DNA of 43,590 bases, taken from positions 1 to 43,590 of the forward strand of contig JAGXLC010000004.1 of the NCBI GenBank assembly GCA_018334875.1, read 5' to 3'. The stretch comes from Bacteroidales bacterium. Its GTDB lineage: Bacteria; Bacteroidota; Bacteroidia; Bacteroidales; UBA12077. Numbering within the stretch: position 1 is the stretch's first letter; the number at the start of each line of letters is the position of its first letter. Position numbers and translations under genes: made by a program. Under the pieces are notes generated by a model. That model saw only the letters and a program-made list of their open reading frames with translations. It searched no databases and was not told where the DNA came from. Below, one piece after another: positions 1 to 43,590 of this stretch.

Positions 1-69
1 TCTAGGAACCTTCACAACAAGGACATGAGTAGCATGCGGGTTCCATGGTTATACAAGCAAAGTTTGTGA
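1..69 (+). CDS. Possible C-terminal tail of a gene truncated by the window edge
   Basis: Frame 1 is open from the first base to a TGA at 67-69 and would encode 22 residues ending in WLYKQSL. Frames 2 and 3 are closed by stops within this stretch. The piece is too short to identify, and an open stretch of this length can occur by chance. A gene entering from the left on the plus strand would suit the plus-strand gene that follows, but that is inference. Confidence 0.2.
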   Translation, partial: SRNLHNKDMSSMRVPWLYKQSL

Positions 70-122
70 TTTTTGTAAATAAATCAATTTGAATTTCAAT
101 TTTTTAATAAACTGTTACACTA

Positions 123-575
123 ATGAAATCCGAACTGGCCAATAAAAACCACAACGACTTTTATAAGACCCTGAGAAAAAAGGTTGATCACTGGCTTCAG
201 CATAGAAAAGGGGGTGGAAGATACACCAAATATATATTGCTGGCACCCGATTTTTTTCACCTACTGTGCAGGCTTTCGGTTGATCCGGAGGTTCCTGCCG
301 TGGAAAAAGCCAAGCTGGGAGCAGCAATAGCTTATTTTATAACCCCGATGGATTTTATCCCGGAAATGCTTACAGGCCCTATAGGTTACATGGATGATGT
401 GGCTCTTTCTGCTTATGTTCTAAACAGCATCATCAATAATGTCGATCCTGAGCTGGTAAAAAAGCATTGGGCAGGTGATGAGAATATCCTGAAACTCACA
501 CGTCAGATACTGGCCAGAGCCGATCAGTTGATCGGAAAAGGAGTCTGGGAAAAGGTGAAAAGAAGCATCAAATAA
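123..575 (+). CDS. DUF1232 (YkvA-type) small membrane-associated protein
   Basis: A 150-residue protein of the DUF1232/YkvA family, whose biochemical role is not established. The family core is visible at about residues 63-103: a hydrophobic segment ending in YFITPMDFIPE (71-81), then the acidic motif YMDD (89-92) and a second hydrophobic helix. In this family the core is generally taken to be a short hairpin-like membrane-associated region. The N-terminal 35 residues are basic and the C-terminus is a charged helix. There is no signal peptide. The ATG at 123 lacks an obvious Shine-Dalgarno sequence, which is usual in Bacteroidota. The next gene starts about 95 bases downstream with its own -7-like box, so the two are probably separate units. 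Confidence 0.8.
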   Translation: MKSELANKNHNDFYKTLRKKVDHWLQHRKGGGRYTKYILLAPDFFHLLCRLSVDPEVPAVEKAKLGAAIAYFITPMDFIPEMLTGPIGYMDDVALSAYVLNSIINNVDPELVKKHWAGDENILKLTRQILARADQLIGKGVWEKVKRSIK

Positions 576-599
576 AGCGGATTTTTGACTGATGTTTAT

Positions 600-607
600 T
601 ATTTTTG
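600..607 (+). promoter_or_regulatory. Bacteroidota-type -7 box upstream of the DUF1080 gene
   Basis: TATTTTTG at 600-607 matches the TAnnTTTG -7 consensus of the primary sigma factor in Bacteroidota. It lies 64 bases before the ATG at 671. No TTTG at the expected -33 spacing was found; the closest, at 584-587, is too near. The call therefore rests on one box. Confidence 0.4.
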
Positions 608-670
608 TAACAAATGTAAAACAATAGAATTAAGCATTATTATAAATATTTTTAAGAAAAAGATATAAAC

Positions 671-1267
671 ATGAAACAGATATTGTTTACAACCCTAATG
701 ATGTTCATCGCCGCCTCCATGGCAGGCCAGGAAGAGATATCTCTGTTTAACGGGGAAAATCTTGATGGATGGGAAATACACGGTCAGGAAAAGTGGTATG
801 TTGAAGACGGCTTGCTGGTATGTGAAAGCGGCCCGGAAGAGGAATACGGATACCTCTCCACAGAAGAAAAATATAAGGATTTTATCCTTGAGTTGGATTT
901 CAAACAGGTATCCGATGGAAATAGCGGTGTTTTTTTCCGTTCTTCACTTGACGGAATTAAAATTTCGGGCTGGCAGGTAGAAGTGGCCCCTCCTGGACAT
1001 GATACAGGCGGAATTTATGAATCTTATGGAAGGGGATGGTTGAAGAAGATACCCGAGTCTAAAGAGGACATTTTGAATATGGGAGAATGGAATCATATGA
1101 AGATCCGGGTTAAAGGCGACAAGGTCACCACCTGGTTGAACGGCAAAAGGATGATGTCGCTGTCCGATGAAAAAATAGGAAAAGCCAATGGCAAAATTGC
1201 TTTACAGATTCACAGTGGCGGAGGAATAAAAGTATTGTGGAAAAATATAAATTTAAAACTTCTTTAA
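671..1267 (+). CDS. Secreted DUF1080 (3-keto-disaccharide hydrolase-type) protein
   Basis: A 198-residue single-domain protein with an N-terminal signal peptide (residues 1-19, cleavage near MAGQ). It carries the usual DUF1080 landmarks: LFNGENLDGW at 25-34, a beta strand ending NSGVFFR at 84-90, and a closing strand LQIHSGGGIKVLWKNI near 178-193. The fold is a concanavalin-like beta sandwich. Some characterised family members hydrolyse 3-keto-glycosides, and most are periplasmic or surface sugar-binding or hydrolytic proteins. No lipobox Cys follows the signal peptide, so periplasmic export is likely. No sugar-catabolic partner gene lies nearby, so the substrate cannot be inferred. The length is typical of the stand-alone domain. 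A hairpin terminator follows directly. Confidence 0.85.
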   Translation: MKQILFTTLMMFIAASMAGQEEISLFNGENLDGWEIHGQEKWYVEDGLLVCESGPEEEYGYLSTEEKYKDFILELDFKQVSDGNSGVFFRSSLDGIKISGWQVEVAPPGHDTGGIYESYGRGWLKKIPESKEDILNMGEWNHMKIRVKGDKVTTWLNGKRMMSLSDEKIGKANGKIALQIHSGGGIKVLWKNINLKLL

Positions 1268-1296
1268 CATTTCTGAATAGCCAACACTATTGGATT

Positions 1297-1321
1297 AAGG
1301 GTTTCAGCAACTGAAACCCTT
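1297..1321 (+). terminator. Rho-independent terminator after the DUF1080 gene
   Basis: An 11-bp perfect stem (1297-1307 with 1311-1321) with a 3-nt loop, followed on the plus strand by a T tract running to about 1326. It lies between the stop of the plus-strand gene and the 3' end of the convergent acc operon. The T tract points to termination of plus-strand transcription; the minus-strand side has no comparable U run. Confidence 0.85.
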
Positions 1322-1365
1322 TTTTTCATGCCGTACATTTCCAGGGCAACTCAATTAACAGACTG

Positions 1366-2430
1366 TTATTTCAGACCAAAGAACCGGGCGACATCATTCA
1401 GGAAATGGTTGCCGGCATTTGCATCTCCATTATTCTTTCCGTTGGCTGCATTTAAAAGCTTTTCGGGTATCTGGGCTTTTTCTGCTTCAAAAAAGCCTAT
1501 GGAGCGGTACTTGCTATAACGCTGATCCTTCATTTTCTCTTCATCCATGAATGCGAAGCGGAAGACATCGTCATAAAGCATTTCCTCCAGCTTATTGAGT
1601 GTAGGTTTTACGTTGGTTTCAAAATCCTTGGCTTCCTCCACAATCTTGTCTATAATACCCATTTCGAACAAATCAAATGCAGTAAGCCGGAGAGAACTGG
1701 CTGCTTCTTCCGCTCTGGAGGAATCTTTGAAAATGATGGAGGCACATCCTTCCGGAGAAATCACTGAAAGAATGGCATTTTCCATCATGTAGATTTTATT
1801 GGATACAGACAATGCCAATGCACCTCCTGATCCGCCTTCGCCGGTGATTACCGTAAAGGTGGGAACATTCAGGTCGGAAAGTTCAAAGAGATTTCTGGCT
1901 ATAGCTTCTGCCATTCCCCTTTCTTCAGCTTTCAAACCACAATAGGCCCCTGGGGTATCCACAAAGAAAATGACCGGGCGTCTGAATTTTTCTGCCTGCC
2001 GTGCCAGTCGGAGAGCTTTTCTGTAGCCTTCGGGATGGGGCATACCGAAGTTGGCATGCATGTTTCCTTTCAGATCTTTGCCTCTCCTTGTACCAATAGC
2101 CGTTACAGGAATATCTTTAAGATAACCGATACCGCCTATGATGGCATTGTCATCTCCTATAAGCCGGTCGCCATGTAAGGGGATGAAATCTTTGATCATA
2201 TTTTCAATAAAATCCTGGGGTTTGGGTCTTTCCAGTTGCCTTGCCAGCTTAACGCGTTCCCAGGGTGTATGCTGCTTTTTCTCTTCCTGATAATGGCTGT
2301 CCTGTTCCGGATAAATATCGGCCAATTTTTTTTCCAGGCTGTTTATTTCATCGTTTAGATCAATGCCTTGATTTTTGGATAGCTGTTCAAGGCTTTTAAT
2401 TGTTTTTTTGATTTTATTGGTGTAATCCAT
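1366..2430 (-). CDS. accA: Acetyl-CoA carboxylase carboxyltransferase subunit alpha
   Basis: Carboxyltransferase alpha subunit of acetyl-CoA carboxylase. With AccD it moves the carboxyl group from carboxybiotin to acetyl-CoA to make malonyl-CoA, the first committed step of fatty acid synthesis. The protein has 354 residues. It shows an N-terminal coiled segment (1-45), the crotonase-fold core with the oxyanion region DTPGAYCGLKAEERG (158-172), and the glycine-rich GEGGSGGALALSV loop (197-209) followed by the PEGCASI motif (226-232). The C-terminal tail after about residue 310 is longer than in many homologues (about 320 residues is common) and is rich in Asn, Ala and Gly, so it is probably flexible. 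It is the last gene of accBCDA, 43 bases after accD. The ATG at 2430 has only a weak purine stretch upstream. Confidence 0.96.
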   Translation of the reverse strand: MDYTNKIKKTIKSLEQLSKNQGIDLNDEINSLEKKLADIYPEQDSHYQEEKKQHTPWERVKLARQLERPKPQDFIENMIKDFIPLHGDRLIGDDNAIIGGIGYLKDIPVTAIGTRRGKDLKGNMHANFGMPHPEGYRKALRLARQAEKFRRPVIFFVDTPGAYCGLKAEERGMAEAIARNLFELSDLNVPTFTVITGEGGSGGALALSVSNKIYMMENAILSVISPEGCASIIFKDSSRAEEAASSLRLTAFDLFEMGIIDKIVEEAKDFETNVKPTLNKLEEMLYDDVFRFAFMDEEKMKDQRYSKYRSIGFFEAEKAQIPEKLLNAANGKNNGDANAGNHFLNDVARFFGLK

Positions 2431-2473
2431 TGTTTTTTAAATTTACTGTTTAACAGATCGAACAGGAAGACAA

Positions 2474-3316
2474 TCAATACTGATGTACTTTCAGTATTTT
2501 CTGAAGGGTATCTTTCAGCTTTTGCCTTTCACATATTATATCGACAAATCCTTTGTCCTGCAGGAATTCGGAGGTTTGAAAACCTTCGGGGAGTTTCTGT
2601 TTGATGGTCTGTTCAATCACTCTTGGACCTGCAAATCCGATTAATGCGTATGGCTCGGCTATGATAATATCACCAAGCATGGCGAAGGAAGCAGTTACTC
2701 CACCGGTGGTCGGATTGGTAAGCAGACTGATATAGAGATTGCCGGCATTGCTGAACCGTTTGATGGCTGCTGCAGTTTTGTTCATCTGCATCAGTGAAAC
2801 CGCACCTTCCTGCATTCTGGCACCTCCCGAACGGGATACAATAATCACGGGCAGCCGTTGTGCTTTTCCTTTTTCAAAAAGCCGGGCTACCCTTTCTCCC
2901 AATACAGATCCCATAGAACCAAGAATAAAGTCGGTATTCATGATACCGAACAATACAGGGATACCGTGAAGCCTTGCTTTTCCCGTTGTGATACCCTCGT
3001 TGATATTTTTTTCATACAGTTTATCCAACTTATCCTTATAACCGGGAAAATTCAGAACATCCAAAGTTTTGTATTCCTCAAACAAACGTTGCACCGTATC
3101 TTCCTCAAACAGGATGTTCATCCATTGCTTATTGGAAATCCTCATATGATGACCACACTCAGGACATACTCCCTGATTCCTGTCGATTTTTTTCTTATAG
3201 ACCATCTTCTTACAGTTCGGACATTGTGTAAAAAGATTATCGGGGATATATGTCTGATATTTGTCTTTGCGTGTTTTCAAAAAGTTTTGAATTATTTCCT
3301 GAATTTTTGCGCTCAT
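2474..3316 (-). CDS. accD: Acetyl-CoA carboxylase carboxyltransferase subunit beta
   Basis: Carboxyltransferase beta subunit, partner of AccA in the alpha2-beta2 enzyme that forms malonyl-CoA in the cytoplasm. The 280-residue length is normal. An N-terminal four-cysteine zinc ribbon is intact (Cys32, Cys35, Cys51, Cys54). The crotonase-type core follows, with SGGARMQEGAVSLMQM and then TNPTTGGVTASFAMLGDI, which form the CoA and biotin binding faces. The zinc ribbon is the part shown in E. coli to bind nucleic acid and acc mRNA, so autoregulation is possible here but cannot be read from the sequence. It is separated from accC by 26 bases and from accA by 43 bases, consistent with one transcript. 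Confidence 0.97.
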   Translation of the reverse strand: MSAKIQEIIQNFLKTRKDKYQTYIPDNLFTQCPNCKKMVYKKKIDRNQGVCPECGHHMRISNKQWMNILFEEDTVQRLFEEYKTLDVLNFPGYKDKLDKLYEKNINEGITTGKARLHGIPVLFGIMNTDFILGSMGSVLGERVARLFEKGKAQRLPVIIVSRSGGARMQEGAVSLMQMNKTAAAIKRFSNAGNLYISLLTNPTTGGVTASFAMLGDIIIAEPYALIGFAGPRVIEQTIKQKLPEGFQTSEFLQDKGFVDIICERQKLKDTLQKILKVHQY

Positions 3317-3342
3317 AGTTCAATTAAATACTGTTGTTTTTA

Positions 3343-4680
3343 CTACATAAGTTCCTTTTCAATGAAATTAATGGAATAATTTCCGTTGAGAAAGGACTCG
3401 GAAGAAAGAATTTTAATCAGAAAATCCTTGTTGGTCTGGATACCGCTGACGTAGAATTCTTCAAGAGCACGGATCATCCGTGCAATTGCCTCTTTTCTTG
3501 TATTGTCAAAGGCAATGACTTTGGCAACCATGGAATCGTAATGTGGAGAGATTTTGGCTCCCGGATATATACCGGAATCTATTCGTATACCCGGTCCGGA
3601 AGGAAAGACAATGTTGTGGATTGTTCCGGGAGAGGGCATGAAATTTTTGTTTGGATCTTCAGCGTTGATACGGCATTCGATTGCATGGTTGTTCCACCGG
3701 ATTTGGTTTTGTTTCCATCTGAGTTTTTCTCCTGAAGCTACCTGTATTTGCTCTTTGATCAGATCAGTGGAAGTGGTAATTTCGGTGATGGGATGTTCTA
3801 CCTGTATCCGGGTGTTCATTTCCATGAAATAGAACTTTCCGTTTTCATAAAGAAATTCAACGGTACCGGCATTGGTATACCCGATCTGTTTAAGGGCCTG
3901 GGTTACTTTGGAACCGATGTTCTTCCTTTTGTCTTCATCCATTACCGGGGAAGGAGTTTCTTCTATCACTTTCTGTTTGCGTCGCTGACTGGAGCAGTCT
4001 CTTTCACCCAGATGAATACAATTTCCATGTTCATCGGCAATAACTTGTATTTCGATATGTTTGGGGTTTTCGAAATATTTTTCCACGTAAAGATTGGGGT
4101 CATTGAAAGCCAGATCAGCTTCATAGGAGGCTTCCTGAAAAGAGGATACGAAAGAATGCTCATCTTCAATCAGACGGATGCCTCTGCCTCCTCCTCCGGC
4201 AACGGCTTTAATCAATAATGGAAAGCCGATGTGCTTAACCTTTTCGAGGGCATATTCTGCCTCTGTGAAACCTTCATCGGGTCCTGGAATAACCGGAACT
4301 CCATGTTTGGCCATAAGCTGTTTGGCCAGGGATTTGTTTCCCAGTTTGGAAATGGCATCAGAGGAAGGACCGATGAATTTGATACCAATTTCTTCACACA
4401 TGTGAGCAAATTCACTGTTCTCTGAAAGAAAGCCGAAGCCTGGATGAATGGCATCCGCTCCTTTCTGAACGGCAGCTGAAAGTATATTGCTTATGTTTAA
4501 ATAGCTCTGTCCGGCTTTGGGGGGTCCGATACAAACGGCCTCATCAGCCATCATTACATGCAGTGAATCGGCATCTGCTTCGGAATATACGGCAACGGTA
4601 TCAACACCCAATTCCTTACTGGCTCTGATTACCCTGACTGCGATTTCTCCCCTGTTGGCTATTAATATTTTGTTGAACAT
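3343..4680 (-). CDS. accC: Biotin carboxylase subunit of acetyl-CoA carboxylase
   Basis: ATP-grasp biotin carboxylase that carboxylates the biotin on AccB using bicarbonate and ATP. The protein has 445 residues, the normal length. It begins with the typical N-terminal domain (ILIANRGEIAVRVIRA), followed by the ATP-grasp glycine loop VAGGGGRGIRL, the HIEIQ motif, and the metal/bicarbonate motif MEMNTRIQVEHPITE. All key elements look intact. The neighbouring biotin carrier and both carboxyltransferase subunits identify it as acetyl-CoA carboxylase rather than the carboxylase part of pyruvate or propionyl-CoA carboxylase. The gap to accB is 36 bases. Confidence 0.97.
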   Translation of the reverse strand: MFNKILIANRGEIAVRVIRASKELGVDTVAVYSEADADSLHVMMADEAVCIGPPKAGQSYLNISNILSAAVQKGADAIHPGFGFLSENSEFAHMCEEIGIKFIGPSSDAISKLGNKSLAKQLMAKHGVPVIPGPDEGFTEAEYALEKVKHIGFPLLIKAVAGGGGRGIRLIEDEHSFVSSFQEASYEADLAFNDPNLYVEKYFENPKHIEIQVIADEHGNCIHLGERDCSSQRRKQKVIEETPSPVMDEDKRKNIGSKVTQALKQIGYTNAGTVEFLYENGKFYFMEMNTRIQVEHPITEITTSTDLIKEQIQVASGEKLRWKQNQIRWNNHAIECRINAEDPNKNFMPSPGTIHNIVFPSGPGIRIDSGIYPGAKISPHYDSMVAKVIAFDNTRKEAIARMIRALEEFYVSGIQTNKDFLIKILSSESFLNGNYSINFIEKELM

Positions 4681-4716
4681 ATTTTTTTATTCTAATCCAA
4701 TCATAAATAAACCGGC

Positions 4717-5235
4717 TCAATCCAGTTTAATTTTATATAACTCTGATCCGTATTCTACTGTTTGCCCGTCTTTCGCAATTTCTTCCACTACTTCACCCGC
4801 CACTTCGCTTTCAATTTTATTCATCACTTTCATTGCTTCAATAATGCAGAGCGTATCCCCTTCTTTCACCTTATCTCCTTTTTTGACATAGGCCGGTTTT
4901 CCGGGAGCCGGTGAGCTGTAATAAGTACCAATAATGGGTGAAGTAACGGTAAACAGATTTTCGTCTTCTTGTTCACCGGCTTGTTCCTCTTTTTCCTCAA
5001 CGGGTTGCTCGGCAGAAGCAGTATCGCTGGGCTGTGTCGCTCCTTCTGCTTCCTTTGACAGAGATTTAACCTGTTCAGCATTCATGCCCTGCGGATTAGA
5101 GTGTGTAGCCGATCCGTTTTTGTTTCTGGAAAGTTCTATTTCCTCATCGCCGGTTTTGTATCTTAAACTGTCGATGGAACTGGATTCAAATTGTTCAATG
5201 ATTTTTAAAATGTCTTCCAATTTAATATTTTGCAT
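4717..5235 (-). CDS. accB: Biotin carboxyl carrier protein of acetyl-CoA carboxylase
   Basis: Biotin carrier of acetyl-CoA carboxylase. The 172-residue protein has an N-terminal helical domain (about 1-36), a flexible linker rich in Glu, Gln, Ser and Ala (about 40-95), and a C-terminal biotinyl domain. The biotinylation motif EAMKVMN is intact with the acceptor Lys at 136, and the thumb segment YYSSPAPGKPAYV (105-117) characteristic of true AccB proteins is present. It is the first gene of accBCDA. The start is well supported: a strong purine-rich Shine-Dalgarno sequence with repeated GGAGG sits a few bases before the ATG, unusually strong for this genome. Two CAAAnnTA matches on the plus strand (5352-5359 and 5480-5487) are possible -7 boxes reading toward this gene. 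Confidence 0.97.
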   Translation of the reverse strand: MQNIKLEDILKIIEQFESSSIDSLRYKTGDEEIELSRNKNGSATHSNPQGMNAEQVKSLSKEAEGATQPSDTASAEQPVEEKEEQAGEQEDENLFTVTSPIIGTYYSSPAPGKPAYVKKGDKVKEGDTLCIIEAMKVMNKIESEVAGEVVEEIAKDGQTVEYGSELYKIKLD

Positions 5236-5705
5236 AATCCTCCTCCTCAGTGTTAAATTTTATCAAGGATTTTATTGGTTATTAAATAAATCAATATTTT
5301 CCTGCCTCAAATTTTATAAAATTTTGTCTTTTATAATACCGGAAAACCATACAAATCTAAACCCGAAAGAAATGTATAGACCTTCCTCTTTGAATTAATA
5401 AATAATTCTCCATCAATGAAATGCATCGGCTCGTCCGGAGAATTTCGGGTTACAATTTATATAATAAAAAGTGAAAATTCAAATATATCGCAACTATATA
5501 ATTTTAAACAATTTTGATTTGAATGCTTATAATCTCTATTTTCAGAGCTTTTACTCTTGTTTTTTTATGTGTTACAAGGTAGATTTATAACTAAAACGTG
5601 GTTATTTACTCTATATTTTAACCTTTTTTTTACCTGCATCCTCTTATTTATTCGTATTTTTATAAAAAGCATTATTTTTGATCTTCAGTAAAAATAGATA
5701 AAGCC
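5236..5705. other. Divergent intergenic region between accB and larC
   Basis: A 470-base AT-rich gap separates the divergent acc and lar operons. It holds the accB Shine-Dalgarno sequence, two possible minus-strand -7 boxes (TAGATTTG at 5352-5359 and TATATTTG at 5480-5487, read on the minus strand) and the larC promoter candidate. No conserved RNA structure, riboswitch or convincing small ORF was seen. Confidence 0.5.
5651..5680 (+). promoter_or_regulatory. Candidate larC promoter
   Basis: TATTTTTG at 5673-5680 matches the TAnnTTTG -7 consensus. A TTCG at 5651-5654, one base off the TTTG -33 box, lies 18 bases upstream, the spacing typical of Bacteroidota promoters. The -7 box ends 25 bases before the larC ATG, giving a very short leader. 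Confidence 0.5.
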
Positions 5706-7046
5706 ATGAAAGTATTGTATTATGATTGTTTTTCAGGCATAAGCGGAGATATGAATCTGGCGGCAATGATTGATCTGGGAGTGGATGAACAATATCTGAA
5801 AAACGAACTGTCCAGGCTGGGATTGACTGAATACAACCTTACAATCAGCAGGGATTCCCGTCATTCCATTGCGGGCACCCGCGTGGATGTTCTGGAAAAT
5901 TCAGGTAAACAGGCAAATCATTCCCATGAAAAGGATACCGGACATTCACATGGAGAAATACATGATCATCACCACCACCATCATCATTCACATGAGGAAG
6001 GTCATTCGCATGATCACAGCCATGGAGATACCGAAGATAAAGACCATAATCACAGTCATAGCCATACGCACGAACACCGTAACCTGGAAAATATTTATGC
6101 CATTGTGGATGGAAGCGGGCTGAATCAGAATGTTAAGGATATGAGCAAGAAAATGTTCCGGTTGATCGCTGAGGCGGAAGCCAAGGTTCATGGCACCACG
6201 GTTGATAAAATTCATTTTCATGAAGTGGGGGCTGTAGATTCTATTGTCGATATTGTCGGCGCAGCGATTTGTTTAGATTATATGAAGGTGGACAAGGTTA
6301 GAAGTTCAACGGTAGAACTGGGTGGCGGCTTTGTGAAATGCGCACACGGGACGATGCCGATACCCGCTCCTGCTACCTCCGAAATTCTCAAGAATATCCC
6401 GGTCAAAACCGGAGCGGTGAATAAGGAGACTACCACACCAACCGGAGCTGCCATACTTGCCGCCAATGTAGATGAGTTTACCGATGAAAACACTATGGAG
6501 GTTGAAAAAATCGGGTATGGCATCGGTCACCGGAAATTGGAGATTCCAAATATTCTTCGGGTTTATCTGGGTGAAGAAACCGGAAACAAGATGAAAGGTT
6601 ACCATGTCAAAACGGCTGTAGAGATCAGTTGCAATATAGATGACATGAATCCGGAACATTATGATTATGTTATGGATCAGCTTTTTTCAGCCGGTGCTGA
6701 TGAGGTGTATCTTACCTCAGTGATGATGAAGAAATCAAGGCTTGGTTCTAAGCTTAGTGTCCTCTGTCATATTGATTATGAAAAGCATATTAACCAGGTG
6801 CTTTTCACACATACCAGCACGTTGGGATTGAGAAGGACTTCCATGCAGAAGGCTGAACTGGAAAGAAGTTTTGAGAAAATGTCCACCCGGTATGGAGAGA
6901 TCAATATTAAAATTGGCTATCTTAATGGAAAACCCATTAAATATAAACCCGAATACGAAGATTGCCGAACGATCGCAAAGGATCAGGGACTTTCCGTTCA
7001 GGAAGTTTTCCATGCTATAATGAACGATATTCGGAAAAATTTGTAA
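5706..7046 (+). CDS. larC: Nickel-pincer cofactor biosynthesis protein LarC (nickel insertase)
   Basis: LarC inserts nickel into pyridinium-3,5-bisthiocarboxylic acid mononucleotide, the last step in making the nickel-pincer cofactor of lactate racemase and related LarA-family epimerases. The known mechanism uses CTP. The 446-residue protein opens with the family signature YYDCFSGISGDM and continues through PIPAPATSEIL, TTPTGAAIL and the C-terminal domain (SCNIDDMNPE). It is one continuous frame, unlike Lactiplantibacillus larC, where a programmed frameshift joins LarC1 and LarC2. Residues 72-124 are extremely His-rich (23 His in 53 residues, including seven in a row at 88-94), probably a nickel-binding or storage linker. 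It starts the larC-larE-larB operon, with larE 7 bases downstream. Confidence 0.95.
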   Translation: MKVLYYDCFSGISGDMNLAAMIDLGVDEQYLKNELSRLGLTEYNLTISRDSRHSIAGTRVDVLENSGKQANHSHEKDTGHSHGEIHDHHHHHHHSHEEGHSHDHSHGDTEDKDHNHSHSHTHEHRNLENIYAIVDGSGLNQNVKDMSKKMFRLIAEAEAKVHGTTVDKIHFHEVGAVDSIVDIVGAAICLDYMKVDKVRSSTVELGGGFVKCAHGTMPIPAPATSEILKNIPVKTGAVNKETTTPTGAAILAANVDEFTDENTMEVEKIGYGIGHRKLEIPNILRVYLGEETGNKMKGYHVKTAVEISCNIDDMNPEHYDYVMDQLFSAGADEVYLTSVMMKKSRLGSKLSVLCHIDYEKHINQVLFTHTSTLGLRRTSMQKAELERSFEKMSTRYGEINIKIGYLNGKPIKYKPEYEDCRTIAKDQGLSVQEVFHAIMNDIRKNL

Positions 7047-7053
7047 TTATGGT

Positions 7054-7857
7054 ATGGTAATACATGATAAAAAATACCAGGAACTTCAGCATAAACTAAA
7101 ACAAACAGGGAGTCTTGTGGTGGCTTTTTCCGGAGGGGTGGACAGTACGTTTTTGCTGGCCGCAGGAAAAGAAGCCCTCGGAAATAATATTCTGGCCATA
7201 ACAGTTTCTACTCCTTATGTTGCCGGCTGGGAAGAGGAGGAATCCAGAGAAATAGCGAAGAATCTGGGAGTAGAGCAAATTATTCTGGAATATCCTTTGT
7301 TTGAAAATATAAAAAACAACCCACCCCAACGTTGCTACCTTTGTAAAAAGCAAATTTTTAGTGCCATATTGGAAGAGGCCGAACGGAGAGGGTATAGTTA
7401 TGTTGCGGATGGGACTAATGTAGACGATTTTCAGGATATCCGACCGGGAATCAGGGCTTTGAGAGAGCTTAATGTTAGGAGTCCTTTGGCTGAGGCCAAT
7501 TTAGGAAAAAATGATATCCGGCGTTTTTCAAAAGATATGGGTCTGCCGACATGGGATAAACCTGCTTATGCCTGTTTGCTTTCCCGTTTACCTTTCAATA
7601 CACCCATCAGGCAGGAAGTGCTCGACCGAATTGAGGAAGCCGAACAATTGATAAGAAATGCAGGTTTCCCCGCCGCACGGGTAAGAACTCATGAGCATAT
7701 TGCCAGAATTGAAATTCCTCCTGATGAGATTCAAAAATTTGTACAGATATCCTCCGAAAAGGAGTTACCCCGGAAAATTAAAAGTTTGGGCTACAATTAT
7801 GTTACGCTCGATCTGGAAGGATATAAAATGGGCAGCTTTAATGAACCAGAAAATTAA
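7054..7857 (+). CDS. larE: LarE sulfur transferase for nickel-pincer cofactor synthesis, three-cysteine type
   Basis: LarE converts the dicarboxylated nicotinic acid adenine dinucleotide product of LarB into its bisthiocarboxylate by ATP-dependent adenylation and sulfur insertion. The 267-residue protein has the PP-loop SGGVDS at 26-31. It contains Cys94 and Cys97 in a CYLC motif and Cys174 in AYACLLSR. Cys174 aligns with the sacrificial Cys of the Lactiplantibacillus enzyme. Three-cysteine LarE proteins are known to bind a [4Fe-4S] cluster that carries the extra sulfide, so this enzyme is probably catalytic rather than self-sacrificing; that is inference from the cysteines. It follows larC by 7 bases and precedes larB by 5 bases, so the three genes are co-transcribed. 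Confidence 0.93.
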   Translation: MVIHDKKYQELQHKLKQTGSLVVAFSGGVDSTFLLAAGKEALGNNILAITVSTPYVAGWEEEESREIAKNLGVEQIILEYPLFENIKNNPPQRCYLCKKQIFSAILEEAERRGYSYVADGTNVDDFQDIRPGIRALRELNVRSPLAEANLGKNDIRRFSKDMGLPTWDKPAYACLLSRLPFNTPIRQEVLDRIEEAEQLIRNAGFPAARVRTHEHIARIEIPPDEIQKFVQISSEKELPRKIKSLGYNYVTLDLEGYKMGSFNEPEN

Positions 7858-7862
7858 TCACT

Positions 7863-8609
7863 ATGGATGCACAATCACTGGAAAACATTTTACAACAAAT
7901 TCAACAGGGAGATCTTTCTGTAGCTGATGCCATGAATCGACTTAAGTATTTTTCCTATGATGATATTGGCCATACTAAAATTGATGATCATCGGGAGTAT
8001 CGTACTGGTTATCCTGAGATAATATATTGTTCGGGTAAAACGCCGGTTCAGGTAAAAGAGATTTTTGAAGCCATGCGGGAAAAAGATGTAAATATTTTAG
8101 CCACCAGGGCAGGGAAGGAGACTTATGAAGAGGTTTCCCGAACCATACCTGAAGCGGAATATCATGAAATGGCACGAATTATTACATTAAAGAAGAAACC
8201 GATTCATTTTGTTAAAACTTCAGTTTCCCTTGTTTCAGCCGGAACTTCCGATATGCCTGTAGCTGAGGAAGCAGCTATAAGTGCTGAATTTTTCGGTAAT
8301 CCGGTAAAACGTTTTTATGATGTAGGTGTTGCCGGAATTCACCGCTTACAGAAGAATATTGAAGAGATTAACAAGGGAAAGGTAATTGTGGTGATTGCCG
8401 GGATGGAAGGTGCCCTTCCCAGTGTGGTAGGAGGTTTAGCAGATAAGCCTGTTATCGGTGTCCCCACGAGCATTGGATATGGAGCAAATTTTCAGGGACT
8501 TTCCGCCCTTTTGGGTATGTTGACCAGTTGCGCAAGCGGGGTAAGTGTTGTCAATATTGATAACGGATTTGGCGCAGGTTATATAGCTAGTATTATCAAT
8601 AAATTGTAA
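7863..8609 (+). CDS. larB: LarB carboxylase/hydrolase for nickel-pincer cofactor synthesis
   Basis: LarB carboxylates nicotinic acid adenine dinucleotide at C5 and cleaves off AMP, the first step of nickel-pincer cofactor synthesis. The 248-residue protein shows the LarB N-terminal signature DDHREYRTGYPEIIYCSGKT at 41-60. Its C-terminal half resembles PurE (AIR carboxylase), with VIAGMEGALPSVVGGLADKPVIGVPTS in two adjoining strands. The length is normal. The ATG lies 5 bases after the larE stop. LarA, the user of the cofactor, is not in this window, so the substrate of the final racemase or epimerase is unknown. Confidence 0.94.
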   Translation: MDAQSLENILQQIQQGDLSVADAMNRLKYFSYDDIGHTKIDDHREYRTGYPEIIYCSGKTPVQVKEIFEAMREKDVNILATRAGKETYEEVSRTIPEAEYHEMARIITLKKKPIHFVKTSVSLVSAGTSDMPVAEEAAISAEFFGNPVKRFYDVGVAGIHRLQKNIEEINKGKVIVVIAGMEGALPSVVGGLADKPVIGVPTSIGYGANFQGLSALLGMLTSCASGVSVVNIDNGFGAGYIASIINKL

Positions 8610-8631
8610 CTGAATCAGGATTGGGTAATTT

Positions 8632-9099
8632 ATGAAGAAAGAAATCCCTCTTTTTGTATACATACTTTGGCTGCTTATTGCTATTCAAACATTACAGGGT
8701 TTAGCAGGAGGTTTGCTTATGCTGTTTGATCCAACCGGAAAATCCCTCCGCATGCCCTTACTCTTTTTGATGGGCTCGCCCTTTCCGGATTATTTTGTAC
8801 CGGGATTGTTTCTTTTGGTTTTTCTTGGTATATTACCTTTATTGGCTCTCATAGGATTGATGACCAATAGCTGGAAATGGCCCAATATAATCAATATTTA
8901 CAAGGACCGGCATTGGGGCTGGACCTTCTCCCTCTACGTAGGTTTGATTCTGGTTTTATGGATGGATTTACAAATAAGTTTTATCGGTTATTGGCATAAA
9001 GTTCAGACTTTACATGCCATAAACGGAGTGGTGATATTGATCTTTACCCTCCTGCCTCCTGTTATGGAATATTACCGGGTAAAAGAAGATAAAGAATAA
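8632..9099 (+). CDS. Small four-helix membrane protein, unrecognised
   Basis: A 155-residue protein not assigned to a named family. Four hydrophobic segments are visible at about 8-30, 55-79, 95-115 and 130-147. The loops carry several aromatic and charged residues, for example NSWKWPNI before helix 3 and YWHKVQTLH before helix 4. There is no signal peptide beyond the first helix. It starts 22 bases after larB on the same strand and so may be read from the lar transcript. A role in nickel or lactate handling cannot be claimed; it may simply be a neighbour. No terminator hairpin was seen after it. Confidence 0.7.
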   Translation: MKKEIPLFVYILWLLIAIQTLQGLAGGLLMLFDPTGKSLRMPLLFLMGSPFPDYFVPGLFLLVFLGILPLLALIGLMTNSWKWPNIINIYKDRHWGWTFSLYVGLILVLWMDLQISFIGYWHKVQTLHAINGVVILIFTLLPPVMEYYRVKEDKE

Positions 9100-9252
9100 G
9101 CGTTCTGGCAGTGCACACCACTTTTACATGTCAGGCGTCTTTTATAAATATTCAATTCGTTTGGTGATTTGCTTGACTCCTTCGTGTTCCTATGATGCTT
9201 TATATTGACTGATAGTCCGATATAGTAGATTGTATAAAAAGCCTGGAAAATT

Positions 9253-9282
9253 TTTGAATTAGATTTGAAATATTTATTTTTG
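9253..9282 (+). promoter_or_regulatory. Promoter of the tetR export operon
   Basis: TTTG at 9253-9256 and TATTTTTG at 9275-9282 are separated by 18 bases, an excellent match to the Bacteroidota TTTG/TAnnTTTG promoter. It points toward tetR, whose ATG is at 9374. The -7 box lies inside the left half of the palindrome at 9274-9305, so repressor binding there would block initiation. Confidence 0.75.
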
Positions 9283-9305
9283 ACCGATCGTTCAGTCAAA
9301 AATAA
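9274..9305. promoter_or_regulatory. Palindromic operator overlapping the tetR -7 box
   Basis: A 32-base imperfect palindrome centred between 9289 and 9290, with 14 of 16 base pairs symmetric. The arms read TTTTTGAC and GTCAAAAA around a CGATCG core. It contains GACCGATCG, which recurs at 9341-9349. Its position over the -7 box and its size fit a TetR-family dimer site; autorepression is the simplest reading. Confidence 0.7.
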
Positions 9306-9340
9306 TTCCGTTTATGAGTTATCTTTAATGATAATTTTTT

Positions 9341-9352
9341 GACCGATCGGTT
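9341..9352. promoter_or_regulatory. Second TetR-type operator in the leader
   Basis: The core ACCGATCGGT at 9342-9351 is a perfect 10-base palindrome, and it is preceded by the same TTTTTTGACCGATCG context as the first operator. It lies between the promoter and the tetR ATG, so it could serve as a second binding site or roadblock. The spacing between the two palindrome centres is 57 bases. Confidence 0.6.
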
Positions 9353-9373
9353 AGCCACGAAAATAGTAGCTTT

Positions 9374-9961
9374 ATGTCACCACGAACTGAAAAACAATTT
9401 GAAGCCATAAGGGAAGAGAAGCGAAGTAAAATACTTGATGCGGCACTTGAGCTTTTCGGAAGAGAAGGTTACCATAATGGATCTATAAGCAAAGTGGCTA
9501 AGAAAGCAGGTATTTCTAAAGGTTTGGTTTACAATTATTTTAACAGCAAAGAGGATATTGTCCGGGCAATCCTTAATTCAGGGATAGAGGAGATGCTTAA
9601 TATTTTTGATACCAATCATGATGGTGTCCTGGAAAAATCAGAGATTGAATATTTTTTGAATGAGATGTTTAATCATCTCAAAAACAATCAGAAGTTCTGG
9701 AAGCTATATTTTAGTATTTCCCTTCAGCCGGAAATTTATCCATTGATTAAGGAAAAAATTGATGAATTATCCCAACCTATCATGGAAATGGTTGTTCATT
9801 ACTTTGAAGCAACAGGGTTTGAAGACCCTCAGGCGGAAACTATGATTTTTGCAGCATTATTGGATGGGGTCAGCTTCCATTACATAATGGACCCCGATAA
9901 TTATCCACTGGAACAGGTCAGACAAACCTTGATTGAACGGTATGTAAAACATTCAAATTAA
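9374..9961 (+). CDS. TetR-family transcriptional repressor of the downstream export operon
   Basis: A 195-residue TetR/AcrR-family regulator. The N-terminal helix-turn-helix is clear at about residues 20-65 (ILDAALELFGREGYHNGSIS, then KAGISKGLVYNYFNSKEDIV). The C-terminal ligand-binding domain is all-helical and does not identify a ligand; it resembles the broad group of TetR proteins that sense fatty acyl or hydrophobic compounds, but that is only a guess. It is the first gene of a tight operon: the next gene starts 7 bases downstream. Two palindromes containing GACCGATCG sit upstream, one over its own -7 box, so negative autoregulation of the whole operon is likely. Confidence 0.9.
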   Translation: MSPRTEKQFEAIREEKRSKILDAALELFGREGYHNGSISKVAKKAGISKGLVYNYFNSKEDIVRAILNSGIEEMLNIFDTNHDGVLEKSEIEYFLNEMFNHLKNNQKFWKLYFSISLQPEIYPLIKEKIDELSQPIMEMVVHYFEATGFEDPQAETMIFAALLDGVSFHYIMDPDNYPLEQVRQTLIERYVKHSN

Positions 9962-9968
9962 ATACAAT

Positions 9969-10736
9969 ATGAAAAGATTGAGATTTTTGGGGTGTTTCCT
10001 TGTAGGATTGTTGTTGTTGCCTGTTTACGCAACCGCTCAGAATATGAGCGCAAAAGAAATTGTGAAAGAAGCAGAGGATCAATGGCAGGGAGAAAAGACA
10101 AGCATCAGCCGGATGACCATGAAGATCATCCGGCCTGACTGGGAAAGGACCATTAAAATGAAGAGCTGGATTAAAGGAAGGGATTATGCGCTTACCTTGA
10201 TTGCTGAACCGGCAAGCGAAGCAGGGCAGACATTTCTGAAAAGAGGCAATGAGATGTGGCATTGGATGCCATCAATCGGAAGATTGATAAAGCTTCCTCC
10301 TTCTATGATGTCTCAGGGCTGGATGGGATCCGATTATACGAACGATGACATCCTCAAGGAATCATCCATTGTGGTGGATTATCATCACAGTTTATTGGGC
10401 GAGGAAAAAGTGAACGGTACTTTATGTTATAAAATCGATATGAAACCCAGGGAAGATGCCGCTATTGTTTGGGAAAAGGTAATTAAGTGGATTTCCAAAG
10501 AACATTTTAATCCGCTGAAGTCGGAATATTATGATGAAGACGGAGAATTGGTTCGGACGGAAATTTTGTCGGAAGTCAAAGAGATGGATGATCGAATGAT
10601 TCCTATCCATATTGAGGTGATTCCTGAGGAGGAGAAAGAAAAAAAGACCGTGCTGGAATTGAATGATATCAAATTTAACCGCGAAATCCCCGACAGCTTC
10701 TTTTCCCAGCAAAATATGAAACGTGTTAGACCCTGA
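9969..10736 (+). CDS. LolA-like outer membrane lipoprotein-sorting protein (PF17131 type)
   Basis: A 255-residue periplasmic protein with a signal peptide (1-24, cleavage near ATAQ). The body matches the LolA-like outer membrane lipoprotein-sorting family PF17131, with the characteristic stretch MWHWMPSIGRLIKLPPSMM followed by GWMGSDYTNDD. These proteins have an incomplete beta barrel with a hydrophobic cavity and are thought to carry a lipid or acylated substrate across the periplasm. It lies between tetR and two FtsX-type permeases, so it is the natural shuttle of this exporter. It is not the housekeeping LolA: sequence type and context differ. Spacing is 7 bases from tetR and 17 to the permease. 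Confidence 0.88.
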   Translation: MKRLRFLGCFLVGLLLLPVYATAQNMSAKEIVKEAEDQWQGEKTSISRMTMKIIRPDWERTIKMKSWIKGRDYALTLIAEPASEAGQTFLKRGNEMWHWMPSIGRLIKLPPSMMSQGWMGSDYTNDDILKESSIVVDYHHSLLGEEKVNGTLCYKIDMKPREDAAIVWEKVIKWISKEHFNPLKSEYYDEDGELVRTEILSEVKEMDDRMIPIHIEVIPEEEKEKKTVLELNDIKFNREIPDSFFSQQNMKRVRP

Positions 10737-10753
10737 AAAATACGACAATAAGA

Positions 10754-11977
10754 ATGAGGGAATATATTAAATTGGCATGGAGAAATATCTGGCGTAACAA
10801 AAGGAGAACTTTAATCACAGCAGCCTCCATCTTCTTTGCAATATTTTTTGCATTGATAATGAGATCCCTCCAATTAGGGAGTTACAGCAATATGATCGAT
10901 AATGCGGTGAAGTTGTATTCAGGTCATATCCAGATACATGCTTCGGGATATTGGGAGAATAAGTCTATAAACAATACGCTTGTTGAGAATGAGGATCTGA
11001 TGAAGACACTCCGGGACAATGAGCACATTAAACAGATAGTTCCCCGACTTGAGTCTTTTGCGCTTGGGTCATCGGGTCCACAAACAAAGGGCGTTTTGGT
11101 TATGGGTGTTGATCCGCCCAAACAAAACAGCATGTCTAAACTTTCAGAAAAACTGGTGGAAGGAGAATACTTTCAACCAGGCGAACAGGCTACAATCATA
11201 GGGGAAACGTTGTCCGAGTATCTTCAGTTGGGAATTAACGATACATTGGTGCTCCTGGGACAGGGATACCATGGTGCTACAGCAGCGGGGAAATATCCGG
11301 TCAAGGGCATTGTTAAGATACCCAAACCCGATCTGGACAACAAATTGGTTTATTTGCCTCTTCAAACAGGGCAGCAGATGTATATGGCCTCCAGTCGTTT
11401 GACTACACTGGCCATCAATCTTCATGACCACAGAGATATTGATGAGACAGTCACGCAACTGAGAGAATCTTTATCTGATAATCAATATGAAGTCAAATCG
11501 TGGAGAGAGATCATGCCTGAGCTGGTGCAGCAGATTCAGTCTGATAATGCCAGCGGATGGATCTTACTGGCCATATTGTATCTGATTATTGCTTTTGGTG
11601 TATTTGGAACGGTGATGATGATGATTACCGAACGCAAAAGGGAGTTTGGAGTTATGATAGCTGTAGGAATGCATAAATCGAAATTAGCCCTTATCGTCAC
11701 ATTTGAGATGATCTTCATTGGTCTGCTGGGGTTGGCAGCCGGTATTATCGGAAGCATGCCTGTTATTCTTTATTTTCATTACAATCCTATCAGGCTGGGA
11801 GGCGAGGTAGCAGAATCCATAGAGACCTTCGGTATTGAACCCATTATGCCCATGGCATGGCAAGCCGATTTTTATCTCAATCAAACCCTTATTGTGGCTG
11901 TTATTGTATTCGTTTCTGTTCTATATCCGATATATAGTATTACAAGGATAAAAGCAGTGAGGGCAATGCGCGGATAA
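10754..11977 (+). CDS. ABC transporter permease, FtsX/MacB/LolE type (first)
   Basis: A 407-residue permease with the MacB/FtsX topology: one N-terminal transmembrane helix (about 19-40), a large periplasmic domain (about 45-265), and three C-terminal helices (about 270-295, 315-345, 375-395). The N-terminal amphipathic start WRNIWRNKRRTLIT is typical of LolC/LolE and MacB. Such proteins do not translocate through a pore; they transmit ATPase motion to the periplasmic domain to release a lipoprotein, lipid or peptide to a carrier. Here the carrier would be the upstream LolA-like protein. The second permease follows after 26 bases and shares the same architecture, so they probably form a heterodimer like LolC-LolE. 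Confidence 0.9.
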   Translation: MREYIKLAWRNIWRNKRRTLITAASIFFAIFFALIMRSLQLGSYSNMIDNAVKLYSGHIQIHASGYWENKSINNTLVENEDLMKTLRDNEHIKQIVPRLESFALGSSGPQTKGVLVMGVDPPKQNSMSKLSEKLVEGEYFQPGEQATIIGETLSEYLQLGINDTLVLLGQGYHGATAAGKYPVKGIVKIPKPDLDNKLVYLPLQTGQQMYMASSRLTTLAINLHDHRDIDETVTQLRESLSDNQYEVKSWREIMPELVQQIQSDNASGWILLAILYLIIAFGVFGTVMMMITERKREFGVMIAVGMHKSKLALIVTFEMIFIGLLGLAAGIIGSMPVILYFHYNPIRLGGEVAESIETFGIEPIMPMAWQADFYLNQTLIVAVIVFVSVLYPIYSITRIKAVRAMRG

Positions 11978-12003
11978 ACCATTAATCAATTAAAAACTAC
12001 ATT

Positions 12004-13299
12004 ATGATCTTTTCAATAGCATGGAAAAATGTCTGGAGAAACCGGATGAGGAGCTTGATCGTCATGATTGCGGTAACCATAGGAATGATCGGTGGTATTT
12101 TTTCCTCTGCAGTATTTAAGGGAATGTCGGATCAGCGGGTGAGAGAAGCCATCAAATATGAAACCAGCCATATACAGATTCACCACCCCCAATTTATGGA
12201 AAATCAGGAACTGCAATATACCCTTAATTCATCGGGGGAGATGGCTGACCGGATAGAGCATATGGCAGAGGTGCAGGCGGTGAGCAGGAGAATGGAGATC
12301 CCGGTGATGATTAAATCCACTGTTACAGGTACCGGTGTTCGTCTTATGGGGATTGATCCTGAGAAAGAGCGAGAGGTTACTGCCATTTATGATGCCATTT
12401 ATGACAGCACCGATTTGGTTAAGCAGTATGGTTTCAAAGATCCCGAAAGGATCAGCCGGTTCCTGGAAGATAGCTGTGGCAGCTACTTTGGAAAGCAGAC
12501 CCGGTCTCATCAAATTGTAATCGGTGAGGAGCTGGCTGAGCAATTGAAAGTGGATGTCAAATCAAAAGTGGTAGTTAATCTTCAGAACACCGAAGGCAAT
12601 TTAACAGGTGGTGTTTTCCGTGTAGCCGGGATTTACCGTATTACCAATTCTGCCTTTGAAAACTCAGTGGCTTTTGTAAAAAAAGATGCGCTCGCTGAGC
12701 TTACAGGATTGAGTCAGGGCGCCGCTCATGAACTGGCCATTCGGTTAAATGATGACAATGAGCTTATACCCTTAATGAATAAGCTTAAAGCACAATACCC
12801 CGAACTGAGCGTTATGTCGTGGAAGGATATCCAGCCTGAACTGGGTATGATTACCGAATGGCTGGATGTTATGCTTTATTTTGTGATGGTAATCATTCTG
12901 CTGGCTCTCGGTTTTGGCATTGTCAATACCATGCTGATGGTGGTAATGGAGCGGGTAAAAGAACTGGGAATGCTTATGGCCATTGGGATGAACCGGATAC
13001 GGGTTTTCACTATGATCATGCTGGAGACCATCTTTTTGTCTCTTACCGGTGGAGTGATTGGAATGGTACTTGCTGCCCTTCTGGTTGACTATTTTGGTAA
13101 AACAGGGATCAACCTGAAAGCTTTTGCACAGGGATTTGAAGCCATGGGTTATAACCCGATGCTTTATCCGGAGATTGGCACAGCCTTTTATTTTTCCATA
13201 ACGGGATTGATCATTCTCACAGCTATTGTAGCCTCTGTGTATCCTGCAATTAAAGCTCTTAAGATGAATCCTGCGGAGGCGTTGAGAATTGAATTATAA
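12004..13299 (+). CDS. ABC transporter permease, FtsX/MacB/LolC type (second)
   Basis: A 431-residue permease paralogous to the preceding one. It starts with the same kind of motif (AWKNVWRNRMRSLIVMIAVT), has an N-terminal helix at about 17-38, a periplasmic domain to about 280, and three C-terminal helices (about 285-310, 335-362, 393-418). The C-terminal YPAIKALKMNPAEALR is the coupling-helix region typical of FtsX-family permeases. It likely pairs with the first permease and the ATPase downstream, 38 bases away. An internal insertion in the periplasmic domain (about 115-170, including a SCGSYFG segment) is absent from the first permease and may give substrate or partner specificity. Confidence 0.9.
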   Translation: MIFSIAWKNVWRNRMRSLIVMIAVTIGMIGGIFSSAVFKGMSDQRVREAIKYETSHIQIHHPQFMENQELQYTLNSSGEMADRIEHMAEVQAVSRRMEIPVMIKSTVTGTGVRLMGIDPEKEREVTAIYDAIYDSTDLVKQYGFKDPERISRFLEDSCGSYFGKQTRSHQIVIGEELAEQLKVDVKSKVVVNLQNTEGNLTGGVFRVAGIYRITNSAFENSVAFVKKDALAELTGLSQGAAHELAIRLNDDNELIPLMNKLKAQYPELSVMSWKDIQPELGMITEWLDVMLYFVMVIILLALGFGIVNTMLMVVMERVKELGMLMAIGMNRIRVFTMIMLETIFLSLTGGVIGMVLAALLVDYFGKTGINLKAFAQGFEAMGYNPMLYPEIGTAFYFSITGLIILTAIVASVYPAIKALKMNPAEALRIEL

Positions 13300-13337
13300 A
13301 CAAAAAATTGATATAGAAACCAGTAAAACGGGAAGCA

Positions 13338-14030
13338 ATGAAAATATTAACGCTCAATAATGTCCACAAAATCTATGAGGAAACAGAAGTTAAGGTGCAT
13401 GCAGTAAACGGGATAGATCTGGAATTTGAAAAAGGAGAATTTTCTGCTATTGTAGGCCCCTCCGGAAGTGGAAAAACTACTTTGCTGAATATGATCGGTG
13501 GTCTTGATCAACCTACGGAAGGAGAGATTATTATAAACAGCACGAATATTGGGGATCTGAAACCCTCCAACTTAATTGATTTCCGGATGTATAACATCGG
13601 TTTTGTCTTTCAGGCCTATAATCTGATACCTGTATTAACGGCAAAAGAGAATGTGGAGTTCATTATGCATTTGCAGGGTTGGCCCAGGAAGGAGAGGGAA
13701 GACAGGGCAAAGGAATTGCTTGAGGCTGTTGGTTTGGGCGAGCGCATGGATTCGCGCCCATCCAAAATGTCCGGCGGGCAGCAGCAGCGTGTTGCCGTAG
13801 CCCGTGCACTGGCTTCTAAACCCAAATTTGTACTGGCCGATGAACCGACTGCCAACCTTGATTCCAGATCCACAGAAAACCTGTTGGACATTATGGAAAA
13901 ATTGAACCGGGAGGAACAGATGACTTTTATTTTTTCAACTCATGATTCCCGGGTGGTGAAAAAAGCCCATAGGGTAATCAATATTGAAGATGGAAAAGTA
14001 AACAGCGATGAAATTCAGAAAAAAGAATGA
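13338..14030 (+). CDS. ABC transporter ATP-binding protein, LolD/MacB type
   Basis: A 230-residue ATPase subunit. All motifs are intact: Walker A GPSGSGKTT at 40-48, the Q-loop FVFQAYNLIP, signature MSGGQQQRVAVARAL, Walker B FVLADEPTANLD and the switch His in STHDSRV. This is the LolD/MacB/FtsE-like subfamily that works with FtsX-type permeases. It is placed directly after both permeases and 3 bases before the beta-barrel gene, so it energises the same exporter. It lacks fused domains and is of normal length. Confidence 0.94.
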   Translation: MKILTLNNVHKIYEETEVKVHAVNGIDLEFEKGEFSAIVGPSGSGKTTLLNMIGGLDQPTEGEIIINSTNIGDLKPSNLIDFRMYNIGFVFQAYNLIPVLTAKENVEFIMHLQGWPRKEREDRAKELLEAVGLGERMDSRPSKMSGGQQQRVAVARALASKPKFVLADEPTANLDSRSTENLLDIMEKLNREEQMTFIFSTHDSRVVKKAHRVINIEDGKVNSDEIQKKE

Positions 14031-14033
14031 TTT

Positions 14034-15221
14034 ATGGGGTTTATAAACATTGTATTTTCGAAGCGGAATATTTTGCTGGTTGGTTTTCTTTTGGTTTTGA
14101 AATTTCCCCTGGCTCAGGATACCAGTGGAAGTAATGATTTATCGGTTAACGCTTATCTTAAATATATGAACACCATTATGGACCGGGAGGGGCTCACCTG
14201 GATCAATGAGAGCATGTTTCACAACCGTTTCAATTTTCAATGGGATCCTTCCCAGAACTTTAGAGCCGGAATGGGTTTGCGGAATCGTTTTATATATGGC
14301 GACCTGGTTGAATCATTCCCATCCTATGACAAGCTGATCAGCAGAGATTACGGATATCTTCACAAATTAACCGGAAATATAATCCGGGAAGATTCCTATA
14401 TTTTAAATACATCGGTTGACCGATTATGGATCAACTTCACACAGGGAAATTTTGATGCGAAAGTCGGCCGTCAGCGTATCAACTGGGGGCAGACATACGT
14501 GTGGAATCCGAATGATATATTCAATGCCTATTCTTTTTTTGATTTCGATTATGAAGAAAAACCCGGCAGCGATGCCATTCGTCTGATGTATTATCCATCA
14601 TTTACTTCAACCGCTGAGCTGGCAGTTAAGGTTAATCGGGACGAAGAAGTAACGGCTGCCGGATATTACCGGATGAATAAATGGGGTTACGACTGGCAGT
14701 TTCTGGGTGGCATTTTAAATGACGATGAATATGTAGCCGGTATGGGATGGTCAGGGCATATCAAAGATGCTGGGTTAAACGGAGAGATGACTTACATCCA
14801 TCCTGATACAGATATTGCAGATACCAGCGGCATACTCCTGGCATCCCTGTCAGCCAGCTATATGTTCAGCAATTCACTCTTCCTGCAATTTGAAGGATAT
14901 TATAATGGAAATGCCGAACACATCGATATGAATAGTTTTGCCAACTACTACTACAGACCGTTAACTGTTAAAACCCTTTCGTTCAGCAGGTTTTCATGGT
15001 TCGGACAGGCTTCTTATCCCATCCATCCCTTATTGGATGGTAATTTGTCGCTTATGTATTTTCCCGATATCGACGGGTTTTTTGTCAATCCTTCCCTTAG
15101 ATACTCATTAACCAATAATGTTCAGCTTTCAGCATTTGCCCAGCTTTTTGAAGGGAAGTTTACCGGTACGAAGAAAGAAAGAATAAATTTTATATTTTTC
15201 CGGTTTAAATGGAGTTTTTAA
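14034..15221 (+). CDS. Outer-membrane beta-barrel protein of the export operon
   Basis: A 395-residue protein with an N-terminal signal peptide (about 1-29, ending FPLAQD) and a long series of alternating amphipathic strands ending in the aromatic C-terminal FRFKWSF, the classic signature of an outer-membrane beta barrel. The motif VGRQRINWGQTYVWNPNDIF resembles the conserved strand-loop of DUF1302-type porins, which elsewhere are encoded with LolA-like proteins and hydrophobic exporters. The homology is distant and judged by eye. Its start is 3 bases after the ATPase stop, so translation is probably coupled. In this operon it is the likely outer-membrane receiver or exit of the exported substrate. 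Confidence 0.8.
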   Translation: MGFINIVFSKRNILLVGFLLVLKFPLAQDTSGSNDLSVNAYLKYMNTIMDREGLTWINESMFHNRFNFQWDPSQNFRAGMGLRNRFIYGDLVESFPSYDKLISRDYGYLHKLTGNIIREDSYILNTSVDRLWINFTQGNFDAKVGRQRINWGQTYVWNPNDIFNAYSFFDFDYEEKPGSDAIRLMYYPSFTSTAELAVKVNRDEEVTAAGYYRMNKWGYDWQFLGGILNDDEYVAGMGWSGHIKDAGLNGEMTYIHPDTDIADTSGILLASLSASYMFSNSLFLQFEGYYNGNAEHIDMNSFANYYYRPLTVKTLSFSRFSWFGQASYPIHPLLDGNLSLMYFPDIDGFFVNPSLRYSLTNNVQLSAFAQLFEGKFTGTKKERINFIFFRFKWSF

Positions 15222-15224
15222 TTT

Positions 15225-16556
15225 ATGATGAACTGGAATACTCTATTATCAGCCAAACGCTTTGGGTTGGAGGACCGCAGGGTCAGCACAACCGCTGACG
15301 CCCGGTCACAATTTCAGAGAGATTTTGACCGGATTATTTTTTCTTCACCTTTTCGGCGGTTGCAGAATAAAACCCAGGTTTTTCCACTTCCGGGAAGCAT
15401 CTTCGTTCACAACAGACTGACTCACAGCCTGGAGGTTGCCAGTGTTGGCAGGTCTATTGCGAACCGGGTGGCCATGGAACTTCAGAAAAGGTCGGATATT
15501 TCAGATAAAGATATTTTGAATGAACTGCATTCTATAGTAGGAGCAGCCTGTCTTTGTCACGATATGGGAAATCCTCCCTTTGGTCATGCCGGTGAGGATG
15601 CCATTTCAAAATATTTTCAGGAAGGAAGAGGGCAGGTTTTAAAGCGTGAGATGCGTCCCGAACAATGGAACGATATGGTTAATTTTGAGGGGAACGCCAA
15701 CGCCCTTCGTTTATTGACCCACCAATTCAGAGGGAGAAGAGAAGGAGGTTTTGCACTGACCTATACTACGCTTGCTTCCCTGATCAAGTATCCTTACGGG
15801 TCGGAAACGAATTCCAGCAAATACGGATATTTTCAGTCTGAAAAGCAAACCTTTCAAAAAATAGCTGATGAACTTGATTTAGAAAAAATTTCAGATCTCC
15901 CGGGTAAATATGCCCGGCACCCTTTGGTTTATATTGTTGAGGCGGCTGATGACATCTGCTACGAAATTATGGATATTGAAGACGCCCACAAACTCAATAT
16001 TCTGGATAAAGAGAAAACATTTGATTTATTATTGGGCTTTTTTGATGAACAAGAGGATAAAACTTTTCTGAAAAGAAAGGATCAGGTATTCCGGGAGGTA
16101 ACCGATCTGAATGAGCAGGTGGCTTATCTGAGGGCTTCTGTCATCAATAAATTGGTCAATGAAACGGCCGATATATTCCTGTCTTTTCACGACCGCATTC
16201 TTCAGGGAGATTTTCATGCTTCTTTGGTTGACCGTTTAGAAGGTAGATCCCGGGAAGCGTTTGATATTTGTAAGAATCTAGCATTTAATGAAATATATAA
16301 CCACAGGTCGGTGGTTAAGGTTGAGCTCACCGGATTTAATGTCTTGGGAACCCTTATGGAAGAATTTACTTATGCCGTAATGAATCAGGAGTATAATTAT
16401 TCGCAAAAGCTGCTTTCTTTAATTCCGAATCAGTTTATAACAGGGGATGAGTCTACGGTATACGAAAAAGTCAGGTCGGTCATTGATTTTGTATCGGGGA
16501 TGACCGACCTGTATGCTGTTGACCTGTATAAGGATATCAAAGGCATCAGTATTTAG
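15225..16556 (+). CDS. dgt: Deoxyguanosinetriphosphate triphosphohydrolase (dGTPase)
   Basis: An HD-superfamily dNTP triphosphohydrolase that cleaves dGTP to deoxyguanosine and triphosphate. The 443-residue protein has the metal-binding set: His67 in RLTHSLEV, the His112-Asp113 pair in CHDMGNPPFGHAGE, and a later Asp in VEAADDICYEIMDIED. Further family signatures are SPFRRLQNKTQVFPL (41-55) and FEGNANALRLLTHQF. It starts 3 bases after the beta-barrel stop, so it is probably co-transcribed with the export operon, an unexpected link to TetR control. Its stop lies only 2 bases from the stop of the convergent protease gene, with no terminator hairpin between them. Confidence 0.94.
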   Translation: MMNWNTLLSAKRFGLEDRRVSTTADARSQFQRDFDRIIFSSPFRRLQNKTQVFPLPGSIFVHNRLTHSLEVASVGRSIANRVAMELQKRSDISDKDILNELHSIVGAACLCHDMGNPPFGHAGEDAISKYFQEGRGQVLKREMRPEQWNDMVNFEGNANALRLLTHQFRGRREGGFALTYTTLASLIKYPYGSETNSSKYGYFQSEKQTFQKIADELDLEKISDLPGKYARHPLVYIVEAADDICYEIMDIEDAHKLNILDKEKTFDLLLGFFDEQEDKTFLKRKDQVFREVTDLNEQVAYLRASVINKLVNETADIFLSFHDRILQGDFHASLVDRLEGRSREAFDICKNLAFNEIYNHRSVVKVELTGFNVLGTLMEEFTYAVMNQEYNYSQKLLSLIPNQFITGDESTVYEKVRSVIDFVSGMTDLYAVDLYKDIKGISI

Positions 16557-16558
16557 GT

Positions 16559-18163
16559 TTACTCTTTCAGATAATTCGCTGAAGATTGATCCCAGTTGTT
16601 CAGTACTTCTTTGGCCTCCAGGTAGCCCTCATCATTTTCGTTTACAATTTGGAAATATTCATTCATATCCCACATATCTCTTGCTATAAGTCCTTTTAAC
16701 TGAAGTTTGATTTCCTCCCCGGATTTTTCGAGTTCCTTTTCATTCAGTGCAATTCCTTCTTCCGTTGCCATCTCCGCCAGATCATCCATCATCTTTTCGG
16801 TGACTTCAAATTGTTCCTTATAATGGTCAAATGACGGATAGTCATTTTCCAGGGTTTCCCTGTTTTGATCGATATAGTTCAGGATATAGGAATTGATTAT
16901 ACCGCTTCGTATAAGTTGGTCCAAATAATTGGAATAAGCAGTGGTATCAAGCGGAATGAAGATATCCGGCATGATCCCCCCACCTCCATATACAACTCTT
17001 TCGTTGGTTTTGGTACGATATTTCAGGGAATCGGGGAAATCGATGCTATCTGCTGAGCTCATCTCCCCTTTATTAAATCTTTTTATGATATCTGTTTTAT
17101 AATCCTCCCGTCCGTTATTATAGGGTTTTTGAATGACTCGCCCTGTTGGTGTATGATAACGGGCTACTGTGAGCCGGATCATTGAACCGTCTGGCAGTGA
17201 AACGGGTCTCTGTACCAAGCCTTTGCCGAATGATCTCCTGCCAATGATAAGTCCCCGGTCCCAGTCCTGAACTGCTCCGGCAACAATTTCGCTTGCCGAG
17301 GCCGAACCTTCATCAATCAGAATTACGAGCTTTTCATCTTTAGAAATTCCTTCTTTCGTAGCATAATTTTCTTCTCTTTTCACCTTTAAGCCCTCGGTGT
17401 AAACTATGAGTTTATTGTCATCCAGAAACTCATCCGCCAGCTCAATGGCCTGTTCTAAATATCCTCCGCCATTATCTCTGAGATCAAGGATGAATGAATT
17501 GGCACCTTCTTTTTTTAATTTTTTTACTGCAGATGTAAACTCGTCATTGGTAGTCTGGGCAAAACGGTTAAGTTTAATGTAACCGGTGTTATCATCCGCC
17601 ATGTATGCTGCATCCATACTATGAATGGGGATTTCATCGCGGGTTATGGTAAAGTGCAGCAATTTTTCCATGCCGGGTCTTTTAACGGTTACATCCACCT
17701 TGGTCCCTTTTTCACCCAGCAGCCTGTCACGCACACCGGAAGTAGAAATTTCGATTCCGGCCACCGTCTCACCGTTTATTTTGATAATTCGATCACCAGC
17801 CTGAATCCCAACTTTCTCCGAGGGTCCACCTGAAATGGGGGATATAACATATATGGTATCTTTATAAATGTTAAATTGAATACCAATCCCTTCAAAGTTC
17901 CCCTGAAGCGGTTCATTCATGGCTTGCACCTCTTCTTTGGTTAAGTAGGTGGTATGGGGGTCCAGATCGGAAATCATTTCTTTGACGGCCTTTTCAACCA
18001 AATGTGAACGGTCCACCGAATCAATATAATAAGAAGAGATAAAATGCAGGGCTTTACCGAATTTATACATATCATCGTTAAAAATCTGCCCGCTCCCTGA
18101 TTTGGGTATCAAAAACACAATGAGCAGGGGGAGGAGTATGATGTTTCTTCTTAATGTTAACAT
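16559..18163 (-). CDS. C-terminal processing peptidase (S41/CtpA family)
   Basis: A periplasmic Ser/Lys protease of family S41 that trims the C-termini of envelope proteins. The 534-residue protein has an N-terminal signal sequence (about 1-26), a PDZ domain around 85-165 with the carboxylate-binding loop GIGIQF, and the protease core. The catalytic Ser lies in EGSASASEI (285-293) and the catalytic Lys is Lys314 in SFGKGLVQ. A C-terminal helical extension (about 400-534) is charged and typical of Bacteroidota homologues. It starts 17 bases after the SiaC-like gene and is the last of a probable guaA-siaB-siaC-ctp transcript. Its 3' end meets dgt. Confidence 0.94.
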   Translation of the reverse strand: MLTLRRNIILLPLLIVFLIPKSGSGQIFNDDMYKFGKALHFISSYYIDSVDRSHLVEKAVKEMISDLDPHTTYLTKEEVQAMNEPLQGNFEGIGIQFNIYKDTIYVISPISGGPSEKVGIQAGDRIIKINGETVAGIEISTSGVRDRLLGEKGTKVDVTVKRPGMEKLLHFTITRDEIPIHSMDAAYMADDNTGYIKLNRFAQTTNDEFTSAVKKLKKEGANSFILDLRDNGGGYLEQAIELADEFLDDNKLIVYTEGLKVKREENYATKEGISKDEKLVILIDEGSASASEIVAGAVQDWDRGLIIGRRSFGKGLVQRPVSLPDGSMIRLTVARYHTPTGRVIQKPYNNGREDYKTDIIKRFNKGEMSSADSIDFPDSLKYRTKTNERVVYGGGGIMPDIFIPLDTTAYSNYLDQLIRSGIINSYILNYIDQNRETLENDYPSFDHYKEQFEVTEKMMDDLAEMATEEGIALNEKELEKSGEEIKLQLKGLIARDMWDMNEYFQIVNENDEGYLEAKEVLNNWDQSSANYLKE

Positions 18164-18180
18164 AGTTACTGACTTAAGGA

Positions 18181-18594
18181 TTAATTCTTTCTGATTAAAA
18201 AGTTGAAAGGAATATCGATGATTTCACTAAAATCCTCACCGTCTTCCAGTATCTGATCGTCCGGATCGTCATAGTACCAAAAAATGTTTAAATTCAGCCG
18301 CTTTTCATAAAACTTTTTGAAGTTTGAGATAATTTGGAAGATGTACTTGGAGGAGGAAGAGTTCATATATTCAAAATCAAACACTATAATAAACGTTTCA
18401 TTCAGCAATTTGTTTTGCTCATAATCTTCCAGTGTCCCTTTTATATAATTATGGACCCATGAAAGAACAGGTTCGTAGAATTCATACGCGTCTTCAGGTC
18501 TGGAAACACCAGCCATCTTGAATTTGTGTCTTTTCGGATCAAAGTCAACTTCCGGGGTAAAAGAAGTGGATGCTATGTATAATTTTTCTGCCAT
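18181..18594 (-). CDS. SiaC-family regulatory phosphoprotein (DUF1987)
   Basis: A 137-residue protein of the DUF1987/SiaC family. In Pseudomonas aeruginosa SiaC is phosphorylated by the kinase SiaB and dephosphorylated by the phosphatase SiaA, and the unphosphorylated form activates the diguanylate cyclase SiaD. The family signature is present: SFTPEVDFDP near the N-terminus and the phospho-acceptor helix start FEYMNSSSSKYIF, where one of Ser79-Ser82 should correspond to the modified Thr of SiaC. It lies 12 bases after the SiaB-like kinase gene, matching the expected pair. No diguanylate cyclase is seen nearby and its partner here is unknown. The fold resembles STAS domains. Confidence 0.85.
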   Translation of the reverse strand: MAEKLYIASTSFTPEVDFDPKRHKFKMAGVSRPEDAYEFYEPVLSWVHNYIKGTLEDYEQNKLLNETFIIVFDFEYMNSSSSKYIFQIISNFKKFYEKRLNLNIFWYYDDPDDQILEDGEDFSEIIDIPFNFLIRKN

Positions 18595-18606
18595 AACCTT
18601 TAGGTA

Positions 18607-19128
18607 TTATAAATTTAAAGGAACATACACCCTGATCGTGTAATAGGCTAAATGCTCCGTAATATCGACAATTCTATAGTAAATATTATTCTTTGAGATT
18701 TTGGTCATTTTTAGGATGCCTAAACCTGCTCCCTTCTTATTTTCATAAATTCCATTGGCCATAGTGTTTTTGTAAAGCTCCTGCAATTCATCGTAAGACA
18801 ATTGATTGATGTAATCAAGTTTCTTTTTTAGTGTTTCCGCATCTTTTTTAAGAATGGGATTTCCGGATTCGAGCCTAAAGAAGTCTTCCTCTTTTTTTAG
18901 CAGGAAATAAGGTTTTTTATGGGATTTACTGACTATGTGGTCGTCCAGTTCATTAACGTATTTATAGTTATTTTCGATGATTTCGACCATTAAGGTAACA
19001 ATTTTCCTGTGGGTAGATTTTTTCAGTTTCAGTTGCCTGCTAATTTGCTCCAGTTTTTCTATAAACTTTCCTGTTATTTGATAGTCCAAATAACCCTGAT
19101 GGTTTATTATTTCAGGATTTTGCTCCAT
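18607..19128 (-). CDS. SiaB-family GHKL-type protein kinase (DUF6272)
   Basis: A 173-residue protein resembling SiaB, a small GHKL ATPase that acts as a serine/threonine kinase on SiaC. The N-box-like segment is VEIIENNYKYVNE (48-60) and the glycine-rich lid is GAGLGILKM (133-141). It lacks a dimerisation or phospho-His domain, as expected for an anti-sigma-factor-type kinase. Its neighbour 12 bases downstream is the SiaC-like substrate. It sits 42 bases after guaA, and whether it shares that transcript is uncertain. Assignment is by motif and neighbour; the sequence between the two boxes is poorly conserved. Confidence 0.78.
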   Translation of the reverse strand: MEQNPEIINHQGYLDYQITGKFIEKLEQISRQLKLKKSTHRKIVTLMVEIIENNYKYVNELDDHIVSKSHKKPYFLLKKEEDFFRLESGNPILKKDAETLKKKLDYINQLSYDELQELYKNTMANGIYENKKGAGLGILKMTKISKNNIYYRIVDITEHLAYYTIRVYVPLNL

Positions 19129-19170
19129 GAATTGTTATATAAATCTGGCAAATATAATAAAAACCAATAT

Positions 19171-20700
19171 TTATTCCCATTCTATTGTTGAAGGGGGTTT
19201 GGAACTGATGTCGTACACTACCCGATTGATGCCTTTTACCCGGTTGATTATTTTGCTGGATATTTCTGCCAGAAATTCATAGGGTAGATGAGCCCAGTCG
19301 GCTGTCATTCCATCTGTTGAAGTAACTGCTCTTAATGCAACCACATTTTCATATGTTCTTTCATCGCCCATTACCCCAACTGATTGTATTGGGAGTAATA
19401 TTGTGGCAGCCTGCCACACTTTATCATACAAATTGTGTTCCAGTAATCCGTTGATAAATATATCATCGGCTTCCTGCAGCAACTGAACTTTTTCGGGTGT
19501 GATATCACTAATGATCCGTATTCCCAGGCCGGGACCGGGGAAGGGATGCCTGTGCACCAGTTCATCTTTGACATTCAGTGTTTCACCTACTCTTCTTACT
19601 TCGTCCTTGAACAATAGCCTGAGGGGTTCAACTACTCTGAGATTCATTTTATCCGGAAGCCCTCCGACATTGTGATGCGATTTGATGGTTACAGAGGGTC
19701 CGTTTACCGATACGGATTCTATCACATCAGGATAGATGGTTCCTTGGGCAAGCCATTGGATATTTTTTATCTTTTTTGCCTCATTATCGAATACCTCTAT
19801 AAAATTCCTGCCAATGATTTTCCGTTTTTCTTCCGGATCGATTACTCCTTGCAGGTCGTTATAAAATTTTTCTTTTGCATCAACTCCTTTTACGTTCAAT
19901 CCCATATCCTTATAGGAATCAAGCACCTTTTTAAACTCATTTTTCCGAAGCAATCCGTTATCTACAAAGATACAAATGAGATTTGTTCCTATGGCTTTAT
20001 GAAGAAGGGTAGCCGTAACAGAGGAATCTACGCCCCCCGAGAGACCCAGTAGTACTTTGTCGTTTCCCAATTGTTCTTTAAGCTGCCTGATGGTTGTTTC
20101 GGCAAAAACTTCCGGGGTCCAGTCCTGCTTGCAACCACAAATATCCACTACAAAATTTTTCAGGATCTTTTTTCCTTCCAGAGTGTGATACACTTCAGGA
20201 TGGAATTGTATACCATAAGTAGGTTCCTTTTCATTCTTATAGGCTCCTACCCCGACATCTTTCGTACTGGCGGTAATTTTATAATGCTCGGGTAATTTAG
20301 CGATGGTATCCCCGTGAGACATCCATACCTGGGTATTTTGCTTTACTTCTTTCAGTAGCTCAAATTGGGGATCAATATAGCTTAGATTGGCCCTTCCGTA
20401 TTCTCTTGTTTCAGAACCCAGCACTTTTCCCCCGTAGTGGTGGGCTATATACTGAGCGCCATAACAGATGCCCAGTATGGGTGCTTTTCCCTTGATTTTG
20501 TCGAGATTGACCTGAGGTGCATTTTTGTCCCGCACGGAAAAGGGACTTCCTGATAATATTATCCCTTTGACAGATTCATCCGGCTCGGGGATTTTATTGA
20601 ATGGATAAATGTCACAATATACATTCAGTTCTCTTACCCGTCTTGCAATAAGTTGTGTATACTGAGACCCAAAATCCAATATAATGATACGTTCCTGCAT
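19171..20700 (-). CDS. guaA: GMP synthase (glutamine-hydrolysing)
   Basis: Two-domain enzyme that converts XMP to GMP using glutamine and ATP. The 509-residue form given here starts at ATG 20700 ([16 protein letters not shown]). An AAGGAGG immediately upstream supports this start; a 9-residue longer frame from a TTG at 20727 would include that ribosome-binding site and is unlikely. The N-terminal class I amidotransferase has the nucleophile Cys79 in LGICYGAQY and the His/Glu pair in FHPEV. The ATP-pyrophosphatase domain has LSGGVDSSV, and the C-terminal dimerisation domain has [11 protein letters not shown] and ends [10 protein letters not shown] terminator separates it from rnz upstream, so it begins its own transcript. 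Confidence 0.97.
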
Positions 20701-20736
20701 CTGCCTCCTTTTTAGGAAGTATTTCAAATTGGTAGC

Positions 20737-20771
20737 AAAAATAGGGATTTCTTTATGAAATCCCTATTTTT
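20737..20771 (-). terminator. Rho-independent terminator between rnz and guaA
   Basis: A perfect 15-bp stem (20737-20751 with 20757-20771) with a 5-base loop, flanked by A and T runs, so it can act on either strand. It lies 42 bases after the rnz stop and upstream of guaA. It ends the rpsA-STAS-rnz transcript and separates guaA from it. Confidence 0.85.
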
Positions 20772-20812
20772 AAATCTGAATTTTGATTTGCATTTGCATA
20801 GGTGTTTGGAGA

Positions 20813-21760
20813 CTACCCGCTACTATGGGATCTTTTTATCCGGTAAGGTTTAATTTCATATACCATTCCGTCCTCTGCGGGAATGGTTTCCCGGAAAATT
20901 TCTTTTGCTTCGTTAATCAGGTGATCAATATTTTTATACCGTGCTGAAAAATGTCCGACAATAAGTTTCTTTGCCTGAGATTTTCTGGCTATTTCGGCAG
21001 CTTGTCCGGCGGTTGAATGCAGGGTTTTATCTGCCTCCTCCTTATGTTCTTCCTGAAAGGTGGCTTCATGATACAAAAGGTCCACATTGTTTATAACGGG
21101 TAATATCTCTTCGTTATAGGCGGTATCTGAACAGAAAGCGTAACTTCTCTGACGATAGGGTGGTTCGGTGATTTCTGTATGGGGTATTATCCTGCCGTCA
21201 GGTTTGGTGTAATCTCCGCCGTTTTTGATTTGGCGGATATTTTTAACAGAAATGTTATATTTTTCCACATAACTTTTTTTGATATTCGGCAGCCGTGGTT
21301 TTTCGGCAAAAAGAAATCCGGAGGCGGGGATTTTATGTTTTAAGGGAAAAGAATATACTTTTACGCGTTTGTCTTCAAAGATTAACTCTTTTTCATCCGG
21401 GTTGACCGGATGAAAATGAATGGTATAATTCAATGAGCCTTCAAAGTTTTTTCTGATGAAATCGATGCCTTTTTTTAAAGGCTTATGGGCATATATATGG
21501 AGATCTTTTTTACGGTCGAGCAGGTTAAAGGAGGAAATCAGACCGAACAGGCCATAGAAGTGATCGCCGTGAAGATGGCTTATGAAGATATGGTTGATTT
21601 TTCCGAATTTGATCTTATTGCGTCTGAGCTGTATTTGCGTCCCCTCTCCACAATCAATTAAAAATAACCGCTCATATACATTAAGTACATGAGCGGTTAA
21701 GTTTCTTCCAGAAGTTGGTAAAGCAGAGCTACTTCCCAATATTGTCAGTTCAAATTTCAA
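20813..21760 (-). CDS. rnz: Ribonuclease Z (tRNA 3'-end endonuclease)
   Basis: Metallo-beta-lactamase-fold endoribonuclease that cleaves tRNA precursors after the discriminator base. The 315-residue protein has the zinc motif SHLHGDH (61-67), the family N-terminus LTILGSSSALPT, the exosite-like insertion around 150-190, and further His ligands in YHEATF and VGHFSARY. The length matches the short form. The start appears to be TTG at 21760, as no in-frame ATG exists near the N-terminus and the family alignment begins here. It is 8 bases after the STAS gene stop, so the two are probably translationally coupled. Confidence 0.95.
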   Translation of the reverse strand: MKFELTILGSSSALPTSGRNLTAHVLNVYERLFLIDCGEGTQIQLRRNKIKFGKINHIFISHLHGDHFYGLFGLISSFNLLDRKKDLHIYAHKPLKKGIDFIRKNFEGSLNYTIHFHPVNPDEKELIFEDKRVKVYSFPLKHKIPASGFLFAEKPRLPNIKKSYVEKYNISVKNIRQIKNGGDYTKPDGRIIPHTEITEPPYRQRSYAFCSDTAYNEEILPVINNVDLLYHEATFQEEHKEEADKTLHSTAGQAAEIARKSQAKKLIVGHFSARYKNIDHLINEAKEIFRETIPAEDGMVYEIKPYRIKRSHSSG

Positions 21761-21768
21761 GTCAATGC

Positions 21769-22149
21769 TTATTTGTCTTCGCTTTCACCTGATTTTCTGC
21801 TTTTTTCTTCTGATTTTATGATTTCTTCTGCTTCTCCTACACTATGAGCAATGTTCAGAACCGTATCGAGCTGTGAAATGGTTATCAATCGGTCAACGGC
21901 ATCATTTAAACCCGTCAGCACAAAAGTTCCGCCGGCATTTTTGCATAACCTGTTGGCAACCAAAATAGCACTTAACCCATTGGAATCACAATATTTCACT
22001 TTGCTTAGGTCAATGATAATGTTTTTTTCTCCCTTTCCTGATATGAGCACCAATTCTGATTTCAGGCTGGGAGCCACATTCGTATCAAGCTTTTCCGCTA
22101 AAACTTGAATGGATGTATAATTATCATATTTTTCTATATTAAATTCCAT
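21769..22149 (-). CDS. STAS-domain anti-sigma-factor antagonist-like protein (first)
   Basis: A 126-residue single STAS domain with a short charged C-terminal tail rich in Ser, Glu and Lys. The STAS landmarks are present: IIIDLSKVKYCDSNGLSAIL, where Ser56 is in the position phosphorylated in SpoIIAA-type proteins, preceded by an Asp. Such proteins are switched by a GHKL kinase and a PP2C phosphatase. No kinase is adjacent, but a SiaB-type kinase is encoded about 3 kb downstream on the same strand, beyond a terminator. It lies between rpsA (23-base gap) and rnz (8-base gap), so it is transcribed with translation and RNA-processing genes. Confidence 0.88.
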   Translation of the reverse strand: MEFNIEKYDNYTSIQVLAEKLDTNVAPSLKSELVLISGKGEKNIIIDLSKVKYCDSNGLSAILVANRLCKNAGGTFVLTGLNDAVDRLITISQLDTVLNIAHSVGEAEEIIKSEEKSRKSGESEDK

Positions 22150-22172
22150 GGGATAAGCAATTTTTATCAGGT

Positions 22173-24467
22173 TTATTGCTTTTCTTCTTCATTGCCGCTT
22201 TCCTTGTCCCCTTCATCTTCTTTGCTCTCCTCTTTTTCTTCCGTGCTTTCGTTTTCTCCTTGTTTTGCTTCTACATCACTGTTTTCCTCTTCGGTTGCAG
22301 TTTGATTCTGAACATCAGTCTGCTCTTCCTGCCCGGCTGATTGCTCTTCTGAGCCGGTTTCTTCCTGCTGCCCTTCTTCTTCAGTTTTAGCTTGTGTCTC
22401 CTTTTGTTCAGAGTCGCTTACACCGGAATCCTGCTCTTGTGTTTCCTTTTCCTCTTTTTCTCCAGTTTCCTCTGTGGTGTCACTTTCTTCTTTTTGAGCT
22501 TTGGCCTTTTCCTCCCATTCTTCAGCTTTTTTCCTGGCTTCTGCTTTGCTATGAGTCTGCATCTCATCCTTCAGTGAAGCCAAATCTGATATATCTCCCA
22601 GGGTGGTCTTTTCTACATTTTTATTGACCTTTTTCATGTTCTTCCTGGTGGTCTTGGTTTGTGCCTTTTCCTTATCCCGCTTTTCGTCTTCATAAACCCT
22701 GCGGTGAGAAAGCACGATTTTCTTGCCTTCTTTGTTGAACTCAATTACTTTGAAAGAAAGCTTTTCATCTACTTTAGCAGTATTTCCGTCTTCTTTAACC
22801 AGATGTTTCGGGGCTACAAATCCTTCAACTCCATAAGGCAGAGCTACCATAGCTCCCTTGTCGAATACATCGATAACCGTTCCTTCATGAATGGACCCTT
22901 CGGTAAAGACTTGTTCAAAAGCATCCCATGGATTCTCCTCAAGCTGTTTATGTCCGAGGCTTAATCTGCGGTTGTCTTTATCAATTTCCAGTACTTTTAC
23001 TTCGATTTCATCCCCTATGGATACAAATTCCGCAGGATGATTTATCTTCTTGGTCCAGGAAAGGTCTGATATATGAATTAACCCGTCAACTCCTTCTTCA
23101 AGTTCAACAAATACTCCGAAGTTGGTGAAGTTTCTAACAGTTGCTTTATGCTTACTGTCAACAGGATATTTTTCTTCAATGTTTTCCCAGGGATCGGGTT
23201 TCAATTGCTTGATACCCAGTGACATTTTTCGTTCTTCCCGGTCGAGTGTAAGAATTTGTGCTTCCACTTCATCGCCAACCTGGAGAAATTCCTGGGCACT
23301 ACGCAGATGTTGTGACCAGGACATTTCGGAAACGTGGATCAGGCCTTCAACACCCGGCTGTATTTCGACAAAGGCTCCGTAATCAGCCAATACTACAACT
23401 TTCCCTTTTACCACATCGCCTACTTTGAGGTTGGGGTCCAGTGAATCCCATGGGTGTGGGGTAAGCTGCTTCAATCCAAGTGCAATGCGTTTCTTTTCAT
23501 CGTCAAAGTCAAGAATTACTACATTTAGCTTCTGATCCAGTTCGACGATCTCTTCGGGATGATTCACACGTCCCCAGGAAAGGTCGGTGATGTGAATCAA
23601 GCCATCAATTCCGCCTAAGTCGATGAATACACCGTATGAAGTTATATTTTTGACGGTACCTTCCAGTACCTGTCCTTTTTCAAGTTTGGAAATGATTTCT
23701 TTCTTCTGCTGTTCAAGCTCTTCTTCAACAATAGCCTTGTGGGATACTACAACATTGCGGAATTCATGATTGATTTTTACAACCTTAAAATCCATTGTTT
23801 TTCCTACAAAAGCGTCATAGTCTCTAATAGGTTTCACATCAATCTGTGAACCGGGAAGGAAGGTTTCGATCCCGAAAACATCAACAATCATTCCGCCTTT
23901 GGTACGGCACTTGATATATCCCTGTATGATTTCATCGTTTTCGTATGCCTTATTGACATTCTCCCAAGCTTTTAACGTTCTGGCTTTTTTGTGGGAAAGT
24001 ATGAGTTGTCCGTCTTTGTCTTCCTGGCTTTCAATATAAACCTCTATCGTATCTCCGGGTTTTATATCGGGTCTGTGTCTTAGTTCATTCCGGCTGACAA
24101 CACCTTCTGATTTATAGCCAATGTTGACCACAACTTCTTTTTTGGTCACGGAAACAACCGTACCTTCTACCACTTCTTTTTCCTTTATGGTGGAAAGGGT
24201 TTTATCGTATAGTTCCTCATATTTTTTCTTTTCCTGAGGACCGTATTCCGATTGTTCCTTTTCGAAGTTTTCCCAGTCAAATTCTTCTTCCGTGGTTTCT
24301 GCGGGTTTATCTCCACTTCCTGCTGTTTCGATGGTGTGGTAATGGGGATTGTCCTGTTCTTCCTGCACCTCAATTTCTTTGTTTTCCAGTGCCTCGTTCT
24401 CAGCACTCTTCTGTGATTCCTGATTGTACTCTTCTTCTCTTAGATTTTTTCCTTCTTGGTCTGTCAT
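22173..24467 (-). CDS. rpsA: Ribosomal protein S1 with extended acidic tails
   Basis: Ribosomal protein S1, the RNA-binding protein that brings mRNA to the 30S subunit. It has 764 residues. An N-terminal acidic region (1-95) is followed by six S1 motifs, beginning near 99, 180, 263, 350, 435 and 522 (for example VLEGTVKNITSYGVFIDLGG in the third). A C-terminal low-complexity tail of about 150 residues is dominated by Glu, Gln, Ser, Thr and Lys, and is the part that differs most from classic S1. In Bacteroidota, where Shine-Dalgarno use is weak, S1 is especially important for initiation. A TAGCTTTG -7 box (24527-24534, minus strand) lies upstream. Confidence 0.95.
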   Translation of the reverse strand: MTDQEGKNLREEEYNQESQKSAENEALENKEIEVQEEQDNPHYHTIETAGSGDKPAETTEEEFDWENFEKEQSEYGPQEKKKYEELYDKTLSTIKEKEVVEGTVVSVTKKEVVVNIGYKSEGVVSRNELRHRPDIKPGDTIEVYIESQEDKDGQLILSHKKARTLKAWENVNKAYENDEIIQGYIKCRTKGGMIVDVFGIETFLPGSQIDVKPIRDYDAFVGKTMDFKVVKINHEFRNVVVSHKAIVEEELEQQKKEIISKLEKGQVLEGTVKNITSYGVFIDLGGIDGLIHITDLSWGRVNHPEEIVELDQKLNVVILDFDDEKKRIALGLKQLTPHPWDSLDPNLKVGDVVKGKVVVLADYGAFVEIQPGVEGLIHVSEMSWSQHLRSAQEFLQVGDEVEAQILTLDREERKMSLGIKQLKPDPWENIEEKYPVDSKHKATVRNFTNFGVFVELEEGVDGLIHISDLSWTKKINHPAEFVSIGDEIEVKVLEIDKDNRRLSLGHKQLEENPWDAFEQVFTEGSIHEGTVIDVFDKGAMVALPYGVEGFVAPKHLVKEDGNTAKVDEKLSFKVIEFNKEGKKIVLSHRRVYEDEKRDKEKAQTKTTRKNMKKVNKNVEKTTLGDISDLASLKDEMQTHSKAEARKKAEEWEEKAKAQKEESDTTEETGEKEEKETQEQDSGVSDSEQKETQAKTEEEGQQEETGSEEQSAGQEEQTDVQNQTATEEENSDVEAKQGENESTEEKEESKEDEGDKESGNEEEKQ

Positions 24468-24526
24468 GTAGTTTTTTCCTTAATAATTAATAAATTAGAC
24501 AATATTTATTGGAATAAATTGAATTG

Positions 24527-24534
24527 CAAAGCTA
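24527..24534 (-). promoter_or_regulatory. Bacteroidota-type -7 box for rpsA
   Basis: TAGCTTTG on the minus strand matches TAnnTTTG and lies 60 bases before the rpsA ATG. No TTTG at the expected -33 spacing was found, so support is from one box and position only. Confidence 0.45.
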
Positions 24535-24654
24535 TAATTTTTATTTTATTTAAAAAATCAGTTGTTAACAAAATTTTATGAAACAATTGATAAAAATTTT
24601 CGAATAAATCAAACAGGGGTTGAACGGATAATGTTCACAATATATTATTATATT

Positions 24655-24897
24655 TAAGCCCTAATTTGGACAAGCCAAAACGGAAACACATTAAATTCCT
24701 TGAAAGCGTCCTGTTTGGTTTTGGCTTGTCCAAATTAGCAAGCAAAATTTATGAGGCATAATTATATAAAGGTCATGATCTTTTTCAATTATTTTTATCT
24801 TTGAAAATAGCCTCATAAATTTTGCCACAGTACCTTACCGGGTAAGTTTTGCCAAAAAAGCAAGAATTTGACCGGTAAGGTAGTAAGCCCTAATTTG
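24655..24897. repeat. Three consecutive perfect inverted repeats bracketed by a 14-base direct repeat
   Basis: In the divergent gap between rpsA and the hybrid kinase lie three separate perfect inverted repeats. The first has 21-bp arms (24661-24681 with 24718-24738, 36-base loop). The second has 16-bp arms (24742-24757 with 24810-24825, 52-base loop). The third has 11-bp arms (24831-24841 with 24872-24882, 30-base loop). The direct repeat TAAGCCCTAATTTG occurs at 24655-24668 and again at 24884-24897, exactly at the two ends, the second copy touching the kinase ATG. A -7-like TATCTTTG (24796-24803) lies in the second loop. No U tracts follow the stems, so these are not ordinary terminators. 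The element could be a structured leader, a small mobile or invertible element, or a protein-binding array. Confidence 0.85.
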
Positions 24898-27800
24898 ATG
24901 TCAATGGCTGTTAGCTTACATAATATTATTCTAATCCACAAACAGAAATCTGCGATTGCATATCTGGGGAAATGCCTGGAGGATAAGGGGGTTGAAGTAG
25001 CCTTTGTTTCAAGGGCAGATATTAATAAAGGTAATGTCAGAGATTTATATGAGACAGGCCCCGACCTGCTTTTATTGGAGGAAACCGAGGCCGGAGAAAT
25101 TGATTTTTCACATTACAACAAGCTTTCCGGATATTTTCCCAATGTCCCAATCATATCAGTTATAACCAAAGAGAAAGAGCAATATATTGAAGATTTGATT
25201 CGTGCGGGTGCTTGTGATTTTATTTATAAAGATACCCGATCTTCCGAAGTGCTGGCCCGTTTGTGTGCCAGCCTGGCTCACAAAGAGGAAAGCATTCATC
25301 TGGCGGCAGATGACCATAGCAAAAACTCATCCGATCCATATTACCAGTGGTTCTCAAAAACCTTCCAATCTCAAAAAGTATTGATGGATTCCACTTCATT
25401 AAAGCAGTATGAAGAAGAAATTAAAAAACTCTACACTGCCGTTGAGCAAAGTTCAAGCATGGTAATTATTGCTGACCCGGATGGCAGGATTTCTTTTGCC
25501 AATCAGCAATTTCAAGGTGAAACGGGTTATACCACAGAAGACTTAAATGAAACCCATGTCAATCTGTTCAATTATATTCATTCAGGCCACCAGAACATAG
25601 ATGATATCTGGAGAAAATTGAGTTCCGGGGAGGATTGGGAAGGAGAAGTGCTTAATAAGAAAAAGAATGGTGAAATATACTGGGAAAGGGCTTCTGTTTC
25701 ACCGGTTTTCGACCAGGCCGGGAAAATCATCCATTATATTGCCATTAAAGAAAACATAACAGAAGAGAAGGAGCTCAATGAAAAAATTCTGGAACGGAAT
25801 AAATATGATCAGTTGCGGAGTGAATTCTGGAAATTTGCCTTCTTGTCAGAGAGCGAAAATGTTTTGCTTGAGTATCTGCTGAATCGATTGGGGGAGACAT
25901 TAAATCTTGACCGGGTCAGTTTTTTTAAGTACCAACAGGGATCTTATCAATGTACAGAGCAATGGACCCGGGACGAGTCCGACAAACCCGGCAATATTGT
26001 TAAATTGCCTGATTGGTTAATTCCTAAAATTATTGAGCGGGATTATTATGAAATTCCTGAAAATGAACTAAAGATGCTTCAATCAGACAGTCCCCAATAT
26101 TTTGGATCTGTTAGAAGCTTGCTTGTCATATCATACGGGGATATTAAAAATCCATCCGGATGCTTTTTGCTGGAAGATTTTAAGGCAAGGAAACATTGGA
26201 ACTCGCAGGAAATCAAGATTGCAGGGGATTTGTCCAATATAGTGAAGTTGAAGACCGAAACCCTTGAATCAACCGAGATACTTCGGAGATCAGAAGAAAA
26301 ATTCAGGATCATTACGGAAAATTCAAGGGAATTCGTAGGGGTTCACGACAATGAAGGGAGCTTTGAATATGTGTCTCCCTCAAGCAAAGAAATGCTTGGT
26401 TATGGTCAGGAAGAGCTTCTGGGAAAAAAACCGTATGATTTTATTCATCCGGAAGATATGCAACCTGTTAAAGATCATTTTTTCAGGCAGGTTACGGATG
26501 CCAATCTTGATAATAAAATTGAATATAGAGTAAAACGCAAGGACGGTCATTATATATGGTTTGAAACAATTATCCAGCCCATAAGGAATAAAGAAGGTGA
26601 GGTAGTTGAAATCCAAACCTCTTCCCGGGATATTACCGAAAGAAAACAGGTAGAACAACAGATTCGTGAAAAAGAAGAAAAATACCGGAATATTTTTGAA
26701 AGCATGTTCGATGTCTATCTTGAAGTAAATGTGGAGGATGGTGAAATACTCGAAATAAGTCCTTCTGTTGAGAGAATTTCCGGTTACTCCAGGCACGAAT
26801 TGATAGGCAGGTCCATTTTTCCAATCTATGCCCATTCTGAAGAATGGCAGGAACTTATTGATACCCTTTCCAAAAAAGAAAGGGTCAGTGATTTTGAAGT
26901 AAATTTATTGAATAAGGACGGTGAAAAAGTTACATGTTCCTATTCGGTTCGGATGATAAAGGATATGAATGGTAACCCGAAAAAGATGGTTGGAACATTG
27001 AGGGACATTTCAGAACGAAAACGCGCTGAAAGACAGTTGGAAGAAGCTAAGGTAAAAGCAGAGTCGGCATCGAAAGCCAAAAGTGAATTTCTGGCCAATA
27101 TGTCTCATGAAATTCGTACTCCGATGAATGCCATTCTGGGCTTTAGTGAAGTATTGATGAATAAGCTGGAGGATGAGGAAAACAGGAGCCATCTTGAGGC
27201 CATTCTGTCCAGCGGCAGGACACTCTTATCATTGATTAATGACATTCTTGATCTTTCTAAGATTGAGGCTGGCAAAATGCAAATTAATTATGAACCGGTT
27301 GAGTTACCAATATTGGTAGAAGATATCCAGCACATCTTTGAAAAGAAACTTTCGGAAAAGAACCTCAGTTTAAAAATTGATATTGACAGGAATCTGCCTC
27401 ATATATTATATCTCGATGAAGTAAGAATAAGACAGATACTTTTCAATCTTGTGGGGAACGCCATCAAATTTACAGATGAGGGCTATATTAAGATTGGTGT
27501 GTATATAAAAGAAACAGAACCCGATAAGTATCAACTGAATTTGATGGTGAAAGATACGGGAGTTGGGATTCCCCGAAAGCAGCAACGATTGATCTTCAAT
27601 GCATTTCACCAGCAATATGGACAGGATTCCCGAAGATATGAAGGTTCAGGATTGGGTCTCTCTATTACAAGGAAACTGGTGGAGAAAATGAATGGTCAGA
27701 TTAAACTGGACAGCCGGATAGGTCAGGGGAGCAAGTTTGAGATTATCCTCCCTGATATCCAAAGGGGTCAACAGAAGGAAGCTTCTTACCGCAAGGAACC

Positions 27801-28512
27801 GGTTGATCATACCAGGGTAGCATTTAAACCTGCGACCATTCTTGTGGTGGATGATATACAATATAATATTGACACCATCAAGAATCTTGTTAATTCTGAA
27901 AATATTAAATTTACCGAAGCTCAGAATGCCGAGAAAGCATTGGAGATAGTGAAGATTACGCCCCCGGATCTCATATTGATGGATCTTAAATTGCCGGATA
28001 TGAGCGGCTATGAAGCTACAGCCATCATTAAGTCTACAAAAAAATCGCAGACGATACCTGTTTTGGGCTTTACTGCCACGGCAATGGCAAATGATGAATC
28101 CCAGGCCAAAAGCCTTTTTGACGATTTCATCACAAAACCGGTCACCAAAAATGAATTGTTTGGAAAATTGACTAAATATTTGTCTTATAAACCCCAAAAA
28201 TCAACCTCCGTAAAAGAAGAAAAGGAAGTTTCCGAACCCAGAAAGCTGACAAAAGAGGATTACAGGAAGATTTTAGAGATACTTGAGTTTGATTTGATGA
28301 ATGATTGGGAAGAAATAAAGGATAACCTCGTAATCTATAAAATTGAGACTTTTCTGGATAAGTTGGAGGATCTGAGCAAAACATACCCTATGGAAGTCAT
28401 AAATGACTATCAGAAGGAACTTGCAACCTATATGAATAATTTAGATATTGAGAATATGGAACGTAAGCTCAAGGAATTTCCTTCTAAGGTTGAAGAGATT
28501 AAAAATGGCTGA
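24898..28512 (+). CDS. Hybrid sensor histidine kinase with N-terminal pseudo-receiver and PAS domains
   Basis: A 1204-residue cytoplasmic signalling protein without evident membrane segments. Order: an N-terminal receiver-like domain (about 8-128), a PAS domain (about 175-290), a GAF-like region (about 305-455), two more PAS domains (about 463-583 and 592-706), HisKA with His737 in NMSHEIRTPMN, an HATPase with NLVGNAIKFTD, DTGVGIP and GSGLGLSI, a receiver (about 978-1095) with Asp1029, and a C-terminal helical domain (about 1115-1204). In the first receiver-like domain the phospho-acceptor Asp is replaced by Glu61 and the N-terminal acidic pair is missing, so it is probably unphosphorylatable. 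The ATG at 24898 is chosen; upstream sequence in frame (from a TTG at 24868) would run into a perfect inverted repeat. Confidence 0.9.
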   Translation: MSMAVSLHNIILIHKQKSAIAYLGKCLEDKGVEVAFVSRADINKGNVRDLYETGPDLLLLEETEAGEIDFSHYNKLSGYFPNVPIISVITKEKEQYIEDLIRAGACDFIYKDTRSSEVLARLCASLAHKEESIHLAADDHSKNSSDPYYQWFSKTFQSQKVLMDSTSLKQYEEEIKKLYTAVEQSSSMVIIADPDGRISFANQQFQGETGYTTEDLNETHVNLFNYIHSGHQNIDDIWRKLSSGEDWEGEVLNKKKNGEIYWERASVSPVFDQAGKIIHYIAIKENITEEKELNEKILERNKYDQLRSEFWKFAFLSESENVLLEYLLNRLGETLNLDRVSFFKYQQGSYQCTEQWTRDESDKPGNIVKLPDWLIPKIIERDYYEIPENELKMLQSDSPQYFGSVRSLLVISYGDIKNPSGCFLLEDFKARKHWNSQEIKIAGDLSNIVKLKTETLESTEILRRSEEKFRIITENSREFVGVHDNEGSFEYVSPSSKEMLGYGQEELLGKKPYDFIHPEDMQPVKDHFFRQVTDANLDNKIEYRVKRKDGHYIWFETIIQPIRNKEGEVVEIQTSSRDITERKQVEQQIREKEEKYRNIFESMFDVYLEVNVEDGEILEISPSVERISGYSRHELIGRSIFPIYAHSEEWQELIDTLSKKERVSDFEVNLLNKDGEKVTCSYSVRMIKDMNGNPKKMVGTLRDISERKRAERQLEEAKVKAESASKAKSEFLANMSHEIRTPMNAILGFSEVLMNKLEDEENRSHLEAILSSGRTLLSLINDILDLSKIEAGKMQINYEPVELPILVEDIQHIFEKKLSEKNLSLKIDIDRNLPHILYLDEVRIRQILFNLVGNAIKFTDEGYIKIGVYIKETEPDKYQLNLMVKDTGVGIPRKQQRLIFNAFHQQYGQDSRRYEGSGLGLSITRKLVEKMNGQIKLDSRIGQGSKFEIILPDIQRGQQKEASYRKEPVDHTRVAFKPATILVVDDIQYNIDTIKNLVNSENIKFTEAQNAEKALEIVKITPPDLILMDLKLPDMSGYEATAIIKSTKKSQTIPVLGFTATAMANDESQAKSLFDDFITKPVTKNELFGKLTKYLSYKPQKSTSVKEEKEVSEPRKLTKEDYRKILEILEFDLMNDWEEIKDNLVIYKIETFLDKLEDLSKTYPMEVINDYQKELATYMNNLDIENMERKLKEFPSKVEEIKNG

Positions 28513-28577
28513 ACAGATCATAGTTATTTAAGCCATTCTTAGAATTTTAATTTGTCATGTAAAAATATATCAGGTCT

Positions 28578-29711
28578 ATGAATAAAGACTATCAAGACTC
28601 AAAGGAAGAATCCAAAATATTATTAATTGACGACAGTGTCCAAAACCTCAAACTGCTGGGCAACATGCTCAGAGAAAAGGATTATCAGATTGCATTGGCC
28701 AGAGATGGGAAAGAGGGGTTGCAACTGGCAAAGAAAATTTACCCTGATTTGATTTTGTTAGATATCATGATGCCTGATTTAGATGGATATGAGGTTTGTA
28801 AGCAACTTAAAGAGGATGAACAGACAAAGGATATTCCCGTCATCTTTTTAACTGCCAAGACATCCAACGAAGACCTGGTAAAGGGATTTCAGCTCGGGGG
28901 AGTGGATTATATCACCAAGCCTTTTAACAGAGAAGAATTGTTCATGAGGATAAAGACGCACCTTGATCTGAAGAAAGCTCATGATAAGATTTCTTCTCAG
29001 GCGGAAACGCTCAGGGAACTCAATGAAACCAAAGATAAGATGTTTTCAGTGATTTCTCATGATTTGCGGGCTCCATTAGGAGGGATAAAGAGCATGCTGG
29101 ATTTGATTTATGAAGACAATTCCGACAAGATGGAAATTTCTCGCAAATCACTGGATTCTTTGAAGAATGCCGCCGATCAAACATATAATCTTCTTGAGAA
29201 CCTTCTTTACTGGTCGAGAAGTCAGAGAGGCAGTCTTGTCAATCATCCGGAAGTAATTAATATATATGAGCTGGTTGTGGAAAATATAGAGTTGCTCAGA
29301 ACCATGTCTAAAAACAAAAATATTGAGATTTTCAACAGGGTGGATGAAAACATACATGCTTATGCGGATCGCAATATGATCAAAACCGTTTTAAGGAACC
29401 TGATCATTAATGCCATTAAATTTACGGATGAAAAAGGCACCGTTTCAATATCGGGCAAAGAAAATAACGGAAAGATTGAGGTAGAAGTAGCGGATAACGG
29501 GATAGGTATACAACAAAGCAACCTGGAAAAAATTCTCAATTACAAGGAATATTACACCACTTTTGGTACCAAGCGGGAAAAAGGCAGTGGTCTCGGATTG
29601 AATTTGTGCATCGATTTTATCGAACGCAACAACGGGGAGTTATTTATAGATAGTGAATACGGCAAGGGAAGCACTTTTACCTTTACATTGCCCAGTGGAA
29701 ATAACACATAA
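28578..29711 (+). CDS. Receiver-histidine kinase fusion protein
   Basis: A 377-residue soluble protein with a receiver domain first (about 12-132; acidic pair Asp18-Asp19, phospho-acceptor Asp62, Lys114 in TKP) and a histidine kinase core after it: HisKA with His161 in SVISHDLRAPLGGI, then HATPase motifs NLIINAIKFTDEKG, VADNGIGI and GSGLGLNLC. There is no DNA-binding output domain. Proteins of this type often receive phosphate from, or modulate, another kinase. It lies 65 bases after the large hybrid kinase on the same strand and is probably its partner, with a two-protein phosphorelay as the simplest model. Its stop is 4 bases from the stop of the convergent hypothetical gene. Confidence 0.92.
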   Translation: MNKDYQDSKEESKILLIDDSVQNLKLLGNMLREKDYQIALARDGKEGLQLAKKIYPDLILLDIMMPDLDGYEVCKQLKEDEQTKDIPVIFLTAKTSNEDLVKGFQLGGVDYITKPFNREELFMRIKTHLDLKKAHDKISSQAETLRELNETKDKMFSVISHDLRAPLGGIKSMLDLIYEDNSDKMEISRKSLDSLKNAADQTYNLLENLLYWSRSQRGSLVNHPEVINIYELVVENIELLRTMSKNKNIEIFNRVDENIHAYADRNMIKTVLRNLIINAIKFTDEKGTVSISGKENNGKIEVEVADNGIGIQQSNLEKILNYKEYYTTFGTKREKGSGLGLNLCIDFIERNNGELFIDSEYGKGSTFTFTLPSGNNT

Positions 29712-29715
29712 TGAA

Positions 29716-30186
29716 TTAATAACCAATTACCCACAAGATTCTTTGCTCATCAATGCATTTTTCTACTATATTGATCAGGCCTTCGTTCACCTTGATTAAG
29801 CGGTCTAGGTATTCTTTCCATTGATTTTCCCAGTTTGGGTGATGTTCATTTAATTTGTCCAGAAATTCTTTCCCTAAAAAGATTCCTTCTATATGTTCCT
29901 TGAATTCATCCAGTGTCGTGATATTTTTGAGGGTATCCAGTTTTTTTTGCAGTTCATTTCTTAAGGGCACGATTTTTCTTAGGTTGTATTTGGTAGCTCC
30001 GTAAAATTCGTACAATTGGTTGCTGTTTTCAAAACAACTGGTGAAAAGATTGAAAACATCACTTTGAATGTAGGATGATTCTGAGTCTCCCTTTATATAA
30101 TGCTCGTTATCGCCTGTTGTGTTTAATTCAACAATGTTCAGATAATCTGCGTCGAATATCCCGATACGTAATTGACAATTATCCAT
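29716..30186 (-). CDS. Unrecognised small helical protein
   Basis: A protein of about 156 residues, starting MDNCQLRIGIFDADYL, that I do not recognise. A longer frame from ATG 30285 would add 33 residues, but that extension is a run of Ile, Phe and Lys from AT-rich DNA, so the start at 30186 is preferred. The N-terminal 45 residues look like alternating strands; the rest is probably helical and carries paired aromatic and charged residues (HHPNWENQWKEYLDRL). There is no signal peptide, membrane segment or clear catalytic motif. It converges on the receiver-kinase gene and is divergent from clpB. Codon use looks ordinary. Confidence 0.6.
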   Translation of the reverse strand: MDNCQLRIGIFDADYLNIVELNTTGDNEHYIKGDSESSYIQSDVFNLFTSCFENSNQLYEFYGATKYNLRKIVPLRNELQKKLDTLKNITTLDEFKEHIEGIFLGKEFLDKLNEHHPNWENQWKEYLDRLIKVNEGLINIVEKCIDEQRILWVIGY

Positions 30187-30496
30187 ATATAATACATTTA
30201 AACTGCACTCAAATATAATAATAATTTTTTTAAAGAAGAATACGGATTTTATCAATATAGGTATATGAATTTCCTTTTCTGCCAAACAATAAAATAAAAA
30301 GTAAGGTGCTAAATAGGATCCATTATTAGCTAAAACAACCTGTTTGTGAACTTTTCAAATTATATAATGACAAATTGACGCATAAAACCATTCAAGAGAA
30401 GCCGATTTGACATATTTATGTAAGTTTTATTTATTGGCAGGACTTTTGAGAACAAAGAAGTAAAGTGTTAAAAATTTTAAGAAGGAGGTAAACCAT
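30187..30496. promoter_or_regulatory. Divergent region and strong ribosome-binding site upstream of clpB
   Basis: A 310-base AT-rich gap. AAGGAGG at 30482-30488 is followed by the clpB ATG at 30497 with 8 bases between, a textbook Shine-Dalgarno sequence that is rare in this window. A possible promoter is TTTG at 30406-30409 and a poor TATTTATT at 30428-30435 (18-base spacing), which fits the consensus only partly. No CIRCE element was seen, so heat-shock control by HrcA is not supported. Confidence 0.5.
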
Positions 30497-33088
30497 ATGA
30501 ATCTAAATAATTTCACCATAAAGTCACAGGAAACCTTGCAGAAGGCTTTCTCTGTTGCTGAAAGCTACCAGAATCAGGCAATAGAGAACGGACATCTTTT
30601 AAAATCTTTAATGAGTGAAGCAGGGGATGTGGCCAATTATTTACTGAAAAAGGTTAATGTCAATACGGAGAATCTGAATGCAGTATTGAACAGCATACTG
30701 GAATCCTATCCGAAAGTAGAGGGGGGTGGCGAACCCTATCTTTCGAATAATGCCAACAAAGCGCTGAGGCAGGCTTTGAATTATTCGCAAGATCAAGGAG
30801 ATAAATTCGTCTCGGTAGAACATATATTGCTGGGAATCCTTTCCGCCGGAGATAATGTATCGCAGTTGCTTAAGGATAACGGAGTAAGCGAAAAAGAATT
30901 GAAGAAAGCGATAGAGGAGTTGCGGAAGGGATCGAAAGTAGAGAGTCAGACTGCTGAAGATCAGTTTGACGCATTGAATCGTTATGCCATCAATTTGATT
31001 GAACGGGCCAGAAACGGAAAACTTGATCCGGTAATAGGAAGGGATGATGAAATAAGAAGGGTATTACAGATCCTTACCAGAAGAACCAAGAACAATCCTG
31101 TACTCATCGGAGATGCAGGAGTGGGTAAAACAGCCATTGCAGAGGGACTTGCTCATCGCATCGTAAGTGGTGATGTGCCGGAAAATCTTAAAAGCCGGCA
31201 GATTTATGCCCTTGATATGGGCGCATTAATTGCCGGTGCAAAATATAAAGGTGAATTTGAAGAGCGGTTGAAAGCCGTTGTAAAGGAAGTAACTCAGTCC
31301 GAGGGAGAGATCGTTCTGTTCATTGACGAGATCCATACGCTTGTAGGTGCAGGTAGAGCAGAAGGCGCAATGGATGCCGCCAATATACTGAAACCTGCAC
31401 TGGCACGGGGTGAATTACGGGCTATAGGGGCTACTACCCTGAACGAATATCAAAAGTACATTGAGCAGGACAAGGCGCTGGAACGAAGGTTTCAGAAAGT
31501 GATTATAGATGAGCCGGATGAAACCAGTGCCATCTCTATTCTCCGGGGTATTAAAGAGCGGTATGAAAACCATCATAAAGTCAGGATCAAGGACAATGCC
31601 TTGATTGCCGCAGTTGAGCTGTCTAAAAGATATATCACTGACAGATATCTGCCCGACAAGGCAATAGACCTGATTGATGAGGCTGCCTCCAAGCTTAGGC
31701 TGGAAATGAATTCTGTGCCCGAGAGCATAGATGATATAGAGAGAAGGATTGGCCAGCTTGAAGTGGAAAGAGAAGCCATTAAACGTGAAGGAGGTAATAA
31801 AAAATCCGAAGAGCTGGATGAACAGATTGCCAATCTTAAAGAAGAGCGCGATCGGTTACGTTCTAAATGGGAGCAGGAAAGAAGCATCATTGACCAGATC
31901 CAGAAGAATAAAGAGGCCATAGAAAACTATAACCATGAGGCCAAAATAGCTGAAAGAGAGGGCGATTACGGAAAAGTAGCTGAATTGAGATACGGAAAGA
32001 TTAAGGAGGCTCAGGATCAGGTGGAGAAATTGCAGAAAGATCTGGCTGAAGTCCAGGGAGAAGATGCACTGATCAAAGAAGATGTTGAAGATGAAGATAT
32101 AGCAGAAGTTGTAGCCAGATGGACCGGTATCCCTGTAAGTAAGATGATGCAAAGTGAAAGAGAGAAGCTTCTGAAGCTCGAAGATGAGCTGCACAAAAGG
32201 GTTGTGGGTCAGGATGAAGCCATACATGTGGTTTCCGATGCCGTGCGAAGAAGCCGGGCAGGTCTTCAGGATGCCAACCGGCCCATTGGTTCGTTTATTT
32301 TCCTGGGCACAACAGGTGTAGGCAAAACGGAGCTGGCACGTGCACTGGCTGAGTTTCTGTTTGACGATGAGGATATGATGACCCGCATCGACATGTCAGA
32401 GTACCAGGAGAGACATACCGTTTCGCGACTGGTCGGAGCACCACCGGGATATGTAGGATATGAAGAAGGAGGCCAGCTTACAGAGGCCGTCCGAAGAAAA
32501 CCTTATTCAGTCATTCTCCTGGATGAAATTGAAAAAGCCCATGCAGACGTTTTCAATATCCTGCTGCAGGTTCTTGATGATGGTCGCCTGACGGACAATA
32601 AAGGCCGTATAGCTGATTTCAAAAATACCATCATCATCATGACTTCAAACGTAGGATCTCATCTGATACAGGAAAAAATAGACAATCTTACGGATGAGAA
32701 CCGCGAGGAAATCATGGAAGAGGTAAGGCAACAGGTATTTCAAATGCTCCGTCAAACCATCAGACCGGAATTTATTAACCGGATAGATGAAATTGTTACT
32801 TTTGCTCCGTTAACGAGAGAACAAATTGAACAAATTGTAAGGCTGCAGTTTGAAAGGATCAAAAAGATGCTGGCTAAGCAACATATTGATATTGAACTTA
32901 CGGATAATGCCGTAGAAGCTCTTGCCAGCAGAGGCTACGATCCACATTATGGCGCGCGACCGGTGCGAAGGGTTATACAGAAAGCCGTAGTGAATGAATT
33001 GTCGAAAGAGATCCTGGCCGGCAATATCAACAAAGACAAAAAAGTAACCGTTGATTATGATGGAGAGAACATCACATTTTCCAACTAA
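30497..33088 (+). CDS. clpB: ATP-dependent disaggregase ClpB
   Basis: Hsp100 disaggregase that works with DnaK to rescue aggregated proteins. The 863-residue length is typical. In order: an N-terminal Clp_N double repeat (1-145), AAA1 with Walker [10 protein letters not shown] and Walker [13 protein letters not shown], the middle coiled-coil domain (about 410-530) that marks ClpB rather than ClpA or ClpC, and AAA2 with Walker [10 protein letters not shown] and Walker [12 protein letters not shown]. The C-terminal domain follows with the sensor-2 region [10 protein letters not shown]. Nothing is missing. It has its own strong Shine-Dalgarno sequence and ends in a hairpin terminator shared with the convergent STAS gene. 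Confidence 0.97.
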
Positions 33089-33101
33089 GGATCTTATATA
33101 G

Positions 33102-33132
33102 AAAAGCCGTTCCGGTCTTCGGAACGGCTTTT
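33102..33132. terminator. Bidirectional terminator between clpB and the second STAS gene
   Basis: A 13-bp perfect stem (33102-33114 with 33120-33132) with a 5-base loop and a U tract on the plus strand; the A run at the other end makes it functional on the minus strand too. It separates two convergent genes. Confidence 0.9.
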
Positions 33133-33143
33133 TTAATGATCTT

Positions 33144-33482
33144 CTATTGGAAGCTTTGAACACACTCTTCTACACTGTCGTAAATCTCAAAAACATTATG
33201 GAGTTGCAGCAGCTTTACAAGTTCCATAACGTCCGGTGAGACGTTGCAAATTTTAAAAGTGCTGTTGTTGTTTTTGGCATTTCGGAGAATGGACAGCAAA
33301 GCACCAAATCCGCTACTGTCAACATATTCAATGCCTTCCATGTTGAGCACCAGGTTTTTTCCGCTGGAATTAAGGTATTGTGCCATTTCTTCCTTTAAGG
33401 TCTGAGCAACCAATATGTTGAGTTTGCTCACGTTTTCAAAGGAAAGGATTTCAACTCCGTTTCTTTTTTCACTTTTTAACAT
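33144..33482 (-). CDS. STAS-domain anti-sigma-factor antagonist-like protein (second)
   Basis: A 112-residue stand-alone STAS domain of the SpoIIAA/RsbV type. The switch segment is NMEGIEYVDSSGFGALLSIL, with a Ser directly after Asp in the position phosphorylated by a GHKL kinase. It differs from the STAS protein at 21769-22149 in the switch motif (DSSG against DSNG) and in lacking the charged tail. It is monocistronic: clpB converges on it, and the upstream side is a 400-base gap. No cognate kinase or phosphatase is adjacent; the SiaB-like kinase in this window is one candidate by inference only. Confidence 0.88.
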   Translation of the reverse strand: MLKSEKRNGVEILSFENVSKLNILVAQTLKEEMAQYLNSSGKNLVLNMEGIEYVDSSGFGALLSILRNAKNNNSTFKICNVSPDVMELVKLLQLHNVFEIYDSVEECVQSFQ

Positions 33483-33889
33483 AGATCAGAATTTTGGAAG
33501 TTAATAATTTTTAAGTGTATTTTTGTTTGCATATATTTTGCCTTGGCCATTATTTCATTACAAATATATTAATAAATTTAATACAATTGTGTTAAAAATT
33601 AAAATCTTTAGCCTGCATTATTCAAAAACGAATCCCGCTGAAAAAGCGGGATTCGTTTTTGAATGCGGGATGGTTTGCGGGATGGATGGAGGCAACCCCG
33701 CATTAGAAAAACCGGCTTTTTGCGAACTTTATTGAAGCCAAAAGCCAGGTTTTTCAATAGCGTCAGAATTATTCAAGAATAATTCGGGTTAAAGAAAGAA
33801 AATTTTTTTTTAACCCGAATTTGATACTGGATTTTTGAATATTTAAAATTATTGCTACATTAGACTGCTAAAGAAATAAAGTTACCGGA
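33483..33889. other. Intergenic region with four hairpins
   Basis: A 407-base gap between divergent genes. It holds a perfect 20-bp stem (33620-33639 with 33645-33664, 5-base loop), a second hairpin (33706-33720 with 33740-33755, one bulge), a short palindrome (33766-33774 with 33777-33785) and a fourth stem (33781-33793 with 33809-33821). The third and fourth share bases 33781-33785, so they cannot form fully together. TGCGGGATGG occurs twice (33664-33673 and 33676-33685). No gene end is close by, so terminators for neighbouring genes are not needed here. A small RNA is possible. The short frame across it has no protein-like character. Confidence 0.7.
33834..33863 (+). promoter_or_regulatory. 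Candidate promoter for the TPR and PorE-like genes
   Basis: TTTG at 33834-33837 and TACATTAG at 33856-33863 are separated by 18 bases, the same spacing as at the tetR promoter. The -7 box has one mismatch to TAnnTTTG. The ATG of the TPR gene is 27 bases further on. Confidence 0.5.
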
Positions 33890-34915
33890 ATGAAGAATCT
33901 GATTATTTTATTAATTACCAGCGTTTTATTCGTACATCTTTCGTATGCACAATCTATAAATAATGAAACGAAAGCACAATTTAACAGGGCTGTAGATTTT
34001 ATTAACCGGAATGACACAGGAAAAGCCATTCTTGTTCTTGATTCTGTAATACAGAACGCCCCTCATTTTGGGAAAGCTTACCTGGAACGGGGGAAACTTT
34101 TGTTTATGGTGGACAGCATCGAAAAGGCCCGCCAGGATTTTACCCGGGCGCTTTTTATTAATGATGAAATGGGAGCAGCAAATTTTTACCTGGGATACAT
34201 CAATTATAAACACAACAGACCAGATTCGGCCATACGGGAGTTAACCATTGCTCTTGAAAAAAAATACAGAAATCCCGAAGTATATTATATAAGGGGGCTG
34301 GCCAATTACGATCTTGGAGTTTATAACAATGCCATCAGCAATTTCAACAATGCAATAGATTCCGATTATGATTTTGCTTATGCTTATAATGACCGGGGAA
34401 GTGCAAAAATGCATATCGGCGATTTTCAAGGAGCTATACAGGATTTTAAGCAAGCCGTTTCATATAATACCCAATTGGCCCTTGCTTATAATAATTTGGG
34501 TAATGCTCAGATTCAGGCCTCTGATTATACAAATGCCATTGAAAGTTTTTCCGGGGCAATCGATATGGATCCCAATTATTATAAAGCCTATATAAACAGA
34601 GGAAGGGTTAAAGCCATCCGGGAGAATTATGAAGGTGCCATTAGTGATCTGAAAAAGGCGATAAAAATACATCCTGGAGATGCAAAGGCCTATAATAATC
34701 TGGGCATAGTATATTTGAAGAAAACGGAATTTCAAAAGGCCATTCAACAGTTTAATAAGGCAATTGAGGAAAATGATTCACTCGGTGAAGCTTATCTGAA
34801 CAGGGGAATGGCCAGAGAAAACCTTGGTGATTTTGATCAGGCCTGCACAGATTGGCAGATGGCCAGGGAACTGGGGCTGGAAAAAGCCGATAAATATCTG
34901 GAAGACTGTAAATAA
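33890..34915 (+). CDS. Secreted tetratricopeptide-repeat protein
   Basis: A 341-residue exported protein with a signal peptide (1-20, cleavage near SYAQ) followed almost entirely by TPR repeats, about eight to nine of them, from residue 25 to the C-terminus. Recurrent motifs such as AYNNLGNAQIQASDYTNAIE and AYINRGRVKAIRENYEGAIS mark the helix pairs. There is no enzymatic domain. TPR proteins of this type scaffold envelope complexes in Bacteroidota. It is followed 11 bases later by a PorE-like OmpA protein that also has TPR repeats, so the two are co-transcribed and may act in the same periplasmic assembly. No lipobox is present. Confidence 0.9.
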   Translation: MKNLIILLITSVLFVHLSYAQSINNETKAQFNRAVDFINRNDTGKAILVLDSVIQNAPHFGKAYLERGKLLFMVDSIEKARQDFTRALFINDEMGAANFYLGYINYKHNRPDSAIRELTIALEKKYRNPEVYYIRGLANYDLGVYNNAISNFNNAIDSDYDFAYAYNDRGSAKMHIGDFQGAIQDFKQAVSYNTQLALAYNNLGNAQIQASDYTNAIESFSGAIDMDPNYYKAYINRGRVKAIRENYEGAISDLKKAIKIHPGDAKAYNNLGIVYLKKTEFQKAIQQFNKAIEENDSLGEAYLNRGMARENLGDFDQACTDWQMARELGLEKADKYLEDCK

Positions 34916-34926
34916 TTGATGGTTTA

Positions 34927-37020
34927 ATGAATTACATTTTTATGAAAAAAACGGGTATATTGCTTTTGTCTTTTGTGATTTTTTCCCATTTTATCTCTGT
35001 TCATGTTTATGCACAGCAGGACATAAGAATCAAAAGGAGAGCATTCAAAATTGAAGAAAAAGAAGGTTTCCGCTCTGCCTGGCAAAGCAGGAGAACAGGA
35101 GATAATTACTACGATGAAGGCAGAGGTCATTATGAAGAAGCGCTGGATGAATTTTTAAAGGCTTATGAATACAACTCCGATAATGCTGCCTTGAACTACA
35201 AGATCGGGGTTTGTCATTTTATGCTGCGGAATAATGAAAAAGCGATACAGTTCTTTAATGAAGCACTGGCTGAAGATGAAGAAGTAGCCAGTGATATATT
35301 TTATTTATTGGCCAGGGCCTATCATTATAATTATGATTTTCAGGATGCCATCCGGAATTATCAGCGTTGCCTTGATTCGGATATAATTGATGATTTGGAT
35401 CAGGAACGAAGTCAGATCAATGTATACATTCGTCAGTGCAACAATGCCAAAGACCTGGTGAAAGAACCGGTACGGGTAAATATCGACAATATGGGCGAGT
35501 CGATCAATTCACCCTATGATGATTATGGACCTGTTTTTCTGGGCGATTCCGTGCTTTATTTTACCTCAAGGCGCAAGCATGAAAAGAACAATGACAGGTG
35601 GCCGGGCGATAGCAAATATTACAGTAATATTTTTCGTTCGGACCGGCAGAATGAGCAATGGCAGGAGGCTGAGCTGGTTTCGGGCGATATCCTCTCCCGG
35701 CACAACAATGCCATAGTGGAAGTTACTTCTGATCCAAAAAGGATCTATGTTTACAGGGGGCATAAAGACAAAGGAGATATTTATTATTATGAGCACAATG
35801 GAAGAAGGTGGAGGGGCCCTAAAAATTTTTCCCGTTTGGTGAATACCAATGCTAAGGAAAGTTCGATGTGCATGACAAATGATGGCAATACCGTCTATTT
35901 TGTTTCTGAATTGGATGAGAATAATTTGGGAAAGAAAGATATATTCTATAGTGAAAAGAATGAGAACGGGAAATGGAGTTATCCCGTTAATTTAGGTTCA
36001 ACCATTAATACTTCCCTTAATGAAGAGGGGGTTTTTGTCAACAGCACAAATGACAAGCTCTATTTTAGTTCTGAGGGACATAACTCCATGGGAGGTTATG
36101 ATATTTTTGTGGCTGAGAGAGATGCCTCGGGTGACTGGCAGGAACCCGAAAATATTGGTTATCCTGTCAATACACCTTATGATGATGTGTTGTTCAGAAC
36201 GATTGAAGGCGAGGACAACAAAGGATATTATGCTACGGTGAGAGAAGAAGGTTTGGGAGGTAAAGATCTGTATGAGATTATATTTCTGGGAGAAGAGCGG
36301 GAATATGAGGCTTCTGTAGCCATCGATTTTATAGCCTGGAAAGAAAAGCCAGACAAGGAGCTTTTATACCGAACCCCTGAGAAGCTGGCGATCGATACCA
36401 CCATTTATCTCTCCGGTCGTATTATGGATACTGTCTCTGATCAGGGCATTCAAGCAAAGCTGGAGGTTATTGATAACCAGAAAAACCAAATTGTGGCCAC
36501 CCATCTTTCGGATACCAACGGAAGATATTACATCAGCCTTCCTGAACAAAAAAGATATGGAATCGATATATCTGCAGAAGACTACCTCTTCTTTGCCCGC
36601 ACTTTAAATTTTAACGAATTGGAAATGGTGAACGATACGATATATAAAGATTTTGTATTGGATAAAGTGGAAGTAGGCAAGAAAGTAGTGTTGGACAACA
36701 TTTATTTTGAAACCAATAGTGCAAAATTAAAATCCTCTTCATACCCTGAGCTGGAAAGAGTGGTTAAATTGATGAAGGATAACCCGGGCATTAAACTGGA
36801 AATTTCCGGCCATACAGACAATGTGGGTTCCTATCTGGCAAATAAAAAATTGTCTGAAAACAGAGCAGAGAGCGTGGTGGATTATTTGGTGGAACAGGGT
36901 ATAGATCAGTCTAGACTTTCCTATGAAGGCTACTCTTTCACACAGCCTGTGGCGCCCAATGATACTCCCGAAGGGAGACAAAAGAACAGAAGGGTGGAGT
37001 TTGAAGTAATGGAGAAATAA
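34927..37020 (+). CDS. PorE-like OmpA-family protein with TPR, beta-propeller and carboxypeptidase-regulatory domains
   Basis: A 697-residue exported protein. After a signal peptide (cleavage near VYAQ) come TPR-like helices (about 40-190), PD40/WD40-type propeller repeats (about 200-415; for example SSMCMTNDGNTVYFVSELDE), a carboxypeptidase-regulatory-like beta sandwich (about 490-560) and a C-terminal OmpA peptidoglycan-binding domain (about 585-697; ISGHTDNVGSYLANKKLSE). This order is that of PorE, the T9SS component that anchors the secretion ring to peptidoglycan, but Bacteroidota have many paralogues. It has no lipobox Cys, unlike PorE of Porphyromonas. An alternative ATG at 34942 would give a tidier signal peptide starting MKKTG. 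Confidence 0.88.
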   Translation: MNYIFMKKTGILLLSFVIFSHFISVHVYAQQDIRIKRRAFKIEEKEGFRSAWQSRRTGDNYYDEGRGHYEEALDEFLKAYEYNSDNAALNYKIGVCHFMLRNNEKAIQFFNEALAEDEEVASDIFYLLARAYHYNYDFQDAIRNYQRCLDSDIIDDLDQERSQINVYIRQCNNAKDLVKEPVRVNIDNMGESINSPYDDYGPVFLGDSVLYFTSRRKHEKNNDRWPGDSKYYSNIFRSDRQNEQWQEAELVSGDILSRHNNAIVEVTSDPKRIYVYRGHKDKGDIYYYEHNGRRWRGPKNFSRLVNTNAKESSMCMTNDGNTVYFVSELDENNLGKKDIFYSEKNENGKWSYPVNLGSTINTSLNEEGVFVNSTNDKLYFSSEGHNSMGGYDIFVAERDASGDWQEPENIGYPVNTPYDDVLFRTIEGEDNKGYYATVREEGLGGKDLYEIIFLGEEREYEASVAIDFIAWKEKPDKELLYRTPEKLAIDTTIYLSGRIMDTVSDQGIQAKLEVIDNQKNQIVATHLSDTNGRYYISLPEQKRYGIDISAEDYLFFARTLNFNELEMVNDTIYKDFVLDKVEVGKKVVLDNIYFETNSAKLKSSSYPELERVVKLMKDNPGIKLEISGHTDNVGSYLANKKLSENRAESVVDYLVEQGIDQSRLSYEGYSFTQPVAPNDTPEGRQKNRRVEFEVMEK

Positions 37021-37072
37021 AAACAGAAAAAGCCTTTGTTTGTTGTATATAAAAAATTCAATTGAAATTTTT

Positions 37073-37080
37073 TAGTTTTG
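37073..37080 (+). promoter_or_regulatory. Bacteroidota-type -7 box for gcvT
   Basis: TAGTTTTG matches TAnnTTTG and ends 29 bases before the gcvT ATG at 37110. TTTG boxes upstream (37035-37042) are further than the usual spacing, so only the -7 box supports the call. Confidence 0.45.
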
Positions 37081-37109
37081 TTTCCGGAACTAAATAACCA
37101 ATATTTCTG

Positions 37110-38204
37110 ATGATCATGAAAAATACGCCCCTTATAGAAAAACATAAAAAACTGGATGCCAGAATTGTGGAATTTGCAGGATTTAATATGCCTGTTGAAT
37201 ATTCGGGTATCAATGATGAGCATATAACGGTTCGCGAGAAAGTCGGGATTTTTGATGTTTCCCATATGGGAGAGTTCTGGATAATCGGACCTCAGGCTTA
37301 TGATCTGATACAAAAAGTATCAGCTAATGATGCAGCGAAATTGAAACCGGGGAAAGCACAATACAGTTGTTTGCCCAATGGCAAGGGGGGACTGGTTGAT
37401 GATTTTCTTATTTATCAATATGATGAACAGCAATATATGGTGGTGGTGAACGCAGCCAATATAAAAAAAGACTGGGATTGGTGGCAGAAGCAGAATACTA
37501 TGAACGCCACCCTGGAAGATGCTTCCGATAAAATGGCCCTGCTTGCCGTCCAGGGACCCAAAGCTCTGCCAACCCTTGAAAAGTTAACGGATGAGCCCCT
37601 GGCTGAAATGAAACCTTTTCGTTTTAAAGTAGGCAAACTGGCAGGTGTGGATGATGTGATCATTTCAGCGACAGGATATACGGGAGAACATGGTTTTGAA
37701 CTTTATACCTACAATGAGCATGTGGAGAAAATGTGGGAGGCTATTTTGGAGGCAGGCAAAGAATTCGGCATCAAGCCTGTTGGCTTGGGTGCCCGTGACA
37801 CGCTGAGGCTGGAAGCCGGCCTTTGTTTGTATGGGAATGATATCGATGAAAACACTTCACCTATAGAAGCAGGACTTGACTGGGTTGTTAAATTTAAAGA
37901 TTATAAGGATTTTATTGATAAAGATTATTTGTGGAAGCAAAAGCAGGAGGGCGTGAACAAAAAGCTGGTTGGGTTTATCCTGAAAGAAAAAGGTATACCA
38001 CGGCAGCATTATGAAATCCTGAATCATGAAAACGAAACCATTGGAGAGGTTACTTCCGGTACCATGTCGCCTATGCTTAGGAAAGGAATCGGTATGGGAT
38101 ATGTTCCGCCTGCCTATACGGAGTCCGGAACAGAGGTTTTCATCAAAGTGAGAAATAAAAAGCTTGCGGCGGAAGTGACGAGTGTGCCTATTTTTAAAAA
38201 ATAA
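37110..38204 (+). CDS. gcvT: Glycine cleavage system T protein (aminomethyltransferase)
   Basis: T protein of the glycine cleavage system. It takes the aminomethyl group from lipoylated H protein and transfers the methylene carbon to tetrahydrofolate, releasing ammonia. The 364-residue length is normal. Visible landmarks are the N-terminal EFAGFNMPVEYSG, the folate-binding region VFDVSHMGE-like FDVSHMGEFWI, SATGYTGEHGFELY, and GLGARDTLRLEAGLCLYGND with the catalytic Asp region. The start could also be ATG 37116. It is monocistronic here, with gcvH and gcvP elsewhere. It lies next to serine biosynthesis genes, consistent with one-carbon metabolism. Confidence 0.96.
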   Translation: MIMKNTPLIEKHKKLDARIVEFAGFNMPVEYSGINDEHITVREKVGIFDVSHMGEFWIIGPQAYDLIQKVSANDAAKLKPGKAQYSCLPNGKGGLVDDFLIYQYDEQQYMVVVNAANIKKDWDWWQKQNTMNATLEDASDKMALLAVQGPKALPTLEKLTDEPLAEMKPFRFKVGKLAGVDDVIISATGYTGEHGFELYTYNEHVEKMWEAILEAGKEFGIKPVGLGARDTLRLEAGLCLYGNDIDENTSPIEAGLDWVVKFKDYKDFIDKDYLWKQKQEGVNKKLVGFILKEKGIPRQHYEILNHENETIGEVTSGTMSPMLRKGIGMGYVPPAYTESGTEVFIKVRNKKLAAEVTSVPIFKK

Positions 38205-38208
38205 AAAG

Positions 38209-38231
38209 AATCAGTAAGCACGGAACTGATT
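38209..38231 (+). terminator. Weak hairpin after gcvT
   Basis: A 7-bp stem (38209-38215 with 38225-38231) with a 9-base loop, just after the gcvT stop. It is not followed by a clear U tract, so termination here is uncertain. Confidence 0.3.
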
Positions 38232-38261
38232 TGTAAACTTTTAAATTAACTGCCTGATAAA

Positions 38262-38282
38262 TTCTAAATTCTAAATGCTAAA
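38262..38282. repeat. Three tandem 7-bp units, reverse orientation
   Basis: Three heptamers, TTCTAAA twice and TGCTAAA once. They are the reverse complement of the TTTAGAA-type units at 38436-38491. Confidence 0.7.
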
Positions 38283-38291
38283 CAATATCAA

Positions 38292-38393
38292 ATGACCAAA
38301 AAAAAGAAATTTCAAAAAGAACAGATTTCCAATTCTGAGGAGGTACAGTATAAAAGAAAAAACCTTTTTAGAACAGACCCAATTATATTATAA
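38292..38393 (+). CDS. Possible 33-residue Lys-rich peptide
   Basis: An ATG-to-TAA frame of 33 codons starting MTKKKKFQKEQISNSEEVQY. It lies between the inverted heptamer arrays, is Lys-rich and has no ribosome-binding site. It is AT-driven and may be fortuitous; it is noted because it is the only open frame in the repeat-bracketed segment. Confidence 0.15.
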   Translation: MTKKKKFQKEQISNSEEVQYKRKNLFRTDPIIL

Positions 38394-38435
38394 TATTTAA
38401 ATTTGTTTTGGTATCTGGAAGCTACCGCTTTGAAT

Positions 38436-38491
38436 ATTAGAATTTAGAGTTTAGAATTTAGGATTTAGAGTTTAGAATTTAGAGTTTAAGG
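38436..38491. repeat. Heptanucleotide tandem repeat (TTTAGAA/TTTAGAG)
   Basis: Eight consecutive 7-bp units; six fit TTTAGRR, flanked by ATTAGAA and TTTAAGG. It ends 19 bases before the ComB-family ATG, so it lies in the leader or promoter of that gene. Such slipped-strand-prone tracts can vary in unit number. Inverted copies lie at 38262-38282. Confidence 0.9.
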
Positions 38492-38510
38492 AAAAAAAAG
38501 AAAGCGCCTG

Positions 38511-39257
38511 ATGGAAAGTCTTCAAAGCAAACTGGAAGTGGTCTTTTCGCCTGATTTGTTTAAGTATTATGAAAATCCCCGGGCCAATGTGGTAATAGTT
38601 GATATATTACGGGCCACTTCTGCCATTTGTACAGCTTTTCAGAATGGTGTATCTCAAATTATTCCTGTTCCCACAAGGGAAGAAGCCAGAAAATATAAGC
38701 AAAAGGGATATCTGGTTGCGGCCGAACGAGATGGACGTGTACTTGATTTTGCCGATTTTGGCAATTCCCCTTTTAACTTTACGTCCGAACGGATCGGAGG
38801 TAAAAATGTAGTGTACAGCACCACCAATGGCACAAAAGCCATACATAGTGCGCGTCATAACAATATGGTGGTTATTGCCTCCTTCCTGAATCTTTCAGCC
38901 GTGGCCGAATTGCTGATTGAACAGCAAAATGATGTGCTCATTCTTTGTGCCGGCTGGAAAGGAAAGTTTAGTCTGGAAGATACGGTATTTAGCGGAGCAC
39001 TGGCTGAAAAACTGCTCAATTCGGGCAAATTCCAAACCATCTGCGATTCTGTTACAGCTTCACTTGACCTTTGGAATCTCGCTAAAGTCGATATCATGAA
39101 ATATATAGACAAAGTTGCACAGCGTGAGAGATTGAGGAAATTAGGGCTGGATGATGTCCTGGAACATTGCCATACTGCCGACTCAACAAATCAAATCCCT
39201 GTTTTCCACAACGGGGTGATTGAAGAATACCGAAAATCCGTCAGCATTTCAAAATGA
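38511..39257 (+). CDS. ComB-family 2-phosphosulfolactate phosphatase-like protein
   Basis: A 248-residue protein of the ComB family. The founding enzyme in methanogens removes phosphate from 2-phosphosulfolactate in coenzyme M synthesis. Family landmarks are VVIVDILRATSAICTAF, the Glu-Arg motif in AAERDGRV, FGNSPFNF, STTNGTKAIHSA and LCAGWKGKFSLEDTVFSGAL. The family is widespread in bacteria that make no coenzyme M, including Bacteroidota, where its substrate is unsettled; sulfolactate or sulfonate metabolism is a possibility. It sits directly before serC and serA on the same strand, with an independent serC promoter between. The start has a purine-rich stretch upstream. Confidence 0.85.
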   Translation: MESLQSKLEVVFSPDLFKYYENPRANVVIVDILRATSAICTAFQNGVSQIIPVPTREEARKYKQKGYLVAAERDGRVLDFADFGNSPFNFTSERIGGKNVVYSTTNGTKAIHSARHNNMVVIASFLNLSAVAELLIEQQNDVLILCAGWKGKFSLEDTVFSGALAEKLLNSGKFQTICDSVTASLDLWNLAKVDIMKYIDKVAQRERLRKLGLDDVLEHCHTADSTNQIPVFHNGVIEEYRKSVSISK

Positions 39258-39332
39258 CATTCGTGTTTTATTAGATATCTGCAATAAATAGAAGCATTTG
39301 CAGAAACAGACCCCAGATTATTTTTGTTAATC

Positions 39333-39364
39333 ATTGGAATGTATGTTAAATTTATATACCTTTG
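39333..39364 (+). promoter_or_regulatory. Promoter of the serC-serA-DUF1015 operon
   Basis: TACCTTTG at 39357-39364 fits TAnnTTTG exactly. ATTG at 39333-39336, one base from TTTG, lies 20 bases upstream. The -7 box ends 54 bases before the serC ATG at 39419. Confidence 0.6.
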
Positions 39365-39418
39365 AAGTCCATTTAGGTATATGCCTGAATTTTATATAAT
39401 TTAAAAATTTTTTCAACT

Positions 39419-40492
39419 ATGAAAAAACACAACTTTTACGCAGGACCATCTATTATGCCTGATCACACTGTTGAGAAAACAGCCGAGGCAGTAAAGGATC
39501 TTGACGGAATTGGACTGTCGGTGATGGAAATATCACACAGGAGTAAGGAATTTGATGGAATTATTAAGGAAGCCCAGCAATTGTTCAAAGAATTGTTGGA
39601 TATTCCTGATGGTTACCATGTATTGTTTTTGGGTGGGGGAGCCAGCACTCAGTTTTTAATGGTCCCCTATAATCTGTTTAACAAGAAAGCCGCTTACCTC
39701 AATACGGGTAACTGGGCCAAGAAAGCCATTAAGGAAGGGAAATTCTTTGGTGAGGTTGATGTAGTCGCCTCTTCTGAAGATAAAAATTTTGCATACATCC
39801 CCAGGGATTATAATGTACCGGATGATGCAGATTATTTTCATATCACTTCCAACAATACCATTTACGGAACAGAAATTAAGGAAGATCTTGATGTGAACGT
39901 ACCACTTGTAGCGGATATGTCTTCGGATATTTTCAGCAGGCCGATAGATGTATCGAAATACGCGGTCATTTATGGAGGCGCCCAGAAGAACCTGGCACCT
40001 GCGGGTGTAACGTTTGTCATTGTTAAAGAAGACGTTTTGGGTAATGCAGGTCATGATATTCCTACAATTATGGATTATAAGACCCACATTGACAAAGAAT
40101 CATTATTCAATACGCCTCCTGTACTCCCGGTTTATTCAGCCCTTCAAACGCTCAAGTGGCTTAAAGGCAAGGGAGGAGTTGAAGGCATGAATAGAATAAA
40201 CAACGAGAAAGCCCAAAAACTCTACGACGAGATTGAAAGAAATAAACTGTTCAAGCCTACAGTGGAAAAAGAAGAAGATCGTTCCATTATGAATGTAACA
40301 TTCGTTATGAACGAGAATTATGCAGATCTTGAGAAAGAATTCCTGGAGTTTGCTACCGACAAAGACATGATTGGCATTAAAGGCCATCGTTCGGTAGGAG
40401 GATTCCGTGCTTCTATCTATAATGCATTACCCAAGGAGAGCGTAGATGCTTTAATTGATGTAATGAAGGAATTTGAAAAGAAGAAAGCATAA
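39419..40492 (+). CDS. serC: Phosphoserine aminotransferase
   Basis: PLP enzyme that converts 3-phosphohydroxypyruvate to phosphoserine with glutamate in serine synthesis. The 357-residue length is normal. Signatures: [10 protein letters not shown] at the N-terminus, [15 protein letters not shown], the PLP Lys190 in [11 protein letters not shown], and the C-terminal [18 protein letters not shown]. It heads an operon with serA (gap 59 bases, containing a hairpin) and a DUF1015 gene. A TACCTTTG promoter box precedes it. Confidence 0.97.
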
Positions 40493-40507
40493 TATTGTAG
40501 AATTCAG

Positions 40508-40533
40508 GTGGGCAGGAAACATTTCTTGCCCAC
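40508..40533 (+). terminator. Intercistronic hairpin between serC and serA
   Basis: The arms GTGGGCA (40508-40514) and TGCCCAC (40527-40533) pair perfectly and the stem extends inward with one G-U pair, followed by a short T run. It lies in a 59-base gap between co-directional genes, so it may attenuate transcription or end the serC transcript partly. Confidence 0.55.
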
Positions 40534-40551
40534 TTTTAAAAACATAAAATC

Positions 40552-41472
40552 ATGAAAAAATTATTAGTGGCTACAGAAAAACCATTCCACCCCAATGCAG
40601 TGGAAGGTATAAAGGATATTTGCTCAAAAGCAGGATATGATTTTCAACTGCTTGAAAAGTACAGTGATAAATCAGAATTGATTGAAGCCGTTAAAGATGC
40701 ACACGCTTTGATCGTCAGAAGTGATAAGGTAACCAAAGAGGTTATTGACGCCGGGGAAAATCTTGAGATCATTGTGCGCGGCGGTGCAGGATATGATAAT
40801 GTTGACCTGGATGCAGCCAGCGCCAAAAATATCGTAGTAATGAATACACCCGGTCAAAATTCCAATGCTGTTGCTGAACTGGCAATGGGCATGATGGTGT
40901 ACCATGCACGGAATCATTTTAATGGAAAAGCCGGGACAGAACTAAGAAATAAAACCCTCGGAATTCAAGCTTTTGGCAATGTAGGCCAGTTTATTGCCGA
41001 AATAGCCAAAGGATTTAACATGGATGTTTATGCTTATGATCCATTCATTGACGATTCCGAGATTAAGAAGCATGATGTAAAACCTCTTGGTTCTGCAGAA
41101 GCGCTTTACAAGACATGTCAGTATGTTTCACTTAACATCCCGGCCAATGACAAAACCAAAAAATCCATTGGCTATGATCTGATGAAGCTGATGCCGGCCA
41201 ATGCAGTGCTTGTGAATACGGCAAGAAAAGAGATCATCGATGAAGACGGCCTGCTGAAGATCATGGAAGCGCGCGATGATTTCCATTACATTTCTGATAT
41301 TGCGCCCGATTGCAAGGATACCTTCGAAGAAAAATATGAAGGCAGATTTTTCTTTACACCGAAAAAAATGGGTGCACAAACGGCTGAAGCCAATATTAAT
41401 GCAGGTATTGCAGCAGCCAATCAGATTAAAGACTTTTATGAAAAAGGCGATAAAACATTTCAGGTTAACTAA
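40552..41472 (+). CDS. serA: 3-Phosphoglycerate dehydrogenase, short type with Lys in place of catalytic His
   Basis: A D-isomer-specific 2-hydroxyacid dehydrogenase that oxidises 3-phosphoglycerate in the first step of serine synthesis. At 306 residues it has only the substrate and nucleotide domains and no ACT or regulatory domain. Catalytic Arg225 is in NTARKEIID. The usual catalytic His (TPH motif) is replaced by Lys271 in FFTPKKMGAQT. This matches the type III-K phosphoglycerate dehydrogenases described for Entamoeba and related Bacteroidota enzymes. The first Gly of the nucleotide motif is Ala140 (AFGNVG). The neighbours serC and DUF1015 support the serine pathway. It ends 15 bases before the next gene. 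Confidence 0.93.
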   Translation: MKKLLVATEKPFHPNAVEGIKDICSKAGYDFQLLEKYSDKSELIEAVKDAHALIVRSDKVTKEVIDAGENLEIIVRGGAGYDNVDLDAASAKNIVVMNTPGQNSNAVAELAMGMMVYHARNHFNGKAGTELRNKTLGIQAFGNVGQFIAEIAKGFNMDVYAYDPFIDDSEIKKHDVKPLGSAEALYKTCQYVSLNIPANDKTKKSIGYDLMKLMPANAVLVNTARKEIIDEDGLLKIMEARDDFHYISDIAPDCKDTFEEKYEGRFFFTPKKMGAQTAEANINAGIAAANQIKDFYEKGDKTFQVN

Positions 41473-41487
41473 AAAGCAAAACACGAT

Positions 41488-42741
41488 ATGGCAATTGTAA
41501 AACCATTCAGGGGACTACGTCCACCTAAAGATATTGTAGAAGAGGTGGCATGTTTGCCCTATGACGTGATGAATACCGAAGAAGCACGTGACATGGCAAA
41601 AGGGAAAGAAAAATCCCTCCTGCACATCACACGTGCGGAAATTGACCTGCCGGAGGGTACGGATATTCACTCTCAGGAGGTATATGACCGCTCCAGGGAA
41701 AACTTCAAAAAATTCCGGGAAAAAGGATGGTTACAGCAGGAAGAGCAACCCAAATTCTATATTTATGCTCAAACCATGGGCAATAATACACAGTATGGAA
41801 TTGTGGGTGCTGCCGCTGTGGACGATTACCTCAACGGGATTATCAAGAAGCACGAATTAACCCGTCCTGATAAGGAAGAAGACCGGATGAAGATCATCCG
41901 TGTCAATAACGCTGACCTGGAGCCGGTTTTCTTTACCTTTCCCGCAGTGAGGGAAATTGATGAGGTGATCAATCAGGTGGTTAACAATCAGGAACCGGAA
42001 TACGATTTTGTGGCCGATGATGGTTTTGGACATCACTTTTGGGTAATTGAAGATGATGAGACCAATCGGAAAATAGAACAATTGTTTGACGAGAAGGTTC
42101 CTTATACCTATGTGGCCGACGGCCATCATCGTACTGCCGCCGCCGCCCTGGTAGGTAATGAAAAGCGTGAGAACAATCCCAACCATACCGGTGATGAGGC
42201 TTATAATTATTTTATGGCGGTTCATTTTCCGGACAATCAGCTTCAGATTCTCGATTACAACCGGGTTATCAAAGATCTGAACGATCTAACTCCGGAACAA
42301 TTCATCGAGCGTCTGAAGGAAAGCTTTGAGATTGAGGAAAAAGGCAGCGAGCCTTACCGGCCGCAGAAACTGCATGAGTTTTCCATGTATCTTGAAGGGA
42401 AATGGTATAAGCTGAAAGCCCGTGAAGGAACCTATGACGACAGCGATCCCATAGGAGGGCTGGATGTTACCATCCTGACCAGGGAGGTGCTGCAGCCGAT
42501 ACTGAACATTCAGGATATGAGAACCTCTGACCGGATTGATTTTGTCGGAGGCATCCGTGGCCTGAAAGAGCTTAAACGCAGGGTTGACAGTGGAGAGATG
42601 AAGGTGGCATTCGCCTTACATCCTGTTTCATTGAAACAGCTTATGGATATTGCCGACACCGGCAACATCATGCCTCCCAAAACCACCTGGTTTGAACCCA
42701 AACTAAGGAGCGGGCTGGTATTGTATAAATTTGAAGATTAG
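41488..42741 (+). CDS. DUF1015 protein with ParB/serine-kinase-like DGHHR motif
   Basis: A 417-residue cytoplasmic protein of the DUF1015 family, with unproven function. Visible motifs are RPPKDIVEEVACLPYDVM near the N-terminus, ITRAEIDLPEG, KHELTRPDKEEDR (121-133), and YVADGHHRTAAAA with DGHHR at 211-215. The DGHHR core resembles that of ParB-fold proteins and of free serine kinases such as SerK and SbnI. It lies 15 bases after serA as the last gene of the serine operon, and a terminator follows. A role in phosphoserine or serine phosphate chemistry is an inference from motif and context only; no phosphoserine phosphatase gene is in this window. Confidence 0.9.
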   Translation: MAIVKPFRGLRPPKDIVEEVACLPYDVMNTEEARDMAKGKEKSLLHITRAEIDLPEGTDIHSQEVYDRSRENFKKFREKGWLQQEEQPKFYIYAQTMGNNTQYGIVGAAAVDDYLNGIIKKHELTRPDKEEDRMKIIRVNNADLEPVFFTFPAVREIDEVINQVVNNQEPEYDFVADDGFGHHFWVIEDDETNRKIEQLFDEKVPYTYVADGHHRTAAAALVGNEKRENNPNHTGDEAYNYFMAVHFPDNQLQILDYNRVIKDLNDLTPEQFIERLKESFEIEEKGSEPYRPQKLHEFSMYLEGKWYKLKAREGTYDDSDPIGGLDVTILTREVLQPILNIQDMRTSDRIDFVGGIRGLKELKRRVDSGEMKVAFALHPVSLKQLMDIADTGNIMPPKTTWFEPKLRSGLVLYKFED

Positions 42742-42773
42742 ATTTTTTCTTTTCGAAGTACAAGTAGTGAAAG

Positions 42774-42799
42774 CACGTCGCTTTAAGAAAGGCGGCGTG
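42774..42799 (+). terminator. Rho-independent terminator of the serine operon
   Basis: An 8-bp stem (42774-42781 with 42792-42799, including one G-U pair) with a 10-base loop, followed by TTTTTATTTTA. It lies 33 bases after the DUF1015 stop. Confidence 0.8.
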
Positions 42800-42809
42800 T
42801 TTTTATTTT

Positions 42810-43096
42810 ATCCGGCGGCTGCCGGATTCTGGCTTAATACAGGGGATCAGGTCATTCAGTAATTGTACGGATTTTTTTGATTCAGCTACCTCGGAATTTG
42901 CGTAGCCTCGGTACCATCTTCTACAAAATACGGATGGCCACGAATGCACGAATTCTATTTTATGCACTCCTGGTTTTTATTATCGTCCATTGGTGTCATC
43001 CGGCGGCTGCCGGATTTTGAAGTGTAGGGTGCTTACATAACCCGTCCGGCAGCTGCCGGACGGGCCTACAAAGATGTCATCCGGCGGCTGCCGGAT
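42810..43096. repeat. Four GC-rich REP-like palindromes
   Basis: The 18-base palindrome-like unit ATCCGGCGGCTGCCGGAT occurs identically at 42810-42827, 42998-43015 and 43079-43096. A related perfect 24-base palindrome with CCGGCAGCTGCCGG at its core lies at 43041-43064. The second and fourth units share longer flanks (GTC before, TT after). They are strikingly GC-rich against the local AT-rich DNA, lie outside genes and have no coding content. They resemble REP-type extragenic palindromes; no RAYT transposase is in view. Confidence 0.88.
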
Positions 43097-43139
43097 TTCG
43101 GTTTAAAAAGATGCTCATAATATTGTTGCATACGGGTTA

Positions 43140-43590
43140 AAACCTAGATTATAATCATAAAATCTTTTATACCTATTCCGCCCTCGTAGAGGGCCAATAG
43201 CGATAGCCTCTGGCTCCCACCTCGATTTTGGGGCGCCTCGTTAGAGTGCGCGATAAAAATTTCCGTGTCTGCCTTCCGGAGATTGTTTTGAACGCTTAGA
43301 ATCACCTGCGAAAAAATCATTCTGCCTTCCGGGTGGTTTTGTAAACCGGAATCATGCTCCGCAAATCTGGGATGTTTCTGCTTTGTGTCCAATAAACCTA
43401 TCGCGCGCTCTACGAGGCGCCCAAGCCGCTGGGGTTCGGTGTTTCTATCGCTGTTTGCCCCTTATCGGGGCAAGAGGCCGCGGCCTTTAAAACACCTGAA
43501 TTGAATGCACCGATATGGTTGGGAAATAAAGCCATGTCATCCCTGAAGGGATTCGGAACGGTATGCCACCCTTAAAATCCCGACCGGCAG
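43140..43590. repeat. Composite GC-rich repeat region, gene-free
   Basis: This edge region contains several palindromes (43180-43194, 43455-43473 with 7-bp arms, and AGGCCGCGGCCT at 43475-43486). A longer inverted repeat pairs 43231-43255 with 43399-43422 with one base indel and one mismatch, enclosing 143 bases. Inside it, TCTGCCTTCCGG recurs at 43268 and 43321, with partly matching sequence after each copy, an approximate 53-base direct repeat. Outer matches (AGCGATAG near 43199-43206 and CTATCGCT near 43445-43452) extend the symmetry. No transposase frame is visible; an 82-codon open frame across it looks spurious. It may be a degenerate non-autonomous element or an extragenic repeat mosaic that continues beyond the window. 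Confidence 0.7.

Follow-up and report, generated by a model that had tools for sequence, protein, structure and literature searches.

The window, a 43,590-nucleotide stretch of DNA from a Bacteroidales bacterium, corresponds to contig C4 in a draft genome of 4.72 Mb (533 contigs, 96.3% complete, 2.4% contamination). At the center of the locus lie two genes, referred to as siaB1 and siaC1, which are both on the minus strand and separated by 12 nt. They sit in a longer run of genes on the same strand, with guaA upstream and a peptidase gene downstream. The features of the locus, in window coordinates, are the following.

16559–18163, minus strand: S41 C-terminal processing peptidase, lying 17 nt downstream of siaC1 (TIGR00225, 303.8 bits vs 218.6)
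18181–18594, minus strand: siaC1, SiaC-family (DUF1987) regulatory phosphoprotein, 137 aa (ORF, profiles, fold)
18358–18360, minus strand: Ser79 codon of siaC1, counterpart of Thr68 of Pseudomonas SiaC (alignment and model)
18607–19128, minus strand: siaB1, SiaB-family GHKL protein kinase, 173 aa (ORF, profiles, fold)
18970–18984, minus strand: kinase N-box of siaB1, Glu49...Asn53 (alignment)
19171–20727, minus strand: guaA, GMP synthase, 42 nt before siaB1 (NF000848, 786.6 bits)
20813–21760, minus strand: RNase Z-like metallohydrolase in the same strand run (named by eye from sequence)
21769–22149, minus strand: STAS-domain protein of the anti-sigma antagonist type in the same strand run (profile matches)

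The gene rpsA, named by eye from its sequence, also belongs to this strand run upstream of siaB1. The STAS gene is flanked by rpsA and the RNase Z-like gene and is kept in relatives; its product has a DSNGL motif, the serine of which is a possible phosphorylation site.

Profile searches assign both members of the pair to their families. SiaC1 matches Pfam PF09345 with 110.5 bits (cut-off 24.5), and SiaB1 matches Pfam DUF6272 (PF19788) with 91.4 bits (cut-off 26.6) as well as the NCBIfam model 'SiaB family protein kinase' (NF038262) with 98.2 bits (cut-off 85). In NCBIfam, both proteins stay below the Pseudomonas-type equivalogs, SiaC1 with 72.4 of 150 bits for NF038265 and SiaB1 with 40.1 of 225 bits for NF038264. 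By phmmer, SiaC1 matches the solved Pseudomonas SiaC at E 2e-10, and SiaB1 matches the solved SiaB only at E 0.058. We built structure models of both proteins from alignments of relatives. The SiaC1 model (pLDDT 92.9) has chain 6kko_D as its top PDB match (E 6e-11, TMq 0.81), and the SiaB1 model (pLDDT 86.1) has chain 6kko_A (E 2e-9, TMq 0.79), so that the top matches of the two models come from the same entry, the Pseudomonas SiaB–SiaC complex.

In Pseudomonas, SiaB phosphorylates SiaC on Thr68; unphosphorylated SiaC docks on a helical part of its target, and phosphorylation prevents this docking, as described in excerpts of two papers (PMC7647112, PMC8457831). In the SiaC1 model, the residue at the Thr68 position is also phosphorylatable, a serine rather than a threonine: Ser79, the first residue of helix 79–97, which is invariant in the 14 aligned SiaC1 sequences. 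E49 and N53 of the kinase N-box are likewise invariant in 23 of 23 aligned SiaB. SiaC1 carries approximately 10 added residues after helix 1 relative to the other nine SiaC of the genome. The SiaB/SiaC pair proposed in the preliminary description is thus real by families, folds and the position of the phosphosite. A lone oddity or an annotation artefact is ruled out by families, folds and conservation.

The ORFs of the window and a profile search revealed no siaA or siaD homologue at this locus. Profile searches of all contigs revealed a larger set: 10 SiaC and 4 SiaB, with the window pair among them, and 16 matches to the SpoIIE-type phosphatase domain. The pair is therefore not an isolated case, and six of the 10 SiaC have no adjoining SiaB. 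On contig C104, SpoIIE, SiaB and SiaC are encoded consecutively, with the PP2C gene directly upstream of siaB and siaC; its top NCBIfam match is prot_phos_SiaA (167 bits, E 6e-49, equivalog cut-off 700). On contig C78, two SpoIIE genes accompany SiaB and SiaC, and contig C101 has three tandem SiaC near a TPR-SpoIIE gene. The absence of SiaA claimed in the preliminary description thus applies to the window locus, and is ruled out for the genome by the SpoIIE matches and the SiaA-like PP2C of C104.

The absence of SiaD, in turn, holds for the whole genome: the profile search of the 533-contig, 96.3% complete draft gave no GGDEF match, with a profile control that was positive in 8 of 14 known genomes. 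A linked siaA–siaD locus elsewhere, the finding that would have spoken against the preliminary description, is present only in its first half, as siaA with siaB and siaC on C104. Since neither SiaD nor any other GGDEF protein was found, the output is not a SiaD of the known kind, in agreement with the earlier proposal that SiaC must regulate something else here.

A set of three tandem siaC near a TPR-SpoIIE gene is conserved in two genomes of the genus (L035:8149-9481, minus strand; L205:7218-8555, plus strand), and the surrounding genes are pilus- or chaperone-like by eye. Upstream of the C104 operon (L030:8488-11525, minus strand), we observed a GAF protein gene together with one CheB-like and two CheR-like genes, the Che assignments being made by eye. 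This suggests a chemosensory-type input to that operon.

By comparing relatives, we followed the window pair through its family. SiaC1 counterparts have 69–73% identity within the genus (three genomes) and about 44–54% in the sister genus. All 21 family genomes examined, the window included, have guaA upstream of siaC1 on the same strand, and all 21 family SiaC1, again with the window, keep the counterpart of the phospho-Ser. An S41 gene lies at most 400 nt downstream of siaC1 in 12 of 21 by a narrow motif, and was also read by eye in gene lists. Of the 20 relatives read, 11 have siaB1 beside siaC1 and nine lack it. In eight of these nine, guaA and siaC1 are separated by a gap of 87–281 nt; the remaining one has another gene pair there. 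That pair (L094:8103-8865, plus strand) consists of two genes on the opposite strand and is HEPN/MNT toxin-antitoxin-like by eye.

A guaA-only tree gives four changes for the loss of siaB1, and a five-gene tree gives two (bootstrap 2–3). The gene was lost at least once in the family, and one origin is also compatible with the five-gene tree. We tried 12 pairs of siaC1 for dN/dS, two of which gave no dS. The ratio is 0.078–0.115 in four close siaB1-less pairs, 0.10–0.11 in two further siaB1-less pairs that are near saturation, and 0.02–0.09 in four siaB1-bearing pairs. siaC1 is under purifying selection even where siaB1 has been lost. As siaC1 is kept in such genomes, SiaC1 probably works there and is phosphorylated by another SiaB.

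In our sample, only the window's family shows the guaA–siaC–S41 arrangement. Outside the family, SiaC of the same general type closes other runs of housekeeping genes, adjoining an S46 peptidase, RNase HI/HII, a DUF4407-like gene or other genes (some names given by eye). SpoIIE is directly beside siaB or siaC in 5 of 59 non-family named loci, and one of these, L180, has no SiaC ORF. At another locus, L204, the ORF list and the profile likewise gave no SiaC.

We drew one sample of 198 genomes of the order Bacteroidales, in which counts ignore kinship. SiaC is present in 87 of them. SiaB occurs in 85 of these 87 and in none of the remaining 111, and SpoIIE in 148 of the 198 (87/87 SiaC genomes vs 61/111 others). 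GGDEF proteins are found in only six, one of which has SiaC, which leaves 86 of the 87 genomes with SiaC free of GGDEF matches; the earlier expectation that diguanylate cyclases are uncommon is borne out in the order. In this sample, the copy number per genome reaches at least 21 for SiaC and at least 17 for SiaB. The window's family has SiaC in 25 of 25 genomes; 14 of these reach a completeness of 90% or more with contamination of 5% or less, and they have between 8 and 19 copies each.

The wider survey also displayed variants of both proteins. A 370-aa ORF (L195:7373-8485, minus strand) encodes a single chain with two SiaB kinase domains, and ORFs of similar length recur among the SiaB matches of the order. 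Longer SiaC of 168–171 aa with a C-terminal extension (L149:2971-3477, L163:2973-3488 and L132:2389-2895, all on the minus strand) adjoin a standard SiaC of 126–127 aa. In Clostridium homopropionicum and C. thailandense, siaB, siaC and SpoIIE are consecutive (L137:9441-12236 and L183:9445-12240).

The gene after siaC on C104 occupies the slot of siaD. It encodes a 1026-aa protein with an N-terminal TerB domain (PF05099), an ABC ATPase and ABC2-membrane domains, referred to as the TerB-ABC-ABC2 exporter. Using its first 250 residues as the query (E ≤ 1e-10, 198 genomes), we found relatives in 84 genomes, namely 79 of the 87 SiaC genomes vs 5 of the 111 others, kinship being ignored. The five matches in genomes without SiaC are weak, with E from 1.4e-29 to 2.7e-14. 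Eight SiaC genomes have no exporter match, each with one or two SiaC; therefore other outputs must exist there. The genomes of C. homopropionicum and C. thailandense gave no match to the TerB-ABC exporter.

We then read the surroundings of the 30 best exporter matches, which come from 30 genomes and 20 families. Within 1.5 kb, siaB is found in 30 of 30, siaC in 29 and SpoIIE in 27, and the recognised genes are on one strand in all 30 loci. Median gaps are 37 nt between SpoIIE and siaB, 14 nt between siaB and siaC, and 45 nt between siaC and the exporter; the range of the last gap includes 1024 nt from L217, where the exporter ORF is split. Because the ranking scored resemblance to an exporter that itself belongs to the operon, these 30 loci attest to an old operon and do not imply that all exporters are linked. 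The same siaA–siaB–siaC–exporter operon is present in a cultured, named isolate, Perlabentimonas gracilis (L237). Exporter paralogues also occur away from siaB and siaC, in 10 of 12 loci examined. Meanwhile, a second exporter is convergent with another siaB–siaC pair in all 12 family stretches (of 20) that reach that pair; unlike its relatives, the genome of the window has no exporter adjoining this pair, on contig C15.

Loose and strict regular expressions, built from residues named in an excerpt of an eLife 2021 paper (PMC8457831), detected no SiaD-like docking motif in 177 ORFs of the window's own genome or in 19 full-length exporters, which is a weak test. Anti-phage defence was also considered as a role and rejected: PADLOC has no match for SiaC, SiaB, S41 or STAS, its matches on the exporter are in the ABC-ATPase region, and the C104 phosphatase has one weak match, LmuB (E 0.004).

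On the basis of these observations, we consider it moderately probable that the window pair is a working SiaB–SiaC phosphoswitch within a multi-copy, c-di-GMP-free network of SiaB, SiaC and PP2C proteins, that its target is not a diguanylate cyclase, and that the C104 copy acts on the exporter. By homology, SiaB1 would phosphorylate SiaC1, most likely on Ser79, and SpoIIE/SiaA-type phosphatases encoded elsewhere would remove the phosphate in trans. By analogy with Pseudomonas, unphosphorylated SiaC1 may dock on a helical part of its target through the helix that starts with Ser79 and the last helix, thereby changing the activity of the target, and phosphorylation would block this docking. The target is predicted to be something other than a diguanylate cyclase, as the genome search gave no such enzyme. 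For the canonical siaA–siaB–siaC copy on C104, the operon points to the downstream TerB-ABC-ABC2 exporter, in the place of SiaD, as the most likely binding partner.

For SiaC1 itself, the output is probably an exporter of the TerB-ABC family or another unlinked target, and SiaC1 may be phosphorylated by kinases besides SiaB1, as the loss of siaB1 with retention of siaC1 suggests. Among the candidate targets of SiaC1, an exporter of this family takes the largest share, one still well short of an even chance; SiaC1 is not linked by position to any exporter in its own genome, which counts against it. Tentatively, we speculate that unphosphorylated SiaC both binds and gates the TerB-ABC-ABC2 exporters, the operon's replacement for SiaD, with the window pair as one of several parallel inputs and Ser79 as a substrate of two or more SiaB; this fuller version is possible and rather doubtful.

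The order of the genes invites a more local interpretation, in which SiaC1 directly regulates an operon neighbour, either GuaA, and with it the supply of GMP, or the S41 protease, as the preliminary description had hinted. The constancy of guaA upstream of siaC1 in the family, which extends to genomes that have lost siaB1, and the S41 gene downstream in 12 of 21 by the narrow motif speak for it, and an excerpt of the eLife 2021 paper has its authors suggesting that DUF1987 proteins modulate adjacent proteins (PMC8457831). The varied neighbours of the same SiaC type outside the family argue against GuaA or S41 as a dedicated target. In addition, the S41 product starts with a signal-like hydrophobic stretch (by eye), and therefore the protease would be across the membrane. 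We regard a neighbour as target as unlikely, and the earlier hint as weak. A slightly lower probability is given to SiaC1 being mainly a decoy or buffer substrate, which tunes the kinases and phosphatases of the network and has no effector of its own. The excess of 10 SiaC over 4 SiaB in one genome, the six SiaC with no SiaB beside them and the retention of siaC1 in the nine of 20 relatives that lack siaB1 are consistent with such a role; a pure decoy would need only the phosphosite, whereas the putative target-binding helices of SiaC1 are conserved as well.

That the pair controls a sigma/anti-sigma circuit, with the STAS protein (21769–22149) as intermediary, appears very improbable to us. 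This gene of the anti-sigma antagonist type is upstream in the same strand run and was found in 16 of the 21 stretches covered, the window among them and some of them ending early, and the SiaB fold is distantly like that of RsbW and SpoIIAB, but the fold search places SiaB1 much nearer to SiaB than to either. That the pair is a decaying remnant is hardly credible: nine of the 20 relatives lack siaB1 next to siaC1, yet the catalytic Glu and Asn and the phospho-Ser are kept, and siaC1 has a dN/dS of 0.08–0.12 in the four close siaB1-less pairs. Purifying selection and the kept motifs largely refute decay.

The preferred reading, a working phosphoswitch in a multi-copy network, can be compared with SiaABCD of Pseudomonas aeruginosa, which consists of the PP2C SiaA, the kinase SiaB, the phosphoprotein SiaC and the diguanylate cyclase SiaD. 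The window pair shares with it the kinase and phosphoprotein families, the order siaB–siaC, the fold and the position of the phosphosite, and its genome encodes, away from the window, a SiaA-like PP2C linked to siaB and siaC. It differs in that no SiaD or other GGDEF protein was found, in the Ser for Thr at the phosphosite, in the lack of a linked siaA in the window, in the many paralogues and in the ABC exporter found in the canonical operon at the position of SiaD. The logic of a PP2C, a GHKL Ser/Thr kinase and a STAS-like substrate is also that of RsbU/RsbW/RsbV and SpoIIE/SpoIIAB/SpoIIAA; unlike these, SiaB and SiaC are separate families, with Pseudomonas SiaB far ahead of RsbW and SpoIIAB in the fold search. 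The N-terminal TerB domain places the exporter downstream of siaC among TerB-domain proteins (PF05099), from which it differs in two respects: its single chain of about 1026 aa also contains ABC and ABC2-membrane domains, and its gene belongs to a siaABC operon.

In open-licence papers, searched by titles and the starts of abstracts, we found none that deals with SiaC of Bacteroidota or with an operon joining siaABC to an exporter; the one paper in this set that pairs the SiaABC names with a Bacteroid term is on Campylobacterota and cites SiaABCD in passing. As far as this literature was searched, SiaC is known only as the activator of one diguanylate cyclase. SiaC is abundant in an order that has almost no diguanylate cyclases, and therefore activation of SiaD is not its general function. 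The conserved siaA–siaB–siaC–TerB/ABC operon provides a concrete and cheaply testable candidate for a second output, an exporter gated by Ser/Thr phosphorylation. With 10 SiaC and 4 SiaB in one genome, it also becomes testable how parallel partner switches keep their specificity or share it.

Follow-up and report, generated by a model that had tools for sequence, protein, structure and literature searches.

Insertion sequences of the IS200/IS605 type have hairpins at their ends and insert beside a short fixed motif without generating a target-site duplication. The REP, BIME and REPIN sequences with TnpA-REP (RAYT) are palindromic intergenic repeats that occur in many copies, both singly and in clusters, and atypical REP-like structures have been reported beside TnpA subclass 2.6, which is rich in Bacteroidetes members (PMC6006769, PMC8266576, PMC3733652). 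In Streptococcus pneumoniae, BOX elements are reported to carry inverted repeats at their termini and to be flanked by target-site duplications (PMC3049150). Palindromic repeats for which no mobiliser is known are an open problem. In this work, we analysed an array of three hairpins situated directly before a hybrid histidine kinase gene in a Bacteroidales genome, within a stretch of 43,590 nucleotides (hereafter the window). The array proved to be a single copy of a composite repeat that is dispersed through the genome, and it is not specific to the kinase gene.

The hairpin array and its copies in the genome

The features of the locus are as follows.

24655-24668, + strand: left copy of a 14-bp direct repeat, made up of host TAAGC, CCTAA and the first bases of hp1
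24660-24664, + strand: CCTAA motif abutting the precise end of hp1 (basis: one-sided CCTRA in 44 of 48 hp1 copies)
24661-24738, + strand: module hp1, a perfect 21-bp stem (24661-24681/24718-24738) with a 36-base loop inverted relative to most copies; about 54 copies genome-wide
24739-24827, + strand: module hp2, a perfect 16-bp stem (24742-24757/24810-24825) whose loop holds TATCTTTG
24828-24886, + strand: module hp3, an imperfect palindrome overall with a perfect 11-bp core stem (24831-24841/24872-24882); about 50 copies genome-wide
24884-24897, + strand: right copy of the 14-bp repeat, made up of the last 3 bases of hp3 and GCCCTAATTTG
24898-28512, + strand: hybrid histidine kinase with PAS domains, HisKA, HATPase_c and a receiver (Pfam scan from 24904)

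A sequence-only reading had described three perfect stems separated by 3 and 5 bases and bracketed by a direct repeat, and all of these lie where it placed them. Its view that the array is non-random also held: the fold of the segment gave z = −10.2 as RNA and −11.2 as DNA, and at least one perfect inverted repeat of at least 11 bp appeared in 13 of 1000 dinucleotide shuffles, one longer than 13 bp in none of the 1000. The composite hp1-hp2-hp3 spans 24661-24886, and hp3 terminates in TAA, which is part of GTAA in the window copy and of CTAA in most copies. A known leader or riboswitch RNA was rejected as a candidate, as the Rfam covariance models gave nothing above the gathering score on the array, only sub-threshold chance matches (best E = 0.059, 23.7 bits vs. 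83 needed).

The array's own genome was searched as a fragmented assembly of 4.72 Mb in 533 contigs (96% complete, 2.4% contamination). The 243-base query gave 76 matches, comprising a near full-length set at 84–97% identity and many copies of hp1 only, while a query with the second half of the segment found many solo hp3 copies. Genome-wide, the two hp1 arms were counted 56 and 52 times (reversed-pattern control, 1 and 2) and the two hp3 arms 49 and 50 times (control, 1 and 1). Both hairpins are mostly solo; about a dozen full composites exist, always in the order hp1-hp2-hp3, and the hp1 arms are nearly always paired about 55 bases apart. The fetched stretches contained 12 plain hp1-hp2-hp3 copies, one with a fourth module and one with nested inserts, as well as several hp1-hp2 copies truncated at differing points. 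In the same stretches, a complete hp1 stood alone about 30 times and hp3 29 times. An extra palindromic module, hp4 (TTTTTTCAGGACAAGCCTGAAAAAAAGCGC), comes after some hp3. The composites form two subfamilies and a set with inverted loop 1, to which the window copy belongs; these groups indicate successive waves of copying.

The copies lie nearly all between genes. With gene contexts assigned by a simple open-reading-frame caller, 28 were in tandem, 18 in divergent and 11 in convergent intergenic DNA, the respective intergenic lengths being 73:44:26 kb. This proportional placement argues against a favoured regulatory position. In hp1 and hp3, substitutions build up in the arms at nearly the rate seen in the loops, with 43 pairs broken vs. 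2 compensated in hp1 and 12 vs. 1 in hp3; in 14 copies of hp2, the arms are more conserved than the loop. Folding and covariation, suggested earlier as a check, thus gave a strong fold together with pairing that is not preserved across copies in hp1 and hp3. To judge from these substitutions, the pairing of both modules decays neutrally.

Other dispersed palindromic repeats also have copies in the window, at 1-129 and 33604-33794, and a short TTTAGGATTTAGAG-type repeat at 38437-38488 recurs elsewhere in the genome. Across 1.22 Mb of the genome we noted 154 repeat intervals, about 100 of them tied to one further modular superfamily.

In two genomes of the same genus, the divergent rpsA and the orthologous kinase neighbours are kept and the region between them has no array, these intergenic regions being too diverged to place the exact junction. 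The suggestion of an inserted element was therefore borne out, both by the many dispersed copies in the same genome and by the empty orthologous sites. The proposed search of related genomes yielded these empty sites and no full copies; 38 relatives gave only short partial matches, of which the best was 51 nt of hp3-like sequence from a genome of the same genus. The exact 21-mer of the hp1 arm occurred nowhere in genome_contigs or viral_contigs outside the records of the genome itself. The kinase gene is a bystander and not part of the element. Its closest named match, from a Bacteroidales genome, is 43% identical, and its start is probably the second ATG, at 24904, since the relatives' proteins align better from there.

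Junctions, the direct repeat and loop orientation

The 14-bp sequence TAAGCCCTAATTTG stands at 24655-24668 and at 24884-24897, the second copy immediately preceding the ATG at 24898. It had been read as a possible target-site duplication, and the comparison of copies did not support this: the left-hand CCTAATTTG recurs in almost every hp1 copy irrespective of the flanking sequence, the right-hand GCCCTAATTTG is found in full in the window copy alone, and 63 copies (30 hp1, 21 hp3 and 12 composite) showed no excess of duplications over shuffled flanks. A tandem or circular unit may have given rise to the right 14-mer but need not be invoked: hp3 followed by CCTAA was found only in the window copy and at C17:17821, and the pattern is no commoner than its reversed control (3 vs. 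8 + 5). If CCTAA is the target, the empty site would have read TAAGCCCTAAGCCCTAATTTG, that is, a short host tandem, with TTTG shared by chance; alternatively, the right 14-mer may be a remnant of another hp1 end. Neither would be a duplication made by insertion.

The junctions were read in fetched stretches that total about 1.31 Mb and are richer in copies than the genome at large, the genome-wide figures being the arm counts given above. CCTRA flanked hp1 on exactly one side in 44 of 48 copies and on both sides in none; it was CCTAA, sometimes CCTGA and once CCTCA. In 6 hp1 copies its fourth position varied, while the mirrored base of the other arm was invariant. This variability on one arm only is suggestive of a motif supplied by the target instead of being copied with the element, and CCTAA (CCTRA) is probably a target motif. 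The opposite end of hp1, read from copies that were located by similarity and so had ragged ends trimmed, is ragged, stopping at AATTA, AATTAG or AATTAGCAA or running deeper into hp2, where truncations fall at 17, 32, 69 and 81 (the last three times). The pattern of hp3 is the mirror image, its outer side being mostly a fixed CTAA while the inner end varies by a few bases between copies, and the composite copies have CTAA at the start and CTAA at the end. Since the fixed ends of hp1 and hp3 are on opposite sides, no one polarity fits the composite.

One filled junction could be set beside uninterrupted copies of its host repeat. On contig C370, a truncated and chimaeric hp1-like copy lies within another repeat with the junction CCTTA, and the empty site reads CCTAA in C40 and GCTAA in C47, so that the pair is an imperfect one. 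Other palindromes of the same genome (family D) lie 3′ of YTAR motifs that vary between copies, and their far end is TTAA in all complete copies seen. Two hp1 copies (C264:5394-5741 and C194:7582-7753) carry a family D palindrome within their loop, at TTTAA/TGTG, and C264 holds a second palindrome (CCTGCATT...AATGCAGG) that is also bounded by TTAA. Taken together, the one-sidedness of CCTRA, the absence of duplications, the C370/C40/C47 junctions and the family D pattern favour a mode in which the element would insert on the 3′ side of a short motif and leave no duplication.

The second loop holds TATCTTTG, which we take to match the −7 consensus of Bacteroidota; no TTG was seen at −33 spacing for this box. 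An invertible promoter in this loop, as proposed before, was rejected, since loop 2 points the same way with respect to hp3 in all copies. The loop found both ways is loop 1: measured against the one-sided CCTRA tag, 36 copies had one orientation and 8 the other (n = 44), with four composites among the inverted ones and the window copy in the minority. With its identical arms, a solo hp1 may show either loop orientation simply because the hairpin inserted one way or the other. In the composites, loop 1 did invert relative to hp2-hp3 at least once.

Origin of the array and the search for a mobilising enzyme

The intergenic dispersal, the solo hp1 and hp3, the empty orthologous region and the absent target-site duplication make it highly probable that the segment is a non-autonomous, non-coding mobile palindromic repeat with three modules in fixed order. 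Its mobility, perhaps as single-stranded DNA, may be explained by an enzyme supplied in trans that would recognise the hairpins and join the element 3′ of the short target motif without duplication, in the mode of IS200/IS605-type (HUH Y1) transposases; the single-strand step by itself is, by analogy, quite conceivable, if short of probable. On this view, the hairpins would serve mobility as recognition structures and would not be riboregulators, and the kinase leader would merely have received the insertion, any effect on expression being incidental. Most likely, the element is selfish mobile DNA that landed before the kinase gene, not a purpose-built switch. It is rather unlikely, yet worth stating, that this Bacteroidota lineage harbours a separate class of mobile DNA with several hairpins, which would insert 3′ of YTAR/CCTRA without duplication, with the foot TTAG as a guide pairing with the target CTAA, in either loop orientation and by means of an unrecognised trans-acting enzyme.

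No transposase or other enzyme was found adjoining full copies in this fragmented assembly, which counts against the mobile-repeat reading, as do the imperfect C370 comparison, the opposite fixed ends of hp1 and hp3 and the greater conservation of the hp2 arms. The genome has three Y1 transposase loci, none carrying hp1-hp4, and two group II-like reverse transcriptase genes, whose loci are without full copies, with only a 25-base hp1 fragment near one; linkage of full copies to either kind of gene was rejected. As a separate observation, the Y1 gene on contig C369 (480-1520 of the fetched locus) is flanked on both sides by repeats of another family (AACCTTATTACCTTATT), also found elsewhere, and by its sequence looks like a REPtron. 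On contig C39, a palindromic repeat whose copy at window 1-129 is unbroken is split into two halves by a group II-type intron reverse transcriptase (939-3020 of the fetched locus), and here the intron appears to have inserted into the repeat hairpin.

These data bear on four other explanations. The position of the array directly before the start codon and its very stable fold would suit a structured 5′ leader that arose for control of the hybrid kinase, as an RNA attenuator or stability element, but the same array stands at many unrelated intergenic sites, is missing from the orthologous leaders, has far more broken than compensated pairs in hp1 and corresponds to no Rfam family above cut-off, which leaves this explanation very improbable. 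Even less credit can be given to a local switch acting on the kinase by inversion of a promoter or loop. Loop 1 does occur both ways, with the minority orientation at the window copy, yet it has no recognised promoter; loop 2, the bearer of the promoter-like box, is never inverted, and the inverted set may go back to one old inversion spread by copying, or to solo copies inserted either way.

Two further explanations concern the way of spreading. Alone, hp1 resembles an element of 78 bp bounded by 21-bp terminal inverted repeats, and the composites start and finish with CTAA, as might be expected if a DDE transposase had moved a MITE of the classical kind, with the 14-bp repeat as its target duplication. 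This is improbable: duplication did not rise above chance in any copy class, the hp1 arms occur almost only as pairs at their usual spacing and no larger element with such ends was seen in the assembly, and the two modules that end the composite, hp1 and hp3, do not form an inverted-repeat pair. Copying through RNA by target-primed reverse transcription would leave one precise and one ragged end, as is observed for hp1 with its truncations inside hp2, and the two group II-like reverse transcriptase genes speak for it as well; the fixed end of solo hp3, however, is on the opposite side, and the reverse transcriptase loci lack full copies, so that we hold this route, too, to be improbable. Insertion of a mobile palindromic repeat remains our preferred explanation, and an effect of the array on kinase expression as a leader is possible as a candidate side effect. 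An eye-catching array of leader hairpins may be mobile DNA, and its copy number should be checked before regulation is proposed.

Relation to described repeat families

Like REP, BIME and REPIN sequences, the hp repeats are intergenic, palindromic and multi-copy, occur alone or clustered and were probably moved in trans as hairpins. Unlike REP, the modules are longer (60–90 bases each, with longer stems and loops), three different ones stand in fixed order, and no Y1 gene flanked by the same repeats was found in the fragmented assembly. The REP tag GT[AG]G is absent from the 5′ foot: the foot of hp1 is CCTAA, and those of hp3 are CAGTACC and TTAGTACC (copy consensus).

The hp repeats share with the CGTC-tagged palindromes and the Rickettsia palindromic elements (RPE) their dispersal as palindromes without a dedicated transposase (PMC3733652), but differ from them in being almost all intergenic, in their one-sided CCTRA junction and in the absence of CGTC from the copy ends that were read. 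With BOX, compared by description (PMC3049150), they have in common a modular structured composite that is intergenic and non-autonomous, clusters with other repeats and inserts into them; unlike BOX, the array has neither terminal inverted repeats nor target-site duplications, and its modules are unrelated and also spread alone. A MITE would share terminal inverted repeats with an autonomous element, whereas the 21-bp hp1 arms occur in the assembly almost only as the paired arms of the hairpin, and the duplication expected of a MITE did not exceed chance in the hp1, hp3 or composite sets.

Non-autonomous elements derived from IS200/IS605 are resembled in the hairpins and the lack of duplication, and may be resembled in insertion beside a short motif, to judge from the one-sided CCTRA and one imperfect comparison of filled and empty sites; the differences are that no parent transposase with matching ends was found, that there are three hairpins instead of two, and that solo copies have one ragged end. 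Since the REP and CGTC tags and the BOX/MITE duplications are absent and no enzyme was found, we place the element in none of the REP, CGTC palindrome, BOX or MITE families. The subfamilies of this genome, the solo and composite forms, the nested insertions and the one-sided junction rule make the mechanism testable. By analogy, the best-supported conclusion is that the element would work like REP or IS200/IS605-derived repeats.
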